From assembly GCF_004348545.1 (NCBI RefSeq), contig NZ_SMKL01000006.1, positions 62,001 through 126,000 of the forward strand: a stretch of 64,000 bases of DNA, in the 5' to 3' direction. The first letter of the stretch is position 1; every line of letters begins with the position of its first letter. Below, piece after piece: positions 1 through 64,000 of this stretch. The translations under genes and the position numbers were made by a program. The notes beneath the pieces are model-generated. The model was not told the DNA's origin, searched no databases, and saw only the letters and a program-made list of their open reading frames with translations. Origin of the DNA: Jiangella ureilytica. Its GTDB lineage: Bacteria > Actinomycetota > Actinomycetes > Jiangellales > Jiangellaceae.

Positions 1-302
1 GCATCGGCGACGGTGGTGGCCAGCGGCTTCTCGACCAGGACGGCCGCGCCAGCGGCGATGGCGGCCTCGGCCGCAGGCCGGTGCACCGAGTCGGGCGTGG
101 CGACGATCACCACGTCGGGCCGGGTCTCGGCCAGAGCGCGACCGAGGTCGGTGTAGGCCGGTACGCCTAGTTCGGCGCCGACGGCGGCGGCCACGGAGCC
201 GGCGCTGTCGACGACGCCCGCGAGCTCGGCCAGCCGCGAGTCGCGCACCGTCCGCGCGTGCAGGCTGCCCATGAACCCGGCGCCTACGACGATCACCTTC
301 AT
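1..302 (-). CDS. Gfo/Idh/MocA-family NAD(P)-dependent oxidoreductase (3' end outside window)
   Basis: Only the N-terminal ~100 residues are present. The protein opens with a Rossmann dinucleotide-binding motif (MKVIVVGAGFMGSLHAR), continues with a DVVIVATP strand and reaches the EKPLATT motif whose lysine is catalytic in this family. These enzymes oxidise or reduce sugars, inositols or related polyols in the cytoplasm. The ATG overlaps the stop of the PLP-enzyme gene in an ATGA, so it is the third gene of an operon. The substrate cannot be read from this fragment. Confidence 0.85.
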   Translation of the reverse strand, partial: MKVIVVGAGFMGSLHARTVRDSRLAELAGVVDSAGSVAAAVGAELGVPAYTDLGRALAETRPDVVIVATPDSVHRPAAEAAIAAGAAVLVEKPLATTVAD

Positions 303-1420
303 GATGCGACCCTCCCAGTGATCTCGGCTCGTGCGCCGGACGATCCGGCGGCCCAGTCGGCCACCCGCCCGGCGATGTCGTCGACGGCCACCACCGGCAG
401 GGTGCCCGCGCCGGGGCCGAATCGGCCCAGGTCCTTCCAGCCGGCGCCGGACAGCACCAGCACGACGTCGGCGCCGGAGCCGATCCGGCCCGCTTCGACG
501 TCGGCGATGAGCGCGGCCAGCGTCGTAGCGGCGGCGGGCTCGACGAACACGCCCTCGGCCGCTGCGAGAAGCCGCTGAGCGGCCAGGATCTCGGCGTCGG
601 CCGGAGCCGTGCCCCAGCCACCCGATGCCGTCACCGCGCCCACGGCCGCGACGCCGTCCGGCGGGTTCGGCACCTGCAGGCCGGAGACCGTCGTCTCGCA
701 CCGGGTCACCAGCGGCTCCACCCGTACCCCTTGCAACACGTCGACGATGGGCGCGCACCCTGCCGGCTGGCAGGCCACGACGGACGCCCGCATGCCGCCG
801 TGGGCCATCCCGCGCGCGACGGCGACCAACAGCCCGCCTCCGCCGGCGGAGACGTAGACGTGTGTGGCGGTGTCGGCCTGCTCGGCCAGCTCGTAACCGA
901 TGGTGTCCGCGCCCCGCATGCCGTCGTGGTTGAACGCGTGCGCGGTGATGCCGAGGTAGAGGTCGTGCCTCTTGGCCGCGGCCAGTACCTGGTCGACCAG
1001 CCCGGTGATGCGCTGCGTCGTCGCGTGGTCGCCGACACCGTCGACGCTCACGACGGCGGCCGCGTACGGCAGCAGCGGGACCCGCTTCTCCAGCGGAGCG
1101 GACGCGACCAGGCAGAGGAACCCGGGCAGCCCAGCCCGGGCCCCGTAGGCTGCCATCGCGACGCCCGCGTTCCCCGACGACGAGGCGATCCAGCCCCGCC
1201 GGCCCTGGTGCCGGGCCAGCGAGAGGGACATCGCGGCGATGCGGTCCTTGTACGACCCGGTCGGGTTCAGCGACTCCAGCTTCGCCGTCAGCCGGCCCAG
1301 GCCGAGCCGGCGGGCCAGCACCGGCAGGCCGATGACCGGGGTGTCGCCCTCGCCGAGCGTCACGAGCTCGCCCACTTCGGGCAGATCGGCCGCGAATCGG
1401 GCGAGCCCCCGCCCGCTCAC
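299..1420 (-). CDS. Threonine-synthase-like fold-type II PLP enzyme
   Basis: A 373-residue protein of the threonine synthase / cysteate synthase / diaminopropionate ammonia-lyase group. The PLP lysine lies in LNPTGSYKDR, the phosphate-binding loop is SSSGNAGVAMAAY and a second glycine loop is VSAGGGGLL. The family carries out beta/gamma replacement or elimination on amino acids in the cytoplasm. The GTG start overlaps the stop of the upstream M14-like gene in a GTGA, and its own stop overlaps the following oxidoreductase. The pairing with an aspartoacylase-like hydrolase suggests a substrate that is first N-deacylated and then processed by PLP chemistry; this is inference. True threonine synthase is less likely because no hom/thrB genes are nearby. 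Confidence 0.82.
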   Translation of the reverse strand: MSGRGLARFAADLPEVGELVTLGEGDTPVIGLPVLARRLGLGRLTAKLESLNPTGSYKDRIAAMSLSLARHQGRRGWIASSSGNAGVAMAAYGARAGLPGFLCLVASAPLEKRVPLLPYAAAVVSVDGVGDHATTQRITGLVDQVLAAAKRHDLYLGITAHAFNHDGMRGADTIGYELAEQADTATHVYVSAGGGGLLVAVARGMAHGGMRASVVACQPAGCAPIVDVLQGVRVEPLVTRCETTVSGLQVPNPPDGVAAVGAVTASGGWGTAPADAEILAAQRLLAAAEGVFVEPAAATTLAALIADVEAGRIGSGADVVLVLSGAGWKDLGRFGPGAGTLPVVAVDDIAGRVADWAAGSSGARAEITGRVAS

Positions 1421-2358
1421 GCGCCCGCTCCGTCGTCGAGGCCGGCCAGCGAGAAGAGCACGTCGCCGGCACGGGTGCGCGCCCGGCGGCGCAGGAACAT
1501 CACCATGCCCGCCGCCGGCGCCGCCACGGTCTCGAGCAGCGTGCCGTCGTACCCGTGGAGGCGACCGATCTCGCCCCCGGCCGGGACGATGTCGCCCGCG
1601 GTGACCGTGCTCACGAAGAAGCCGTCGTGGCGCGACAGGACCCCCGCGTCGAGGTCGCCGCCGCCGTCGTAGACCCAGCTCGCCTCGGCGCGCAACGTCG
1701 GTCGCCGCGAGGGCCGTAGCAGCCCGAACTCCGCCAGCACGCCCAGCACGCCACGGGTGTAGGCCTCGAGGTGGTCGCCGCGGATGGCGCCACCGCCGCC
1801 GCACTCGGCGTAGATCGCCGGGATGCCGCGCTCGGCCGCCACGGACAGGCTTCGTCCCGGCGGCGTCCCCGAGTGCGCCCAGATCAGCGGGGCGCCGAAC
1901 GCCGCCGCCGCCCGCCTCGACCCGTCGGCGTCGCCGGCGTCGCGGACGAAGCCGCAGAACAGCGGCATGCCGTAGGCCACGCCGGCCGAGTGCAGGTCGA
2001 TCAGCACGTCGGCGCCGTCGATGACCGACTCGGTGATCGACGCCGCGACCTCGGCCGTGGGGCCGGTCTTCGGATCGCCGGGAAAGCAGCGCGCGAGGTT
2101 GCCGCCGTCGAGCGGGCCGGTCCGGCTGCCCGCCGCCCAGGCCGCCGCGTGGGCACGTGCGACCGCCCGCACCGTCCCGGCCAGCGGCGCGCCGGCCAGC
2201 TCGCGCACGACCCGGAGCACCGCGAGGACCCCCTCGTCCTCGTCGCCATGCACGCCGCCGAGCAGCGCGACCATCGGGCCCGCACCGCCGCGGACCGTCG
2301 TCAGCACCGCCCCGCCCGCCAGCGCCGTCTGATCCGTGGAGACCGTACCGAGCTCCAT
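1417..2358 (-). CDS. Succinylglutamate desuccinylase/aspartoacylase-family (M14-like) zinc deacylase
   Basis: A 313-residue protein with the zinc-binding motif GGVHGDEDEG near residue 35 and the third zinc ligand in IDLHSAG. It ends in the beta-rich C-terminal domain typical of aspartoacylase and DoeB-like N-acetyl-diaminobutyrate deacetylases. It should hydrolyse an N-acyl amino acid or related amide. I chose the ATG because GAGGG lies 8 bp upstream; an in-frame GTG six bases earlier is possible. It is the first gene of the operon with the PLP enzyme and oxidoreductase. The exact acyl substrate is unknown. Confidence 0.78.
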   Translation of the reverse strand: MELGTVSTDQTALAGGAVLTTVRGGAGPMVALLGGVHGDEDEGVLAVLRVVRELAGAPLAGTVRAVARAHAAAWAAGSRTGPLDGGNLARCFPGDPKTGPTAEVAASITESVIDGADVLIDLHSAGVAYGMPLFCGFVRDAGDADGSRRAAAAFGAPLIWAHSGTPPGRSLSVAAERGIPAIYAECGGGGAIRGDHLEAYTRGVLGVLAEFGLLRPSRRPTLRAEASWVYDGGGDLDAGVLSRHDGFFVSTVTAGDIVPAGGEIGRLHGYDGTLLETVAAPAAGMVMFLRRRARTRAGDVLFSLAGLDDGAGA

Positions 2359-2408
2359 GTGCACCGCCCTCGGCTGTCATCGGCATGATCGAGAGAACGG
2401 CCGCCACG

Positions 2409-2455
2409 TTGAGCCATGGACCACCGCCATCTACCATACTGAAACACAGGTTCCA
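2409..2455 (+). promoter_or_regulatory. Promoter with TGAAA-N6-TTCCA inverted-repeat operator (site 1)
   Basis: A -35 box TTGAGC (2409-2414), a 17-bp spacer and a -10 box TACCAT (2432-2437) are followed after 2 bp by TGAAACACAGGTTCCA (2440-2455). The same arrangement occurs at 3555-3602, 4718-4765 and, inverted, at 31070-31118. It would drive the two SnoaL-like genes. An operator at about +1 suggests repression by blocking RNA polymerase. Confidence 0.75.
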
Positions 2456-2569
2456 TTCGTTGAACAACCGATGCCGCAGGCGAAACCCGCCACCATCGCG
2501 ACGGCCATTCCCGCGCGAGACGATCGATACGGCCACGTACACCGCTCACTCCGAGAGGCGCGAACCCGC

Positions 2570-3019
2570 GTGACATGCAAACTGCTGGCACAGAAGGCGT
2601 TCTCCGGCATCGAGTCCGCGGCCGGCCGGCCGCGCGCACCCGAGGACTTCCGGCCCTACACCGACCTGATCGCGACCGACTGCATGCTCACGTTCGGCGT
2701 GCCTGCCGACACGCCGCTGGGGACGGCGTTGCACGGGCGCGCAGCCATCATCGACTTCTGGACGAGGCTCGCACCCGGGTTGTTCGGCGACGTGCACCTC
2801 GACGAGCCGCTCTCCTTCGTATGCGACACCCAGCGCGCCGTGGTACTGGGGCGCGAGAGCTACGACATCGTGCTGACCGGCCAGAGGGTCGAGGGCAAGG
2901 CCTTCACCGCCGTTCTCGAGTTTCGCGACGGCCTGATCGTCCGCGACCGACGGGTCTACGAGATGGCTGAGTTCATCGACGCACACCGTCACCACCGGAG
3001 TTCGGAGGCCGCCCGATGA
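2570..3019 (+). CDS. NTF2/SnoaL-like small alpha+beta-barrel protein
   Basis: A 149-residue protein of the NTF2-like (SnoaL/LimA/ketosteroid isomerase) fold, with F-R-P-Y-T-D-L near the start, a central strand FTAVLEFRDGLIV and the closing helix motif YEMAEFID. Such proteins are small cytoplasmic isomerases, hydrolases or cyclases acting on hydrophobic metabolites, or non-catalytic binders. The GTG start is chosen because family similarity begins there and GAGAGG lies upstream; the open frame extends further 5'. The stop overlaps the next SnoaL-like gene in ATGA, so the two are probably translated together and may form a heteromer. A broken third copy lies at 8414-8655. The substrate is unknown. 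Confidence 0.68.
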   Translation: MTCKLLAQKAFSGIESAAGRPRAPEDFRPYTDLIATDCMLTFGVPADTPLGTALHGRAAIIDFWTRLAPGLFGDVHLDEPLSFVCDTQRAVVLGRESYDIVLTGQRVEGKAFTAVLEFRDGLIVRDRRVYEMAEFIDAHRHHRSSEAAR

Positions 3020-3510
3020 CCGATCCTGCCCAGTGGAGCCAAGAGCAGATCAACACCGGCCTGGCGCTGCGCGCGTGGTCGTACTACTACATCCACTCCT
3101 CCATCCGCGACACGACGACCTGCTACCAGCCACTGATCGACCTGTGCGCCGAAGACATCATCTGGTCCCACGACGGGCCGCGGGACGAGCGGGTACCCAC
3201 CTATCCCGGCGTGATCCACGGAAAGCAGGCGCTGGCAGACATGCTGTCCTGGGAGGACGACATCGTCGGCGAACTGGACCTGCTCGACCCGATCGAGCGT
3301 CCGATCGAGTTCATCGCCGAGGGGAACCAGGTGGTCGCGTTGATCGCGGAGAACTACCGCATCAAGCGAACCGGCGCCGTCGTGCGCAACGATCTCGCCG
3401 TAGTCGTGATGGACTTCGAAGATCACCTGATCACCCGGATGCGGATCATCGCCAACCTGGCCGACTACATCGAGACCCATTTGGGCGTCGGCTGGTCCGT
3501 CCGCGCCTGA
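3016..3510 (+). CDS. NTF2/SnoaL-like protein, second copy
   Basis: A 164-residue NTF2-fold protein. It is tryptophan/tyrosine-rich at the N-terminus (AWSYYYIHSS) and has the family's C-terminal strand-helix pattern (VVMDFEDHLITRMRII, then ADYIETHLG). The ATG overlaps the stop of the first SnoaL-like gene. Its last third resembles the frame-shifted remnant at 8574-8655, which shows the family was locally amplified. The genes share operator sites with an oligopeptide-type importer, so a role in processing an imported compound is plausible but inferred. Confidence 0.7.
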   Translation: MTDPAQWSQEQINTGLALRAWSYYYIHSSIRDTTTCYQPLIDLCAEDIIWSHDGPRDERVPTYPGVIHGKQALADMLSWEDDIVGELDLLDPIERPIEFIAEGNQVVALIAENYRIKRTGAVVRNDLAVVVMDFEDHLITRMRIIANLADYIETHLGVGWSVRA

Positions 3511-3554
3511 CCGCAGCGCTCAGCCCGCCGTCAGTCCCATCGCCCGTTCCTGGA

Positions 3555-3602
3555 TTGAGTTCAAGCCGATCTGGTGTCACGATGAGTGAAACACCGGTTC
3601 CA
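3555..3602 (+). promoter_or_regulatory. Promoter with TGAAA-N6-TTCCA operator (site 2)
   Basis: TTGAGT (3555-3560), 17 bp, then CACGAT (3578-3583), followed after 3 bp by TGAAACACCGGTTCCA (3587-3602). It lies upstream of the epimerase gene and has the same layout as sites 1, 3 and 4. The -10 box is weaker than in site 3. Confidence 0.68.
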
Positions 3603-3685
3603 TTTCCACCATCGGCTACCTGGCTCATTCCGGCACGTACTCACCGTGTCGCAACGATCACAGAGAACGGGAAGTGGTGCGTGAC

Positions 3686-4681
3686 ATGCGTGTACTGGTG
3701 ACCGGTGCGGCGGGCAGGGTGGGCGCGAACATGGTTCGGCGCCTCGTGACCGCCGGCGCCGACGTCAAGGCCATGGTGTTACCGGGCGATCCGCTGCGCA
3801 GCAAGCTCGACCCTTTCCCCGACGTCGAGATCGTCGAGGCCGATCTCAGCGACCAGCCGGCCATCGACGCCGCGTGCAAGAACGTCACCCATGTCGTCCA
3901 TCTCGCGGCCCAGCTGATCCGCAGCGACACCGCCGTCGACCGCTTCTACGACGTCAACGCGTTCGGCACCCTCCGGCTGCTGGAGGGCGTCGTGAAGGCC
4001 GGCGTCCCGATCGATCGGTTCGTGCTGGCCAGCTCCGACGGCACCTACCGCCCGGGGGCGCCACCCGCCGTGCCGCTGACCGAGGACTCGCCGCAGGAAC
4101 CGGCCGACTACTACGGCACCGGCAAGCTGCTGGGCGAGTACATTCTGCGCAACCACGCCGCCCAGTACGCCATCCCGTTCGCCATCACCCGGTTCGCGAC
4201 CGTCGTCAGCCCCGAGGAGGCCGGCGACATGTTCCGCCTCGACTTCTGGCGGCGAGTCCTGAGCTGGCAGGCGCTGGGCAAGGACTGCCACATCTGGCAC
4301 CTCTTCGACGGCCAGCCAGACCTGGTCAAGATCTTCGATGCTCAGACCGGCGACGCGCCAGGTGACACCGCCGTGGGCTTGACCGGCCCCGACGGCATCC
4401 CGTGGACCCTCTCGATCCTCGACGTCCGCGACGCCGTGGACGGCCTCTACCTGGCACTCACCGAGCCCGAGGCCGTGGGCCACGCCTTCAACCTCGCCGC
4501 CGCCCGCCCCACCTCCCACGACGACGGCGCGGCCGCTATCGCCGACGCCTACGGCGTGCCGAAACTCATGGTCGAGATGCCGATGGCGCACCATCTCGAG
4601 CTCGACATCCGCCGCGCCCGCACCATGCTCGGCTTCGAGCCACAACGCGACTTCGTCCGAATGCTCGATTCGGCATGCTGA
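3686..4681 (+). CDS. NAD-dependent epimerase/dehydratase-family (extended SDR) protein
   Basis: A 331-residue extended SDR with the N-terminal Rossmann motif TGAAGRVG, HLAAQ after the fourth strand and the active-site YYGTGK (YxxxK). The usual serine region reads ASSDGTY. The family epimerises, dehydrates or reduces nucleotide sugars or related hydroxy compounds. I preferred the ATG over the GTG codons at 3674/3677 because MRVLVTG is the conserved family start. It is clearly paralogous to the SDR at 9776-10801 in the sugar cluster. Its own operator (site 2) places it in the SnoaL/Dpp regulon, so a small-molecule catabolic role is more likely than polysaccharide synthesis. Confidence 0.75.
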   Translation: MRVLVTGAAGRVGANMVRRLVTAGADVKAMVLPGDPLRSKLDPFPDVEIVEADLSDQPAIDAACKNVTHVVHLAAQLIRSDTAVDRFYDVNAFGTLRLLEGVVKAGVPIDRFVLASSDGTYRPGAPPAVPLTEDSPQEPADYYGTGKLLGEYILRNHAAQYAIPFAITRFATVVSPEEAGDMFRLDFWRRVLSWQALGKDCHIWHLFDGQPDLVKIFDAQTGDAPGDTAVGLTGPDGIPWTLSILDVRDAVDGLYLALTEPEAVGHAFNLAAARPTSHDDGAAAIADAYGVPKLMVEMPMAHHLELDIRRARTMLGFEPQRDFVRMLDSAC

Positions 4682-4717
4682 TCCCCACCATGTCAGTCCG
4701 GCAATCCCCAGCACCCG

Positions 4718-4765
4718 TTGACACCGGTCGGGACCTACTCTAATTTCACTGAAACCGGCGTTTCA
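4718..4765 (+). promoter_or_regulatory. Promoter with perfect TGAAA-N6-TTTCA operator (site 3)
   Basis: A strong -35 TTGACA (4718-4723), 17 bp and -10 TAATTT (4741-4746), then 3 bp and TGAAACCGGCGTTTCA (4750-4765). The arms are a perfect inverted repeat. It drives the binding-protein/permease operon, whose start codon lies 43 bp further on. Confidence 0.82.
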
Positions 4766-4808
4766 TTTTCTTGGGTGTCCGCCGATGAAGATCGACAGGA
4801 GACTCGAT

Positions 4809-6419
4809 ATGAATGCGAGCTGGCAAAACGACAGGTTCGAGAGTCTCTGGCAAGACCGCGTCAGCCGACGTGAGCTTCTTCGCCGAGCCGGTCTGGGAGC
4901 GGCGGGCCTTGGGCTGGCGTCATTGGTCACATCTTGCAGCACCGGCTCCACCAACCAGGGGCCGACCTCCGGCGGCGACTCAGTTGTCTTCACCGCAGGC
5001 CAGACGAGCGCGTGGAACGGACTGGATCCCACCAGCCCACTCGAGGGAGCCATCGCCATCTCCACGCTATGGGGCGACCGCCTCTACCAACTGGACCCGT
5101 TCGCTCCTCGCACGGAAGTGCTTCCACAACTCGCAGAGGCCCTACCGGAGCAGATCGATCCGACCACGTACCGCATCGGGCTCCGGCAAGGTGTCAGTTT
5201 CCACAACGGAAGCCCTTTCACCGCGGGCGATGTCGTGTTCACGCTCCAGCGCTTGCTCGACCCGGCTGTCGGGGCTTTCAACACGCAGTTCCTCAACTTC
5301 ATCGCCGGCGTGGCGGCCATCGACGACCACGCTGTCGAGGTCACGCTGAAGGCTCCGACCGCGTTGCTCGCCGAACGACTCACGATGGATCCTGTGCTCT
5401 CCAGCACAGTCGTCACGGAAGAACTCGCCCTGCAACCCGTGGGCACCGGCCCGTATCGGGTCGTCTCAGCTATTTCCGGCCAGGAGGTCACGCTCGAGCG
5501 CTACGCCGAGTACACCGGTGATCGCGAGCCCACCTACCAGCGGATCACCATCACCAACGTCGGTGACTCGACGGCACGGATCTCTGGTCTGCAGAGCGGG
5601 CGATTCAAGCTGATCGAAGACGTGCCGCCGAGCGCTAACGCTCAACTCGAGGGAGATGAACGCGTCGAGGTGGGTGTCGTCGACGGCTACGACTGCAGCC
5701 ACATGCTCTTCCACTGCGGCAAACCACCCTTCGACGACCTGAGGGCCCGTCAGGCCGTATGCTTCGCGATCGACCGGGACGCGATCACCAGTACCAGCTT
5801 CTTCGGACACGCGAAGCCCAACTGGGACGGCTGGTTGCCGAGCCATCCCGACGCCACCCCACCGACGATCTCCTATCGTTTCGACCCAGATGAAGCTCGG
5901 CGGCTACTGAGCGAGGCCGGCCATGGCACCGGCCCCGTGCCAATGGACCTGCTGATCTCGGCAGGCAATAGTCAGATCGACTCGCAGATCCCCATCATCG
6001 AGCAGAACCTCATCGACGCCGGCTTCCAGCCCAACCTCCTGCCTGGCGAGCATGGCAGCCGAATCGCCATGGTCCAGGAGGGCCGCTACAGCGCCTGGCT
6101 CTTCAAGGGCGACCTGTCCGGTGCCTTCAGCCCAGCCTTGGACACCATGCTCCGGGCCCATTTCTTCGGCATTGTGCCCCGTGAGTTCATGCGCTGGGAC
6201 GGGGCCGCCGACGCTGAAGCGCTGCTGGCAGAAGCCGCTGGATCGGCCGACGAGGCCGGCTATCGTCAAGCGCTGTCCGAGATTCTCGAACTCATCCAGG
6301 AGCAGGTACCCGCGCCGACACTCCATTCAGTCCAACGCATCACCGCATGGTCGTCGAGCCTCTCTGGCTTCCGACCGATACCCGCCGCCGGATTCGTCCT
6401 CGACGGTGTCCACGGCTGA
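4809..6419 (+). CDS. Dpp/Opp-type ABC transporter substrate-binding lipoprotein
   Basis: A 536-residue SBP_bac_5-family protein exported to the outer face of the membrane. The N-terminus carries a twin-arginine-like signal (SRRELLRRAG) followed by a lipobox ending LVTSC, so it is probably a Tat-exported lipoprotein. Later motifs such as RIGLRQGVSFHNGSPFTAGD are characteristic of the dipeptide/oligopeptide/nickel family. The ATG at 4809 is preferred to one at 4785 because AGGAG lies 7 bp upstream. Two permease genes follow; no ATPase follows, and the likely ATPases are at 29218-31034 under the same operator type. The ligand is probably a small cationic, peptide-like or amide compound, but this is not determined. 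Confidence 0.9.
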   Translation: MNASWQNDRFESLWQDRVSRRELLRRAGLGAAGLGLASLVTSCSTGSTNQGPTSGGDSVVFTAGQTSAWNGLDPTSPLEGAIAISTLWGDRLYQLDPFAPRTEVLPQLAEALPEQIDPTTYRIGLRQGVSFHNGSPFTAGDVVFTLQRLLDPAVGAFNTQFLNFIAGVAAIDDHAVEVTLKAPTALLAERLTMDPVLSSTVVTEELALQPVGTGPYRVVSAISGQEVTLERYAEYTGDREPTYQRITITNVGDSTARISGLQSGRFKLIEDVPPSANAQLEGDERVEVGVVDGYDCSHMLFHCGKPPFDDLRARQAVCFAIDRDAITSTSFFGHAKPNWDGWLPSHPDATPPTISYRFDPDEARRLLSEAGHGTGPVPMDLLISAGNSQIDSQIPIIEQNLIDAGFQPNLLPGEHGSRIAMVQEGRYSAWLFKGDLSGAFSPALDTMLRAHFFGIVPREFMRWDGAADAEALLAEAAGSADEAGYRQALSEILELIQEQVPAPTLHSVQRITAWSSSLSGFRPIPAAGFVLDGVHG

Positions 6420-6459
6420 CGGCGCGCACCTTCAACAGCCCGCTACGGAAGGCCCCCTG

Positions 6460-7485
6460 ATGGTCCTGCTCATCGCGGATCCCGAACTGGGCGACGACGA
6501 TGTCACCGAACGTCGCCGCGCACGCCGAGCGACGTGGCCTTATGTGCTTCGTCGTCTCGCGATGGCGCCCCTGATCCTGCTCGGGGTCTCGCTCGCGATG
6601 TTCATCATGGTCGACCTCTCACCGAACGATCCGGTCACCGCGCGCCTCGGCATGCTCGCCGACGCCGAGGCGCGCCGCCAGTTCGCCGCCGAACACGGGC
6701 TCGACGACCCGCTGCCGCTTCGGTTCTGGCACTTCCTGGTGGACTTGGTGCATCTCGACCTCGGAGACGCCATCGTGCGATCGGAACCGGTCAGCACTCT
6801 CATCGGTCAGGCGCTCCCCGTGACCGTAGAGCTCATCGGTCTCTCACTGCTGATCTCGCTACCGGTGGCGGCACTCCTCGGCACAGCCGCGGCCTGGAAG
6901 GAGGGCCGCGCCACCGACCGCGTCATCAGCACGCTCGCAGCCTTCGCGCAGGCAACACCTGGCTTCTGGGCCGGCCTCGTCTTCATCCAAGTCTTTGCCG
7001 TGTCACTCGGCGTTCTTCCCTCCGGTGGCTACGTGCCGCTCTCCATGGGGTTCACGGCGTGGCTGACCTCGATGATCGGCCCGGCCCTCGTCCTCGCCAT
7101 GGGCTTCGCGGCCGCCCTCACACGTATCGTCCGCGCTTCCATGGCCGATGAGTTGGCGAAGGACTATGTCCGCACCACTATCGGCGCAGGTGTCTCCTGG
7201 CCGGTCGCCCTCGGGCAGAGTGTGTTCCGGAACGCGCTGCTCGCTCCCTTGACCGTCGTTGGGATCTTCGTCGGAGCCATGATGTCCGTCGCAATCCTGG
7301 TCGAGGTGGTCTTCAACCTCCCCGGGCTGGGAACCCTTCTCGTCACCGGCATCAACCAAGGTGACCTCGCGGTCGTCAGGGGCGCCGCCTTGGTGGGGGC
7401 GACGGCGTTCGTCACGGTCAACCTGGTCGTGGATCTTCTCTATCTCGTACTTGCACCGCAGAGCGCGGAAGCGGGGACATCATGA
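6460..7485 (+). CDS. Dpp/Opp-type ABC transporter permease (DppB-like)
   Basis: A 341-residue inner-membrane permease with about six hydrophobic segments. The N-terminal helix is LAMAPLILLGVSLAMFIMVDL. The binding-protein-dependent transport signature occurs near ELAKDYVRTTIGAGVSW, with the EVVFNLPGLGTLL motif usual for DppB. The ATG is preceded by GGAAGG at 7 bp, and its stop overlaps the DppC-like start in ATGA. It would form the translocation pore with the next gene product. Confidence 0.9.
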   Translation: MVLLIADPELGDDDVTERRRARRATWPYVLRRLAMAPLILLGVSLAMFIMVDLSPNDPVTARLGMLADAEARRQFAAEHGLDDPLPLRFWHFLVDLVHLDLGDAIVRSEPVSTLIGQALPVTVELIGLSLLISLPVAALLGTAAAWKEGRATDRVISTLAAFAQATPGFWAGLVFIQVFAVSLGVLPSGGYVPLSMGFTAWLTSMIGPALVLAMGFAAALTRIVRASMADELAKDYVRTTIGAGVSWPVALGQSVFRNALLAPLTVVGIFVGAMMSVAILVEVVFNLPGLGTLLVTGINQGDLAVVRGAALVGATAFVTVNLVVDLLYLVLAPQSAEAGTS

Positions 7486-8357
7486 CCGCACAGAGCACGC
7501 TCGTCAGCGGATTCGAGGCCGACCCGCCGGGCCGGGGGTTCCCTCCGGCCAGCCGCTTACGCGGGCCCGTTGCCCACTGGAGCGCGTTGATCGTTCTCCT
7601 CGCCATGATCGTCCTGCTCGCCCTTCCGGCGATCTGGACCACCTCGCCCACGGCTCTGGATCCCTCCAACGCCCTCAGCCCGCCGAGTTTGGATCATCCA
7701 TTCGGCACTGACCAGGTCGGCCGCGACATCGCTGCTCGTGTCCTGCACGGTGCGCGGCTGAGCGCGCTCGTTGCCGTCGCTTCTACTCTGATCGCCCTCG
7801 TGGCCGGGGGCATTCTCGGCGCTGCGGCGGCAACTGGTCCGCGCTGGCTCTCGGAGATCATCATGCGCGTGGTCGATGTGGGTCTCGCGTTCCCGGGCAT
7901 TTTGCTCGCCATCGTCTTGGCCGCCGCGATCGGCCCACATCTCTCGACCACGATCATCGTGCTCGGCGTACTCTTCACTCCGCCCATGGCGCGGGTGATG
8001 CGGGCCCTGGTGTTCAAGGAGTACGGCGAAGATTATGTGCTGGCAGCCAGGCTCACCGGAACCAGTCGGCGACGTTTGGTCATCTTCCACATCAGCCGCA
8101 ACATCGCCCTCCCTGTCACGGTCTTCATCACGATCACCATGGCCGAGGCAATCGTCGCGGAGGCGGCCCTATCGTTCATCGGCGCCGGGATTCGGCCGCC
8201 AGCACCGTCCTGGGGAAACATCATCCGCGATGGCTACACGATGATCAGCACAGGCGCATGGTGGATCTCGCTCTTCCCCGGCTTCGCCGTACTCGCAGCT
8301 GTCTTCGGCCTCAACCGTTACTCCGAAATGATCGGCAAGCATGTGCGAATGCGATGA
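7482..8357 (+). CDS. Dpp/Opp-type ABC transporter permease (DppC-like)
   Basis: A 291-residue permease with the DppC hallmark HPFGTDQVGRDIAARVLHGAR after the first transmembrane helix. The EAA loop is at EYGEDYVLAARLTG and the C-terminal motif is AEAALSFIGAGIRPPAPSWG. It overlaps the DppB-like gene by 4 bp. No transporter ATPase follows: the next sequence is a SnoaL-like remnant and then the oppositely oriented sugar operon, consistent with an interrupted operon. Confidence 0.9.
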   Translation: MTAQSTLVSGFEADPPGRGFPPASRLRGPVAHWSALIVLLAMIVLLALPAIWTTSPTALDPSNALSPPSLDHPFGTDQVGRDIAARVLHGARLSALVAVASTLIALVAGGILGAAAATGPRWLSEIIMRVVDVGLAFPGILLAIVLAAAIGPHLSTTIIVLGVLFTPPMARVMRALVFKEYGEDYVLAARLTGTSRRRLVIFHISRNIALPVTVFITITMAEAIVAEAALSFIGAGIRPPAPSWGNIIRDGYTMISTGAWWISLFPGFAVLAAVFGLNRYSEMIGKHVRMR

Positions 8358-8413
8358 GAGCGACGCACCGACACCAAAAGCGCCATGGACAACGTCACGC
8401 TTGCCCAAAAGTC

Positions 8414-8655
8414 CTCGATCCCGTCGTCTCGAGGCTCCAAGAGCGAGTTCGCGACCTCCAACCGTACGTCGACCTGCTGGTAGCGGATGTCGTGCTGAGA
8501 TTCGGGGTCTCAATCGGTACGCCGATCCAGCGCGAGAAGAGCGTCACTGTCGGGCACGACGGAACGCCGTCGCATGGACCTCCGTGACGGGCTGATCGTC
8601 CGATTCCGGATCATCGCCATCTCAACGACTACATCGAGTCCCGTCTCGGACCAGG
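8414..8655 (+). pseudogene. Remnant of a third NTF2/SnoaL-like gene
   Basis: Frame 2 reads DLQPYVDLLVADVVLRFGV, matching the DFRPYTDLIATD..LTFGV region of the gene at 2570. The middle of the domain is missing. At 8574 frame 3 reads MDLRDGLIVRFRIIA and then slips back to frame 2 as HLNDYIESRLG, matching the end of the gene at 3016. It therefore has an internal deletion and at least one frameshift. Its last ~27 bp overlap the 3' end of the neuC-like gene on the other strand, marking the edge of the sugar operon. Confidence 0.72.
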
Positions 8656-9771
8656 GTCCATGTCGCGGATGGCGGCGAGGATCCGTCCGGCCGAGTGCCC
8701 GTCCCCGAAGGGGGATCGTCTGTGGGCGGTCCTCGCGATGTGCGCCGGCTCCAGGGCCCGGCGGATTGCGGCGGCGATGTCCCGCGCCGACTCGCCGCAG
8801 TCGATGACCGAGGCGGCTCGGGGCCGGCCGTTCTGGCGACTGCCGATGTTCACCGTCGGCGTGTGCAGGGCCGGCGCCTCGACCAGGGCGCTCGACGAGT
8901 TCCCCACGACGACCGACGCGTGCTTCACAAGGCTCAGGTACACCGACTGGCCGAGCGACGGCATGGTCATGGATCGGTGCGGGTTGTCCGCGACATAGCG
9001 CTCGATGGGCGCGAACACTCCCGACCCGCCTTGGTCGACGTTGGTGCCGGTGAAGACGACGGTCGCGTCGGGGAAGTCGTCGAGCGCCTCCAGCAGACCC
9101 TCGATGCCCTCACGGCTCCCCCGCGGATCCGCGGTGGCCGGGTGATAGGTGACAACGAACAGCGGATCGTTCAGCTTCAAGCGCAGAACGTCGGCGAGCT
9201 CGGCGCGGGAGAGAAACGACATCGTCCGCACCGTGTCGAGGCCCGGTGCGCCGAAGGCGTGCACGCGAGCCGGGTCCTCCCCCATCCGGATCACCCGCTG
9301 CCGGAACTCCTCGTTCGACGTGAAGTGCAGCTGGGCGAACTGCGTGATCGCATGCCTCACCGAGTCGTCCGTCGAGCCGTGCGAGAGCTCGCCCCCGCCG
9401 ATGTGGGCGACCGGCAGCAGCCGCAATGCGGCGGCGACGGTGACGGCCAGCGCCTCGTAGCGGTCGCCCAGAACGACGAGGATGTCCGGCCGCAGGCGGT
9501 CCAGCGCGTCGGCATAGCCGATCAGACCCAGGCCGAGCGACTTCGCGACCGCCGTGGGCGAGTCAGATGCCAGCACGACGTCAACCCGCTCGTCGACCCG
9601 GAAGCCGTCGGCCTCGATCTGGTCGACCGTCGAACCCTGGGAGCCCACGAGATGACCGCCGGACACGAGCAGCTGCAGGTCTATCTCCGGGTCGCGGTGG
9701 AGCTTCTGGATGAGCGGGAACAGCGGCCCATAGTCGGCCCGGGAGCCCGTGAATACACAAATCCGCCGCAT
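8629..9771 (-). CDS. UDP-GlcNAc 2-epimerase family, hydrolysing type (NeuC/LegG-like)
   Basis: A 380-residue protein of the NeuC/LegG branch. It starts with ICVFTGSRADYGPL, has the phosphate/nucleotide-binding VVLGDRYEALA and HIGGGELSHGSTDD, and the C-terminal VVGNSSSALVEAP motif. The hydrolysing epimerases invert C2 and release the free mannosamine-type sugar from its nucleotide. In legionaminate synthesis LegG yields 2,4-diacetamido-2,4,6-trideoxymannose. It is the last gene of the long minus-strand operon, 4 bp after the SDR gene. The expected next enzyme, the PEP-dependent synthase NeuB/LegI, is not in the window. Confidence 0.88.
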   Translation of the reverse strand: MRRICVFTGSRADYGPLFPLIQKLHRDPEIDLQLLVSGGHLVGSQGSTVDQIEADGFRVDERVDVVLASDSPTAVAKSLGLGLIGYADALDRLRPDILVVLGDRYEALAVTVAAALRLLPVAHIGGGELSHGSTDDSVRHAITQFAQLHFTSNEEFRQRVIRMGEDPARVHAFGAPGLDTVRTMSFLSRAELADVLRLKLNDPLFVVTYHPATADPRGSREGIEGLLEALDDFPDATVVFTGTNVDQGGSGVFAPIERYVADNPHRSMTMPSLGQSVYLSLVKHASVVVGNSSSALVEAPALHTPTVNIGSRQNGRPRAASVIDCGESARDIAAAIRRALEPAHIARTAHRRSPFGDGHSAGRILAAIRDMDPGPRRDSM

Positions 9772-9775
9772 GTGG

Positions 9776-10801
9776 TCAGCCGGTCCGTGTTCCGGCGAGG
9801 TCGGTCTCGCCGACCGCCGCATCGACGATGGCCGCGAAGTCTCGAGTCGGTGCGTAACCAAGCCGCTGGGCCGCCTTCTGGTGGGACACCGCGAAGGCGA
9901 GCGTCACCGGGAGTTCGACGGTGACCGTGTCGAGGTCGAACCGGCCGGCCATGACGGCAGCACCCTCGGTGAACGTCGTGGTCCGCGGACCGACGACGTT
10001 GAACGCCTGGTTCGCGGCATCCGAACGGTCGACGACGAGCAGCAGCCCGTCGGCGGCGTCGCGGACGTCGGTGAGGTGGATCGCCCATGACGTGCTCGCC
10101 GGCCCGGTGAGCGCGACGGCGGGATCGTCGTCCCGCTTCCCTACGGCCTCGTCCAGGACTCTGCTCAAGTCGGACCGGTCTGCGAACAGCGGCCACAGGT
10201 TGCCCCGCCGCCCGGCCTGGTGCTGCGCCGCGAGGAACGCGCGGGCCCAGCTCAGCCGGAACAGCGGCAACACCTCGCGGGGCTCCACCACAGATCCCAG
10301 CCGGACGATCGAGTGCTCGAGCCCGTACAGCTCGCCCCAGTTCCGCACCACCTGCTCAGCAAGCACCTTCGAGGTGCCGTAGTAGTCGCCCGGCAGCTGC
10401 GGGTGCTCCTCAGTGATCGGGGTGAAGCGCGGTCTGGCCGGACCGTAGGTGTTGTCGGTGCTGGCCAGGACGAATCGGCGCACCGTCCCGCCTGCCACGG
10501 CGGCCTCGAGCAACCGGACGGTGCCGAGGACGTTGCCGTCGAAGAACTCGTCGATCGGCAGGTCGCCGGGCACCATCCGGGCCGCCAGGTGCACGACCAC
10601 GTCGACGCCCTCGACGGCCCTGGCGAGGGCGCCGGCGTCGGCCAGCGACGCCTCGACGATCTCGACCTCGCGGGCCAGCGCCGGGCGCAGCGCATGCCCG
10701 CCGGGGCGCACCGTCCCCCGGACCGTGTGACCGGCCGCCAGCGACCGCGCCGCCAGTTCCGTGCCGACACGGCCCGCCACACCAGTGATCAGGATCTTCA
10801 T
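9776..10801 (-). CDS. NAD-dependent epimerase/dehydratase (extended SDR) in the sugar operon
   Basis: A 341-residue extended SDR with TGVAGRVG at the N-terminus, HLAAR after strand 4 and the catalytic YYGTSK motif. Its closest visible relative is the protein at 3686-4681: both keep VEIVEA, FVLAS.D.TY and DYYGT.K. The family oxidises C4 of nucleotide or free sugars to start epimerisation, dehydration or reduction. In this operon it could modify the amino sugar made by the LegB/LegC-type enzymes. It is separated from neuC by 4 bp and from the PtmA-like gene by 28 bp. The exact reaction cannot be assigned. Confidence 0.75.
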   Translation of the reverse strand: MKILITGVAGRVGTELAARSLAAGHTVRGTVRPGGHALRPALAREVEIVEASLADAGALARAVEGVDVVVHLAARMVPGDLPIDEFFDGNVLGTVRLLEAAVAGGTVRRFVLASTDNTYGPARPRFTPITEEHPQLPGDYYGTSKVLAEQVVRNWGELYGLEHSIVRLGSVVEPREVLPLFRLSWARAFLAAQHQAGRRGNLWPLFADRSDLSRVLDEAVGKRDDDPAVALTGPASTSWAIHLTDVRDAADGLLLVVDRSDAANQAFNVVGPRTTTFTEGAAVMAGRFDLDTVTVELPVTLAFAVSHQKAAQRLGYAPTRDFAAIVDAAVGETDLAGTRTG

Positions 10802-10829
10802 CGCGTGCCAGTCCTCTCATGTCCAGGGG

Positions 10830-11642
10830 TCACCACGCCGACCAACCGCCATCGACCACCCATTCGGCGCCGGTCACGAACGAGGCATCGTCGGATGCCA
10901 GGAACTCGACGACGGCAGCGATCTCCTCGGGCCGGCCGAGCCGGCGCAGGGGCGTCGCACGAGCGAGGCGAGCGGCATTGTCGGCACGGACGGGACGTTC
11001 CGGCGTCTTGATCATTCCGGGTGAGACGGTGTTGACCCGGACGTTCCATTGCCCGGCCACGATCGCGAGCTCCCTGGTCAGCGCTGCCACAGCGCCCTTG
11101 GAGGCGTGGTACGCCGGTGACCGCATCGGTCCGCCGGGGCTCTCCTGCGGATACGTTCCCTCGTAGAAGGCACTATTGAGACCGAGCGATCCGTAGATCG
11201 AGCCGATGGTGACGACGGCGCCTCGGCCCTGTTCCCTCATGCGTCCGATCGCCCAGCCCGACAGCAGCGCCACCGCGACCAGGTTGGTCTCGAGCTCCGC
11301 CCGCCACGTGTCCGGCGACTGCTCGAACAGCGGCATCGCGCTGGACCGCGCCGCGCAGTTGACCAGGAGGTCGAGCCGCAGCGCCATGGTGGACCAGCAG
11401 CCGATGAGCGCCTCGCGTCCGTCGACGGTGGCGAGATCGCAGCAGATCGTCTCGACCGGCTCAGACGGCGGACCGGCCAGGGCCGCGGTCTCCTTCAGGT
11501 CGTCCTCGTCCAGGCCAGCGATCAGGCACCGCCAGCCGTTCCGTGCGAGCCGAAGCGTGATCGCCCGGCCGATCCCCCGGCCACCGCCGGTGATGATCGC
11601 GACCCTCGGCAGACCACCCGCTCCGTCCCATTCCACTCTCAT
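10830..11642 (-). CDS. Classical SDR oxidoreductase resembling PtmA
   Basis: A 270-residue classical short-chain dehydrogenase with TGGGRGIG, NCAA, the serine in GSIYGS and the YHASK active site. The stretch GSIYGSLGLNSAFYEGTY is reminiscent of the flagellin-glycan enzyme PtmA from the legionaminate route, which acts in supply of the amino-sugar precursor. The ATG overlaps the aminotransferase stop in ATGA. The PtmA comparison rests on memory of the family and the neighbours. A general 3-oxoacyl reductase is the main alternative, since acyl-chain genes are also in this operon. Confidence 0.72.
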   Translation of the reverse strand: MRVEWDGAGGLPRVAIITGGGRGIGRAITLRLARNGWRCLIAGLDEDDLKETAALAGPPSEPVETICCDLATVDGREALIGCWSTMALRLDLLVNCAARSSAMPLFEQSPDTWRAELETNLVAVALLSGWAIGRMREQGRGAVVTIGSIYGSLGLNSAFYEGTYPQESPGGPMRSPAYHASKGAVAALTRELAIVAGQWNVRVNTVSPGMIKTPERPVRADNAARLARATPLRRLGRPEEIAAVVEFLASDDASFVTGAEWVVDGGWSAW

Positions 11643-12772
11643 GACGCCGCCAGTGCCGAGGTGAGGGATGCGACGACGGTGTCCTGGTCGCGCTCGGAGA
11701 GGTGCGCGGAGCTGGGCAGGGACAGGCCGCGGCGGTACAGGTCGTCCGCCACCCCGCCGCCGATCCGGTCCGCGGCGCGGTAGGGGCGCTGGTCGTGCAG
11801 GGGCGGCCAGAGCCGCCGGGCCTGGACCCCGTCGGCGGCGAGGGCGGCGACGATCTTCTCCGGATCGAGGCCGGGGTCGTCGAGGAGGACGGAGTAGAGC
11901 CAGAACGTCGGGTCGGCCCATGAAGCGACCGGCGGGGCGGTCACCGGGGCGGACCGCAGCGCGTCCCGGTACCGGGCGGCCACCGCGCGTTTCGCCGCCA
12001 CCTTCGCCGGCAGCTGCTCGAGCTGGGCGGTGGCGACGGCGGCGGCGATGTTGGTGAGCCGGTAGTTGTAGCCGACGTCGTCGTGGCGGTAGTGCTCGCC
12101 GTCGACCTTGGCCTGGGTGGTGAGGTGGGCCGCGGTAGCGGCGCGGTCGCCGTCGGCGGTGACGATCATCCCGCCGCCACCCGCGGTGATGATCTTGTTG
12201 CCGTTGAACGAGAAGCAGCCGAGGTCGCCCGCCGTGCCGACCTGGTGCCCGGCCAGCTGACCGGCCGTCCACGAGGCGCCGAGCGACTCCGCCGCGTCCT
12301 CGACGATGTCGATCCAGAAGCGGTCGCGCAGATCGAACAGTGGCTCCATGCGGGCTGGGTGGCCGAGCACGTGGACGACCTCGACGACGTCGGGAATCGG
12401 CCGGCCGAGCCGGGCCCGGCGCACCACCTCGTCGTGGAGCAGCTCGGTGTCCATGTTCCAGGTCTGCGGCTCGCTGTCGACCAGCAGCAGGTCGGCGCCG
12501 GTGTAGTGGGCGGCGTTGGCCGAGGCGATGAAGGTGAAGTCCGAGACGGCGACGACGGTTCCGGGCCCGGCGCCGGCGATGCGGAGGGCGACGTGCAGGG
12601 CGGCGGTCCCGCTCGCGCAGGCGACGGCGTTCGGGGTGCCGACGGCGGCCGCGAGCTCGCGCTCGAACCGGCCGACGAACGGCCCGGCCGACGAGACGAA
12701 GCCGGTGTCGACGCACTCGCGCAGGTAGCGCGCCTCGTTGCCGCCCAGCGACGGCTCCGCCAGCGGGATCAT
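11639..12772 (-). CDS. DegT/DnrJ/EryC1/StrS sugar aminotransferase (LegC-like)
   Basis: A 377-residue PLP aminotransferase. The PLP lysine is at about residue 193 in FSFNGNKIITAGGGG, a form of the motif typical of LegC-type UDP-4-keto-6-deoxy-GlcNAc C4-aminotransferases. CASGTAALH and EDAAESLGA are the other cofactor contacts. It should convert the 4-keto sugar from the LegB-like dehydratase to the 4-amino sugar with glutamate as donor. Both ends overlap neighbours by 4 bp, so synthesis is tightly coupled. Confidence 0.88.
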   Translation of the reverse strand: MIPLAEPSLGGNEARYLRECVDTGFVSSAGPFVGRFERELAAAVGTPNAVACASGTAALHVALRIAGAGPGTVVAVSDFTFIASANAAHYTGADLLLVDSEPQTWNMDTELLHDEVVRRARLGRPIPDVVEVVHVLGHPARMEPLFDLRDRFWIDIVEDAAESLGASWTAGQLAGHQVGTAGDLGCFSFNGNKIITAGGGGMIVTADGDRAATAAHLTTQAKVDGEHYRHDDVGYNYRLTNIAAAVATAQLEQLPAKVAAKRAVAARYRDALRSAPVTAPPVASWADPTFWLYSVLLDDPGLDPEKIVAALAADGVQARRLWPPLHDQRPYRAADRIGGGVADDLYRRGLSLPSSAHLSERDQDTVVASLTSALAAS

Positions 12773-13767
12773 CGCTGGTACCTCGCCGCCCGCTCGAGGT
12801 CGACGCGCGGGGCCAGCCAGGCGGCCGTGGCCGCGAGCCCGTCGCGCAGTGACCAGCCGGCCTGCCAGCCGAGCTGCTCCTTGGCCCGGCTCGGCTCGGA
12901 CAGCAGCAGCTGCACCTCGCTCGCCTCGGGCCGCACCCGCTCCGGATCGGTGACGGCGACGGCGTCGACGCCCGTGACCGCGCAGCACAGCTCGAACAGC
13001 TCGCCGATCGAGACCGACTGGCCGGTGCCCAGTTGCACGAGCGAGCCGGGCGCCAGGTCCGAGAGGGCCATGCGGATGAACCCGTCGACGGTGTCGCTGA
13101 CGAAGGTGAGGTCGCGGCGAGGCGAAAGGCTGCCGAGCCGCACCTCGCTCGCACCGGCGAGCAGCTGGCCGAGGATCGTGGGGATGACGGCGCGCGCGGA
13201 CTGCCGCGGCCCGTAGGTGTTGAACGGCCGCAGGACGAGCACGTCGACGCCGAACGAGCGGGCGTAGGCCTGGCACAGCTGGTCGGCGGCGATCTTGGAG
13301 GCGGCGTACGGCGACTGGCCGCACAGCGGGTGCGTCTCGGTGATCGGCACCGACTCGGGCGTGCCATACACCTCGCTGGTGGACGTGCTGACCATGCGCA
13401 CGTGCCCGGCGTCGCGGACGGCCTCGAGCACGTTGAGGGTGCCGGTGATGTTGGTGTCGACGAACGACTCCGGCGCCTGGTAGCTGTACGGGATCGCGAC
13501 CAGCGCGGCCAGGTGGAACACGATGTCGGAGTCCTGCACCGCCCGGCGCACCGACCGGGCGTCGCGGATGTCGCCCAGCTGCAGGTCCATGGCCGCCAGC
13601 TGATCGGCGCCGAGCTCGTCCAGCCAGCCGTAGGAGCCGTTGGAGTTGTAGACGCAGAACGCGCTGACGGACGCCGCCTCGCGCAGCAACCGCTCGACCA
13701 GGTGGCTGCCGATGAACCCGTCGGCGCCGGTCACCAGGACCCGCCGGCCGGCCAGCCCGCTCGTCAT
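12769..13767 (-). CDS. NAD-dependent nucleotide-sugar 4,6-dehydratase (LegB-like)
   Basis: A 332-residue extended SDR with VLVTGADGFIGSHL at the N-terminus, the LegB-type YNSNGSYGWLDEL loop, HLAAL, STSEVYG and the catalytic YAASK. LegB enzymes remove water from a UDP/GDP-activated GlcNAc to give the 4-keto-6-deoxy sugar. Its position directly before the LegC-like gene, with 4-bp overlap, fits that two-step sequence. A dTDP-glucose dehydratase is less likely given the loop sequence and the aminotransferase type. Confidence 0.85.
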   Translation of the reverse strand: MTSGLAGRRVLVTGADGFIGSHLVERLLREAASVSAFCVYNSNGSYGWLDELGADQLAAMDLQLGDIRDARSVRRAVQDSDIVFHLAALVAIPYSYQAPESFVDTNITGTLNVLEAVRDAGHVRMVSTSTSEVYGTPESVPITETHPLCGQSPYAASKIAADQLCQAYARSFGVDVLVLRPFNTYGPRQSARAVIPTILGQLLAGASEVRLGSLSPRRDLTFVSDTVDGFIRMALSDLAPGSLVQLGTGQSVSIGELFELCCAVTGVDAVAVTDPERVRPEASEVQLLLSEPSRAKEQLGWQAGWSLRDGLAATAAWLAPRVDLERAARYQR

Positions 13768-14411
13768 GCGGTGATCCGGCCGCGCCGCAGTCGCGTCTCC
13801 TTCGCCGGGATGCCGACGACGACGGAATCGGCGGGGACGTCCTTGGTGACGACCGCGCCGGCCCCGACGACCGCGCGGTCCCCGACGACGACATCGCCCA
13901 GCACGATGCAGCCGATGCCGAGCATGACGTCGTCGCCGATGACAGCCCGGGCGCCGACGGAGGCGCCGCCGGCCAGGAGCACGTGGTCACCGATGCGGGA
14001 GTCGTGTCCGGCGAACGTGTTGACCTCCATCATCACGTGCCGCCCGACCTGGGCACCGGCCACGACGTGCGCCGTCTCGAAGATCAGCGAGCCGGCGCCC
14101 ACGCTGGTGTGCAGTCCGATCCACGCCGCCGAGTGCACGAGGGTCGCGGGCTCGCGTCCGTACGAGGCCGCCAGATCGGCCAGCCGGCGCCGCGCCGTGG
14201 GCAGCCCGACGCCGATGACGTAGCGGGCGTCGAGCTCGGCCAGCTGGTGGTCGCCGCCGAGCACCGGCACGCCCCAGACGTCGGGTTCGTCGACGCCGTC
14301 GTCGAGGAAGCCCAGCAGCTTGTACGTGGAGGCCTGCTGCTCCACGTCCTGGGCGAGGCCGATGATCTGGCGGCCGAGGCCGCCGGATCCGAGGATCACC
14401 AGTGGGCGCAC
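13764..14411 (-). CDS. NeuD/PglD-family sugar acyltransferase (LegH-like, left-handed beta-helix)
   Basis: A 215-residue protein. It starts with a Rossmann-like LVILGSGGLGRQI segment and continues with hexapeptide repeats (for example DVMLGIGCIVLGDVVVGDRA) that form a left-handed beta-helix, ending in AVVTKDVPADSVVVGIPAK. The family N-acetylates the 4-amino group using acetyl-CoA. In this operon the acyl donor could be a larger acyl-CoA, since the genes upstream encode acyl-CoA-processing enzymes; that is inference. The start is a GTG. An 84-bp gap separates it from the MaoC-like gene, the largest spacing inside the operon. Confidence 0.85.
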   Translation of the reverse strand: MRPLVILGSGGLGRQIIGLAQDVEQQASTYKLLGFLDDGVDEPDVWGVPVLGGDHQLAELDARYVIGVGLPTARRRLADLAASYGREPATLVHSAAWIGLHTSVGAGSLIFETAHVVAGAQVGRHVMMEVNTFAGHDSRIGDHVLLAGGASVGARAVIGDDVMLGIGCIVLGDVVVGDRAVVGAGAVVTKDVPADSVVVGIPAKETRLRRGRITA

Positions 14412-14495
14412 GCGAGTCGTCCTTCCGCCGGGAAATGCTCTCTGACCAGCGCTGTCGATTGTGGTTCGCCCGGCCTGCCCGGGGCAGGGGGCGCG

Positions 14496-14927
14496 TTACG
14501 GCCCGGCCGGCCAGGCCACCGTCGCGTGGCCCGGCGCGCACAGCTCGCCGCGTTGGTCCCGCTCCTCGAGCCGCAGCTTCGCGACGCACTCCCCGGGCGC
14601 GTCGCGCACCGCGACGACCTCACCCGTCACGACCAGCTCGTCGCCGGCGACGGCGATGCCGCGGTTCCGCCAGCCGAAGGCGCGCAGCGTCGCGTCCGGC
14701 CCGGCCCAGGCGAGGACGGCGTTGAGCAGGACGCAGCCGTGCAGGTGCGACTGCACGAGCACGTCCGGGTACCCCTCGGAGCGCGCGTAAGCGGCGTCGT
14801 AGTGGATGCGGTGCGCGTTCCAGGTGACGGCGCTGAACCGGAACAGCCGCACAGTGCTGGCGCGCAGCCGGTACGGCGGCAGGGCCACGCCGGGCACGAC
14901 ATCCGTCGCTACGGTCACGGCGCTCAC
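14496..14927 (-). CDS. MaoC/hotdog-fold acyl dehydratase, C-terminal-type subunit
   Basis: A 143-residue hotdog-fold protein with FSAVTWNAHRIHYD followed by GYPDVLVQSHLHG, the usual active-site segment of MaoC/HTD2-like (R)-hydratases and mesaconyl-CoA hydratase C-terminal halves. It would add or remove water across a 2-enoyl thioester. The GTG start overlaps the stop of the companion half in GTGA, so the two products probably form a heterodimer. The position just before the acyltransferase gene suggests that its product is an acyl donor. Confidence 0.82.
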   Translation of the reverse strand: MSAVTVATDVVPGVALPPYRLRASTVRLFRFSAVTWNAHRIHYDAAYARSEGYPDVLVQSHLHGCVLLNAVLAWAGPDATLRAFGWRNRGIAVAGDELVVTGEVVAVRDAPGECVAKLRLEERDQRGELCAPGHATVAWPAGP

Positions 14928-15439
14928 CTCGCGATGAAGGTCTCGTCGCACGTCACCAGCGGCCGGTCGGAGCCGTCGGCGAACACGCGGCGCACCCGGA
15001 GGACCAGCAGGTCGCCGGAGCGGCCGGCCTTGTGGCGGACGTCGGTGAGCGTGGTGTGCTCGACGACGTGGTCGCCGGCCCGGACGGGGCGGTGGAACTC
15101 CAGGTCCTGGCCGGCGCCCATGAGCCGCAGTCCCTCCAGCGGCAAGCCACGGGTCTCGTCGGTGCCGGACCCGTCCGGTCGCAGCTCGGCCTCCGGCGGG
15201 CCGGGCGACCACCCCATGACGGAACTGAGGTACAACGGCGGCGCCTGTCCGTCCGGCGGCAGCGCGCTACCGGAGGCCAGCGCGAACCGTTCGAGGTCGC
15301 GGGCCGCCAGCGAGCCGAGGTCGCGGCGCCGGGTCACCCCGGTCTCGGCGGCCAGCCGCCGCGCGGCCGCCGCGATGGCGCCGTCGCCACCGGTCCTGAC
15401 GCCGTCGCCGCCGGTCGTGATGCCGTCGCCGTCAGTCAT
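14924..15439 (-). CDS. FAS1-type dehydratase/MaoC N-terminal-like subunit
   Basis: A 171-residue hotdog-fold protein matching the non-catalytic N-terminal half of double-hotdog hydratases, with GPPEAELRPDGSGTDETRGLPLEG, shortened here, and a closing strand RPLVTCDETFIAR. The first ~20 residues are an unusual GGDG repeat probably not part of the fold. Its ATG lies within the last codons of the acyl-CoA dehydrogenase gene (8-bp overlap), and its own stop overlaps the catalytic partner's start. It is likely structural and substrate-binding rather than catalytic. Confidence 0.78.
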   Translation of the reverse strand: MTDGDGITTGGDGVRTGGDGAIAAAARRLAAETGVTRRRDLGSLAARDLERFALASGSALPPDGQAPPLYLSSVMGWSPGPPEAELRPDGSGTDETRGLPLEGLRLMGAGQDLEFHRPVRAGDHVVEHTTLTDVRHKAGRSGDLLVLRVRRVFADGSDRPLVTCDETFIAR

Positions 15440-16577
15440 GGGCGGCCTCGCCCAGGAGCTCGCGGGCGATCATCCAGCGCTGGATCTCGCTGGTCCCGTG
15501 GCCGATGCGCCACACCCGGACCTGGCGGTAGAAGCTCTGGATCGGCAGCTCGCGCGTGTACCCCAGGCCGCCGAGGATCTGCAGACACCGGTCGGTGACG
15601 CGCTGCGCCATCTCGGTGGCATAGAGCTTGGCCATGTACGCCTCGCTGGTGATCGTCCGGCCCTCGTCGGCCAGCCAGGCGGCCCGGTAGACGAGGAGCC
15701 GAGCCGCCTCGAGCTCCGTCACGGAGTCGGCCAGCATCCACTGCACCGCCTGCCGCGACGCGATGGGCCGGCCCCAGGTCCGGCGCTCCTTCGCCCACTC
15801 GACCGCGATGTCGATGCAGCGCCGCGCGATGCCGAGCTGGAAGGCGGCGATCTTGAGCCGGCCGTGCGTGAGCTGCTCCGTCGCGAGCCGCCAGCCGCCG
15901 CCCACCTCGCCGACCCGGTTGGCGTCGGGCACCACGCAGTTCTCGAACGACAGCTCGTGCGGGTCCCAGTCGTCGCCCATGGTGGGGATCGGCCGCGACC
16001 GCGTCAGACCCGGGGTGTCCATGTCGACGACGAAGCAGGTGACGCCGCGCGAGCCGAGGTCGGGGTCGACGGTGGCGAAGAGGATCACGAAGTCGGCGCG
16101 CTCGGCGTAGGAAATGAACGTCTTCGTGCCGTTGATCAGCCAGTTGTCGCCGTCGCGGACGGCCCGCGTGCGGACGGCCGCGACGTCCGACCCGCCGCCC
16201 GGCTCGGTGAACGCGTAGCAGCAGCGCAGGTCCTCCTTGATGATCGGATAGACGTACCGGTGCCGCTGCTCCTCGGTGCAGGCGTACAGCACCGGCTCGG
16301 GGCTGCCGCCGAACTCGAACATGGCCGGGTGCCGGAACAGCTCTTCGCCCACCAGGCAGGCGCCGAGCGTGCCGATGCCTTGACCGCCGAGCTCCTCGGG
16401 CACGTCCAGCGCCCAGAGGCCCTGCCGCCGGGCCCGGTGCTCCAGCTCGGTGCGCAGCTCCGCGGGGAACCGGCCCTCGAGCAGGAAGTCGCGCTCGAGC
16501 GGCATCAGCTCGCGTTCGCGGAACCGGCGGACGATGTCGACGAAGTCACGCAGGTCGTCGGGGATGGTGAAGTCCAT
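15432..16577 (-). CDS. Acyl-CoA dehydrogenase family flavoprotein
   Basis: A 381-residue FAD enzyme with the first family signature CYAFTEPGGGSD, the flavin-binding INGTKTFIS and the C-terminal ILGGLGYTRELPIQSFYRQ segment. It forms a 2,3-double bond in an acyl thioester and passes electrons to ETF. The usual catalytic glutamate of YEGTSE-type enzymes is replaced: the sequence reads IGHGTSEIQ, so the base may lie elsewhere, as in isovaleryl-type enzymes. The start overlaps the stop of the ThDP enzyme by 1 bp (TGATG). With the two hydratase halves it makes an oxidise-then-hydrate module. Confidence 0.88.
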   Translation of the reverse strand: MDFTIPDDLRDFVDIVRRFRERELMPLERDFLLEGRFPAELRTELEHRARRQGLWALDVPEELGGQGIGTLGACLVGEELFRHPAMFEFGGSPEPVLYACTEEQRHRYVYPIIKEDLRCCYAFTEPGGGSDVAAVRTRAVRDGDNWLINGTKTFISYAERADFVILFATVDPDLGSRGVTCFVVDMDTPGLTRSRPIPTMGDDWDPHELSFENCVVPDANRVGEVGGGWRLATEQLTHGRLKIAAFQLGIARRCIDIAVEWAKERRTWGRPIASRQAVQWMLADSVTELEAARLLVYRAAWLADEGRTITSEAYMAKLYATEMAQRVTDRCLQILGGLGYTRELPIQSFYRQVRVWRIGHGTSEIQRWMIARELLGEAAHD

Positions 16578-18964
16578 CAGCGCAACCGCCAGCTCTTCCG
16601 TGAGGTGGGCATGATGTCGTCGCCCTCGTTGTCGTGGGCGAGGTAGACGGAGAACAGGTTGATCGACGACGGTGTCAGCAGCCGGTCCGCGAGCCGATCC
16701 GGATCGACGGTCACCAGCCGCTCGTGCGTCACTGTCGTGCCGGCCCAGGTCTCCTGCCAGGGCGGCTCGACCGGCGTCAGGAGCGACATCTGGGCATCCG
16801 CGGTGGCCGCGTGCTGCAGCTCGCGATTCGACCGGATGATGGAGTACCCGCCGTTGAGCAGAAAGAAGATGCTGATGTTGCCGTCCACCCGGCCGTGCTC
16901 GTGCCGTAGCTGCTGGGCCAGGCTCGGCAGTGACGACGGCACCAGGCGGGCGGCCCCGTCGCCGATGAAGCCCAGCACGTTGCCCGGCCGGGTCAGCGCG
17001 ATCGACGGGATGGCCTGCAGCGCGTCACCCATCAGTGCCCGCCCGTACCAGCCGGAGAACCCCGGCCCGGTGCGCGCGAGGTTGCGGATCGCCGAGATGC
17101 CGCCGCGGCCGACGTCGTAGAAGCCGGTGTACTCGTAGCCGTGGCCCGTGATGAGGCCGCGCAGGACGCCGTCGACCGCGGTGAAGAAGTGCTCGTGGCT
17201 CATGGGCACCGACGGGACCGCGGCGAGCGGGTCGCCGGTGGCCCGCCGGGCCCGGGCGATCGCCTCACGCCGCGCCCGCACCACCCACTCGCCCGGGGCG
17301 ACCCGCGGCGCCAGCCGGCGCAGGAATGACGACAACTCCTCGACCACCGGAAGGTCGGTGAAGGGGGCGACGTGCGCCGGGGTGTCCGTGACCTGCACGA
17401 TCCGGCAGTCCTGGTACAGCACCTTCTCCGGGTACGGCGTCGCGAGGTCGGTGATGCGGCTCTTGAGGAAGAACAGCGCATGGTCGCCGTGACCCAGCCG
17501 CTTGCCGCCGGGGTGCAGCAGGCTCCAGACCTGTGGCGAGCACCCGTAGATGCTCATCGTGCCGACGAACTCCTCGACCTCACGACCCTGGTGGTAGCGA
17601 GCGACGGTTCCCGGCCGTCCGAGCGAGTCGACCAGCGCGATGCCGGCCCGGTGGGCGAGCTCGTAGACCAGCCCGCGCTCGTCCTCGGTCAGGTTGCCGC
17701 ACTGCCAGACGACCGGACCCGGCTCCTCGTTGAGGATGCGGGCGACGGCGTCGACGGTGTCGTCGTCGGCCCGCGGGTGCGCGGCCGCGACCGTGACCTT
17801 GGGGATGTCGATCGGGCCGTCCATCCGCAGGATCGACGGGGCCGTCAGCAGGACCACCGGTCCGCTGCGGCGGTGGTACGCCCGGAACGCCGTCGCGAGG
17901 TCCTCGGCCAGCCGCTCCGGCTCGGTCAGGTAGAAGCACGGCAGGCCGCGGGCGGCGAACACGGCCCGGGCGTCCTCGTCGTCGTGGACGGTGCCCTGGA
18001 AGGGCTGCCAGCCGCCGGGCGCCGTCTCGCCGAAGACGATGAACCCGCGCGCCTGCGAGTCGCGCAGGTTGGCCAGAGTGCCCTTGAGCTCGTCGACCAT
18101 GCCGGCGGTCGCGACCAGCAGGAACGGCGCCTGGTCGAGCTGCCAGCGGGCCAGCGCTCCGCACGCGAGGCTGTGCTCGTTGGGACCCCGCAGGACGGGG
18201 TGGCCGGCCTGCCGGGCGATCGTGGTGGCATCCTGGATGAGCTTGGCGGGCAGCGTGCCGGTGAAGAAGTGCAGCGCCCAGCTCGGACCCGACTGCGCGG
18301 TGAGGAAGTCCGTCAGGGCCAGTGCCAGCGTTCCGGCGCGCTCGGTGTCCGGCAGCAGCGCGCGCTGGTTGACGTGGCGGGCCTGGACCAGGTCGGTGAA
18401 CGCCGTGAGCATCTCGGCGGCCAGCACCCAGTCCTCATCGGGCAGGCTCCGCGACGTGCACACCGTCCGCGAGTAGACCTGGTCCTCGTCCACCTCGTCG
18501 TAGACGACGACGGAGTACGGCGAGACGCCGATGCCCAGGTGCTGGCGCAGCTTCGCCAGCGTCTCGACGACGGTGTCCAGCCGGCCGCCGACGTCACCGC
18601 CGGTCACCGCCGTCGTGGCGTCGACCAGCAGGAGCACCGTCGGTGCGGCGGTCCACGGGCGCGGGCCGTCACCGGGCTCCGTCGTCTGCGGGGGCAGCAC
18701 CTGGCGCAGCCTGTCCTCGACCAGGCTGAGGCGGGCCACCTCGACCAACTCGACCCGGGCCTCGGGCAGCGCCTCGTCCAGGTAGGTGTTCGCGCGTTCC
18801 GCCAGTACCTGGGCCGGCTCCGGCCAGGCGGTCGGGAACACGTCCTTGTCCAGCGCGCCGGCGAACCAGCGGTTCGCGCCCGCCAGCTGGCCCAGCGCCG
18901 CCGCGGCGGTGGCGTGGAAGGCCGGGCTGCTGCTGACGATCGCGACGTACAGCTCCTGCGTCAT
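16577..18964 (-). CDS. Thiamine-diphosphate-dependent enzyme with a long N-terminal extension
   Basis: A 795-residue protein. The last ~560 residues follow the pyruvate-oxidase/decarboxylase layout: a PYR domain with the GPNEHSLACGALARW glutamate segment, a central domain with VVWQCGNL, and a PP domain with the GDG at about residue 668 and the paired NGG roughly 30 residues later that bind ThDP-magnesium. The first ~235 residues match no family I recognise and contain a predicted strand VLLLVDATTAV. ThDP enzymes decarboxylate 2-keto acids and can transfer the resulting acyl anion to an aldehyde or ketone. The ATG at 18964 has GAGAGGAA upstream. It is the first gene of the sugar/acyl operon. 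Confidence 0.8.
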   Translation of the reverse strand: MTQELYVAIVSSSPAFHATAAAALGQLAGANRWFAGALDKDVFPTAWPEPAQVLAERANTYLDEALPEARVELVEVARLSLVEDRLRQVLPPQTTEPGDGPRPWTAAPTVLLLVDATTAVTGGDVGGRLDTVVETLAKLRQHLGIGVSPYSVVVYDEVDEDQVYSRTVCTSRSLPDEDWVLAAEMLTAFTDLVQARHVNQRALLPDTERAGTLALALTDFLTAQSGPSWALHFFTGTLPAKLIQDATTIARQAGHPVLRGPNEHSLACGALARWQLDQAPFLLVATAGMVDELKGTLANLRDSQARGFIVFGETAPGGWQPFQGTVHDDEDARAVFAARGLPCFYLTEPERLAEDLATAFRAYHRRSGPVVLLTAPSILRMDGPIDIPKVTVAAAHPRADDDTVDAVARILNEEPGPVVWQCGNLTEDERGLVYELAHRAGIALVDSLGRPGTVARYHQGREVEEFVGTMSIYGCSPQVWSLLHPGGKRLGHGDHALFFLKSRITDLATPYPEKVLYQDCRIVQVTDTPAHVAPFTDLPVVEELSSFLRRLAPRVAPGEWVVRARREAIARARRATGDPLAAVPSVPMSHEHFFTAVDGVLRGLITGHGYEYTGFYDVGRGGISAIRNLARTGPGFSGWYGRALMGDALQAIPSIALTRPGNVLGFIGDGAARLVPSSLPSLAQQLRHEHGRVDGNISIFFLLNGGYSIIRSNRELQHAATADAQMSLLTPVEPPWQETWAGTTVTHERLVTVDPDRLADRLLTPSSINLFSVYLAHDNEGDDIMPTSRKSWRLR

Positions 18965-19038
18965 CGCGCGTTCCTCTCGCCGTCGCAACTCACTGATCTG
19001 GATCAAGCACCAAGCCCACCTGCAGCGACCCTTGGAAG

Positions 19039-19063
19039 GCAGAGGACGAATTCAGGCAGGCCG
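19039..19063 (-). promoter_or_regulatory. Shared upstream element of the ThDP/sugar operon
   Basis: GCAGAGGACGAATTCAGGCAGGCCG on the plus strand, 75 bp before the ThDP-enzyme start, matches 23 of 25 positions with the element at 23557-23581. Its core (AATTCGTCCTCTGC on the coding strand) recurs at 33068-33081 before the PtmE-like gene. It may bind a common regulator or contain an alternative -35 box. Confidence 0.62.
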
Positions 19064-19177
19064 CCTGCGTGCGCGGACATGAGGCCTCAACACCGTGATA
19101 CGATCGAAACTGCCATTTTATTTAATGGAATATCGCTCAGATACGTGCTGCTCCGGCTCAGCAAGAGGGGATTCCAG

Positions 19178-20434
19178 TTGGGGCCAGATCACGACGACGT
19201 ACGCGGACAGGTCTCGCCGGGCTTCGAATCGGTGCGAGAGGCCTTCGGCGCGCACCGGTCGGAGGTGGGTCGCGGAGGCGCAGCCTTTGCGGTGTTCCTC
19301 GATGGAGCCCTTGTCGTCGATCTCTGGGCAGGCCGGGCTGGAGGCCGGCCATGGGACGCCGATACTCGAGGCGTCCTCATGTCGGCCACCAAGGGCGTGA
19401 CCGCTGTCGCAGCTGCAAGGCTCAGTGAGCTCGGGCTCCTCGACATCCATGCCCCGGTGTCCAGGTACTGGCCAGAGTTTGCCGCGAGCGGCAAGTCCGA
19501 CGTCACGGTCGAAGAGCTCCTGACCCACGCGGCTGGGCTCATCGACATCCCTCACCACGACGAGATCGTGGGCCCCAACGGGGAGGGCTGGGAGAAGTCA
19601 CACGAATTCGTCGACCGTCTGGCCCGCGCCTGTCCGCGCTGGCGGCCAGGGTCACGCCACTCTTACCACGTCCTCACGATGGGTTGGCTCGTCGGCGAGC
19701 TCATTCGGCGCATCACCGACACCTCCCTTGGCGCGTTCATTCGCGAGGAGATCGTCAAGCCGCTCGACATCGACCTCGCCCTGGGAACGCCCATCGCCCA
19801 GCAAGGCGTTGTCGCGCAGGTCATCCTACCGGACACGATGCCTCGAGACGTCGCTGCCATCTGGGGCGACAAATTCGCCGATCCGTCATCGCCGGTGGCG
19901 CAGGCCCACCTCGCCATAGCCGGAAGTTGCTTCGTCACGAACGATGCATTCTTCGCGCCGAGAATGCTCGAGATCGAGCAACCCGCGCTCAACGCCACCG
20001 GCACAGCACGGGCGCTTGCGACTCTGTACGGCGCCCTCGTGTGCGGGGACATCCCGCCCCCACACGGTATCTCGGATGCCACCGTTTCTCTGTATTCCAG
20101 TGAGCGTAGGCACGGCCCGGACCTCGTGACAGGCGTGGACGCGAGATGGGCCCTTGGGTTCATGAGACCGGTGCGTCAGCCGGATGGTTCAGCCGCCGAC
20201 TGGGGCCGGGAAGACCGCTCGTTCGGACACACTGGATTCGGTGGCCAACTCGGCTTCGCCGACCCAGTGAGCAGAATCGGTGTCGGCTTCGTTCGAAGCC
20301 ACCTCTCGTGGTCCTCGCCCCTCGGCGCTCACCTGATCCGAGCGACCTACGAGTGCCTTGACCGCTTGCCCCAGCGCCAGCAGGCCCGCAGTCGGCGTCA
20401 GGAGTCCGCAAGGGAAACCATGCGTAGCAATTGA
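19178..20434 (+). CDS. Serine-hydrolase/beta-lactamase-fold esterase (EstB-like)
   Basis: A 418-residue protein of the class C beta-lactamase/carboxylesterase VIII group. The SxxK nucleophile lies in LMSATKGV, GLLD.HAPVSRYWPEF and LLTHAAGL are family markers, and a GHTGFGG turn near the end replaces the KTG box. No signal peptide is visible. The TTG start is chosen because AGAGGGG lies 7 bp upstream; the frame is open further 5' through an AT-rich stretch that looks like promoter (19113-19128 contains CCATT-N6-AATGG). It would hydrolyse esters or amides in the cytoplasm, perhaps trimming the cluster's acyl product. It ends inside the 3' end of the convergent acyltransferase gene. Confidence 0.78.
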   Translation: MGPDHDDVRGQVSPGFESVREAFGAHRSEVGRGGAAFAVFLDGALVVDLWAGRAGGRPWDADTRGVLMSATKGVTAVAAARLSELGLLDIHAPVSRYWPEFAASGKSDVTVEELLTHAAGLIDIPHHDEIVGPNGEGWEKSHEFVDRLARACPRWRPGSRHSYHVLTMGWLVGELIRRITDTSLGAFIREEIVKPLDIDLALGTPIAQQGVVAQVILPDTMPRDVAAIWGDKFADPSSPVAQAHLAIAGSCFVTNDAFFAPRMLEIEQPALNATGTARALATLYGALVCGDIPPPHGISDATVSLYSSERRHGPDLVTGVDARWALGFMRPVRQPDGSAADWGREDRSFGHTGFGGQLGFADPVSRIGVGFVRSHLSWSSPLGAHLIRATYECLDRLPQRQQARSRRQESARETMRSN

Positions 20435-21609
20435 CCCTTGGTCTCCCCAGCAAACTCCTCGGCCTCTTCCGCAGAGAACTGAGCCGAAGGATACGAGCAC
20501 CTGATGTTGAGCTGCCCAGCATACGTGTACACCGAGTACTCAGGAAAAGCTGCCGGGGAAGCGAGCGGGGCGGCGGTTCGGAACACGCTGCGTAATGTGA
20601 TGTCAGTCGGATGCGCCAACTCTGGCATTACTCCCATGTTGCTGATGATCATTTGAGCGATGCGTGGCTCGAGCTCCGTTTCGATCGATGACAGCAACAT
20701 CGACGACAAATCGACAGGCCGCACCTCGCGGCGCGCCAGGGCCGCATCCAGCTGTTGCTTCACCGCGCGCCCGACCTCTGCGGGAGCGTCTCGTCTCGCC
20801 ACCGCCACCTGACCTAGGTGGACACCGAGAAGATTCGTGGTCTCGCTTACCCCGACGGACGGTGCGACTCGATCTCGGAGATCCACGGCAGTCCAGCAGC
20901 CCATCGATGCCGCGCTCGATCGGCCGTCCCGGCGACGCAGCGCGACGAGAATCGCGCCGCTGACGAGTGCGTGAACCGTGAGGTTCAGGGAACGCCCGGT
21001 CTTGATCAGTTCGGCGGTCACGCCCTCGGACAAGCTGATATATCGATCGACGAGCACGCTTGCCTGGGCAGGTTCCAGCGCCAGACCCGGACGTGCCGGC
21101 TCAGTGACGCCCCATCTCTCCTCAAGCAGTTCAAGCGGCGGTCGAGGGAGGCCCGAGTTTACCTCGACGGAGGTTGCCTTGCCGGTACCGATATCGGTAT
21201 ACAAGCGCCAGAGCTCCCCGAACATCACCATCGTGGCGTGGCCATCGGCCACCGCATGATCGGTCCGTAGACCTACGTAGCCGACCTCGCGTCCTTGGAT
21301 GATGATCAACCGAACCACGCTCTGCTCAGGTGTCCACTGCCTGTCGGCCTCTTCTCGCAGCGCGGCCATTCCTCCTTCACGGAAGGTGACTGATGGCTGA
21401 CCATTGAGCGGAATGCTCAGGAGATGCTCGGTTCCCATCGAGCGAATCTGGGCGCGAAGAACGGGAAATTCAGCACAGAGCAGGTGGAAGGCACGTGCCA
21501 TCCTGTCTTCATCCAGGCTGCCGGAAAATTCTGCGAAATAGGTCAGAGCAGACCGCAATTGAACTTCGAGCTCGTCCAGGGGTCGTTGCATCGCCACTGC
21601 GCTTCCCAT
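20398..21609 (-). CDS. PapA/condensation-domain-type acyltransferase
   Basis: A 403-residue CoA-dependent acyltransferase-fold protein with the catalytic HxxxDG motif (HAVADG) at about residue 120. A second-half SVYTYAGQLNIRCSYPS segment resembles PapA5 and other polyketide-associated acyltransferases. It would transfer an acyl group from a thioester to a hydroxyl or amine. It follows the 3-hydroxyacyl-CoA dehydrogenase by 6 bp, so it is the last gene of the KAS III operon. An alternative ATG at 21591 has a slightly better ribosome-binding site. The 3' end overlaps the convergent serine hydrolase by 37 bp. Confidence 0.75.
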   Translation of the reverse strand: MGSAVAMQRPLDELEVQLRSALTYFAEFSGSLDEDRMARAFHLLCAEFPVLRAQIRSMGTEHLLSIPLNGQPSVTFREGGMAALREEADRQWTPEQSVVRLIIIQGREVGYVGLRTDHAVADGHATMVMFGELWRLYTDIGTGKATSVEVNSGLPRPPLELLEERWGVTEPARPGLALEPAQASVLVDRYISLSEGVTAELIKTGRSLNLTVHALVSGAILVALRRRDGRSSAASMGCWTAVDLRDRVAPSVGVSETTNLLGVHLGQVAVARRDAPAEVGRAVKQQLDAALARREVRPVDLSSMLLSSIETELEPRIAQMIISNMGVMPELAHPTDITLRSVFRTAAPLASPAAFPEYSVYTYAGQLNIRCSYPSAQFSAEEAEEFAGETKGQLLRMVSLADS

Positions 21610-21615
21610 CGTCAG

Positions 21616-22497
21616 CTATGTGCCCGCATAGTCGTGGAAGCCGCGGCCAGTCTTACGGCCCAGCAGGCCGGCGTCGACCATGCGCCGCAGCAGCGGCGGC
21701 GGCGAGTAGTGGGGCTCGCGAAACTCGTGGTGCAGCGACTCCCCGATGGCGCTGACGACGTCCAGGCCCACGAAGTCGGCCAGCGCCAACGGGCCCATCG
21801 GGTGGTTGCAGCCGAGCATCATGGCGGTGTCAATGTCGGCGGCGGTCGCGAAGCCGGACTCCAGCATGCGGATCGACGACATCAGGTACGGGAACAGCAG
21901 GGCGTTGACGATGAACCCGGACCGGTCGCGGACCCGCACCACCTGCTTGTCCAGCACGCCGGTCAGGAACGACTCCACCCGCTCGGTGCAGCCGCGGTCG
22001 GTCAGCAGCGACTCGACCACCTCGACCAGCGGCATCCGCGTCGCCGGGTTGAAGAAGTGCGCGCCCAGCACCCGGTCCGGCCGGTGGGTCACGCAACCGA
22101 GCTTCATCACCGGGATCGACGACGTGTTCGACGCCAGCACGGCGTCCGGGCTCTCGACGACCTTGTCGAGGGTCGCGAAGATCTGCGTTTTCGTCTCCTC
22201 GTCCTCGGGGGCGGCCTCGAACACCAGCTCGCGGTCGGCGAGCTCGCTCAGGTCCGCCGTCAGCACGACGCGGCGCCGGGCCCGCTCTGCGTCGTCCTTC
22301 GTCAGCGTGCCGCGCTGGACGGCCCGCGCGAAGGCGTCGTCGAGGCTGCGCCGGCGCGGCTCGACCGACTCCGGCTGGCTCACGGCGACGACGACGTCGA
22401 GCCCGGCGGTGGCGCACGTCTCGGCGATCCCGCGGCCCATCACGCCGCACCCGACGACACCGACCCTGGTGATGGGGGCTGTGCTCGAGGTCGTCAT
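21616..22497 (-). CDS. 3-hydroxyacyl-CoA (3-hydroxybutyryl-CoA-type) dehydrogenase
   Basis: A 293-residue cytoplasmic enzyme. The N-terminal NAD-binding VGVVGCGVMGRGIAE is followed by ASNTSSIPV and the catalytic HFFNPATRMPLVEVV histidine segment, ending in GRKTGRGFHDY. It interconverts 3-ketoacyl and 3-hydroxyacyl-CoA. The ATG overlaps the KAS III stop in ATGA. In this operon it probably reduces the beta-keto product of the synthase instead of serving fatty-acid breakdown, since no thiolase is present. Confidence 0.9.
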   Translation of the reverse strand: MTTSSTAPITRVGVVGCGVMGRGIAETCATAGLDVVVAVSQPESVEPRRRSLDDAFARAVQRGTLTKDDAERARRRVVLTADLSELADRELVFEAAPEDEETKTQIFATLDKVVESPDAVLASNTSSIPVMKLGCVTHRPDRVLGAHFFNPATRMPLVEVVESLLTDRGCTERVESFLTGVLDKQVVRVRDRSGFIVNALLFPYLMSSIRMLESGFATAADIDTAMMLGCNHPMGPLALADFVGLDVVSAIGESLHHEFREPHYSPPPLLRRMVDAGLLGRKTGRGFHDYAGT

Positions 22498-23492
22498 GCC
22501 GACCACCGCAGCAGGCAGGTGCCGATGGCCATGCCGCCGCCGAACCCCGCCAGCAGCACCAAATCGCCGTCGGCGATCCGGCCGGCACGGTTGGCCTCGT
22601 CGAGTGCCACCGGGATGCAGGCGCTGCCGACGTTGCCGTAGCGCTCGAGCGTGCGATGGGTCCGTGCGCCGTCCAGGCCGGACTTCGCCACCAGGTCGTC
22701 CAGCAGGTTGCCGTTCGGCTGGTGCGGCACGAAGTGGTCGACGAGTGCACGTTCGACCCCGGCGCCGGTCAGCAGCGCGTCGATCGCGGGCGGGACCTCG
22801 TCGAGCACGAAGTCGCTCACCGCGTGGCCGTCCATCGCGAACCAATGCTGGCCCGCCGCGACCGTGGCGCTCGACGCCGGCAGCCGGCTGCCGCCCGCGG
22901 GGACGCGGATCAGCTGGTGCGCGTCGCCGCGCGTGTGCAGGCCGACGCCCAGCACGCCGCGGCCGTCCGGAACGCCGCCTACGACGACCGCGCCGGCTCC
23001 GTCGGCGAACAGCACCGCCGTCCTCCGATCCCCGGCGTCGAGGATGCGCGAGTACACGTCGGCGGCGATCACCAGAGCGCGCGCACCCGGGTGCGCGGCG
23101 AGCAGCCCGCGCGCCACCGCGAGCGCGTAGACGAAGCCGCTGCACACGGCGTTGAGGTCGAGGCAGGCCGCGCCGCGGGCGCCGAGCAGGTCCTGCACCA
23201 GGGCCGCCGTCGGCGGCTGCGGCGAATCCGGCGTCGACGTCGCGACCAGCAGGTAGTCGAGCTGCGCGGCGTCGACGCCGGCGTCTTCGAGGGCGTTCCG
23301 CCCGGCCTCCGCTGCCAGATCCGACGTGGCCTGCTCCGGCGCCGCGTACCGGCGCGTCCGGATCTGCGTCTTCTTCTCGATCCACTCCGGCGCGACGCCC
23401 GCCAGGGCCGCCACCTCGGCGTTCGGGACCTCACGAGCGGGCAGACAGGACCCGGTTCCGAGGATCCCCACGGGCTGTGGTGTCGCGGCCAC
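22494..23492 (-). CDS. Beta-ketoacyl-ACP synthase III family (FabH-like) protein
   Basis: A 332-residue thiolase-fold condensing enzyme with the complete Cys-His-Asn triad: C117 in NAVCSGF, H257 in FVPHQPN and N287 in RYGNVGSA. KAS III enzymes condense an acyl-CoA starter with a malonyl thioester, or move acyl groups. The GTG start has GGAGG just upstream. It heads a three-gene operon with the 3-hydroxyacyl-CoA dehydrogenase and the PapA-type acyltransferase, so a dedicated acyl side chain is likely. No housekeeping fab genes are adjacent. Confidence 0.88.
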   Translation of the reverse strand: MAATPQPVGILGTGSCLPAREVPNAEVAALAGVAPEWIEKKTQIRTRRYAAPEQATSDLAAEAGRNALEDAGVDAAQLDYLLVATSTPDSPQPPTAALVQDLLGARGAACLDLNAVCSGFVYALAVARGLLAAHPGARALVIAADVYSRILDAGDRRTAVLFADGAGAVVVGGVPDGRGVLGVGLHTRGDAHQLIRVPAGGSRLPASSATVAAGQHWFAMDGHAVSDFVLDEVPPAIDALLTGAGVERALVDHFVPHQPNGNLLDDLVAKSGLDGARTHRTLERYGNVGSACIPVALDEANRAGRIADGDLVLLAGFGGGMAIGTCLLRWSA

Positions 23493-23556
23493 CCATCCTC
23501 CAGCCGTCGAGTCGTTTCGCTGACGACTCCAGGCTGTCCGGCCGCTTCCTCAATCA

Positions 23557-23581
23557 GCAGAGGACGACTTCAGGCAGACCG
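23557..23581 (-). promoter_or_regulatory. Shared upstream element of the KAS III operon
   Basis: GCAGAGGACGACTTCAGGCAGACCG on the plus strand, 65 bp before the KAS III start, differs at two positions from the element upstream of the ThDP-enzyme operon (19039-19063). The near-identity outside coding sequence suggests common control of the two operons. Confidence 0.62.
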
Positions 23582-23689
23582 GTGGTCGACCGCCGATATT
23601 TCGGGGGGGAAGTTGCTCCCTACGATCGCTGAGGCCGTACTCCTACCTTGCTCTGCAGCCGAGCCAGCGCCGGCGGAAGGAGCGGATCC

Positions 23690-25964
23690 GTGGAGATCGC
23701 CGGCTATGTCGACCAGCTGAGTGTCCGTCCCGGAGACACTCTCAAGGTGATGGTCAGCACGGGCAGTCCGAAGTTCAGCTCCCAGCTGGTCCGGCTCGCA
23801 CATGACGACGATGGGTCCCCCGCGGTGGATGGCCGCGAAACATCGGTGCCGAGCACTCTGGACGGCAGCCGGCTCGGACGAGATCAGCCCATCGTCACGG
23901 GATCCTACGTCCTCGCCGTCCACGAAGCGCCTCTGGAGTTAGGCGCTGATCTCCTGATCCATCTCTTTGTCCAGCCGACTCTCGTCGGACCGACGGATCG
24001 CACTCTCATCGCCGGCGGGGTGACAGCCTCGACTGGAGGCTGCGGCTATTGTCCGATGGCCGGTTGGCCTTCGCCGTCGTAGGTAGCGACGGCGCCACCG
24101 CCGAGGTGGCCACTCGACGCGGCCTCGCAGTGGAGACTTGGTACAGCGTCGCCTGCAGTGTCGATTCGACCGAGAACACGTTGACCTTGGATGTCCTGCC
24201 CATAGGAGTCATGCCCGTTCCGAGTCGCTCGGTGATCCGCACGCCGGAGCGCACGTCATGCGAGATCGACAAGAGCTTCCGCGACGCGCACGTGGCTGGT
24301 CGTGTACTCATCAGGCGGGCTGGGACAGTGACCCCGCGGAGCGCCGGATCGAGGGCGCCTTCGACGGCAGGATCAGCAATCCCTCGATGTTCTCGCGCCT
24401 AGTGACGTCGGCCGAACTCCAGCAGCTTCGACAGGGGGTCTCCGCAGCAACGATCCCGGGATCGGTTGCAGCCTGGGACTTCGGCCGTGACTTCACATCA
24501 CGGCGTGTCTTCGAAGCAGTAGGCGGACGGCACGGGCTAGCTGTCAACCGGCCCACCCGGGCAGTCACCGGACCGCATTGGCGGCACATCTCGATGAGCG
24601 CCAGTGAGGCACCGGCCGAGTACGCCGCCATCCATTTCCATCACGATGACCTCGACGACGCCGGGTGGGAGCCGTCCATCGAATGGTCAGTCCCGGACGA
24701 CCTCGAGAGCGGCGTCTATGCGGTGAGACTCGAAGCGTCCAACGGCGGCACCGACCACGTCCCCTTCTTCGTCCGGTCATTGGCCCCGGGGCGCCGAGCG
24801 AAGGCGCTCTTCGTCGCGCCGACGTTCAGCTACCTCGCATACGCCAACGAGCATGTCCTCGAGAGCGCTGCGGCCAGGGCCGAGGTGGAGTCGGCAGGCG
24901 GCACCGTTGACTACCCCAGCCGTCCCGAGGACGCCTACATCGTCGAGCATCGACTTCACAGCCTCTACGACCTCCATCACGACGGCAGTGGGGTCTGCTA
25001 CTCCTCATGGCTGCGCCCGATCCTGAACATGCGCCCTTGGTACCTGTGCCCGGCGCTGAATCAGGGGGGCCGGAGCGGTCCACCAGTTCAGCGCCGACCT
25101 CCAGGTGATCGACTGGCTCGAGGCGATGGACATCGACCACGACGTCGCCACCGACGTGGACATTCACCACGAGGGCATCGACCTACTGTCGCATTATCGA
25201 GTCGTCATCACTGGAACTCATCCCGAGTACACCAGCCAAGGCATCGTCGACGCCTTTCAGGATTACTCCTCCGCAGGTGGCCGCCTCATACCTGGGCGGC
25301 AACGGCTTCTACTGGTTCGTCGGACTCGATCCCGAGGAAGGGCACACCATCGAGGTGCGACGGTGCGGCGCCTCGACGCGCGCGTGGGAGTCCGAGCCCG
25401 GCGAGTGGCACCTGAGCACCACCGGTGATCTCGGCGGGCTCTGGCGCATGCGCGGACGTCCACCGCAAGCACTGCTCGGAGTTGGCTTCACAGCCCAGGG
25501 GCAAGGCCCGGGCCGACCATACGCCCGCCAACCGGACAGCCGGTCCGAACGGGCGACGTTCATCTTCGCGGGGGTCGAGGACGAGATGATCGGCAATTTT
25601 TCGAACGCCGTCAACGCCTTCGGCGCCGCCGGTTTCGAGATCGACCGCGTGGACCACGACCTGGGCACGCCCGCGCACGCGCTCGTCATCGTCGCGCCTC
25701 CGGCTTCTCCGACCGATTTCTGCACGCGGTGGACGACGTGCTCATGATGGACTCGGCGCAGGGCGGCAGTGTCCATCCAGACGTGCGGGCCGATATGGTC
25801 TTCTTCGAGCGAGAGCACGGCGGCGCCGTTTTTTCGGTGGGGTCCATGCCTGGTCGGGGTGTCTAGCGCATCGCGGCTACGACAACAACGTCTCGAAGAT
25901 CACCGAGAGCGTTTTACGCCGCTTCCTCGATCCCGAGCCGTTCGAGCTCCCGGTCATCGATTGA
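23690..25964 (+). pseudogene. Broken N,N-dimethylformamidase beta-subunit-like gene
   Basis: Starting at a GTG with AAGGAG 7 bp upstream, the frame reads GYVDQLSVRPGDTLKVMVS, the usual N-terminus of the large dimethylformamidase subunit. Similarity then jumps between frames: about 24040, about 24300, about 25065 (in a run of six G), about 25280 and near 25700, with an internal stop after GSMPGRGV near 25865. Recognisable blocks include WDFGRDF, NEHVLESAA, ITGTHPEY, YLGGNGFYWFVGLDPEEG and a final NVSKITESVLRRFLDPEP ending with TGA at 25962. The intact family hydrolyses formamides in the cytoplasm. With at least five shifts it should be non-functional. Confidence 0.8.
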
Positions 25965-26096
25965 GTCATCCCTGTTCGGGCCATGGCCCGGACGCCTCGT
26001 TGACGTTCGGCCCTCTGATCGCCACCATACCAATATGAACCACTGATTTTTCTATGCGAAACAACACCTGAACCGAGCCTTCGACTGGAGGGCCGG

Positions 26097-27355
26097 TTGA
26101 CCGGCCACCGGTCCACGCAGCCGACAGCGGTCGAGGTCCCGGCCGAGGACTACGCGGTCTGGCTCAGTCAGTCCCTGATGACCTTCGGTCTGACCGGGGA
26201 ACACACCCGGCGACTGGAGCCGTACTTCCGTGCGAACTATCCACCGCGGAACGCAGTCGGTGTCGTGGCCGACTCGGGCTACGTCGCGACCGCTGCGGCA
26301 CTCGATCTGGGTCTAGTCGTTCCGGACGGCGCTACCGTCGAATGGCGGGAGTAACGCTCGTCACCGTCGACCCGACAGCAACGCGGCAGGGTCTGCTGCG
26401 CACCATGCTGGCCGCGCTCCACGACCGGGCGATCGCGAACGGGCAACCCGTCGCCGGCCTGGTGCCATCCGAGTGGGCGATCTATGGCCGGTTCGGTTAC
26501 GGCCCCGCGACCTGGGCCGACACGATGAGTATCGACGCGTCTCGGGTGAGCTGGCTCGCCGACACCCCGACGAGCAACGAGCGCCCGCGCCCGATCGATG
26601 GCGCCGAGGCAGTCGCGCTGGCGGCACGACTCCATCGCGACGTCGCCTTACGCACGCCGGGCGACATCGTCCGATCGGACGCCTACTGGGACAGGCTGGC
26701 CACCAATACCGGTTTGGTCAGCGCAGCCCTCGGCCTGACCGACCACCCAGAGGTCGCGCTTCGCCACATCGCGGTTGCCGATCGAGGCTTCGCCTCCTAT
26801 CAACTGAACGTCGCCTGGACGCCACAGCACACGGCCAATAGCCAGATCACTGTGATCGACTTCTTGGCGAGCGACAGCGGTACGGCCGCTGCGCTATGGC
26901 GGCACCTGCTCTCCCTCGACCTCGTCGTCACCGCTCATGTTCAGCGGGTCGCCGACGACGATCCGCTGGCCTGGTGGCTGCGCGATCCTCGGCTCCTCAG
27001 CCGACGCCGACACGACGGCTTGTGGCTGCGTCCTCTCGACCCGCCGACCCTTCTCGAGAGCCGGCGCTGGTCCGGCACCGGTTCGCTCGTCCTGCAAGTC
27101 CACGATGCCCACGGATATGCAGACGGCACCTATCACCTCCACGTCGACGACGGCATCGCCTCTTGCACGCCGACCAACGCTGAGCCCGACCTGATCATGG
27201 ACGTTGCCGCACTGGGCGCCGGCTTCCTCGGCGGGACCTCCATGCGTGAGCTCTCGGTGAGCGGATGGGTCAGCACGCCGGAGCCACGAGCCGCGCTCCT
27301 GTGGGACCAATTAGCGGCATCGGCGGCGGCTCCGTACCTGAGCACCTCGTTCTGA
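26097..27355 (+). pseudogene. Eis-like GNAT N-acetyltransferase with one frameshift
   Basis: The first part (from a TTG with GGAGGG upstream) encodes the N-terminal ~85 residues of an Eis-type acetyltransferase and stops at 26354 just after VPDGATVEWRE. The second frame picks up at 26342 with MAGVTLVTVDPTATRQGLLRT, the acetyl-CoA-binding segment, and runs to the normal C-terminus. A single indel near 26340 explains both halves. The family acetylates amines such as aminoglycosides. Either it is a young pseudogene or a sequencing error; the intact remainder favours recent loss. The C-terminal half alone would lack part of the GNAT fold. Confidence 0.75.
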
Positions 27356-27442
27356 CCTCCGGGCCGGAAGTCGGCCCCGTCCGCCAGTGCCGCAGCTGTC
27401 CGATCCTGGTGCCGACCCCGAGTGCCGACCAGCGGAGGCCCC

Positions 27443-27517
27443 ATGTCGCGACGCAATCTCGACTCCATCCACTCAGCTGACCCGCCGGCATCCGATGCTG
27501 ACAGCGCGCATCTGTGA
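27443..27517 (+). CDS. Possible 24-residue leader-type ORF before the truncated MaoC gene
   Basis: An ATG 5 bp after GGAGG opens a 24-codon frame (starting MSRRNLDSIHS) that ends in a GTGA overlap with the MaoC-like start. It has no recognisable homology. It may only couple ribosomes into the truncated gene, or be a chance frame in a degraded region; confidence is low. Confidence 0.25.
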   Translation: MSRRNLDSIHSADPPASDADSAHL

Positions 27518-27963
27518 CCGAGTCGGACAACACCTGGTTCACCTTGCTGACCATGAACACCAACCAGGCGCACTTCAATGCGGAGGTGGGTGCGGCGTCG
27601 GAGTTCGGCCGTCCGCTGATGGTGTCCACCCTCACCCTCGCCATCGCGATCGGGCAGAGCGTGATCGACACGACGCAGAACGCCTTCGCCAACCTCGGGC
27701 TGGACGAGGTGCGGCTCACGGCTCCTGTCTACGCAGGCGACACGCTCTGGTCTGAGTCGCTGGTGCTGGAGAAGCGTGAGTCGAAGAGCCGTCCGCAGGC
27801 GGGAATCGTCACGATCCGCACCCGGACGCTGAATCAGCACGGCGGCGAGGTGCTCTCGTTCGTCCGGACGTTCTACATTCACAGACGTGGCGCCGATGCC
27901 GCGCGCTCGCTCTTCCCCACTGCCAAGGAACCGCTGTCGCGGCGCGGGACGGCGGACTCGTGA
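27514..27963 (+). CDS. MaoC-like dehydratase, probably N-terminally truncated
   Basis: A 149-residue hotdog-fold protein. It starts almost directly at DNTWFTLLTMNTNQAHFN, a segment normally preceded by ~25 residues containing the first strand of mesaconyl-CoA-hydratase-like proteins. APVYAGDTLWSES and the final VRTFYIHRR are intact. The GTG overlaps the stop of a 24-codon frame at 27443 that has its own GGAGG, so it may still be translated by coupling. It abuts the CaiB fragment in GTGA style (27960-27963). The family hydrates enoyl-CoA in short-chain acid metabolism; function here is doubtful. Confidence 0.65.
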   Translation: MTESDNTWFTLLTMNTNQAHFNAEVGAASEFGRPLMVSTLTLAIAIGQSVIDTTQNAFANLGLDEVRLTAPVYAGDTLWSESLVLEKRESKSRPQAGIVTIRTRTLNQHGGEVLSFVRTFYIHRRGADAARSLFPTAKEPLSRRGTADS

Positions 27964-28361
27964 GGCCCCTCGAGGACGTGCGGATCATCGCTCTCGAGCA
28001 GTACGGCGCCGGGCCGTTCGGCTCATTGCATCTGGCTCAGCTCGGGGCCGAGGTCATCAAGATCGAGGATCCGTCCGTGGGCGGCGACGTCGGACGGTAC
28101 GTGCCACCATTCGCCGAGGGCAGCGACTCCCTCTTCTTCGAGTCATTCAACCGCAACAAGCGCAGCATCACCCTCGACGTGCGAACGCCCGAGGGCCGAG
28201 CCGTGTTCGAGGACCTGGTCCGGTGCTCCGACGCGGTGTACTCGAACCTCCGCGGCGACGTCCCCGAGAAGCTGGGGATCAGGTACGCCGACCTCGCCCA
28301 CGTGAACCCGCGGATCGTCTGCTGCTCGCTCAGTGGATTCGGGATGACCGGTCAGTCGTGA
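27960..28361 (+). pseudogene. N-terminal fragment of a CaiB/BaiF-family CoA-transferase
   Basis: The reading frame gives the first ~130 residues of a class III CoA-transferase: ALEQYGAGPFGSLHLAQLGAEVIKIEDP, NRNKRSITLDVRTPEG and the LSGFGMTG motif. It ends abruptly at TGQS-stop, where intact proteins continue for another ~260 residues with the rest of both domains. The catalytic aspartate region is missing. The break coincides with the broken end of a convergent CitE-like gene, so one deletion probably removed both 3' halves. Confidence 0.8.
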
Positions 28362-28913
28362 CGCCGTCGATGGGCGGCGGCAGCTGAGCGGCCGCCGAGC
28401 CGAGTACGACGAGCGAGCGGGCGGCCGCCATCGCCGCGAAGTCGGCGTGATCGACGCCGAGTTCGCGGCCCAGGTCGGCGTTGCCGAAGACCGCCCGGAC
28501 CACTCCGGTCACCGAGCAGATGGCGCGAGCTTCGAGCGCCGCCGCCGCGGTCTCGATGAGCGGAGCACGCAGGAGCCGGGTGCGAGCCGGCCGAGCAGCT
28601 CCCACACCTGGCCGGGCGCCGTGACCTTCGCCAGCATGACGGCGCACGGCCGGGCAGCCAGCATGGCGACGTCGTCGTCGTACCACTGGGTGCTCGGGTC
28701 GTTGATCCGCACGACACCGGCACCGCCGTTGGCGAGCCAGCGGCCAATGTTCTCCCGCGCCGTCGCCTTCGCGGGCGGGGCGACGGCGTCCTCGATGTCG
28801 AGGACGATGTCGTCGGCGCCGCTCCCGGCCGCCTTGGCAAACCGGTCGGGACGGTTGCCGGGCACGAACAGCAGCGACCGGGCCCGCGCCAGGTGCGACC
28901 ACTCCGCCGTCAT
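28353..28913 (-). pseudogene. HpcH/HpaI-CitE-like lyase gene, truncated and frameshifted
   Basis: The start overlaps the DUF5988-like stop (ATGA) and the frame reads ARSLLFVPGNRPDRFAKAA, DIVLDIEDAV and VVRINDPST of a citrate-lyase-beta/malyl-CoA-lyase-type enzyme. Near 28560-28575 the frame shifts; the next frame reads APLIETAAAALEARAI and AAAQLPPPIDGVTT. The last ~70 residues expected after PPIDGV are absent, replaced by the antisense of the CaiB fragment. The intact enzyme would cleave a 3-hydroxyacyl-CoA to acetyl-CoA and a keto acid. Confidence 0.78.
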
Positions 28914-29134
28914 TCGGCGATCCACGTGCGGTCGGTCCAGACGAACACCGGCACGGGGTTGCCGTCATCGCCGGGCTCGTCGAAGTGGTCGAGGTCGAAG
29001 TGCTCGTAGCCCGCGCCGAACTGGATCTTCAGCCTGCCCTCGTCGACCGCTGCGCGGTCGACCGAGATGTGCGAGCCGAGGCCGGTGCAGCCCACCAGCT
29101 CGACCTGGACATTGTCGTCGTCCGTCCGTGTCAC
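28910..29134 (-). CDS. Small protein resembling the DUF5988 family
   Basis: A 74-residue acidic protein with the pattern KIQFGAGYEHFDL near the middle and a C-terminal VFVWTDRTWIAE. That pattern matches my recollection of DUF5988-type small actinobacterial proteins of unknown function. The GTG start has AGGGG 5-6 bp upstream, and the stop overlaps the CitE-like start. No function can be assigned. It lies between the lyase remnant and the transporter ATPases, so it probably shares their transcript. Confidence 0.55.
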   Translation of the reverse strand: MTRTDDDNVQVELVGCTGLGSHISVDRAAVDEGRLKIQFGAGYEHFDLDHFDEPGDDGNPVPVFVWTDRTWIAE

Positions 29135-29217
29135 CGTTGCCCCCTAACCTGGGCTGGGATCGTCATACCCAGGGTCGTGAGCACGGTGGGGGTCAGCCAG
29201 GGGACGAGTTCACGCCG

Positions 29218-30033
29218 TCACCGCTTGAGGCTGGGAACAGAGGCGAGCAGCGTGCGGGTGTACTCGTGCTGCGGATCGTCGTGGATGCGCGCAGTCGAGC
29301 CGAGCTCGACGATCTCGCCGTTGTACATGACGGCGGTGCGGTCGGTCAGGTAGCGGATCACGCGGATGTCGTGCGACACGACGAGCAGCGCCAGCCGACG
29401 GCTGGCCCGCACCTGCTGGATGAGATTGAGGATCTGCGCCTGCACGGACACGTCGAGAGCGGAGGTGGGCTCGTCGGCGACGATGATGCCGGGCTCGACG
29501 GCGAGCGCTCGGGCCAGAGCCACGCGCTGCAGCTGGCCGCCGGAGAGGGCGCGGACCGGCCGGCTGACCAGCTGCGCGGGCAGCCCGACACTCTCGAGGA
29601 GGGCGGCGACCCGATCGGTGCGCTCGGCCCGGGTGCCGATGCGCTGCACCGTGAGCGGGTCGCGGACGACGGCGCCAACCGTCAGCCGCGGGTTGAGCGA
29701 GCTGCGCGGATCCTGGAAGACCAGCGAGGCGTCGCGGCCCAGCATGCGATAGCGCGGGATGCTCTTCATCGCGTAGAGGTCCTGGCCGCGGAAGGTCACC
29801 TGGCCGTGCACCGGGCGAATCAGGCCGAGCAGCGTGCGGGCAAGGGTGGTCTTGCCGGAACCCGACTCTCCGATGAGGCCGACGGCCTCGCCCTCGGCGA
29901 TGCTCAGGGACACATGGTTCAGGGCCCGGTTCACCTGGCCGCGCGAGTGGTAGTCGACGACGAGGTCGCGGGCCTCGAAGATGGGCGCGTCGGCCTGCTC
30001 GTCGAGGCCGTGGGTGAGGTCGACGGCGGTCAT
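29218..30033 (-). CDS. Dpp/Opp-type ABC transporter ATP-binding protein (DppF-like)
   Basis: A 271-residue ATPase with Walker [10 protein letters not shown] (from about residue 55), the LSGGQLQRV signature, Walker [13 protein letters not shown] and the switch histidine in VVSHD. The order RSSLNPR before the signature is typical of oligopeptide-type ATPases. It overlaps the DppD-like gene by 4 bp. No permease or binding protein is adjacent; the matching set is at 4809-8357 and is preceded by the same type of operator. Confidence 0.9.
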
Positions 30034-31034
30034 CGCGGCCCGCCGTCCGTAGAGGTGAGCGGATGATGACACGCCAGCCGCCGGGGGCCGTCGGTCAGGA
30101 CGGGCCGTGCAGCGCAGTCGTCCTGGGCGTGGGAGCAGCGGTCGCGGAACCGACAGCCGCTGGGAAACTCCGTCGGCGGGTGCACGAAGCCGGGGATGGT
30201 CGCCAGCGTGCCATGGCCCTCGTCGAGGCTGCTGCTCGCCGCGAGCAGGCCGGCGGTGTACGGGTGCCGCGGGTTCGTCAGGATCTCGGCCGTCGGCCCG
30301 GTCTCGACGAGCTGGCCGCCGTACATCACCGCGACCTGGTGGCAGAGCTGCGAGACGATCGCGAGGTCGTGGCTGATGAACAGCAGCGCGAAGTCGAGTT
30401 CCGCCTGGAGCCGCTGGAGCAGCTCGATGATCTTGGCCTCGACGGTGACGTCCAGCGCCGTCGTCGGCTCGTCAGCGATGAGCAGGTCGGGCTCGCGCGC
30501 CAGCGCCAGGGCGATCAGGACCCGCTGCCGCTGGCCACCCGAGAGCTGGTACGGCTTCGCCTTGAGGATGCGCGCGTCGGGCAGCCCGACGGCGTCGAGG
30601 AGGTCCGACGGCGTGTATGGGGACCCGAGACGGAACACCTGGCGCAGCTGGGCGCCGATGCTCATGCCCGGGTTGAGGCTGGTGAGCGCGTCCTGGTAGA
30701 CGATGCCGATGCCGGCCCCCCGGACCGCCCGGCGCTCGCGTCCGCGCAGCCGGTAGAGGTCGCGGCCACGGAAGTGGATCTGCCCGCCCACTTCGGCGGT
30801 CGGCGGCAGCATGTTGGCAGCCGCCAGACCCAGCAGCGACTTGCCGCAGCCGGACTCCCCTACGATGGCCAGCGACTCGCCCGGCCCGATGCTCAGGCCG
30901 ACACCGTCGAGCACCGCCACGTCGCCATAGCGCTTCGGGAACCGCACGGTCAGGTCGGAGATGGCCAGTGTGCTGGTCGACGCTCCGCCGCCGTCGTCGA
31001 CGCGATGCGGCTGAATCCTCGTGCTCACCGTCAT
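30030..31034 (-). CDS. Dpp/Opp-type ABC transporter ATP-binding protein (DppD-like)
   Basis: A 334-residue ATPase with Walker A GESGCGKS (about residue 59), LSGGQRQRV, Walker B LLIADEPTTALD and LFISHD. The oligopeptide-type C-terminal extension contains the cysteine cluster FPSGCRFRDRCSHAQDDC, which in some relatives binds an iron-sulfur cluster. It is the first gene of the unit; its ATG lies 35 bp after operator site 4. Together with the DppF-like protein it would energise the importer encoded at 4.8-8.4 kb. Confidence 0.9.
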   Translation of the reverse strand: MTVSTRIQPHRVDDGGGASTSTLAISDLTVRFPKRYGDVAVLDGVGLSIGPGESLAIVGESGCGKSLLGLAAANMLPPTAEVGGQIHFRGRDLYRLRGRERRAVRGAGIGIVYQDALTSLNPGMSIGAQLRQVFRLGSPYTPSDLLDAVGLPDARILKAKPYQLSGGQRQRVLIALALAREPDLLIADEPTTALDVTVEAKIIELLQRLQAELDFALLFISHDLAIVSQLCHQVAVMYGGQLVETGPTAEILTNPRHPYTAGLLAASSSLDEGHGTLATIPGFVHPPTEFPSGCRFRDRCSHAQDDCAARPVLTDGPRRLACHHPLTSTDGGPR

Positions 31035-31069
31035 GCTGAATCCAGTCTGAACGTCGGCATACGAGAATC

Positions 31070-31118
31070 TGAAATATCAGTTTCAAACAAGCGTAGAGTC
31101 CTCCTCCCCCGACGGCAA
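31070..31118 (-). promoter_or_regulatory. Promoter with TGAAA-N6-TTTCA operator (site 4)
   Basis: On the minus strand: -35 TTGCCG (31118-31113), 17 bp, -10 TACGCT (31095-31090), 4 bp, then TGAAACTGATATTTCA (31085-31070). The arms are a perfect inverted repeat. The layout matches sites 1-3 more than 26 kb away and links the DppDF-like ATPases to the same regulator. Confidence 0.8.
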
Positions 31119-31150
31119 GCGCGCCCATCAGCGACGACCACACCCACTCG

Positions 31151-31167
31151 ATTGGGCAAAGCCCAAT
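31151..31167 (+). promoter_or_regulatory. Palindrome upstream of the first small XRE gene
   Basis: ATTGGGC-AAA-GCCCAAT is a perfect 7-3-7 inverted repeat 39 bp before the start of the plus-strand XRE regulator. A related sequence (ATTGTGCGAAGCCCAC on the minus strand) occurs at the same distance from the second XRE gene (31914-31929). Probably an autoregulatory or cross-regulatory operator. Confidence 0.6.
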
Positions 31168-31205
31168 ACAGGTGGCTGACCTTCGAGGCCCCGCCATCCA
31201 GGCTC

Positions 31206-31574
31206 GTGCACGTGCCGCAACGCGAGACTCCCGACGACTGGCCGGCGCTGGCCAGGCAGCTCGGCCAGCGCGTGCGGCAGTTGCGAGAAGAGCGGAAGCG
31301 GCAGACCGAGGATCGGCGGTTCACCCAGGAAGGCCTGGCGCACGAGGCGGGTGTCAGCCGTAACCACGTCCAGAACATCGAGAACGCCCGCAACAACTCC
31401 CGAGGCGAGGACGGACGTCCTGGCGTAGGCAATCCCGGCGTGGCCACGCTGCTCGCGATCTCGCGGGCCCTCGAGGTCGAGTTCCTCGATCTACTTCCGG
31501 ACGGGCTGCTGCCCGAGGCGGTGCGACACCGGCCATGGGCCGAGACAACGGACGATTCGCCGAGAACACTATGA
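31206..31574 (+). CDS. XRE-family helix-turn-helix regulator
   Basis: A 122-residue DNA-binding protein. The HTH runs from VRQLREERKRQ through FTQEGLAHEAGVSRNHVQNIENAR, followed by an insertion (NNSRGEDGRPGVGN) and the closing helix TLLAISRALEVEFLDLLP. It has no further domain. The GTG at 31206 is followed by an in-frame GTG at 31212. It converges on, and slightly overlaps, a second XRE gene with the same architecture; each has a related palindrome upstream. It could control the neighbouring transporter or PtmE-like gene, but no target is proven. Confidence 0.78.
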   Translation: MHVPQRETPDDWPALARQLGQRVRQLREERKRQTEDRRFTQEGLAHEAGVSRNHVQNIENARNNSRGEDGRPGVGNPGVATLLAISRALEVEFLDLLPDGLLPEAVRHRPWAETTDDSPRTL

Positions 31575-31868
31575 GTAGCGGCACGATTCGTCAACCGCAC
31601 CCGGGTCATCGTCGCGCAGGCCTGCGATCCCTACTGGCAGGAGGTCGACCACGGTGACGCCCAGAGCACGAGCGATCCTCAGCAGGACGTCCAGGCCGGG
31701 GCACGCGCGCGCGTGCTCGACCTTCTGCAGGTAGCCGCGGCTGATGCCGGCCAAGTGGGCAAGCTGCTCCTGGGTCAGGCCCCGCGACAGCCGCAGAGAG
31801 CTCACTCGAACGCCGAGCGCCCGGGCCACCTGCGGCCAGTCGTCCGATCGTTCCAGTGGCGCCGTCAT
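31569..31868 (-). CDS. XRE-family helix-turn-helix regulator (paralogue)
   Basis: A 99-residue protein with the HTH LRLSRGLTQEQLAHLAGISRGYLQKVEHAR (shown in parts) and the same RIARALGVTVVDLLPVG C-terminal pattern as its convergent neighbour. The N-terminal DDWPQVARALGVRV also matches the partner's DDWPALARQLGQRV, so the pair arose by duplication. The ATG at 31868 is the first methionine of the aligned region; the frame is open to 31928. The stop codons of the two genes overlap by 6 bp. Confidence 0.75.
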   Translation of the reverse strand: MTAPLERSDDWPQVARALGVRVSSLRLSRGLTQEQLAHLAGISRGYLQKVEHARACPGLDVLLRIARALGVTVVDLLPVGIAGLRDDDPGAVDESCRYS

Positions 31869-31913
31869 CCCCACGAGGCTGAGCGAGGCGGCGGCACTGG
31901 TCAGCCCACAGCA

Positions 31914-31929
31914 GTGGGCTTCGCACAAT
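31914..31929 (-). promoter_or_regulatory. Operator-like sequence upstream of the second small XRE gene
   Basis: ATTGTGCGAAGCCCAC on the minus strand matches the arm-loop-arm sequence at 31151-31167 at 13 of 16 positions and lies 46 bp before the XRE start. It sits just beyond the 3' end of the PtmE-like gene. Confidence 0.5.
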
Positions 31930-31947
31930 CATGTGTGCGCGACGCGG

Positions 31948-33009
31948 TCAGGCCTGGCCGCGCGCCTGGGCGAGCTCGGCGGGACGCCCGATGTCCTGCC
32001 AGGAATCGCGCAGCGGCCAGACGCCGACGCCCTCGCCGCGGGCGAGGCAGTCCTCGAACAGCCGGGTGACCGGGTACGGCTCGTCGCGGGGGACGCGGGC
32101 GAGCAGAGCCGGCGAGAGGACGTAGATGCCGGCGTTGACCGACCATGAATGCCGCGGCTTCTCCACGATCCGGCGCAGCCGGCCGTCGTCGGATTCGAGG
32201 ACACCGAAGGGGACCTGGTGCTCGTACTCGGTGGCGGCGAGGGTGGCGACGCCACCATGAGCCTCGTGCGCCGCAAGCAGGTCGGCGACGGAGAAGCCGG
32301 TGACGAGGTCGCCGTTCATCAGCAGGACCGGGGCCGCCGGACGTTCCCCGATCTCGTCCAGCAGCCCCAGCGCCCCGCCCGTCCCCAACGGCCGGTCCGC
32401 TCGTTCGCGCAGGTAGTCGATGGTGCAGCCGTACGCCGACCCGTCGCCGAAGTATTCCTCGACGATGTCGCCGAGGTAGTTCACCGAGAGGAAGACCCGG
32501 CGGATTCCGGCGCCGACGAGATGGAGCACGATCCGCTCGAGGATCGGGCGGCCGGCGACGGGGAGCATCGGCTTGGGGACGGAGTCGGTCAGGGGGGCGA
32601 GTCGGGTGCCGCGTCCGCCGGCCATGACGACCGCCCAGTTCGTCAGCGGCTCGGCGCCGACCACGTCGGTCTCGACGTGTACGCCCACTACGCGGCCGTC
32701 GCCGTCGACGATGGGGACCTCGCCGACGCCGAGGGCACGCATGACGTCGAGCACCTCGGCCCGGCCCTCTCCGGGCCGGGCGGTCGCCGACGGCGAGCCG
32801 ACGAGGTTCGCGACGGGGTCGTCGGGCTGGGCGCCGGTGACCAGCGCCCGCCGGATCTCGCGCTCCCGCACGGCACCGGACAGCCGCCCGGTGTCGTCCA
32901 CGACGAAAACCGTCCCCACGTCGTGGGTGTCGATGATGGTGAGGCATTCGCGGATCGACGCGCCGTGTTCGGCGAGCATGTCGTCTAGTCGCACCGTTTG
33001 TCGGCTCAT
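31948..33009 (-). CDS. CBS-domain plus sugar-phosphate nucleotidyltransferase (PtmE-like)
   Basis: A 353-residue fusion. Two CBS motifs occupy roughly residues 10-120 (VGTVFVVDDTGRLSGAV; GEVPIVDGDGRVVGVHVE). A nucleotidyltransferase domain follows, with the AVVMAGGRGTRLAPLT signature, PKPMLPVAGRP and the metal-binding LLMNGDLV. This architecture is that of PtmE, the GlcN-1-phosphate guanylyltransferase of the legionaminate route; the CBS pair may sense a nucleotide. AGGAG lies 8 bp before the ATG. Although separate from the sugar operon, it carries the same upstream core element, so it probably supplies that operon's activated sugar. A mannose-1-phosphate guanylyltransferase is the alternative. 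Confidence 0.82.
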   Translation of the reverse strand: MSRQTVRLDDMLAEHGASIRECLTIIDTHDVGTVFVVDDTGRLSGAVREREIRRALVTGAQPDDPVANLVGSPSATARPGEGRAEVLDVMRALGVGEVPIVDGDGRVVGVHVETDVVGAEPLTNWAVVMAGGRGTRLAPLTDSVPKPMLPVAGRPILERIVLHLVGAGIRRVFLSVNYLGDIVEEYFGDGSAYGCTIDYLRERADRPLGTGGALGLLDEIGERPAAPVLLMNGDLVTGFSVADLLAAHEAHGGVATLAATEYEHQVPFGVLESDDGRLRRIVEKPRHSWSVNAGIYVLSPALLARVPRDEPYPVTRLFEDCLARGEGVGVWPLRDSWQDIGRPAELAQARGQA

Positions 33010-33262
33010 GTCGCACACTCCTGGTCGCACTGCTGAGGTCAGCGTGATAGCGATACCGCCGAACCGGGCAGGGGACGACTTTCCTGCCCGCTCACATCTC
33101 TGACCAGGTGAAACACCGGCCTCGATACGCGAACCGGGCTCATTCGCATTCTGGACATCGTTCGTCGCGAAGTGCACCGGCGAGGCGGCGACAATCGCCG
33201 TAGCCTCCGATCAGAAGCCCATGCAACCCCGGAGCCGGGCTTTCGAAAGAGGTGTGCGCGAT
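33010..33262. other. 253-bp divergent intergenic region between PtmE-like and XRE-fusion genes
   Basis: It holds the shared-core element (33068-33089) for the minus-strand gene and, at 33109-33119, TGAAACACCGG, which matches only the left half of the Dpp-regulon operator. No other structure is evident. Confidence 0.4.
33068..33089 (-). promoter_or_regulatory. Shared-core element upstream of the PtmE-like gene
   Basis: The plus strand reads GCAGGGGACGACTTTCCTGCCC. The first 14 bases match the core of the elements at 19039 and 23557 with only an R and an M position varying. Here it is also flanked as an inverted repeat, GGGCAGG-N10-CCTGCCC (33066-33089). It lies 59 bp before the start codon. 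Confidence 0.5.
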
Positions 33263-34759
33263 ATGAACCCCGAATTTCACGGTGCCGCGGAGCCGCCAAT
33301 CGGCCAGTTGATCCGGTCGGCCCGGCTGCGCCTGCACATGAGCCAGTACACGCTCGCCGACAGACTGGCCGCGGTCTCCGGCAAGCCCACCATGGGCCGC
33401 GATCGCGTCGCCCGCTGGGAGCGCGGCCGGCAGGTTCCCCGGCATGAGTGGCGGCAGTGGCTCGCCGTGGTCCTCGAGGTCCCGGTCCAACGGCTGGACG
33501 CGGGTGCGGCGACGGCGCGGCGGCAGAACCGGCTCGGGCAGGCGGCCGCGGTCGCCCCGCTGCCGGAGTCGGGAACGCCTCGCCGGCCCCAGGGCACGCC
33601 GGCGCTGCTGCCCGTGTTCAGGTCGCGGGTGCAGGCGGGCATCCTCGCGGCCACGCTGCTCAACCCCGACCGCGCGTTCAGCCTCACCGAACTGGCCGAG
33701 CACGCCGGCGGCTCGCTCGCGTCGGTGTCGAAGGAGGCCAAGCTCCTGGAGGATGCGGGCATCCTGACCAGACGCAACGACGGCGCCATCCGGCTCATGC
33801 GGGCAGCCACGGACCGCCCCACCCTTGCCCCGCTCACCGAGCTGATCCGGGGCACCTACGGGGTGCCGCAGATCGTCGGCGAGGAGTTCGGCCGCGTCGC
33901 GGGCGTCGCCCGGATCGCCCTCACCGGCACCTGGGCGGAGCGGTTCACCGGCGTCGTAGGCCCGGAGCCGGACGTCATCCAGGTGCGGCTCACGCCCGAC
34001 CACGACCACACGCCCCGCCGGCCGGAGCTGCTGGCCGCGGCGCGCCGGGCCGAGCGCCGGCTGCACCGCCGCGTCGCGTTCGCCGTGGTGGGCCGTCCTG
34101 ACGGCACCCGCCGCCCGGGCGGAACGACCAGCACGGGCGGACCGGCCAACGGCGTCGTGGCCGCCCGCGGCCTCCGCCCCACGACCCTGGTGACCGTACG
34201 GACCCGCCCGCACGAGCCGATCCGCATCCCCCGCCAGCACGGCGCGGAACCCGTCGTTCACATAGCGCCGCCGGCCAGATCCGACACGGTGCCTGTCTCG
34301 GCGGGCGGCTGGACGGGCGGTGCGAGCCTGGTGGCCGAACTGCTGGCCGGCAGCCGGCTCGAGCTGTTCAGCGGCCCGGCGGCCGACGGCCGGCCCTACT
34401 TCGACCAGGCCGCACACCACCTCGCCGCCGCCGAGGACGTCATGGCCGCCTCCCCCGGGTCGGCGTTCGTGCTGGTCTGCCAGGCCGCGGAGCTCGTGGG
34501 CTGCGGGTTGCTGGCCGCGCAGGGCCTCCGTCCCGCCGCGGGCGCCGACGGCGACGTCGTCAGCCGCGCCGTCATCGCGCAGTTCGGCGACCGCTTCGGC
34601 CACCTCGAGCTGCTCCACCGCCGGCTGCTGAGCCTCGCCCACCCGGTCGGGCGCGACAACCGCGTCGCCGCGCACGACGTCGAGGCCGCGCTGCCCGCGA
34701 TCCGGTCGCTCGTGCAGGAGGCGCGGACGCTCGCGCCGCAGCTCGACCTCTTCGGCTGA
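33263..34759 (+). CDS. XRE - winged-helix - degenerate MNT nucleotidyltransferase - HEPN-like fusion
   Basis: A 498-residue protein. Residues ~12-75 form an XRE HTH (LIRSARLRLHMSQYTLADRL, VARWERGRQ). Residues ~120-185 form a winged helix (AFSLTELAEHAGGSLASVSKEA). Next comes the MNT-type segment GTWAERFTGVVGPEPDVIQV, aligned with the GSWAARYxGExGPxPxDIDV motif of minimal nucleotidyltransferases; the catalytic aspartates are replaced by V and Q. After a Gly/Thr/Arg-rich linker, residues ~360-498 are a helical HEPN-like domain. The XRE part resembles the regulator at 38056-38373. MNT-HEPN pairs are usually toxin-antitoxin partners, so a single DNA-binding chain is unusual. It may be a regulator or a self-contained defence protein. 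Confidence 0.7.
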   Translation: MNPEFHGAAEPPIGQLIRSARLRLHMSQYTLADRLAAVSGKPTMGRDRVARWERGRQVPRHEWRQWLAVVLEVPVQRLDAGAATARRQNRLGQAAAVAPLPESGTPRRPQGTPALLPVFRSRVQAGILAATLLNPDRAFSLTELAEHAGGSLASVSKEAKLLEDAGILTRRNDGAIRLMRAATDRPTLAPLTELIRGTYGVPQIVGEEFGRVAGVARIALTGTWAERFTGVVGPEPDVIQVRLTPDHDHTPRRPELLAAARRAERRLHRRVAFAVVGRPDGTRRPGGTTSTGGPANGVVAARGLRPTTLVTVRTRPHEPIRIPRQHGAEPVVHIAPPARSDTVPVSAGGWTGGASLVAELLAGSRLELFSGPAADGRPYFDQAAHHLAAAEDVMAASPGSAFVLVCQAAELVGCGLLAAQGLRPAAGADGDVVSRAVIAQFGDRFGHLELLHRRLLSLAHPVGRDNRVAAHDVEAALPAIRSLVQEARTLAPQLDLFG

Positions 34760-34779
34760 GACGGGCCCGCCCGGCGGGC

Positions 34780-35415
34780 TCAGCCGAGCTCGCGTGAGTA
34801 CGTGTTGGGCTGTGCCCGCAGCAGCCCCGTCAGCAGCGTGTCCTCCAGCCGCCGCACCGTCACCGGGTTGCCGACCACCCCGAACACGTGGTTGAGCCGC
34901 TGCGTCAGCGGACGGACGATGCCGACGTTGAGGTCGTGTCCGCGCCCCTCGGACAGGTTCATGGCCGGCTCGAACCGCAGCTCGCGCTCCGGCGGACGGC
35001 CCAGCAGCCCCTCCAGGTGCTCGCGATAGTCCACCGACCTCACCTGGAAGGACAGGACACCGCAGTCGGCCGACCACCAGGTGCTGACATCGGCCCCCGG
35101 TGAGAGCACCACGCCGGCACCCGGTTGCGCGGTCACCTCATCCTCGCCGATCCGTACCGTGTACGTGCCGAAGAGCACGACCTGCAGCACGTAGAAGTCC
35201 AGCTCGCCGGGGTGCGTCCGCGTCTCGGCGCCGAACGCCAGGTACCCGGCCGAGATGCGCTCCAGCCGGCGACAGTTGAGGTAGGCGTCGAGGCCGTCGC
35301 CGGGGCGCACCGGCTCGATCGGGTGACGGTGGACGAAGCGGTAGATCACCTCGCGGGTGTGGTCGACGTCAGAGGACCGCAGCACGGGAAAACGATCGAG
35401 CGGCGCCATGATCAT
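34780..35415 (-). CDS. AraC-type ligand-binding domain protein lacking the DNA-binding domain
   Basis: A 211-residue protein aligned with the first ~210 residues of the AraC regulator upstream: LDRFPVLRSSDVDHTREV versus LDRYPVFQSHELDHAREV, and ELDFYVLQVVLFGTYTVRIG versus its PGELGSFFVVQVPLTG region. It then ends at QPNTYSRELG where the partner continues into a two-helix AraC DNA-binding domain. The stop is clean and no HTH remnant is visible downstream. It may bind the same ligand or form mixed dimers with the full-length protein. The start among two nearby methionines is uncertain. Confidence 0.7.
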   Translation of the reverse strand: MIMAPLDRFPVLRSSDVDHTREVIYRFVHRHPIEPVRPGDGLDAYLNCRRLERISAGYLAFGAETRTHPGELDFYVLQVVLFGTYTVRIGEDEVTAQPGAGVVLSPGADVSTWWSADCGVLSFQVRSVDYREHLEGLLGRPPERELRFEPAMNLSEGRGHDLNVGIVRPLTQRLNHVFGVVGNPVTVRRLEDTLLTGLLRAQPNTYSRELG

Positions 35416-35446
35416 GTCCGTGTCGGGGTCATGGCGCCGCGCCCGT

Positions 35447-36427
35447 TCACCGGGCCAGGGTCTCCGACGGCAACTCGCCGTACCGCGCGTTGTAGGCCCG
35501 CGCGAACCGCCCCGGATGGCCGAGCCCCCATCGGGCCACGACGGCGTTGACGGTGGTGGTGTCGCGCTGGGCGGCGAGCAGCTCTTCGTGGGCGCGCTGC
35601 ATGCGCACCTGGGTGAGATAGGCCCGCGGCGTCGTGCCCAGGTGCAGCCGGAAGCCCAGCTGCAGCGAGCGGACACTGACCTGCGCCTCTCTGGCCAGGC
35701 TCGTCACGGTGTGCCGCCACTCCGGGTGGCTTTCGATCAGCTCGCGGACAATGGTGACGGCCCGGTGCGGCACCGGCGTCCGCGTGGTGTCGTCGAGCAG
35801 CGCGGTGTAGTTGTGCGGCTGCGACAGCAGCAGCCCCGTCATGAGCCAGTCCTCGTACTCCGAGGCCACGACCTGCTTGTTGAGCATGCTGTGATCAGGC
35901 CGGTCCAGCTCCTCGACCAGCAGCCGGAACACCGAGAGCCAGCTGCGTCCGGGGCCGGCGCTGACGTCCATGCCGAGCTCGAACCGGACCGGTGCGGGCA
36001 GCGGCGCCCCGATCATGTCGCGCAGATGTGCCTCGAGCGCCGATCGCTCCAGGCGCAGGATCAGCTGCGAGCAGTCGGCCGACCAGCGCTGGGTCAGCGG
36101 GATGGTGGGCGAGATGACCGAGGCGGTGTCCGGCGTGGACAGCAGCTCCTCGTTGCCGTAGAGGATCAGGCTGTGCCCCGTGAGCGGCACCTGAACGACG
36201 AAGAACGACCCCAGCTCGCCGGGCTCGATGACGACGTCGCCTCCGTAGGTGATGTAGTTGGCCGAGATGCGGTCGATGCGCCGGGTGTTCATCCGGGCGT
36301 CGATCTCGGTCGAGCGGCCGAGCAGATCGAGGCGGTGCGGCGTGAAGATGCGGCCCACCACCTCACGCGCGTGGTCCAGTTCATGTGACTGGAACACGGG
36401 ATATCGATCGAGCGGCATGGTCGTCAT
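35447..36427 (-). CDS. AraC-family transcriptional regulator
   Basis: A 326-residue regulator. An N-terminal cupin-like AraC-binding domain (residues ~1-200) is followed by the paired HTH domain: SLAREAQVSVRSLQLGFRLHLGTTPRAYLTQVRMQRAH and a C-terminal WGLGHPGRFARAYNARYGELPSE, quoted here in part as motifs. GGGGAG lies 8 bp before the ATG. Divergent transcription toward the tryptophanase gene (start 36720) makes that gene a plausible target. The truncated paralogue follows 31 bp downstream in the same direction. Confidence 0.87.
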   Translation of the reverse strand: MTTMPLDRYPVFQSHELDHAREVVGRIFTPHRLDLLGRSTEIDARMNTRRIDRISANYITYGGDVVIEPGELGSFFVVQVPLTGHSLILYGNEELLSTPDTASVISPTIPLTQRWSADCSQLILRLERSALEAHLRDMIGAPLPAPVRFELGMDVSAGPGRSWLSVFRLLVEELDRPDHSMLNKQVVASEYEDWLMTGLLLSQPHNYTALLDDTTRTPVPHRAVTIVRELIESHPEWRHTVTSLAREAQVSVRSLQLGFRLHLGTTPRAYLTQVRMQRAHEELLAAQRDTTTVNAVVARWGLGHPGRFARAYNARYGELPSETLAR

Positions 36428-36640
36428 GACGGTTCTCCCCTGCGGACGCTCCCCCTTGGTTCGGAGCGATGAGCAACCCTCACTCCCGCGCTTCTGGAGA
36501 GAGCATTCCACGGCACCGCACCGTTGCCTAGCACGTCAGTCGACAACAAGATCAACAGTGACGGTAGTACGCCCGGCACGCCCCGTCACCCTGACGAGTG
36601 TCACAAAACCGGCCTCGACGTCACAGTCTCGCCCCGACCC
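36428..36640. other. Divergent intergenic region between AraC and tryptophanase genes
   Basis: No coding sequence is evident here. Together with the GAAAAC element that follows, it separates the AraC gene from the tryptophanase by about 290 bp. I see no clear tandem repeats of the kind expected for AraC binding. Confidence 0.4.
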
Positions 36641-36688
36641 GAAAACTGGCCCCTGCCTGCGGCGGCGTGGCTCGCACAGACTTGATGA
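36641..36688 (+). promoter_or_regulatory. Shared upstream element of the tryptophanase gene
   Basis: GAAAAC (36641-36646), 35 bp, then TTGATGA (36682-36688), followed by CATCGAGTC and GGGAAGG before the start. The same motif order with identical 35-bp spacing occurs before the radical-SAM gene (38468-38515). TTGATG may be the -10 region and GAAAAC an activator site. Confidence 0.55.
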
Positions 36689-36719
36689 CATCGAGTCGCA
36701 CATCGGGAAGGGACTATCT

Positions 36720-38162
36720 GTGCCCGACTTCATGGAGCCGTTCCGTATCAAGGCCGTCGAGCCGATCCCGTTCCCGGATCCGGACCAGCGCCGCCGCGCG
36801 CTGACCGATGCCGGGTTCAACCTGTTCCGGGTGCCGGCGCGGGCCATCACCATCGACCTGCTGACCGACTCCGGGACCAGCGCCATGTCGTCGGCTCAGT
36901 GGGCGGCCCTGCTCGACGGGGACGAGTCGTATGCGGGCGCGCGGTCGTACGAGCGGTTCGAGGCGGTGGTGCGCGACCTCACCGGCTACGACGAGGTGAT
37001 CCCGGTCCACCAGGGCCGGGCGGCCGAGCGGATCCTGCTCGGCCGGCTGCTGCGCCCCGGCGACGTCAGCGTGGCGAACACCCACTTCGACACGACGCGG
37101 GCGAGCGTCGAGGCGGCCGGGGCCGTCGCCGTCGACCTGCCGTCGGAAGCGCCCGCGCCGGCGGCGTTCGGCGGCGACATCTCGCTTCCCGCCCTGCGCG
37201 GCCTGCTCGAGGGGCCCGACGGCGTCAGCGTGCGGTGTGTGGTCCTCACCATCACGAACAACGCCGGCGGCGGCCAGCCGGTGTCGCTGGACAACGTGGC
37301 CGCCGCGCGCGAGCTGTGCACCGCGCACGGCGTGCCGCTCCTGCTGGACGCCTCGCGGTTCGCCGAGAACGCCTACCTCATCACCGAGCGCGACCCCGCC
37401 CACGCCGGCCGGCCGCCGCGGGAGGTCGCGCGCGAGGTGTTCGGGCTGGCCGACGGGTGCTGGGCCAGCCTGAAGAAGGACGGCGTCGCCAACATCGGCG
37501 GCCTCATCGCGCTGCGCGACACCGAGCTGGCCCGCCGCTGCCGCGACCACCTGATCGCCGTCGAGGGGTTCCCGACGTACGGCGGGCTGGCCGGGCGCGA
37601 TCTCGAGGCGCTGGCGCAGGGCCTGCGCGAGGTGACCGAGCCGGCGTACCTGCGCTACCGCGCGCAGACCGCGCGCTGGTTCGGCGACCGGCTGGCCGAG
37701 GCCGGGCTGCCGGTGCTGCAGCCCACCGGCTGCCACGCCGTCTACGTCGACGCCGCTCGGCTGCTGCCGCACGTGCCGCCGCACCGGTTCCCGGCGACGG
37801 CGCTGGCCAACGAGCTGTACCTGGCCGGCGCGGTGCGGGTGACCGAGCTGGGGACCCTGGTGTTCGGGCGACCCGACCCGGCCGGCGGCGACGATCTGCC
37901 CGCGCCGCGCGAACTGGTCCGATTCTGCCTCCCCCGCCGGGTCTACACGAAGAGCCACCTCGAGTACGTCGCCGAGACCGCGGCGACGGTGGTGGCGAAG
38001 GCGGCGGAGATCCCGGGCTACCGCGTGGTGGAGCAGACCGGGTCGCTGCGCCACTTCACGGCCGTGCTCGCCCCGATCGCGGAGCCCGCGCCGCCCGGGC
38101 CCGCCGAGCCTGGCGAGCCGCCGCCTCGAGCTCCGACGAGCGCACCTCGAGCACCTCGCTGA
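36720..38162 (+). CDS. Tryptophanase/beta-eliminating lyase
   Basis: A 480-residue fold-type I PLP enzyme. Family motifs are present: the N-terminal LTDSGTSAMSSAQWAAL, SYAGARSYERF, VHQGRAAE, TITNNAGGGQPVS, LLDASRFAENAY and the PLP-lysine segment WASLKKDG. It splits tryptophan (or a substituted tryptophan) into indole, pyruvate and ammonia. The GTG start has AAGGGA 6 bp upstream. The last ~25 residues are a proline/alanine-rich tail because the gene runs 107 bp into an antisense XRE gene. Tyrosine phenol-lyase is the close alternative; the neighbouring tryptophan-methyltransferase-like gene favours tryptophanase. Confidence 0.85.
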   Translation: MPDFMEPFRIKAVEPIPFPDPDQRRRALTDAGFNLFRVPARAITIDLLTDSGTSAMSSAQWAALLDGDESYAGARSYERFEAVVRDLTGYDEVIPVHQGRAAERILLGRLLRPGDVSVANTHFDTTRASVEAAGAVAVDLPSEAPAPAAFGGDISLPALRGLLEGPDGVSVRCVVLTITNNAGGGQPVSLDNVAAARELCTAHGVPLLLDASRFAENAYLITERDPAHAGRPPREVAREVFGLADGCWASLKKDGVANIGGLIALRDTELARRCRDHLIAVEGFPTYGGLAGRDLEALAQGLREVTEPAYLRYRAQTARWFGDRLAEAGLPVLQPTGCHAVYVDAARLLPHVPPHRFPATALANELYLAGAVRVTELGTLVFGRPDPAGGDDLPAPRELVRFCLPRRVYTKSHLEYVAETAATVVAKAAEIPGYRVVEQTGSLRHFTAVLAPIAEPAPPGPAEPGEPPPRAPTSAPRAPR

Positions 38163-38373
38163 TCCACTGCCGCCAGTACGGGCCTGGGATCCGCTTGCCG
38201 CGCTCCCACCGGGCGACCTCGTCGCGGGTGAGCGAGCCGTTGCCCGAGACCCGTGCCAGCTCGTCGGCGATGCCGTACTGGCTGTAGCCCAGCCGGCTGC
38301 GAGCGCGCCGGATGACGGCCCCGACGTGAGCGTCGGTCGCCGCCGATCCGTTCCGGGGGACGATCGTCTGCAC
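38056..38373 (-). CDS. XRE-family regulator between tryptophanase and radical-SAM genes
   Basis: A 105-residue HTH protein: AVIRRARSRLGYSQYGIADEL, RDEVARWERGKRIPGPYW and a basic Ala/Arg-rich C-terminal tail. It resembles the N-terminal domain of the fusion at 33263 (VARWERGRQVP, EWRQWL). Its 3' end overlaps the convergent tryptophanase gene by 107 bp on opposite strands, and it is divergent from the radical-SAM gene. It may regulate both by binding the shared GAAAAC elements; this is inference. Confidence 0.75.
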   Translation of the reverse strand: MQTIVPRNGSAATDAHVGAVIRRARSRLGYSQYGIADELARVSGNGSLTRDEVARWERGKRIPGPYWRQWISEVLEVRSSELEAAARQARRARAARAPRSGRARP

Positions 38374-38467
38374 CCTTCGAGGGTGATCAACAGGCCACCC
38401 CGGTTCCAGGACAGAACACGAAGACTCCTGTCCGTTTCACGAATCGCCGCAGGCCAGCGAGCCGCCG

Positions 38468-38515
38468 GAAAACGGCCCCCTCCCCAAGGCCCCAGGCGGC
38501 TGCGAGGCTTGATGA
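38468..38515 (+). promoter_or_regulatory. Shared upstream element of the radical-SAM gene
   Basis: GAAAAC (38468-38473), 35 bp, TTGATGA (38509-38515), then TCGACTCCATCC and GGGGAGG before the ATG-equivalent start. The arrangement repeats that at 36641-36688 before the tryptophanase gene, including GC-rich filler with several identical blocks. Confidence 0.55.
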
Positions 38516-38540
38516 TCGACTCCATCCCCGGGGAGGCTCG

Positions 38541-40199
38541 GTGAGCAGACCGCTCGTGACTCTGGTGAACCCCAACCTGGTGCACCCGCCCATCACGCCG
38601 TACGCACTGGACATCCTCACCACGTCGCTCGAGGCGGCCGGGTTCGAGGTCGAGGTGCTCGACCTGACGCTGGTGCGCGACCGGTGGCGCTCGGAGGTGG
38701 CGGGATTCTTCGGCGAGCGCCGCCCGCTGCTGGTCGGGGTGACGTTCCGCAACACCGACACGATCTACCCGCAGGAGCAGCGCGTCTTCCTCGACTCCCA
38801 CCGCGACATCGTGCGCGAGATCCAGCGCTGGACGACGGCGCCGATCGTGGGCGGCGGGGTGGGGTTCTCGTCGATGCCGTTCGCCCTGGTCGACTGGTTC
38901 GGCATCGACTACGGCGTGAAGGGCCCGGGCGAGACGACGGTGGTGGAGCTCGCGACCATGCTGGCCACGAGCGACTCGCCGGCCAAGGTCCCCGGGCTGA
39001 TCATCAACCTGGGCAAGGGCGACGTCCGGCAGATCCCGCACCGCACGCCGCTGGTCGCCGACGGCCGGGTCGAGCTGGTGAACCGGGCGACGGCGTACAC
39101 GCGACGCTCCGGGACGCGGCACAAGGTCGACAACCTCGCCTACTACCGCCGCGGCGGGCTGGGCAACATCCTGACGAAGAACGGCTGCACGTTCACCTGC
39201 GCCCACTGCGTCGAGCCCGATGCCAAGGGCAACCGGTTCGCCCGGCGCGCCGAGTCCGCCGTCGTCGACGAGATGGAGCTGCTGACGTCGCAGGGCGTGC
39301 ACGACCTGCACACCACGGACAGCGAGTTCAACCTCAACATCGCCCACAGCAAGGCGGTGCTGCGCGAGATTGTCCGGCGCAAGCGGGCCGACCACACCTC
39401 GCCGCTGCACGACCTGCGGCTCTGGATCTACGTGCAGCCGGCGCCGTTCGACGAGGAGTACGCCGCCCTGCTGGCCGAGGCCGGCTGCGCGGGCATCAAC
39501 GTGGCACCGGACCACGTTCGTGACGACGTGCTCGACGGCTGGAAGGTGACCGGCCGCGGCACCCGCTTCTACACGCACGCCGACACGGAGAAGCTCTGTG
39601 ACCTGGCAAGACAGTACGGCATGCTGACGATGGTCGAGGCGCTGCTCGGCATGCCCGGCGAGACGGCGCAGACGATGAAGGACTGCGTCGACGGGCTGCT
39701 GGCGCTGGACGCCACCGTGGTCGGGTTCACGCTGGGCCTCAGGGCGTTCCCGTACTCGCCGCTCGGCCAGGACCTGGCCGCCCGCAGCGGCGGCACCCGG
39801 GTGGTCCCCGGCGTGCAGTCGAACACCGCGACGGCGCCGATCCTGCTGTCGACCCTGGAGCAATGCCACAGCCGGGTCGAGTACGAGCGGCAGTTCATGT
39901 TCGACCCGATGGGCGGCTTCCGGCCGGTGTACTACTTCTCACCGGCCCTGCCCGACGGCGCCCTCAACACCCACCCGGGCGATCGCTGGCTGACCAGCCT
40001 GGAGCTGCTGTGGGAGTGGGTGCCCGAGCACGACCGGCCCCGGGTGATGCTGCCGACGGCACCCGGCCTGACGCCGGAGGACAACAACTACGCGGACAAC
40101 CCGTTCCTGCTCAAGCTCACGGAACTGGGATACAAGGGCGCGTTCTGGTCGCACTGGCCGGTGCGTGAGCAGATCATGGGCGACACCGTCCCGGCCTAG
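38541..40199 (+). CDS. Cobalamin-dependent radical-SAM enzyme, tryptophan 2-C-methyltransferase-like (TsrM family)
   Basis: A 552-residue protein. The N-terminal cobalamin-binding-like domain (TLVNPNLVHPPITPYALDIL; GVTFRNTDTIYPQEQRVFL, both in part) is followed by a radical-SAM core with the CxxxCxxC iron-sulfur motif in NGCTFTCAHCVEP. The C-terminal region has YERQFMFDPMGGFRPVYYF and DNNYADNPFLL. These features recall TsrM, which methylates C2 of tryptophan using methylcobalamin. GGGGAGG precedes the start. With the co-regulated tryptophanase, the expected pathway is tryptophan to 2-methyltryptophan to 2-methylindole plus pyruvate. Substrate identity is inferred. Confidence 0.72.
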   Translation: MSRPLVTLVNPNLVHPPITPYALDILTTSLEAAGFEVEVLDLTLVRDRWRSEVAGFFGERRPLLVGVTFRNTDTIYPQEQRVFLDSHRDIVREIQRWTTAPIVGGGVGFSSMPFALVDWFGIDYGVKGPGETTVVELATMLATSDSPAKVPGLIINLGKGDVRQIPHRTPLVADGRVELVNRATAYTRRSGTRHKVDNLAYYRRGGLGNILTKNGCTFTCAHCVEPDAKGNRFARRAESAVVDEMELLTSQGVHDLHTTDSEFNLNIAHSKAVLREIVRRKRADHTSPLHDLRLWIYVQPAPFDEEYAALLAEAGCAGINVAPDHVRDDVLDGWKVTGRGTRFYTHADTEKLCDLARQYGMLTMVEALLGMPGETAQTMKDCVDGLLALDATVVGFTLGLRAFPYSPLGQDLAARSGGTRVVPGVQSNTATAPILLSTLEQCHSRVEYERQFMFDPMGGFRPVYYFSPALPDGALNTHPGDRWLTSLELLWEWVPEHDRPRVMLPTAPGLTPEDNNYADNPFLLKLTELGYKGAFWSHWPVREQIMGDTVPA

Positions 40200-40207
40200 A
40201 GACGACG

Positions 40208-40237
40208 ATGGCCCCGCCGGCTGACCGGCGGGGCCAT
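40208..40237. terminator. Strong bidirectional hairpin terminator
   Basis: ATGGCCCCGCCGG and CCGGCGGGGCCAT form a perfect 13-bp stem with a 4-nt CTGA loop between the convergent radical-SAM and cold-shock genes. There is no clear T tract, as is common in high-GC actinomycetes. Confidence 0.85.
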
Positions 40238-40255
40238 GTGTGACCGGACGTCGGC

Positions 40256-40459
40256 TCAGATGGGGCGGACGTTCTCGGCCTGCGGGCCCTTCTGGCCCTG
40301 CGTGATGTCGAACTCGACGCGCGCGTTGTCCTCGAGCGTGCGGAAGCCGTTGGCGTTGATGGCGGAGTAGTGGACGAAGACGTCCGCGCCGCCACCGTCC
40401 TGCTCGATGAAGCCGAAGCCCTTCTCGCCGTTGAACCACTTCACGGTGCCTTGTGCCAT
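40256..40459 (-). CDS. Cold-shock-domain protein (CspA type)
   Basis: A 67-residue single cold-shock domain with both RNA-binding motifs, KGFGFI and DVFVHY, in [20 protein letters not shown] context. It binds single-stranded nucleic acid and acts as an RNA chaperone or transcription antiterminator. AGAAGGAG lies just before the ATG. The upstream ~160 bp is gene-free and likely forms the long 5' leader usual for these genes. It stands alone, separated from the radical-SAM gene by the terminator. Confidence 0.95.
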
Positions 40460-40686
40460 GGTGTTGCTCCTTCTGTGGGGTTACGAGTACGGATGCGGAT
40501 CGGCCAGATGGCCTGATCCGGGTTGCCGCGGTGGTCGTCCCCCCACTGCCGGACACCGATGCTCGTGGGCACGTAGCAAGAACGCCCGCAGGAGTGTGAC
40601 AATCCGCGGGCGTTCGACAACGTGCCAGGAACTGCTCATGCAACCGCAGGAAAGCTTAGCACGGGCCGGCCCGAACACCCGGATCG

Positions 40687-41634
40687 TCACTCGCGGCGCT
40701 CGCGGGCGCGCCGCTTGCCCTCGTGCATCGCGGCGACCCGGGCGACGGGGATCGTGTGCCCCTCCTCGACCAGATCGGCGGGCAGCCGCTGGGGTGCCGG
40801 CATGGCTGCCGCCCACGGGTCGTCGTCGCCGAGGAGGGCGAGGGCGGTGTGGACGGTGAAGTCGCCCGGAGTCACCGTGTCGAGCCGATCCCAGCTCACC
40901 GGGAACGAGACCGGCAGCCCGGGCCGCAGCCGCGGACTGTACGCGGCGACGACGGTGGCACCGCCGGCCCGGGTGGAGTCGAGGAACACCTTCCCGCCGC
41001 GGTCGTCCTTGATGTACGCGGTGGTGGCCAGCGACGGGTCCAGCCGCTCGGCCCGCGCGGCGACGGCCCGGGTGGCGGCCGCGACGTCCTCGGGCGACTG
41101 CGGCTCGAGCGGCACGAAGATGTGCACGCCCTTGGATCCGCTGGTCTTCACCGCGCCGGTCAGCCCGTCGTTCTCGAGCGCCTGCCGGACCAGCTGCGCG
41201 GCGGCCGCGGCGGCCGCGAAGGTCTCGCCCTCGGGCGGGTCGATGTCCATGATCAGGTGCGTCGGCACGTCCCAGGCGTCGGCCTTGACCAGAGTCGGGT
41301 GGTACTCGACGGCACGCTGGTTGGCGAACCAGAGCAGCGTGCGGCGATCGTTGCACAGCGCGTACGACACCTCGCGCTTGGACGCCTGCGCCCATGTCTT
41401 CACGGTCGGGATCCAGGACGGCGCGTACTTGGGGATGTTCTTCTGCATGAAGCCGGGCTGACCGGGCCGGACGCGGACCACCGACAGCGGCCGGCCCTCG
41501 AGTCCGGGCAGGATCCGCTGGTGCACGGCGTCGAGATAGTCGACGAGGTCGCGCTTGGTGGCGTCGTCGCCGTCGGACAGCACCTGGTCGAGGTGGGTCA
41601 GCGGGACACCGTCGCGTTCCTCGTCGGCGCTCAT
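40687..41634 (-). CDS. LigD-type primase/polymerase-domain protein (PolD)
   Basis: A 315-residue stand-alone archaeo-eukaryotic primase-type polymerase domain of the bacterial NHEJ ligase LigD. Motif I is in MDIDPPEG (metal-binding aspartates), followed by KTSGSKGVHIFVPL and, near residue 225, DSTRAGGATVVAAYSPR. It would fill gaps or add nucleotides at double-strand breaks together with Ku and a ligase, neither of which is in the window. The second methionine is used because AGGAG lies 6 bp before it, while it abuts the first. It is transcribed alone. Confidence 0.9.
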   Translation of the reverse strand: MSADEERDGVPLTHLDQVLSDGDDATKRDLVDYLDAVHQRILPGLEGRPLSVVRVRPGQPGFMQKNIPKYAPSWIPTVKTWAQASKREVSYALCNDRRTLLWFANQRAVEYHPTLVKADAWDVPTHLIMDIDPPEGETFAAAAAAAQLVRQALENDGLTGAVKTSGSKGVHIFVPLEPQSPEDVAAATRAVAARAERLDPSLATTAYIKDDRGGKVFLDSTRAGGATVVAAYSPRLRPGLPVSFPVSWDRLDTVTPGDFTVHTALALLGDDDPWAAAMPAPQRLPADLVEEGHTIPVARVAAMHEGKRRARERRE

Positions 41635-41745
41635 CGACATCTCCTCTCAGGTCCGGCCACACCCGACGAACGCCGGACCGACGACTCGTGCGAGCCACCG
41701 GCGCCCAGTGGCCGCCGGTGTGCCTGGCCTCCCGTAGGCCTCAAC

Positions 41746-42672
41746 CTATCCCTGAGCGAGCCGCAGACCCCAGGTCAGCGTCCAGGTCTCGTCGGGCAGC
41801 AGCCAGCGCAGCGCCTCGCCGGTGCGCAGCGCGTTGGGCGGGGCGGTCATGGGCTCGACGGCGACGGCGTCGGTCTCGCCGCCGGGGCCCGGGAACCGGT
41901 CGGTGACCCACATCTGGACGTAACCGAACGCCGGCTCCTGCCAGAGCTCGAGCGTGCGGCCGTCGGGCGCCCGCAGCGACGAGGTGACCACGCCGCCGCT
42001 GACGGCGAGGTCGGTGAAGCAGGCGTGGCCGGGGCCGTCGCCCACGTGGACGCCGCCGCGCAGGTCGTCGTCGGTGCCGGTGACGTCGTAGGTGCCGGTG
42101 GGGATGAAGCGGTCGTCCATGCGGAACGCCCGCCCGGCCGGGACGGTGAGCGTCAGGTCGCGGACCGGCACGTCGCCGATGCGCAGGTAGGGATGGGTGC
42201 CCAGCGCGACCGGGGCAGGGCCGTTCCCGGCGTTGCGCACGCGGTGCCGCACGACGACGCCGTCGGGCGCGAGCTCGTATTCGACGGCGGTGTCGAGCGT
42301 GAACGGGTAGCCCGGCTGCGGCGTGACGGGGGCTGCCAGCGTGACCGACGCGGCGGCGCACGAGCCGCGACTGTACCGGGTGCGCATGAGCAGGCCGTGC
42401 ACCGCGTGCCCGGCCGCGGGCTCGGTGATCTCGAGCTGCTGCTCGACCCCGCTCAGCAGCCAGCGGCCGCCGTCGACGCGGTTGGGCCAGGGTACGAGGA
42501 CGGCGCCGGCAGCCAGCGGCGGCGGGCCGTCGGCGTCGTGCGGCTCGATCAGCTCCGTGCCGCGGACCGTCAGCGCGCGCAGCGCGGCGGCGTACTCGGA
42601 CACGACCGCGCGGGTGGTGCCGAGCTCGAGCACGTGGGTGGCGTGCCGGGCCGTGCTGGATGTGGCGTCCAC
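41746..42672 (-). CDS. Aldose 1-epimerase (mutarotase-like)
   Basis: A 308-residue galactose-mutarotase-fold protein. VPWPNRVDGGRW matches the NR-containing N-terminal motif, HAVHGLL carries the catalytic histidine, GTHPYLRIG the second active-site segment and VAVEPMTAPPNAL the C-terminal glutamate motif. It interconverts sugar anomers. The GTG start has GAGGAGAG 6 bp upstream. It is transcribed away from an amidohydrolase remnant and a Gfo/Idh/MocA gene, a common sugar-catabolic neighbourhood. The precise sugar is unknown. Confidence 0.88.
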   Translation of the reverse strand: MDATSSTARHATHVLELGTTRAVVSEYAAALRALTVRGTELIEPHDADGPPPLAAGAVLVPWPNRVDGGRWLLSGVEQQLEITEPAAGHAVHGLLMRTRYSRGSCAAASVTLAAPVTPQPGYPFTLDTAVEYELAPDGVVVRHRVRNAGNGPAPVALGTHPYLRIGDVPVRDLTLTVPAGRAFRMDDRFIPTGTYDVTGTDDDLRGGVHVGDGPGHACFTDLAVSGGVVTSSLRAPDGRTLELWQEPAFGYVQMWVTDRFPGPGGETDAVAVEPMTAPPNALRTGEALRWLLPDETWTLTWGLRLAQG

Positions 42673-42774
42673 GGGCTCTCCTCGCGCCGGCGATGGTCGG
42701 ATCGGCGTGGTCACTGTAGCCGGGACGTGCCGGGTAGCCTGCCCGCGACGCCAGCAGTCGCCGAGGAGGAGCCC

Positions 42775-43000
42775 GTGCCCCTGATCGACGCGCATCAGCA
42801 CTTCTGGAACCCGAAGGGCCGGAGCGGCTGATGCTGGGCAGCGACTGGCCCATCGCGGAGCTGGCCGGCGGGTTCGACCCGGTCTCGTCCGCACTGATCG
42901 AGGTGTCGACGGGTACGGACCGGCGGTCGCGTCGCACCTGCGCGCCGAGACCGCGCGGTGGTTCTACGGGCTCACCCTGCCCGACGGCGGCGACCGATGA
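42775..43000 (+). pseudogene. Remnant of an amidohydrolase (sugar-lactonase type)
   Basis: After GAGGAGGAG a GTG starts PLIDAHQHFWNPKGR, the N-terminal metal-binding motif of amidohydrolase-2 lactonases, then stops. A different frame continues MLGSDWPIAELAGGF, which normally lies ~230 residues later, and a third frame ends LRAETARWFYGL before TGA at 42998. About 200 residues are missing, with two frame changes. The intact enzyme would have suited the adjacent aldose epimerase and oxidoreductase. Confidence 0.8.
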
Positions 43001-43051
43001 GCCGTGCACTTGCGAGGAGAACGTGCGCACCGTCGTGAAGAGAGGACTGCA

Positions 43052-44173
43052 GTGGGCCAGCAGGTCGTAGGTGTCGGCATCGTCGGAGCCGGGGCGATCT
43101 CGGGGCAGTACCTCGACACGCTGCGCAGGCTCAGCACCGTGCGGGTGGTCGCGGTGGCCGACCTCGACCAGGCACGGGCCCAGGCGGCGGTCGCCGGGCT
43201 CGACGGGGTCCGCGCGGTCTCCGTCGACGCCCTGCTGGCCGACCCGGAGGTCGACGTCGTGCTCAACCTCACGCCCCCCGCCGGGCACGCGCCCGTCGCG
43301 CTGGCGGCGATAGCGGCGGGCAAGGCGGTCTACAACGAGAAGCCGCTCGCCGCGACGGTGGCCGACGGACGGCGGCTGCTGACGGCGGCCGCCGCGGCCG
43401 GGGTGCGGGTCGGCGGCGCACCCGACACCGTCCTCGGCACCGGCGTGCAGACCGCGCGGCACGCCGTCGACACCGGCCTCATCGGCACCCCGGCCGCGGC
43501 CACGGCCACCTTCCTCTGCCCCGGCCACGAGCGCTGGCACCCCGACCCCGACTTCTACTACGCCACCGGCGGCGGGCCACTGCTCGACATGGGCCCGTAC
43601 TACGTGACCGCACTGGTCACGCTCCTCGGGCCGGTCGTGTCCGTGCTCGGCGCCGGCAGCACCGCGCGGCCGACGCGGACCATCGGCAGCGGCCCGCGGA
43701 CCGGCGAGGAGATCACTGTCGAGGTGCTCACCCACGTCACCGGGGTGCTCACGCACGCCTCCGGTGCGCTGTCCACCGTCACGATGAGCTTCGACGCCGT
43801 CGCGACCCGAGCCGAACCGATCGAGGTGCACGGCTCGGCCGGATCGCTGATCGTGCCCGACCCGAACCACTTCGACGGCGAGGTGCTGCTGCGCCGCCTC
43901 GGCGGCGCCGGCTGGGAGCCGCTGCCGGTCGCGGCCGGATACCGCATCAGCGGGCGCGGCCTCGGAGTCGCGGAACTGATGACGGCACCGTCAGCGGACG
44001 CGGCGCGGGCGAACGGGACGCTGGCACTGCACGTCCTCGACATCATGGAATCGGTGCTGCGGTCGGCCGCCGACAGCACCGGCGCGGTCGCCGTCGAGAC
44101 ACCGGCGCAGCGGCCCGCCGCGGTCCCGCCGGCCGACGAGCCGGGCCGCGAGCCGTCGTCGCTGCTCGGGTAG
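43052..44173 (+). CDS. Gfo/Idh/MocA-family oxidoreductase
   Basis: A 373-residue NAD(P)-dependent dehydrogenase. The Rossmann motif GVGIVGAGAISGQYLDTL is at the N-terminus. The catalytic lysine is in NEKPLAATV, and GGGPLLDMGPYYV is the usual C-terminal-domain entry motif. It oxidises a sugar or inositol hydroxyl. The GTG has AGAGAGGA 6 bp upstream. It probably belonged with the lost amidohydrolase (dehydrogenase then lactonase), suggesting a degraded sugar-oxidation pathway; inference from neighbours. Confidence 0.87.
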   Translation: MGQQVVGVGIVGAGAISGQYLDTLRRLSTVRVVAVADLDQARAQAAVAGLDGVRAVSVDALLADPEVDVVLNLTPPAGHAPVALAAIAAGKAVYNEKPLAATVADGRRLLTAAAAAGVRVGGAPDTVLGTGVQTARHAVDTGLIGTPAAATATFLCPGHERWHPDPDFYYATGGGPLLDMGPYYVTALVTLLGPVVSVLGAGSTARPTRTIGSGPRTGEEITVEVLTHVTGVLTHASGALSTVTMSFDAVATRAEPIEVHGSAGSLIVPDPNHFDGEVLLRRLGGAGWEPLPVAAGYRISGRGLGVAELMTAPSADAARANGTLALHVLDIMESVLRSAADSTGAVAVETPAQRPAAVPPADEPGREPSSLLG

Positions 44174-44182
44174 CGTGCGTCT

Positions 44183-46231
44183 ATGCAGACTCCCGGTGCG
44201 GAAGCCCAGAACCCGTTCTTCGCCGTCAGCGACCTGCCTTACCAGCTGCCGCCGTTCGAGCGCATCGAGACCGCCCACTACCGGCCGGCGTTCGAGCGCG
44301 GCATGACCGACCAGCTGGCCGAGGTCGAGGCCATCGCCACCAACGCAGAGCCTCCGACGTTCGAGAACACCGTCGTGGCGCTGGAGCGGTCCGGGCAGAT
44401 CCTGCAGCGGGTGTCCGCGGTGTTCTTCAACCAGGCGTCGTCCGACGCCGACGAGGAGATCCAGGAGATCCAGGGCGAGGTGTCGCCGAAGCTGGCCGCG
44501 CACTCCGACGCCATCCACCTCGACAAGCGGCTGTTCGCGCGCATCTCGGCGCTGGTCGAGGACGGAGCCGGCGACCTCGACGCCGAGTCGCGGCGGCTGC
44601 TCGAGCGCTACCACCTCGACTTCGTCCGGGCCGGCGCCGGCCTGACCGACGAGCAGCAGTCCCGGCTGCGCGCCATCAACGAGGAGCTGTCGGCGCTGCA
44701 GACGGCGTTCCAGAACAAGCTGCTCGCCGACACCAACGCCACCGCCGTCGTGGTCGACGACGCCGCCGAGCTCGACGGGCTGGCGGCCGACGCCGTCACC
44801 GCCGCCGCCGAGACCGCCCGCGAGCGCGGGCTGGACGGCAAGTACGTCATCACGCTGGGGCTGCCGAGCGGCCAGCCGGTGCTGACGTCACTGACCAACC
44901 GGGGGCTGCGCGAGCGCATCCACCGCGCGTCGGTGAGCCGCGGCGCCCATGGCGACCACAACGACACCCTGCAGACGGCCGCGCGCATCGCGACGCTGCG
45001 GGCCGAGCGGGCCGCACTGTTCGGCCACCCCGACCACGCCACCTACGTGCTCGAGGACCGCACCGCCAAGACGCCGGCCGCCGTCCACGACATGCTCGGC
45101 AAGCTGACCCCGGCCGCCGTCGCCAACGCGCACGCCGAGGCGGCCCGGCTGCAGGAGTCCATCGGCGACGAGTTCGAGCTGCAGGCGTGGGACTGGGCGC
45201 ACTACTCCGACCGGGTCCGGCGCGCCACGTACTCCATCGACGCGGCCGAGCTGCGGCCGTACTTCGAGCTCGAGCGGGTGCTGCGCGACGGCGTGTTCCA
45301 CGCGGCCGGCCGGCTCTACGGCCTGTCGTTCACCGAGCGTCCCGACCTGGTGGCGTACCACCCCGACGCCCGCGTCTTCGAGGTGTTCGACGAGGACGGC
45401 ACCGGGATCGGCCTGTTCATCGGCGATTTCTTCACCCGCGACTCCAAGCGCGGCGGCGCCTGGATGAACTCCTTCGTCGAGCAGTCGGCGCTCATGGGCA
45501 CCAAGCCAGTCGTCGTCAACAACCTCAACATCGTCAAGCCGCCGGCCGGCGAGCCGGCACTGCTGACGTTCGACGAGGTCAACACCATGTTCCACGAGTT
45601 CGGCCACGCGCTGCACGGGCTGTTCTCGTCGGTGACCTACCCGACGTTCTCCGGCACCAGCGTGTACCGCGACTTCGTCGAGTTCCCGTCGCAGGTCAAC
45701 GAGATGTGGGCGGTCTGGCCCTCGGTCCTCGAGAACTACGCCGTCCACCACTCCACCGGCGAGCCGCTCTCGCAGGACGTCGTGCAGCGGCTGCTCGACT
45801 CGCAGATCTGGGGCGAGGGCTTCGCGACGACGGAGTACCTGGCGGCGACGCTGCTCGACCTGGCCTGGCACGAGATCGCGCCCGGGACGGTGGTCGAGGA
45901 TCCGCTGGCGTTCGAGGCGGCCGCGTTGTCGCAGGCGGGGGTCGCGCTCGAGTCCGTACCGCCGCGGTACCGGACCTCGTACTTCGCGCACATCTTCTCC
46001 GGCGGCTACAGCGCGGGCTACTACTCCTACATCTGGAGCGAGGTCCTCGACGCCGACACGGTGGAGTGGTTCAAGGAGAACGGCGGCCTCGAGCGCGCCA
46101 ACGGCGACCACTTCCGTCGCGAGCTGCTCTCGCGGGGCGGCAGCATCGACTCGATGGAGGCGTTCCGCAACTTCCGCGGCCGCGACCCCCAGATCGAGCC
46201 GCTCCTCGTCCGCCGCGGCCTGGCCCGGTAG
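44183..46231 (+). CDS. M3-family metallopeptidase (oligopeptidase/dipeptidyl carboxypeptidase type)
   Basis: A 682-residue zinc peptidase with the HExxH motif in MFHEFGHALHGLF at about residue 471 and the downstream glutamate region VEFPSQVNEMWA. The C-terminal FSGGYSAGYYSYIWSEVLD is also characteristic. It trims short peptides in the cytoplasm; no signal peptide is present. A TAGCGT hexamer ends 7 bp before the ATG and no ribosome-binding site is visible, so the transcript may be leaderless. Confidence 0.93.
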   Translation: MQTPGAEAQNPFFAVSDLPYQLPPFERIETAHYRPAFERGMTDQLAEVEAIATNAEPPTFENTVVALERSGQILQRVSAVFFNQASSDADEEIQEIQGEVSPKLAAHSDAIHLDKRLFARISALVEDGAGDLDAESRRLLERYHLDFVRAGAGLTDEQQSRLRAINEELSALQTAFQNKLLADTNATAVVVDDAAELDGLAADAVTAAAETARERGLDGKYVITLGLPSGQPVLTSLTNRGLRERIHRASVSRGAHGDHNDTLQTAARIATLRAERAALFGHPDHATYVLEDRTAKTPAAVHDMLGKLTPAAVANAHAEAARLQESIGDEFELQAWDWAHYSDRVRRATYSIDAAELRPYFELERVLRDGVFHAAGRLYGLSFTERPDLVAYHPDARVFEVFDEDGTGIGLFIGDFFTRDSKRGGAWMNSFVEQSALMGTKPVVVNNLNIVKPPAGEPALLTFDEVNTMFHEFGHALHGLFSSVTYPTFSGTSVYRDFVEFPSQVNEMWAVWPSVLENYAVHHSTGEPLSQDVVQRLLDSQIWGEGFATTEYLAATLLDLAWHEIAPGTVVEDPLAFEAAALSQAGVALESVPPRYRTSYFAHIFSGGYSAGYYSYIWSEVLDADTVEWFKENGGLERANGDHFRRELLSRGGSIDSMEAFRNFRGRDPQIEPLLVRRGLAR

Positions 46232-46279
46232 TCACCCGGGTCGCCCGTCGCCGCTACCGGCGCGCATAGGGTCGTGGGC

Positions 46280-47104
46280 ATGCAGAGCGTGCGGATCATC
46301 GAGCAGTGGCCGGTCGGCAACGCCGCGACGGCGGTCGTGCGGGCGGACGCCGGCGGCGCCGTCGTCGCGGGCACCCACGGCGACCAGGACCGGGTGTTCC
46401 GGCTGGCGTCGGTGACCAAGCCGATCACCGCCTACGCCGCCCTGCTCGCCGTCGAGGAGGGGGCGGTCGGGCTGGACGAGCCGGCCGGGCCCGAGGGCTC
46501 CACCGTCCGCCACCTGCTCGCCCACACTTCCGGGCTGGCGTTCGACGAGCACAAGGCCGCCTGGGCGCCGGGCAAGCGGCGGCTGTACTCGAACTCCGGG
46601 TTCGAGCAGCTGGCCGACCACGTCGCGAAGCACTCGGCCATCCCGTTCGCCGACTACGTGCGCGACGGCGTTCTCCGCCCACTCGGCATGACGGCGACGG
46701 TGTTCGAAGGGTCGCCGGCATCGGGGGCGCGGTCGACGGCCGCCGACGTGGCGAGGTTCGCGGCCGAGCTCCTCTCCCCCACGCTGCTCGACCCGTCCAC
46801 CGTCGAGCAGGCGACGACGGTGCAGTTCCCCGGTCTCGTGGGCGTGCTGCCCGGCTTCGGCATGCGCAGCCCCAACGACTGGGGCCTCGGCTTCGAGATC
46901 CGCGACGGCAAGTCGCCGCACTGGACCGGCACCACCAACTCGCCGCGCACGTTCGGCCATTTCGGCCAGGCCGGCACGTTCCTCTGGGTCGACCCCGACC
47001 TGGGTGCCGCCTGCGTCGCACTCGCCGACCGCGACTTCGGGCCGTGGGCGGCCGAGGCGTGGCCGCCGTTCAGCGACGCCGTCGTCGCCGAGCTGCGCGG
47101 CTAG
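46280..47104 (+). CDS. Beta-lactamase-fold serine hydrolase
   Basis: A 274-residue protein of the penicillin-binding/esterase superfamily. SxxK lies in RLASVTKPITAYA, LAHTSGLAF and RLYSNSGFEQLA (YxN) follow, and HFGQAG near the C-terminus stands for the KTG box. It is short for the family and has no signal peptide. TAGGGT lies 6 bp before the GTG at 46274, so a leaderless start at 46274 or 46280 is likely. The substrate is unknown; true beta-lactam hydrolysis is unlikely. Confidence 0.83.
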   Translation: MQSVRIIEQWPVGNAATAVVRADAGGAVVAGTHGDQDRVFRLASVTKPITAYAALLAVEEGAVGLDEPAGPEGSTVRHLLAHTSGLAFDEHKAAWAPGKRRLYSNSGFEQLADHVAKHSAIPFADYVRDGVLRPLGMTATVFEGSPASGARSTAADVARFAAELLSPTLLDPSTVEQATTVQFPGLVGVLPGFGMRSPNDWGLGFEIRDGKSPHWTGTTNSPRTFGHFGQAGTFLWVDPDLGAACVALADRDFGPWAAEAWPPFSDAVVAELRG

Positions 47105-47131
47105 CCGGGAGCGCGAGCGCTCTGGGGGAGA

Positions 47132-50100
47132 ATGCCTCCGGTGCGCATCGGGCTGCTCGGGCCGCTGGAGGTCCTCGACGACGACGACGCGCCGGTCTAC
47201 ATCGCCGGCGCGCGGCTGCGCACGCTGCTGATCGTCCTGGCCCTCGACCCCGGCCGGTTGGTCCCGGCCGGACAGCTGGTCGACGGCATCTGGGGCGACG
47301 ACCCGCCGGCGGGGGCCGCGAACGCGCTGCAGGCGCTGGTGTCGCGGCTGCGGCGGGCGCTGCCGGGGCTGGCCGTCGAGTCGCACCCGGCCGGGTACCG
47401 GCTGGCCCTGCCCCCGGACGCCGTCGACACCGCGCGGTTCGAGCGGCTGGTCGCGGCCGCCCGGTCGGCGTCGGACGACCAGACGACGGCGGACCGGCTC
47501 GGCGAGGCGCTGGCGCTGTGGCGCGGCCCGGCGCTGCTCGACGTCGCGGAGTCGGAGTTCTTCCAGGCGCCGCGGACCCGCCTCGAGGAACTGCGGCTCG
47601 CTGCGACGGAGGAGCGGGTCGACGCCGCGCTCCGGCTCGGCCGCGGCGCCGCCCTGACCACCGAGCTGACCACGCTGGTCGCCGAGCATCCGCTGCGCGA
47701 GCGCCTGGTCGGGCAGCTGATGCGGGCGCTGGTCGCGGCCGGCCGCCCGGCGGAGGCGCTGGCGGCCTACGAGCGGACCCGCGAGGCGCTGGCCGACGAG
47801 CTCGGCACCGACCCGTCGGCCGAGCTGTCCGCCCTGCACACCGGCGTCCTCCGCGGCGAGCTGGCGGCCCCTTCCTCGGAGCCCGCTCCTGCCCCTGCAC
47901 CTCCCGACGAGCGGCGGGCCACCGCCCGGACCAACCTGCGCACCGGGCTGACCAGCTTCATCGGCCGCGACGCCGACGTCGTCCGGGTGCGCGACCTGGT
48001 CGGCGAGTACCGGTTGACGACGCTGACCGGGCCGGGCGGGTCGGGCAAGACCCGGCTGGCCGGCGAGGCGTCGCGGACGCTGGTCGACCGGATGCCCGAC
48101 GGCGTCTGGCTGGTCGAGCTGGCACCGGTCGCGGCCGGTGCGGATCTGCCGGCCGCGGTGCTCGGCGCCCTGGAACTGCGCGACCAGCCGTTCGGCGGCA
48201 GCTCCGACGACGACGCCACCGGCCGCCTCGTCGCGGCGCTGCGTACCCGGGCCGCGCTGCTGGTGCTGGACAACTGCGAGCACGTCATCGACGCCGCCGC
48301 GGCGCTGGCCGACCGGCTCCTCGGCGACTGCCCCGACCTGCGCGTCCTCGCGACCAGCCGCGAGCCGCTGGGCATCACGGGCGAGGCGGTCTGGCCGGTC
48401 GAGCCGCTGGCGCTGCCGCCCGAGGACGACGGCGCCGCCGCGGACCTGCTGGGCGTCGACGCCGTCCGGCTGCTCGTCGACCGGGCGCGCGCCGTCCGCC
48501 CCGGCTTCACCCTCACCGAAGCCGACGCCCCCGCCGTCGCCCGCATCTGCCGCGCGCTCGACGGGATGCCGCTGGCGATCGAGCTGGCCGCCGCCCGGCT
48601 GCGCACCATGACGGTGGAGCAGCTGGCCGCCCGGCTCGACGACCGGTTCCGGCTGCTCACCGGCGGCAGCCGCACCGCACTCCCCCGCCACCGGACGCTG
48701 CGCGCCGTCGTCGACTGGAGCTGGGGACTGCTGCCCGAGCCCGAGCGGGTCGTGCTGCGCCGGCTGGCCGTGGTCGCGCACGGGGCGACGGCGGACGCGG
48801 CGGCGCAGGTGTGCGGCGACGGCGCCGACGTGCTCGACCAGCTGATCTCGCTGAGCGACAAGTCGCTGCTCGTGGTCGACGACGACGGCGACGCGCCGCG
48901 GTACCGGATGCTCGAGACGATCAAGGCCTACGGCCTGGAGCGGCTGGACGAGGCCGGCGAGCTCGACGCCGTCCGCCGGGCGCACCTGCGCTACGTCACG
49001 GAGCTGGCCGAGGCCGCCGAGCCACAGCTGCGCCGGGCCGAGCAGCTGGTCTGGCTGCGCCGGCTGCGCGCCGTGCACGACGACCTCACCGTGGCGCTGC
49101 GCGGCGCGGCCGCGGCCGGCGACGCCCGGGGCGCGCTGCGGCTGACGGTGGCGGCCCTCTGGTACTGGTGGCTGTCGGGCCACCGGACCGAGGGCGCGGA
49201 GCTGACGACGGCGGCGCTGGCGGTGCCAGGCCCGGCCGACGACGTGACCAGGGCGACGGCGTACGCGGGCCTGGCCATGACGGCGACCGCCGGCCTGGGC
49301 GACGAGTGGATCGTGAAGGATTGGATCGCCGAGGCCGAGCGGCTCTCCGGCGGCGACCGGAGCAACCCGCTGCTGGTCATGGTCGGCGGCCTCGCGGACT
49401 TCATGTCGCCCACCGAGGGCCGGTTCGGCGCGAACATGCGGTCGCTGCTCGAGAACGACGACCCGTGGGTCCGGGCGCTCGCTCGGCTCAACTACGCCCG
49501 TCAGCTCTCGTTCGCCGAACGGCGCGAGCACGTCGAGCTGGCGCTGGCGGAGTTCCGCGAGACCGGCGAGCGGTGGGGCACCTCGTTCGCGCTCACCACG
49601 ATGGGCGACCTGGAGGCACGGCAGGGCGACCTCGCCGCGGCCCTGCGCCTCTTCGAGGAGGCGATCACCTGCGCCACCGCCGTCGGCACCGTCGAGGACG
49701 TCGTCTTCATGCGCGGCCGCGAGGCGCAGCTGCGCTGGCTGCTCGGCGACCACGAGGGCAGTGCGGCCGCGCTGGCCCGTGCCGAGCACGACGCCGCCGG
49801 GCTGGCCTGGGCCGACTCCGTGGCGGGCCTCGCGCTGTACCAGAGCGACCTGGCCCGGTGGACCGGCGACCTCGACACGGCCCGGGTGCAGATGGACCGC
49901 TGCGAGCGGCTGCTGCAGGACATCTCCGTGCACCCGTTCTTCCTGGCGATGGTCGCCACGTCGCGCGGCCACCTGGCCGCCGCGGCCGGCGACCTGGAGA
50001 CCGCGGCGACGGAGCGCGCGGCCGCTCTCGAGCTGGGGCAGAACAGCGACGAGGACGTGCTCGGCCGGGTACTGGTGGGGGCCGCGGACCAGGCGTTGCG

Positions 50101-50419
50101 GGTGGGCCGGCCCGCCGACGCCGTCCGGCTGCTGGCCGCCGTCGAGACGCTGGCCGGCGGGCTGGACCGGTCCGCCCCGGAGGCCCGGAACGCCGACGAG
50201 GCCGCCCGCATCGCACTGGGCGACGGGGCGGCCTCGCAGGTGTGGGCCGAGACGGTGCGGGACCTCACCGGCCGCGACGGTGCGGCGGCCCATTCCTGGG
50301 CGGTCGAGCTGGCCGGGTCCGTCTTGGCCCCTCGGCGGGCCGGGCAGACCGGCGATGAGAGGGGGCCGGAGGCCTCCTCGACATCGTCGGTGCCGGACGC
50401 CGAGCCAGGGCGACCCTAG
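47132..50419 (+). CDS. SARP/AfsR-type regulator: OmpR-like DNA-binding, BTAD and NB-ARC ATPase domains
   Basis: A 1095-residue regulator. Residues ~1-95 are the winged-helix DNA-binding domain (RIGLLGPLEVLDDDDAPV), ~100-245 the bacterial transcriptional-activation domain (DTARFERLVAAA; ERTREALADELGTDP). From ~270 follows an ATPase module with P-loop GPGGSGKTRLA, VLDNCEHVIDAA and ATSREPLG, then ~500 residues of helical repeats. SARPs activate secondary-metabolite operons. Its start lies 27 bp after the serine-hydrolase stop. The next genes are convergent, so its targets are not obvious; any nearby biosynthetic operon is a candidate. Confidence 0.9.
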   Translation: MPPVRIGLLGPLEVLDDDDAPVYIAGARLRTLLIVLALDPGRLVPAGQLVDGIWGDDPPAGAANALQALVSRLRRALPGLAVESHPAGYRLALPPDAVDTARFERLVAAARSASDDQTTADRLGEALALWRGPALLDVAESEFFQAPRTRLEELRLAATEERVDAALRLGRGAALTTELTTLVAEHPLRERLVGQLMRALVAAGRPAEALAAYERTREALADELGTDPSAELSALHTGVLRGELAAPSSEPAPAPAPPDERRATARTNLRTGLTSFIGRDADVVRVRDLVGEYRLTTLTGPGGSGKTRLAGEASRTLVDRMPDGVWLVELAPVAAGADLPAAVLGALELRDQPFGGSSDDDATGRLVAALRTRAALLVLDNCEHVIDAAAALADRLLGDCPDLRVLATSREPLGITGEAVWPVEPLALPPEDDGAAADLLGVDAVRLLVDRARAVRPGFTLTEADAPAVARICRALDGMPLAIELAAARLRTMTVEQLAARLDDRFRLLTGGSRTALPRHRTLRAVVDWSWGLLPEPERVVLRRLAVVAHGATADAAAQVCGDGADVLDQLISLSDKSLLVVDDDGDAPRYRMLETIKAYGLERLDEAGELDAVRRAHLRYVTELAEAAEPQLRRAEQLVWLRRLRAVHDDLTVALRGAAAAGDARGALRLTVAALWYWWLSGHRTEGAELTTAALAVPGPADDVTRATAYAGLAMTATAGLGDEWIVKDWIAEAERLSGGDRSNPLLVMVGGLADFMSPTEGRFGANMRSLLENDDPWVRALARLNYARQLSFAERREHVELALAEFRETGERWGTSFALTTMGDLEARQGDLAAALRLFEEAITCATAVGTVEDVVFMRGREAQLRWLLGDHEGSAAALARAEHDAAGLAWADSVAGLALYQSDLARWTGDLDTARVQMDRCERLLQDISVHPFFLAMVATSRGHLAAAAGDLETAATERAAALELGQNSDEDVLGRVLVGAADQALRVGRPADAVRLLAAVETLAGGLDRSAPEARNADEAARIALGDGAASQVWAETVRDLTGRDGAAAHSWAVELAGSVLAPRRAGQTGDERGPEASSTSSVPDAEPGRP

Positions 50420-50462
50420 CTGCGGGCAGGCCCGGCCCGACGCATCGGATGTAGCAGCCAGC

Positions 50463-51254
50463 TCAGCGGACCGGCGGGCGGCGGAACAGCTTCATCGCCC
50501 ACAGGTAGCTGAACACGCCGATCACGACGGTCCAGCCGAGCGCCAGGATCGCGTTGTTGCCGATCTCGGTGCCCAGCAGCAGACTGCGCACCGTCTCGAT
50601 CACCGGGCTGAACGGCTGGTACTCGGCGAACCAGCTCAGCCCGGCCGGCATCGAGTCCGCCGGGACGAACCCGCTGCCCAGGAACGGCAGCAGCACGATC
50701 AGCGTCGGCGTGTTGCTGGCGGTCTCGACGCTCTTGGCCGACAGGCCCAGGGCGACGGCGAGCCAGGTCAGCGCGACCGCGAACAGGGCGATGAGCCCGA
50801 TCGCGCCGAGCCACTCCATCGCGTTGGCGCTCGGGCGGAACCCGATCGCCAGCGACACCCCGAGCACGATGGCCAGGCCCACCAGCGTCTGCAGGAAGCT
50901 GCCGATCACGTGCCCGGTGAGCACCGCGCCGCGCGAGATCGCCATGGTGCGGAACCGGGCGATGATGCCTTCCTGCATGTCCATGGCGACGGAGATCGCC
51001 GTGCCCTGGATCGCGGCGGCCACCGTCATGAGGAGGATGCCGGGCACCAGGTACTCGATGTAGTCGGCACGGGCGCTCGCTTCGCCACCCAGCCCGGCGC
51101 CGAGCGTCCCGCCGAAGACGTAGGCGAACAGCAGCAGCATGATCACCGGAAGGGCGATGAGCTGGACGGTCATCGCGGGGTAGCGGGCCCATCGGCGCAT
51201 GTTCCGGCGGAGCATGGTGCGCGAGTCGCGGGCGGCAAGGGCGAGGGTGCTCAT
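50463..51254 (-). CDS. ABC-2-type exporter permease (DrrB-like)
   Basis: A 263-residue membrane protein with about six hydrophobic segments and the DrrB/ABC-2 pattern: MLRRNMRRWARYPAM near the N-terminus, YLVPGILLMTVAAAIQGTA, EGIIARFRTMAISRGAVL and LPFLGSGFVPADSMPAGL. The ATG overlaps the ATPase stop in ATGA. It would form a dimeric pore for export of a hydrophobic drug-like compound. It ends 43 bp from the convergent SARP gene. Confidence 0.92.
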   Translation of the reverse strand: MSTLALAARDSRTMLRRNMRRWARYPAMTVQLIALPVIMLLLFAYVFGGTLGAGLGGEASARADYIEYLVPGILLMTVAAAIQGTAISVAMDMQEGIIARFRTMAISRGAVLTGHVIGSFLQTLVGLAIVLGVSLAIGFRPSANAMEWLGAIGLIALFAVALTWLAVALGLSAKSVETASNTPTLIVLLPFLGSGFVPADSMPAGLSWFAEYQPFSPVIETVRSLLLGTEIGNNAILALGWTVVIGVFSYLWAMKLFRRPPVR

Positions 51255-52273
51255 CGGACGTTCTCCTTCTCAGCGGTGTCGACGGTGTCGGCGGCGGTCT
51301 CCGCGGATTCATCTCCGGCCTCGGCGGAGGAGCGTGCCTCGGCCGGGTGCCCGGTCAGCGCGAGGAACACGTCGTCGAGGTCGGGGGTGTGGACGGTGAG
51401 TGACGCGACCTCGATGGAGGCGACGTCGAGGTGGTCGAGGACGGACCGCAGCGAGTGCACGTCGCCGTCACTGGGGACCTGCAGCACCAGCGCCGCGTCG
51501 TCGCGGGTGGAGCCGGCGAAGGTGCGGGCGGCCTGGTCGAGCTCGGCGGCGTCGGTGAACTGCAGCCGGATGTGCCCGCCGGGGATGAGCCGCTTGAGCT
51601 CGTCGGACGTGCCTTCGGCGACGATCTTGCCGTGGTCGAGCAGCGCGATCCGGTCGGCCAGCTCGTCGGCCTCGTCCAGGTACTGGGTGGTGAGGAAGAT
51701 CGTGACGCCGCCGGCGACCAGGTTGCGGATGGCCTCCCACATCGTGCGCCGGGTGCGCGGGTCCAGGCCCGTCGTCGGCTCGTCCAGGAAGATCACCTTG
51801 GGGTCGCCGACCAGCGTCATGGCGAGGTCGAGCTTGCGTCGCATGCCGCCGGAGTAGGTCATCGGGTTCTTCTTCGCGGCGTCGACCAGATCGAACCGCT
51901 CCAGCAGCTCTGCCGCCCGCCGCCGGCCCTCCTGCTTGTCCAGGTGGTTGAGGTCGGCCATGAGGAGCAGGTTCTCCTCACCGGTCAGCAGGTTGTCGAC
52001 GGCGGAGAACTGGCCGGTGACGCCGATCGCGCCGCGCACGCCGTCGGCGTCGGTCGCCAGGTCGTGGCCCGCGACGCGGACGCTGCCGCCGTCGGCCTCG
52101 ATGAGGGTGGAGAGGATCTGGACGGTCGTGGTCTTGCCGGCGCCGTTCGGGCCGAGCAGCGAGAAGACCGTGCCCTCGGGGACGGTGATGTCGATGCCGT
52201 CGAGGACGGTCTGCTCGCCGTACGACTTGCGCAGGCCGGTCGCGGCGATGGCCGTCGGTCGGTCGAGTGTCAT
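51251..52273 (-). CDS. ABC exporter ATP-binding protein (DrrA-like)
   Basis: A 340-residue ATPase with Walker A GPNGAGKTTT, signature TYSGGMRRKLDL, Walker B VIFLDEPTTGLD and the DrrA-type C-terminal region (VHTPDLDDVFLALTGHP). The C-terminus ends in an unusual acidic Ala/Glu/Asp tail. The ATG at 52273 is the family start. Together with the DrrB-like protein it forms an efflux pump; such pumps often confer self-resistance next to regulators or biosynthetic genes. Confidence 0.92.
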   Translation of the reverse strand: MTLDRPTAIAATGLRKSYGEQTVLDGIDITVPEGTVFSLLGPNGAGKTTTVQILSTLIEADGGSVRVAGHDLATDADGVRGAIGVTGQFSAVDNLLTGEENLLLMADLNHLDKQEGRRRAAELLERFDLVDAAKKNPMTYSGGMRRKLDLAMTLVGDPKVIFLDEPTTGLDPRTRRTMWEAIRNLVAGGVTIFLTTQYLDEADELADRIALLDHGKIVAEGTSDELKRLIPGGHIRLQFTDAAELDQAARTFAGSTRDDAALVLQVPSDGDVHSLRSVLDHLDVASIEVASLTVHTPDLDDVFLALTGHPAEARSSAEAGDESAETAADTVDTAEKENVR

Positions 52274-52415
52274 CAGGGGGCCTCGTTTCGATGTCGCTGT
52301 GCTGATGCGACAACACTCCGCCCGGTCCCTGATACCGCCGTGAGGCCGCGCTGACACGGCGCTGACACGGACTGACACGGCCGCTGACAGATGAGTGTGC
52401 CGAGGTCAGTAGGCT

Positions 52416-53678
52416 GTGCCGGTGCCCGTCCTCCCCGCATTGGCGGTGACCGCGCTGCTGCTGGGAGCGCCGGCATCAGCCGCTGACACGCCCGCCGACC
52501 CGCCGGCCGGCACCGTCGAGCAGCTGATCGAGCAGCTGCGCGACGACCCCGTCCTGGTGCAGCCGTCCATGGGCATGGGCGACTCCGAGCTGGCCCACGA
52601 CGTGCTGACCTCCGCCGCCGCCGGGCTCGACCTGCCCGCCTATGTCGTGCTGGCCGAGGTGCCCGACGACGTTGCCGGCGCCGAGTACCCGAGCGAGGCG
52701 GCGGCGGCGCTGATGCAGGCGGAGCTGGGCGACGGGCTCTACCACGTCGAGTTCCGCGGCGAGATCTCCCATACCCAGGCCTGGGGCGACGAGGAGCTGG
52801 CCGACGCCGGGACGGCACCGGTCACGTTCGCGATGGAGCGGGCCGAGTCGAACGCGCACGGCGACTACCCGCGCGTGTCGGCCGTGTTCGAGGCGGTGCT
52901 GACGCTGCGCTGGGCGGCGGCGCCGCTGGACGAGCTGCCGGACGACGTCGTCGACGACTACGCCGCGCAACCGTGGGCGTTCCTCCCGGAGTCCGACTAC
53001 TACCGCGCCGATGCGAACGCCGGCCGCTGGGTGGCGCTGCTCGCGACGGTGACCGGCGTCCTGGTCGCGGGGACGATCATCACGCTGGTGGCGGCCCGTG
53101 CGCGCCGCCGCGACGCGACGTTGTCAGCCCCCGCCCGTAGGGTGGGCCCCCTCCCAGCCGGGCGGGGCATGCCAACCTCGACGTCGGCGGTACCCGATGA
53201 CATCGCCGTCACGGCGCAGGGCCGGCTCGACGACGTCCGGCGGCGGCTCGCGAGGCTGCCGGCCGCACAGGTCAGCGGCGTGCACGGCGAGGCGGCGGCG
53301 ACGGCGATCGAGGCCGGTGACCGCGTGCTCGCGACCGGCGACCCGCTCGACGCCGTCGGCGCGGTCGTGCTGGCGGAGGTCGCGGGCCGCGAGCTCGACC
53401 GGGCCGGCTCGCAGAAGCGGCGCCCCTACCACCCCTGCTTCGTGAACCCGCTGCACGGCGAGGCCCGCGACACCGTCCGGCTCGACGGCTCGTCCATCGA
53501 CGCGCCGGTGTGCCGCGCCTGCGCCCGCGTGGCCGGGCCGATGCTGGCGGTGCGGCGGCGGCTGCGCGGCCGGGTGCCGTACGTCGACACGTCCACCGTC
53601 TGGGCGCGGACCGGATACGGCGCGCTGGTGAGTGACCTCGCCGCCCAGGTCCTCGAGGATCGGAGCACGCGCCGATGA
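52416..53678 (+). CDS. Membrane protein of unknown function with C-terminal CFVNPLHG/CRAC domain
   Basis: A 420-residue protein. An N-terminal signal-like helix (LPALAVTALLLGAPASA) and an extracellular domain of ~180 residues precede one transmembrane helix (ALLATVTGVLVAGTIITLVAA). The cytoplasmic part ends with CFVNPLHG and VCRACARV. The last domain recurs in the third gene of the set (CFFNPLHG, CCEACRRD), so they are paralogues. The GTG start follows a TAGGCT hexamer, possibly leaderless. I recognise no catalytic motif; two conserved cysteine groups could bind metal. Confidence 0.7.
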   Translation: MPVPVLPALAVTALLLGAPASAADTPADPPAGTVEQLIEQLRDDPVLVQPSMGMGDSELAHDVLTSAAAGLDLPAYVVLAEVPDDVAGAEYPSEAAAALMQAELGDGLYHVEFRGEISHTQAWGDEELADAGTAPVTFAMERAESNAHGDYPRVSAVFEAVLTLRWAAAPLDELPDDVVDDYAAQPWAFLPESDYYRADANAGRWVALLATVTGVLVAGTIITLVAARARRRDATLSAPARRVGPLPAGRGMPTSTSAVPDDIAVTAQGRLDDVRRRLARLPAAQVSGVHGEAAATAIEAGDRVLATGDPLDAVGAVVLAEVAGRELDRAGSQKRRPYHPCFVNPLHGEARDTVRLDGSSIDAPVCRACARVAGPMLAVRRRLRGRVPYVDTSTVWARTGYGALVSDLAAQVLEDRSTRR

Positions 53679-54334
53679 GGGCACGTGTGGTGGGACTGCT
53701 GATCACGCTGGTGCTCGCCGTGGCGGGCGGCGCCGTCGCGTGGCGGCTGGCCTCTCCCGCCGTCACGCCGGACCCGCCGCTCACCGAGCGGGCCGCGGCC
53801 GCGGCGGCCGGGTTGGGCGCGGACGGCCACGTCTACGTCGACCCGAGCGCGTCCGGCGTCTTCTCCGCCGAGGAACTGGACCGGCTGGACGAGGCCGCGG
53901 CCGCATCGGACCCACAGGTCTACTTCGTGATCTGGCCCGGCAGCGACCAGGCCGGCTACGGGTCGGCCGCCGACGTGCTGCGCCAGATCGGCGCAGAGAC
54001 CGGCCGGCCCGGCCTGTACGTCGAGGTCGACCCCGGGGTCGACGTGGACAGCGCAGACATCGGGATCGAGGGCGAGTACTTCTCCCTCTACGGTGCGTTG
54101 GACGACGAAGTGGAGTGGACGAGCGCGGCCGAGACGGACCGGCTGCTCGCCGCGATCGAGGAGAACGACGGGCGGGAGTACACCGTGGGCGAGGACACCA
54201 GCAGCCACTACTGGGGCGGGACGGGCGGCGTGATCACGGCCGGCCTGCTCATCGGCGGCCTCTGCGGGGTCGGCGGCGGCCTGGTGGGCCTGACGGGATG
54301 GGCGATCGTGCGGCACCGGAGGGCGGCGGCGTGA
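53675..54334 (+). CDS. Membrane protein of unknown function, middle gene of a three-gene set
   Basis: A 219-residue protein with an N-terminal helix (GLLITLVLAVAGGAVAW), an extracellular domain starting GLGADGHVYVDPSASGVFSAEELDRL, and a C-terminal helix (ITAGLLIGGLCGVGGGLVGL) ending in RHRRAAA. The extracellular DGHVYVDP block parallels DDGVHVDPAVAEAI in the next protein. It lacks the NPLHG domain of the two flanking genes. Its ATG overlaps the previous stop by 4 bp and its stop overlaps the next start in GTGA, so all three are likely one complex. Confidence 0.65.
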   Translation: MRARVVGLLITLVLAVAGGAVAWRLASPAVTPDPPLTERAAAAAAGLGADGHVYVDPSASGVFSAEELDRLDEAAAASDPQVYFVIWPGSDQAGYGSAADVLRQIGAETGRPGLYVEVDPGVDVDSADIGIEGEYFSLYGALDDEVEWTSAAETDRLLAAIEENDGREYTVGEDTSSHYWGGTGGVITAGLLIGGLCGVGGGLVGLTGWAIVRHRRAAA

Positions 54335-55473
54335 GCGAGGCGGTCTACCAGCCCGACCCCGCAGCCATCGCGGCCGATCTCGCCGACGACGGCGTCCACG
54401 TCGACCCGGCGGTCGCCGAGGCGATCGCGCCCGACGACCTCGCCGCTGTGACGACGATGGTCGACGCCGCGACGCCGCGGACATACGTGCTGGCCGTCCC
54501 GCTGGACTTCGGCGCCGATCTCTCGGCCAACCAGCTGGTGACGCTGGTCCACCGCGAGCTCGGCGAGGCCGGTGACGGCGTCTACTTCGTCTCGCGCGGC
54601 TCGGTCGGCTACCGCTGGTCGGTCGACACCACCAGCTACGCCGTCCAGACGGAGAACGAGAACGCGCTGGCCACCTATGTCGCCCGGGACAAGTACCCCA
54701 CCGACCTCGGCGAGCAGCTGGCCGAGACCCTCGAGATCTTCACCAGCGGCGACGCCCAGACCGTGTACGACGAGTACTACCCCGACCGGGGCACCGCCGT
54801 CGACAGCTCCGGCAGCGGGGACGACGGCGGCTCCGGCGGCATCGTGCTCGGGGTGGGACTGGCGGTGGCCGCAGCGGTCGCCGTCGTCGCCCTCCTGCTG
54901 CGCCGGCGCCGGCCGCGCGGTGACGTCGAGCTGAAGCGGCGGGCGCTGCAGCGCATCTCGTCGGCGCAGACCCGCGAGTGGCGCCGCCGGGCCGAGACCG
55001 AGACGGCAGCGCTGGGCGAGCGGATCCGCGCGCTCGAGATCGAGGGCGGCGACGACAGCGCGACCTGGGCCGCCGCCCTCGACCACTACCAGGCGGCGAC
55101 GGCGATCCTGGACCGCTCCGAGGCCGCTGCCGACGCCGTCGGCGCGCTGGTGCTGGCTCGCCGCGGCGACGACGCCCTCGAGCATGCCGCCGACGGCCGC
55201 TCGTGGACGCCGGCCGTGGCCTGCTTCTTCAACCCGCTGCACGGCCCGGCGACGACGAAGGCGCAGTGGAAGACGGCGGCCGGGAAGCGCGACGTGCCGT
55301 GCTGCGAGGCGTGCCGGCGCGACATCGGCAAGCGCCGCGAGCCGGAGATCCTCGACCTGCCGACCGGCGACACCGTCGTGCACTACATGGACACCGGCTT
55401 CGAGCCGTGGGCGTCGACCGGGTTCGGCGCGCTCGCCCCGGACCTGCTGGACCGCCTGCGCGACCGCCGCTGA
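54331..55473 (+). CDS. Membrane protein of unknown function with C-terminal CFFNPLHG/CCEAC domain
   Basis: A 380-residue protein. The extracellular N-terminal domain (DDGVHVDPAVAEAIAPDDL) has no obvious signal peptide but is followed by one transmembrane helix (IVLGVGLAVAAAVAVVALLL) and a basic cytoplasmic stretch. The C-terminal domain shares CF.NPLHG, a CxxC-like CCEAC and a TGFGAL turn with the first gene (ARTGYGALV). A helical, charged region before it may dimerise. Function unknown; context does not help, as the next gene is a convergent regulator of a sugar transporter. Confidence 0.7.
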   Translation: MSEAVYQPDPAAIAADLADDGVHVDPAVAEAIAPDDLAAVTTMVDAATPRTYVLAVPLDFGADLSANQLVTLVHRELGEAGDGVYFVSRGSVGYRWSVDTTSYAVQTENENALATYVARDKYPTDLGEQLAETLEIFTSGDAQTVYDEYYPDRGTAVDSSGSGDDGGSGGIVLGVGLAVAAAVAVVALLLRRRRPRGDVELKRRALQRISSAQTREWRRRAETETAALGERIRALEIEGGDDSATWAAALDHYQAATAILDRSEAAADAVGALVLARRGDDALEHAADGRSWTPAVACFFNPLHGPATTKAQWKTAAGKRDVPCCEACRRDIGKRREPEILDLPTGDTVVHYMDTGFEPWASTGFGALAPDLLDRLRDRR

Positions 55474-55503
55474 CGCCGTCAACGCTGACGCCGTCGTCGC
55501 TGG

Positions 55504-56247
55504 TCAGGTGGTCGTGAGGGTCAGCTCGAAGGTGTACATCGACGCCCGGTAGAGGTGGGCGCCGTACTCGACGGCGCGGCCGGTCTCGTCGTAGGCGATG
55601 CGGGTCATGGTGAGCAGCGGCGCGCCGGCGTGCTCGTCGAGCAGGCGCGCCTCGGCGGCCCGGGCGGCCCGCCCGCCGATGGTCTGGGTGGCGATCTTCA
55701 GGGTGACCCCGGCGGCGCGGATCATGGCGTACAGACCGTGGTGCTCCAGCGATCGCGCGTCGAGCCGGACCAGGCCGGTGGGCACGTAGTTGCTCATGAT
55801 CGACAGCGGTTCGTCGCCGGTGAAGCGCAGCCGGCGGAGGGCGTAGACGGTGTCACCCGCCGCCAGGCCGAGCGCCTCGGCCACCACCTCGGTCGGCTCC
55901 TGGACCTCGAAGGAGAGGATCTGCGTGCGCGGCTGCTTGCCGGCCGCCCGGAGGTCGTCGTACAGGCTGGACAGCTCCACGGGACGGCGCACCTTGGGCC
56001 GGACCACCTGGGTGCCGACGCCGCGCTTGCGGACCAGCAGGCCGCGGTCGACCAGGTACTCGATGGCGCGGCGCATGGTGGGACGCGACAGGCCGAGCTG
56101 GTCGGCGAGCTGGATCTCGTTGTCCAGACGGGTGCCGGGCGGGTAGGCGCCGGACTCGATCAGCTGCTCCAGATGCTGCGCGACCTGGAAGTACAGCGGC
56201 ACCGGACTGGTGCGGTCGACCACGAGCTCCGGGATGCCCTCGGCCAC
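55504..56247 (-). CDS. GntR-family regulator of the HutC/DasR subfamily
   Basis: A 247-residue regulator. The N-terminal winged helix (PLYFQVAQHLEQLIESGAYPPGTRL and LGLSRPTMRRAIEYLVDRGLL, in part) is followed by a UTRA ligand-binding domain (PTEVVAEALGL; YALRRLRFTGDEPLSIMSNYV). The GTG at 56247 has GAGGGG 6 bp upstream, better than the one at 56262. It is divergent from the sugar importer; the intergenic region holds the palindrome GGTCTAGACC, the core of DasR-type operators. It probably represses the importer until a sugar phosphate or amino-sugar ligand binds. Confidence 0.9.
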   Translation of the reverse strand: MAEGIPELVVDRTSPVPLYFQVAQHLEQLIESGAYPPGTRLDNEIQLADQLGLSRPTMRRAIEYLVDRGLLVRKRGVGTQVVRPKVRRPVELSSLYDDLRAAGKQPRTQILSFEVQEPTEVVAEALGLAAGDTVYALRRLRFTGDEPLSIMSNYVPTGLVRLDARSLEHHGLYAMIRAAGVTLKIATQTIGGRAARAAEARLLDEHAGAPLLTMTRIAYDETGRAVEYGAHLYRASMYTFELTLTTT

Positions 56248-56354
56248 GCCGAACCCCCTCACCTGGGTGATAAGTACGTCAGTATGTTAGGACATTTGCC
56301 GAGCGGCCCGCGCGCGCGGGACTTGAGGTTCCAGTGAGGTCACAGGTCATGGAA

Positions 56355-56390
56355 GGTCTAGACCTCGTCAGAAAGTCATGACAATCTGAC
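56355..56390 (+). promoter_or_regulatory. Two palindromic operators before the sugar ABC importer
   Basis: GGTCTAGACC (56355-56364) is a perfect 10-bp palindrome identical to the DasR operator core. Three bases later a 24-bp dyad follows: GTCAGA-AA-GTCATGAC-AA-TCTGAC (56367-56390), symmetric in both its outer and inner parts. The binding-protein ATG is 37 bp downstream. Confidence 0.7.
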
Positions 56391-56426
56391 AGCCGGACAT
56401 CGAGGTTCGGCTGCTCTGGAGGATCG

Positions 56427-57848
56427 ATGAGGTTGAACACCGGGCTCGGCGGCACGGCCGGCCTGCTCGCGGCGGCGCTCGTCCTGGCGGCGTGCGGAAG
56501 CGACGACGACGGCGGATCCGCGGGCGGCGACCCCTCGCAGAACGCCGAGGCGACCGAGGTCACGCTCACCATCACCGACAATGCCATCGCCGGCGGCAAG
56601 AACTCCGAGGGCGCGGCGTGGATCACCGACTACGTCATCCCCGAGTTCACCGCCATGCAGGAGGCCAATGGCGTCGACGTCACCGTCGAGTTCGAGGAGA
56701 ACGGCGTCGACGACGAGGACTACAAGACCAAGATCGCCCTCGACCTGCAGTCCGGCGGCGGCGGCGACATCATCAGCATCGACGGCATCTGGACCGGCGA
56801 GTTCGCCGAGGCCGGGTACATCGCACCGCTCACCGACATCGCCGGCGACGCGGTCGAGGACTGGGACGGCTGGGAGCAGATCCCGGAAGCGGTCCAGCAG
56901 GCCATGACGTTCGACGACGAGGCGTACGGCATCCCCGTCGGCACCGACGGCCGGGTCATCTACTTCAACAAGGAGCTGTTCGCCCAGGCGGGGCTGCCGG
57001 AGGACTGGCAGCCGACCAGCTGGGACGAGATCCTCGAGGCCGCGCGCGCGCTCAAGCAGCTCGACGGCGTCACCCCGCTGCAGATCAACGCCGGCGTCCC
57101 GATGGGCGAGGCCACGACGATGCAGGGCTTCCTGCCGCTGCTGGCCGGCACCGGCGAGCAGATCTGGGCCGACGACACCTGGACCGGCGCGACCGAGGGC
57201 GTCACCGAGGTGCTCGACTTCTACGCCCAGGTGTACGGCGAGGAGCAGCTCGGCGACCCGCTGCTGCAGCAGGAGGCGCAGGGCCGCGACACGTCGTTCC
57301 AGCTGTTCGCGTCCGGCCAGCTCGGCATGCTGATCGAGGGCGACTACCTGTGGCGCTCGGTCATCAACCCCGACGGCGGCATCGCCCCGATGGCCAACCG
57401 CGACGAGGTCGTCGGCTGGGCGAAGATCCCGGCCCGCGAGCCCGGCGCCGGCCTCAACGGGCAGGACTTCGTCAGCATGTCCGGCGGCACCGGCCGGGTC
57501 ATCAACCCGAACACCGAGTTCCCGCAGCAGGCGTGGGAGCTGATGATGTTCATGAACTCCCCGGAGGCGTTCGAGGCGCAGATCGAGATCGCCGGCGCGC
57601 GGATCACCCCCCGCGACGACGTCAACGCCGAGGCCCTGGCGGGCGACCCGCTGATGGAGTTCATCGCGTCCGAGGTGTTGCCGATCACCGCCTACCGGCC
57701 GGCTCTGGCCATCTACCCGCAGGTGTCGGTCGCCCTGCAGGAGGCGACCGCCGCGGTGGCCTCGGGCACGTCGGCCGAGGACGCCGCAGCGGGCTACCAG
57801 AGCGAACTGGAGGGCATCGTCGGTGACGACGGTTCCATCGCCGACTGA
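56427..57848 (+). CDS. Carbohydrate ABC transporter substrate-binding lipoprotein
   Basis: A 473-residue family-1 solute-binding protein. The signal peptide ends in the lipobox LAAC (about residue 24), so it is anchored to the outer membrane-face by a lipid. Typical segments include FEENGVDDEDYKTKIALDLQ, DGIWTGEFAEAGYI, PVGTDGRVIYFNKELFAQAGLP (in part) and MLIEGDYLW. It delivers a sugar or sugar derivative to the two permeases that follow. It overlaps the first permease gene by 26 bp. The ligand is not evident, though the DasR-type regulator hints at an amino sugar or oligosaccharide. Confidence 0.9.
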   Translation: MRLNTGLGGTAGLLAAALVLAACGSDDDGGSAGGDPSQNAEATEVTLTITDNAIAGGKNSEGAAWITDYVIPEFTAMQEANGVDVTVEFEENGVDDEDYKTKIALDLQSGGGGDIISIDGIWTGEFAEAGYIAPLTDIAGDAVEDWDGWEQIPEAVQQAMTFDDEAYGIPVGTDGRVIYFNKELFAQAGLPEDWQPTSWDEILEAARALKQLDGVTPLQINAGVPMGEATTMQGFLPLLAGTGEQIWADDTWTGATEGVTEVLDFYAQVYGEEQLGDPLLQQEAQGRDTSFQLFASGQLGMLIEGDYLWRSVINPDGGIAPMANRDEVVGWAKIPAREPGAGLNGQDFVSMSGGTGRVINPNTEFPQQAWELMMFMNSPEAFEAQIEIAGARITPRDDVNAEALAGDPLMEFIASEVLPITAYRPALAIYPQVSVALQEATAAVASGTSAEDAAAGYQSELEGIVGDDGSIAD

Positions 57849-58803
57849 CCTCGACCCGGCCGGCGCTCGCGGGGCTGACCCCGGGGGCGCCGGCCGGGGT
57901 ACGGGCCGGGGCCGAGGTGCCGCCGTCGACGACGGGGACGCCGCCGGTCTGGGGCGGTGGCGGGCCGCCGGGTTCGTCGCACCGGCCATGCTGGTCGTCG
58001 CGGTGTTCTTGGTCTTCCCGGCGATCTGGACGCTCTACCTGGGGCTGACCAACTGGCGGCTGACCGGGCTGGCGGCCGCCGAGCCGGAGTTCGTCGGCAC
58101 CGAGAACTACACCGACGCGCTGAGCGACCCGGCGTTCCGCAACTCGCTGATGCTGACGCTCGCGTTCGTGTTCTTCTCCGCGATCGTTGGCCAGTCGATC
58201 CTGGGGTTCGCGCTGGCCTGGGTCGCGCGCCGTCTGCGGCCGGCCGTGCGGTCCGTGCTCGAGACCGTGGTACTGCTGGCCTGGATCATCCCGGCGTCGG
58301 TGGTCGCGTTCCTGTGGCTGGCGCTGCTGGACCGGCGCGAGGGCACGCTGAACGCGCTGCTCGGGACCGACGGCACGGCCTGGCTGCTCGAGTACCCGAT
58401 GCAGTCGATCATCGTCTTCAACATCTGGAACGGCACGGCGTTCTCGATGCTGCTGTTCGGCTCCGCGCTGGCCTCGGTGCCACCGTCGCAGTTCGAGACC
58501 GCCCGCATGGCCGGCGCCGGCACGTTCGCCACCCTGCGCGACGTCGTGCTGCCGAACATCCGCGGCCACATCCTGACCAACACGCTGCTGATCACGCTGT
58601 GGACGTTCAACGTGTTCGCGCCGTACCTGATCACGGCAGGCGGTCCGCAGGGGCGCACCGAGATCCTCGGCATCTACATCTACCGGGTGGCGCTGCGCGA
58701 CGGCGCGCTCGGCCAGGGCGCCGCGCTGTCGCTGATCATGATCATCATCAACCTGATCGTGGCGTCGGTGTACCTGCGACTGTTGAGGGAGCGCCGCTCA
58801 TGA
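57823..58803 (+). CDS. Carbohydrate ABC transporter permease (MalF-like)
   Basis: A 326-residue inner-membrane permease with six hydrophobic segments after a glycine-rich cytoplasmic N-terminus. The EAA loop reads ETARMAGAGTFATLRDVVLP. The GTG start lies within the last codons of the binding-protein gene, a 26-bp overlap; a downstream in-frame start cannot be excluded. Its stop overlaps the MalG-like start in ATGA. Confidence 0.9.
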   Translation: MTTVPSPTDLDPAGARGADPGGAGRGTGRGRGAAVDDGDAAGLGRWRAAGFVAPAMLVVAVFLVFPAIWTLYLGLTNWRLTGLAAAEPEFVGTENYTDALSDPAFRNSLMLTLAFVFFSAIVGQSILGFALAWVARRLRPAVRSVLETVVLLAWIIPASVVAFLWLALLDRREGTLNALLGTDGTAWLLEYPMQSIIVFNIWNGTAFSMLLFGSALASVPPSQFETARMAGAGTFATLRDVVLPNIRGHILTNTLLITLWTFNVFAPYLITAGGPQGRTEILGIYIYRVALRDGALGQGAALSLIMIIINLIVASVYLRLLRERRS

Positions 58804-59620
58804 CCGTACGCGCGGCCCTCGGGGCGGTCGGCCGGTACGTCTTCGCCGGCTTCGTGTTCGTGTTCTTCGCGCTTCCGCTGCTGTGGCTGCTGTCGGCGCC
58901 GTTCGACACCGCGCCGTCGGTGCAGGTGTCGCTGCCGGACTTCACGCTGGAGAACTTCCGCACGCTGTGGGACAACCCGTACGCGATGCGCTCGCTCGGC
59001 AACTCGGTGCTCATCGCCGCCGGCACCATGGCGATCACGCTGGTGCTGGCCGCGCTGGCATCGTACGCACTGTCGCGGGTCCGGATCCCCGGCCGCGACA
59101 CGCTGCTCTACCTACTGCTCCTGCTGTCGTCGATCGTCACCGGGACAGCGGCCATGGTGCCGACGTTCCTGCTGATGACGGAGCTGGGGCTGATCGACCG
59201 GCAGCTCGGCGTCGTGCTGGTGCTGACCGGCGGGCTGCTGCCGACGGCGATCTTCATCCTCAAGGACTTCATGGACTCGACCCCGCGGTCCTACGAGGAG
59301 TCAGCGCGGGTGTTCGGCGCGTCGTCGCTGCAGATCCTGCGCCACGTCGTCGTGCCGATCGCCCGGCCGGGACTGGCGACCATCGCCGTCTGGGCCGTGG
59401 TGCAGGTGTGGGGCAACTTCCTGGTGCCGTTCATCCTGCTGCGCTCCCCCGACCGGCAACCGGCCGCCGTCGTCATGTTCACCTTCTACACCGAGGGCGG
59501 CCAGCCCAACCTCGCGCTCATCTCCACGTTCTCCCTGCTCTTCTCCATCCCGGTGGTGGTCATGTACCTGTTCGTGAACCGCCGCTACGGCTTCCGCTTC
59601 CATGGAGGGATCAAGCGCTG

Positions 59621-59621
<1 letters not shown>
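58800..59621 (+). CDS. Carbohydrate ABC transporter permease (MalG-like)
   Basis: A 273-residue permease. The EAA loop is EESARVFGASSLQILRHVVVP. NSVLIAAGTMAITLVLAALASYALSR marks helices 2-3, quoted here in part, and it ends with the usual FHGGIKR. It partners the MalF-like protein. Stop and next start overlap as TGATG, so the ATPase is translated by coupling. Confidence 0.92.
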
Positions 59622-60720
<1,099 letters not shown>

Positions 60721-60724
<4 letters not shown>

Positions 60725-61935
60725 CGGTGCTGTTGTCGCGCCGGCTGCTGCCGGCCGATCGCGCGTCGTCGATCTACCTGACGCTGCCGTTCGAGGTGCC
60801 ACCGAGGACGTGGTCGGTGCACGTCGCGCTCTCCTACGGCGGCGAGGACGCGGTGATCGACCTGGGCTGCTCCGGGGCCGCGGGGTGGCGCGGCTGGTCC
60901 GGCGGGTCGCGGCGGCGCTTCACGGTGACGGCCTCGGCGGCGACCCCGGGATATCTGGCCGGGCCGCTCGAACCGGGTGAGTGGTCGGTGGTGCTCGGCC
61001 TGTACCGGGTGCCGTCGGACGGGGTGCCGGTGACGGTCTCCGTCGTGCTCGACGATCCCTCGGCGCCGCTGGACCCGGAGCCGTCCGGGCCGCCGCCGGT
61101 GGGCGCCGCGGACCGGCCGCCGCGCCGCTCGTTGCCCGCCGATGATGGGCTGACCTGGCTGGCCTGCGACTTCCACGCCCACACGCTGCATTCGGACGGC
61201 TCACTGCCGGTGGCCGGGCTGGCCGCCCTCGGAGTGTCGGCGGGCCTCGATGTGCTCGCGGTCACCGACCACAACACCGTCTCGCATCATGCCGGGCTGC
61301 TCGAGGTCGGGTCGCGGTACGGGATCACGCTGCTGCCCGGCCAGGAGGTCACGACCGAGCGCGGCCACGCGAACGCCTTCGGCCCCATCCCCTGGGTCGA
61401 CTTCCGCCAGCCGGCGTCGTCCTGGGTGTCCTCCGTGGCGTCCGCGGGTGGGCTGCTGTCCATCAACCACCCCCTGGCGTCGGACTGCGCGTGGCACCAT
61501 CCGCTGGACTCGCGGCCGCCGCTCGCGGAGATCTTCCACTGGTCCTGGATGGCGCACGAGTGGACCGGCCCGCTGGCCTGGTGGACCGCATGGGGCCTCT
61601 CGACCGTGCCGATCGGCGGGTCGGACTTCCATTCCCCCGCCGAGGGCCGCCCGCTCGCTCGCCCGGTCACCTGGGTCGCCGCCGCCTCGCCCTCGGTCCC
61701 GGACGTCCTCGACGCGTTGCGCGCCGGCCGCACGGCGCTGTCGTGGGGCGTGGACGAGCCGGTGCTGCTGCGGGTCGACGGCGAACTGGTGGCGGTGAGC
61801 GCGGACGGCCTACTGCTCGCCGACGTCTGGGGTCGCCGTCAGGTGGTCCGCGGCGACCTCGCCCGCTTCCCCGCCGCCGACGGCCCGCACCGCCTCGAGA
61901 CCGGCACCGCCGCCGTCGTCGCCCTCACCCCCTGA
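60721..61935 (+). CDS. CehA/McbA-type PHP-domain metallohydrolase
   Basis: A 404-residue protein. The N-terminal ~150 residues form a beta-rich region (GYLAGPLEPGEWSVVLGLY). A PHP catalytic domain follows with the metal ligands in CDFHAHTLHSDGS, VTDHNTVSHH, GQEVTT, SINHPLA and IGGSDFHSP. Relatives hydrolyse phosphoesters or carbamate esters such as carbaryl. It has no signal peptide, so it probably acts on the imported compound in the cytoplasm. It closes the importer operon (ATGA overlap). Confidence 0.85.
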
Positions 61936-61936
61936 C

Positions 61937-62025
61937 CCCACCGAGTTGATCGTGCAGTCACCGCGGCATCGCCGTCGGATTCGCCCGATCGACTCCGCAC
62001 TCTCTCCGAGATCAACTCTGGTGGG
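61937..62025. repeat. 89-bp intergenic element bounded by inverted repeats
   Basis: The left arm CCCACCGAGTTGATC (61937-61951) pairs with the right arm GATCAACTCTGGTGGG (62010-62025), with one unpaired base, around a ~58-bp centre. It sits between the convergent PHP-hydrolase gene and the broken gene on the minus strand; the right arm overlaps the latter's stop codon. It could act as a terminator or be a small dispersed palindromic repeat. Confidence 0.6.
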
Positions 62026-62765
62026 CGGCGGCCTCGCGGTAGGCGGCCGTCAGCAGCCGGAGCACTTCGGCGACGTCGTCGGACCTGATGTAGTTGCCGG
62101 CGCCGATCTGGCTCGGGAACCGCTCGTCCAGCTCGCGGAGGGTGGCCGGAGCCTCCTGCTGGACCACCGAGCGGAACGGCGACACGAATCCGGCGTTCTC
62201 GTTCCAGAGCGTGACCAGGCCGCGTCGCTGACCGCGGATGTGGACCCGCAGGATCCAGCGCTCGCGTCCCGCGGCGGTGTGGAGGGTGGCGAGCCCCTGC
62301 GCGTCGAGGTCGATCGCCCAGGTCACCAGTTGCTGGAGGAACGGCCGGCGCTCTCTCGAGACGGTGTCGATGGACGTCGCGAAAACCTGCGGGCCGTCCG
62401 TCACCACGGGTTTCCGGTGACGGCGTACGCGCGGCCGGTGGCAGCTCGTCGATGGCGCGGTCCGGCTCGATCAGCTGCGGGACCTGCACCCGACGCCCGC
62501 CGAGGTCGTAGGCGGTGACGGTGACGAGGTCGAGGTCGAGCCGGTCGTTGCTGACGTCCTGCAGGTAGCCGACCAGCTCGATCAGCTCGGGCGGCGCCGT
62601 GTCGATGACGACGACGCAGCGCAGCCTGCCTTCGTCGAGCGCCGCTGCCAGCGCCGCCTGGAACGCCTCGTCGTCGAACGCCGGGTCGTCGGCCGCCCTG
62701 TCCGCTGCCTCGACGAGGTCGTGCAGCTCCTGCTCGAGCGCGAACCGCGCCGGCTCGAAACTGGA
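62012..62765 (-). pseudogene. Unrecognised gene, 5'-truncated and frameshifted
   Basis: The first recognisable frame (from about 62760 leftwards) reads FEPARFALEQELHDLVEAAD, LRCVVVIDTAPPELIELVG and DLVTVTAYDLGGRRVQVPQL. Near 62410-62420 it shifts into a second frame reading VVTDGPQVFATSIDTVSRER and continues to AAYREAAAHQS-stop. Neither part has a convincing start; the second could begin at a GTG at 62407, giving 131 residues. The 5' end is cut exactly where an 18-bp inverted repeat begins (62766). I do not recognise the family. Confidence 0.55.
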
Positions 62766-62813
62766 ATGGTTGAGGGATCAGTGCCGCCAGGGCGACACCG
62801 ATCCCTCAACCAT
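62766..62813. repeat. Inverted repeat with 18-bp arms
   Basis: ATGGTTGAGGGATCAGTG (62766-62783) and CACCGATCCCTCAACCAT (62796-62813) are complementary with one mismatch around a 12-bp loop. It lies 56 bp beyond the TetR stop and at the truncated 5' end of the broken gene. It may be the TetR terminator or the end of a lost mobile segment. Confidence 0.8.
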
Positions 62814-62869
62814 CGCGCCCAGCGTCCGGTGGCGAGCCTCTCATGGCTGTGCCTGGACTCCCGCGGCCA

Positions 62870-63436
62870 TCATTCCCGGGGCGAGACGCCGTGGCGGAAG
62901 ATGCGCACCGCGGTCTCGGCGGCCTTGTGTCGCGGCAGCGTCCCGGCCGCCACGGACTCGGCCGTGACGTAGATGAGGGCGTACATGACGCTCATCGCGA
63001 AGGTGGGGTCGATGTCGGGGTCCAACTCGCCGTCGCGCTGGGCGGCGCGGATGAGGTCGAGCAGGCCGTCGTCATCGTCGGAGGTCCAGTGCGGGTTGCC
63101 GACGAAGCGGGTGGGGTCGCTGAAGAGGAAGAGGATCTGGTCGGCGAGGTCGACGATGGCGCCCATGATGTTCTCGACCGTCTCCATGGCGGTGCTGGAT
63201 ACCGCGAGCGCCCCGTTCCAGGCCTCTCCCAGCCGCGCCTGCGAGTCGATGAGCAGTGCGTCGATGAGGGCCTGGCGCTCGGGGAAGTAGCGGTGCAGAG
63301 TGCTGCGGCTGACGTCGGCGCGGTCGGCAATGTCGCCGAGGGACGCGGAGAAGTCGCGGGCCCAGACCGAGGCGGCGGCCTCGAGGATGGCCCGCCGCGT
63401 GCGCTGCCGCACTCCGGAGTCGGCCGTCGTCGTCAC
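62870..63436 (-). CDS. TetR-family transcriptional regulator
   Basis: A 188-residue regulator. The N-terminal HTH reads RRAILEAAASVWARDF then LGDIADRADVSRSTLHRYFPER; the C-terminal ligand domain is helical. The GTG at 63436 is the only start near the family N-terminus. It is divergent from an ABC exporter gene, and a dyad that overlaps that gene's promoter (63486-63507) is its likely operator. It probably represses the exporter until a drug-like ligand binds. Confidence 0.88.
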   Translation of the reverse strand: MTTTADSGVRQRTRRAILEAAASVWARDFSASLGDIADRADVSRSTLHRYFPERQALIDALLIDSQARLGEAWNGALAVSSTAMETVENIMGAIVDLADQILFLFSDPTRFVGNPHWTSDDDDGLLDLIRAAQRDGELDPDIDPTFAMSVMYALIYVTAESVAAGTLPRHKAAETAVRIFRHGVSPRE

Positions 63437-63480
63437 GCCCGCTTACATTACAGCACTCCACCATAATAGAACATGTCCGC

Positions 63481-63509
63481 TTGAAAATGAGACATTGCTG
63501 TGTCATTAT
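63481..63509 (+). promoter_or_regulatory. Exporter promoter with embedded TetR-type operator
   Basis: -35 TTGAAA (63481-63486), 17 bp, -10 CATTAT (63504-63509), with the exporter ATG at 63516, so the transcript is probably leaderless. The dyad AATGAGACA-TTGC-TGTGTCATT (63486-63507; 8 of 9 arm positions) covers the spacer and much of both boxes. Confidence 0.78.
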
Positions 63510-63515
63510 CGGTCC

Positions 63516-64000
63516 ATGAGCGCCCCATACGGCCCGCCCGCCGAGGACCGTCCGACCTCCGACGTCCCGACCAAGGACAAGGTCCGGCTGCTCTGGAGCT
63601 ACGCCCGCCCGCACAAGCGCATCCTGATCATCGGGCTGTTGCTGGGGCTGCTCGGCACCGGCGCGGAGCTCGTCACCCCGCTCGTCACCAAAGAGGTCCT
63701 CGACGGGCTCGAGGTACAAGCCTCGCTCCGGGGACCGGTCACCCTCCTCGGCGTCCTGCTGGTCGCGGGCGCCGTCATCGGGCTGGTGCAGGCGATCCTG
63801 CTGGGGACCCTGGCCGAGCGGATCATCCTCGCCGCCCGCACCGGCATGGTCCGGCACCTGCTGCGCACGAAGGTCACCGAGCTCGGCACCCGCAGCGCCG
63901 GCGAGATGGTCACCCGGGTCACGTCCGACACCATGCTGATCCGCGAGGCCACGACGTCCAGCATCGTCAACGCCGTCAACGGCCTGGTGGGCCTCGTCGG
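63516..64000 (+). CDS. ABC exporter half-transporter, N-terminal membrane domain (continues beyond window)
   Basis: The first ~161 residues are present. A polar N-terminus (PTKDKVRLLWSYARPHKR) leads into transmembrane helices ILIIGLLLGLLGTGAELVTPL and LLGVLLVAGAVIGLVQAILLG (in part). The AARTGMVRHLLRTKVTEL and GEMVTRVTSDT pattern of type-I ABC exporters follows. The ATPase domain is outside the window. The divergent TetR gene and its operator point to induced drug or metabolite efflux. Confidence 0.88.
   Translation, partial: MSAPYGPPAEDRPTSDVPTKDKVRLLWSYARPHKRILIIGLLLGLLGTGAELVTPLVTKEVLDGLEVQASLRGPVTLLGVLLVAGAVIGLVQAILLGTLAERIILAARTGMVRHLLRTKVTELGTRSAGEMVTRVTSDTMLIREATTSSIVNAVNGLVGLV

Follow-up and report, generated by a model that had tools for sequence, protein, structure and literature searches.

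What connects a pair of SnoaL-like genes, an extended short-chain dehydrogenase/reductase (SDR) gene and the two halves of a peptide-type importer in Jiangella, and which protein would control them? In the 64,000-nt window analysed here (C135:62001-126000 of a 6.35-Mb Jiangella genome, G000), an initial annotation had described a 16-bp inverted repeat, TGAAAN6TTYCA, at 2440, 3587, 4750 and 31070, set at a fixed distance from the -10 box of four promoters. The repeat is present at each of these positions, and a genome-wide pattern search returned no further place. The promoters and operators are as follows.

2409-2414 and 2432-2437, plus strand: promoter 1, -35 TTGAGC, 17 bp, -10 TACCAT; predicted from sequence and geometry score to drive the SnoaL-like pair
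2440-2455, plus strand: operator 1, TGAAACACAGGTTCCA, 2 bp past the -10 box; matrix score 22.0
3555-3560 and 3578-3583, plus strand: promoter 2, -35 TTGAGT, 17 bp, -10 CACGAT; predicted to drive the SDR gene
3587-3602, plus strand: operator 2, TGAAACACCGGTTCCA, 3 bp past the -10 box
4718-4723 and 4741-4746, plus strand: promoter 3, -35 TTGACA, 17 bp, -10 TAATTT; predicted to drive the transporter operon
4750-4765, plus strand: operator 3, TGAAACCGGCGTTTCA, 3 bp past the -10 box; its arms form a perfect palindrome
31118-31113 and 31095-31090, minus strand: promoter 4 (span 31090-31118), -35 TTGCCG, 17 bp, -10 TACGCT
31070-31085, minus strand: operator 4, TGAAACTGATATTTCA, read toward the ATPase genes, 4 bp past the -10 box

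A search of the whole genome for the stricter form TGAAACN4GTTTCA with at most one mismatch recovered these same four places, so that no equally good match lies inside coding sequence, and the reversed pattern at the same tolerance gave 0 matches. Operators 3 and 4 match TGAAAN6TTYCA on both strands (shuffle control, 0/100). When 2-3 mismatches were allowed, the genome was at background with no excess of operator-like sites, and the signal is therefore carried by the near-perfect sites and their position. This background level would suit the idea that AT-rich promoters in a GC-rich genome yield look-alike palindromes by chance, but that reading is next to impossible: four sites with 0-1 mismatches fall within 31 kb, against 0.008 expected per 64-kb window and 0.8 per genome under a first-order Markov model, and both the sites and their promoter geometry are conserved in other Jiangella, where the promoter hexamers are kept while the spacers diverge. 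Three further candidates were rejected as extra operators, namely the matrix match at 20972, which lies inside the coding sequence of a PapA-like gene, the matrix match at 33264, which is coding (at the start of a gene for a 512-aa protein) and is not conserved in the relatives G009, G005 and G011, and a weak site at 19105 upstream of a PigD-like gene, which is not conserved in G012 or G009.

The geometry, which the initial annotation had considered hard to explain by chance, held up both in the sequence, with a 17-bp spacer in all four promoters and the operators 2, 3, 3 and 4 bp past the -10 box, and in a promoter score built from a hand-weighted -35/-10 consensus. Across 24 orthologous sites from G000 and its relatives, this score peaked only where the -10 box ended 2-5 bp before the operator (8.07 compared with 5.59 +/- 0.23 in shuffles) and was at background at gaps of 6-9 and 9-12 bp; for the five operators of G000, including one described below, it reached 9.44 at the 2-5 bp gap. 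All four sites precede start codons, with operator centres about 120 nt (GTG at 2570), 80-90 nt (3674/3686), 28-52 nt (4785/4809) and 43 nt (31034) away. Tandem second operators at a spacing of 17-23 nt were not found (mean 6.05 matches compared with 5.40 in shuffles), and the sites are single.

The genes that had been assigned to this local regulon were also identified correctly, and they are accompanied by a divergent group at the left end of the window.

2570-3019, plus strand: SnoaL-like gene 1, GTG start (Pfam SnoaL_2, E 6.5e-9)
3016-3510, plus strand: SnoaL-like gene 2 (Pfam SnoaL_2, E 2.8e-5, slightly under the family cut-off)
3674-4681, plus strand: NAD-dependent epimerase/dehydratase, extended SDR (Pfam Epimerase, E 4e-33)
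4785-6419, plus strand: solute-binding lipoprotein SBP_bac_5 (Pfam, E 5e-66); translation probably starts at 4809
6460-7485, plus strand: Dpp/Opp-type permease B (Pfam BPD_transp_1)
7482-8357, plus strand: Dpp/Opp-type permease C (Pfam BPD_transp_1)
30030-31034, minus strand: ATPase 1, OppD/DppD-like (Pfam ABC_tran and oligo_HPY, NCBIfam)
29218-30072, minus strand: ATPase 2, OppF/DppF-like (Pfam ABC_tran and oligo_HPY, NCBIfam)
2364-1417, minus strand: AstE/AspA-like deacylase, divergent from operator 1 (Pfam, synteny in relatives)
about 1420-302, minus strand: threonine-synthase-like PLP enzyme, divergent from operator 1 (Pfam, synteny)
within 1-2364 and running off the window, minus strand: Gfo/Idh/MocA oxidoreductase (Pfam, synteny)

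The minus-strand genes in 1-2364 are probable further members, and operator 1 may control them as well. Also nearby are genes for an MlrC-like M81 peptidase, a RidA protein, a class III aminotransferase, an aldo/keto reductase and an SDR. All five components of Dpp/Opp importers are present (SBP_bac_5, two BPD_transp_1 permeases and two oligo_HPY ATPases) but, unlike the usual set, they are divided between two operator-bearing operons, which are separated by about 22 kb and flank an unrelated, biosynthesis-like island. To judge from the gene content, an amide- or peptide-like amino compound may be taken up and degraded, with the two transporter halves presumably forming one importer.

According to the initial annotation, no regulator was obvious in the window, and two small XRE genes beside site 4 were put forward as candidates. 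The first part of this assessment stands, since the likely regulator gene lies just outside; the XRE candidates did not find support. An IclR-family gene at C135:57443-58333 (window -4557 to -3667) is located outside the window, 3.7 kb upstream of it and 7 kb ahead of site 1, and is followed by an SMP-30-like gene in the same unit. Its product matches Pfam HTH_IclR (E 3e-13, residues 50-100) and IclR_C (E 7e-45, residues 122-282), placing it in the family, and solved IclR proteins match it across both domains. A fifth operator, TGAAACTGCAGGTTCG, occupies C135:57400-57415 in the promoter of this gene, arranged as CTGGCA-17-TATTCT followed by 5 bp and the operator, which is 2 mismatches from the ideal. 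Among 12 Jiangella genomes including G000, orthologues of the linked IclR gene were found in 11 of the 11 others (70-93% identity), and the self-promoter site is in the same place in all 12, with at most 2 mismatches in 11 and 3 in G008, and is kept while much of the remaining intergenic region diverges. This pattern points to autoregulation. We also observed a degenerate element, TGGAGC-N4-GTTTCR, at C135:57218-57233 (window -4782) ahead of the divergent class III aminotransferase gene; an alignment of 8 Jiangella shows it retained with minor variation, and it may be a sixth site.

The motif itself belongs to a known IclR class. In a study of 320 MicrobesOnline genomes, the consensus of IclR group 2 is TGRAACAN1-2TGTTYCA (Suvorova and Gelfand 2021, PMC8222616), and the Jiangella motif is the even-length (N2) form of this consensus, in the frame TGRAAC-N4-GTTYCA: sites 1-3 have the arms TGAAAC/GTTYCA with N4, while site 4 has one arm base changed, and the A/T on either side of the central N1-2 is not invariant. 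As for group 2 regulators, the regulator gene is near its putative targets, and the distance to the gene start is within or close to the group 2 range (-20 to -80 nt) for four of the five sites, the exception being the SnoaL site at about 120 nt. Group 2 tandem second sites at 18-22 nt have no counterpart found in Jiangella. KdgR of gamma-proteobacteria, an IclR-family regulator with the motif RWWGAAACGNCGTTTCAKKA (PMC8222616), shares the GAAAC...GTTTC arms and a catabolic regulon, but its motif is odd-length (N3) and the Jiangella regulated genes are not pectin genes; the linked IclR protein scores 134 bits against the NCBIfam KdgR model, below the equivalog cut-off of 275. Its best NCBIfam match is BhcR, at 160 bits and again below the equivalog cut-off (350), and no beta-hydroxyaspartate cycle gene set was identified at the Jiangella locus. 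A literature search for the motif in Jiangella, or for IclR-transporter regulons of actinobacteria, found nothing specific, nor did it find an IclR paper on Jiangella.

The IclR-class motif argues against both of the other DNA-binding candidates. The two XRE genes (31212-31571, plus strand; 31572-31928, minus strand) adjoin site 4 and encode HTH proteins, but XRE2 is confined to 2 of the 12 Jiangella genomes, whereas the self-promoter operator is in all 12 and is thus conserved in genomes without XRE2. Operators are also conserved in relatives whose sampled clusters have neither XRE gene, and neither gene carries a conserved copy of the operator in its own promoter. It is accordingly most improbable that either encodes the regulator. 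Hardly more credible is a regulatory role for the 512-aa protein encoded at 33221-34759, which has an XRE-like N-terminus and a winged helix. This protein gives a weak HTH match, its gene is in 11 of the 12 Jiangella, and the operator-like 16-mer at 33264 overlaps its start codon, but that 16-mer is the unconserved, coding match described above, and in G006, G008 and G013 the gene lies at a distance of tens of kb or on a different contig. The 512-aa protein has no clear family, and its C-terminal part appears HEPN-like by eye.

G000 has 16 IclR_C genes, i.e. 15 besides the linked one, and related IclR proteins may share motif classes (PMC8222616), so that another IclR-family protein could read the sites, by itself or jointly with the linked one. 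We regard this as improbable: no other IclR protein of G000 comes within E 1e-40 of the linked IclR, only the linked gene is syntenic and carries a site in its own promoter, and the absence of any further 0-1-mismatch site in the genome speaks against a paralogue reading them. Upstream of second-clade IclR paralogues (70-75% identity), we found no operator. Since the HTH helices of this siteless clade are nearly identical to those of the linked clade, the HTH alone does not account for specificity. At L015/L017 we observed a parallel cassette, in which a second-clade IclR gene accompanies Dpp-type transporter genes and genes for a PLP enzyme, AstE, an aminotransferase and MlrC, and the operator is absent.

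Conservation extends from the IclR promoter to the proposed regulon. The SDR gene has an orthologue in 7 of the 12 Jiangella (71-96% identity) and is preceded by the operator in all 7; the self-promoter operator is kept in all 5 genomes that lack the SDR gene. In four more distant Jiangella the SDR promoters retain the operator with a weak -35/-10 match. The SBP-operon operator is in 3/3 syntenic genomes (G000, G012 and G009) with the same geometry, and so is the ATPase-operon operator, as TGAAACTGGTATTTCA in G012 and as a degenerate copy in G009 (TGAAATATCAAGTTCA). Between G000 and G012, the ATPase promoter TTGCCG-17-TACGCT-TGTT is identical outside a diverged spacer. Operators 1 and 2 differ by a single base, and G012 and G009 have only one site between AstE and SDR. 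Because this single site aligns with both operators, and with promoter 1 too, the SnoaL pair seems to have arrived with a duplicated promoter. The SBP genes of G012 and G009 share 39-42% identity with that of G000, compared with 88-94% for the partner ATPases, and it appears that the substrate-specific half of the transporter was exchanged in place while the operator-bearing promoter was kept. Taken as a whole, the SBP and permease genes (4785-8357) are 39-65% identical to the same-position genes of G012 and G009.

From these sequence features we conclude that the linked IclR protein very probably reads the five sites as a repressor, with the sign of regulation taken solely from operator position. 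An IclR dimer, or tetramer, would bind TGAAAC-N4-GTTYCA directly downstream of the -10 box, covering the transcription start, and block initiation at five promoters, those of its own gene, the SnoaL pair, the SDR gene, the SBP/permease operon and the ATPase operon; the protein would thus be a negatively autoregulated repressor. A pathway intermediate or imported substrate may bind the IclR C-terminal domain and free the operator, and this release would switch on the importer and the catabolic enzymes together, the two distant operators keeping the importer halves (SBP/permeases and ATPases, about 22 kb off) in step. Steric repression relieved by an IclR-domain ligand is the simplest mechanism because the operator covers the expected start site. 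Activation by the linked IclR protein is improbable to a similar degree as reading by a paralogue. The family does include activators, among them BhcR, which activates the bhc cluster of the beta-hydroxyaspartate cycle in Paracoccus (PMC11323563), but the bhc promoter, which is activated, has its potential BhcR site upstream of the -35 box, whereas every site here follows the -10 box and covers the expected start, a position at which bound protein gets in the way of RNA polymerase.

The regulon is well supported but conventional, of a well-known kind and not surprising. It would offer a concrete, testable regulator-operator pair for Jiangella, and it illustrates how phylogenetic footprinting of operators can lead to a regulator that lies just beyond a fixed window. 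By grouping a catabolic cassette (MlrC-like peptidase, RidA, aminotransferase, PLP enzyme, AstE-like deacylase and SMP-30) with a split peptide-type importer, it also narrows the search for the substrate.

The biosynthesis-like island between the transporter halves (8632-28925) is largely conserved in G012, G009 and G011 and includes genes for a UDP-GlcNAc 2-epimerase, sugar-nucleotide epimerases, a PglD-like acetyltransferase, an acyl-CoA dehydrogenase, a PapA-type acyltransferase and KAS III, together with a PigD-like ThDP enzyme (16580-19006; 642 bits, below the cut-off of 950). Genes for a CoA-transferase III (27960-28361, 133 aa) and an HpcH/HpaI aldolase (28509-28925, 138 aa) look truncated; since the G009 counterparts are full-length (407 and 272 aa), the G000 copies seem to be decaying. 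That the repressor senses, and the importer retakes, what the island makes or a breakdown product of it is a speculative and rather unlikely idea; if true, an IclR regulon would tie the synthesis of a specialised metabolite to its uptake and turnover.

Inside the G009 island, operator-like sequences that share the promoter geometry occur at L073:14129 (CGAAACTGTTGTTTCA, before a PapA-like gene, with minus-strand TTGACA-17-CACAGT-2 bp) and at L073:7579 (TGAATCAGGCGGTTCA, past TAGAAT and before MaoC). Sites with one mismatch and again this promoter geometry were additionally observed in G006, upstream of an alpha-L-rhamnosidase gene (L076:5797), and in G005, upstream of an amidase gene (L084:3620), and these two genes are possible species-specific members of the regulon.
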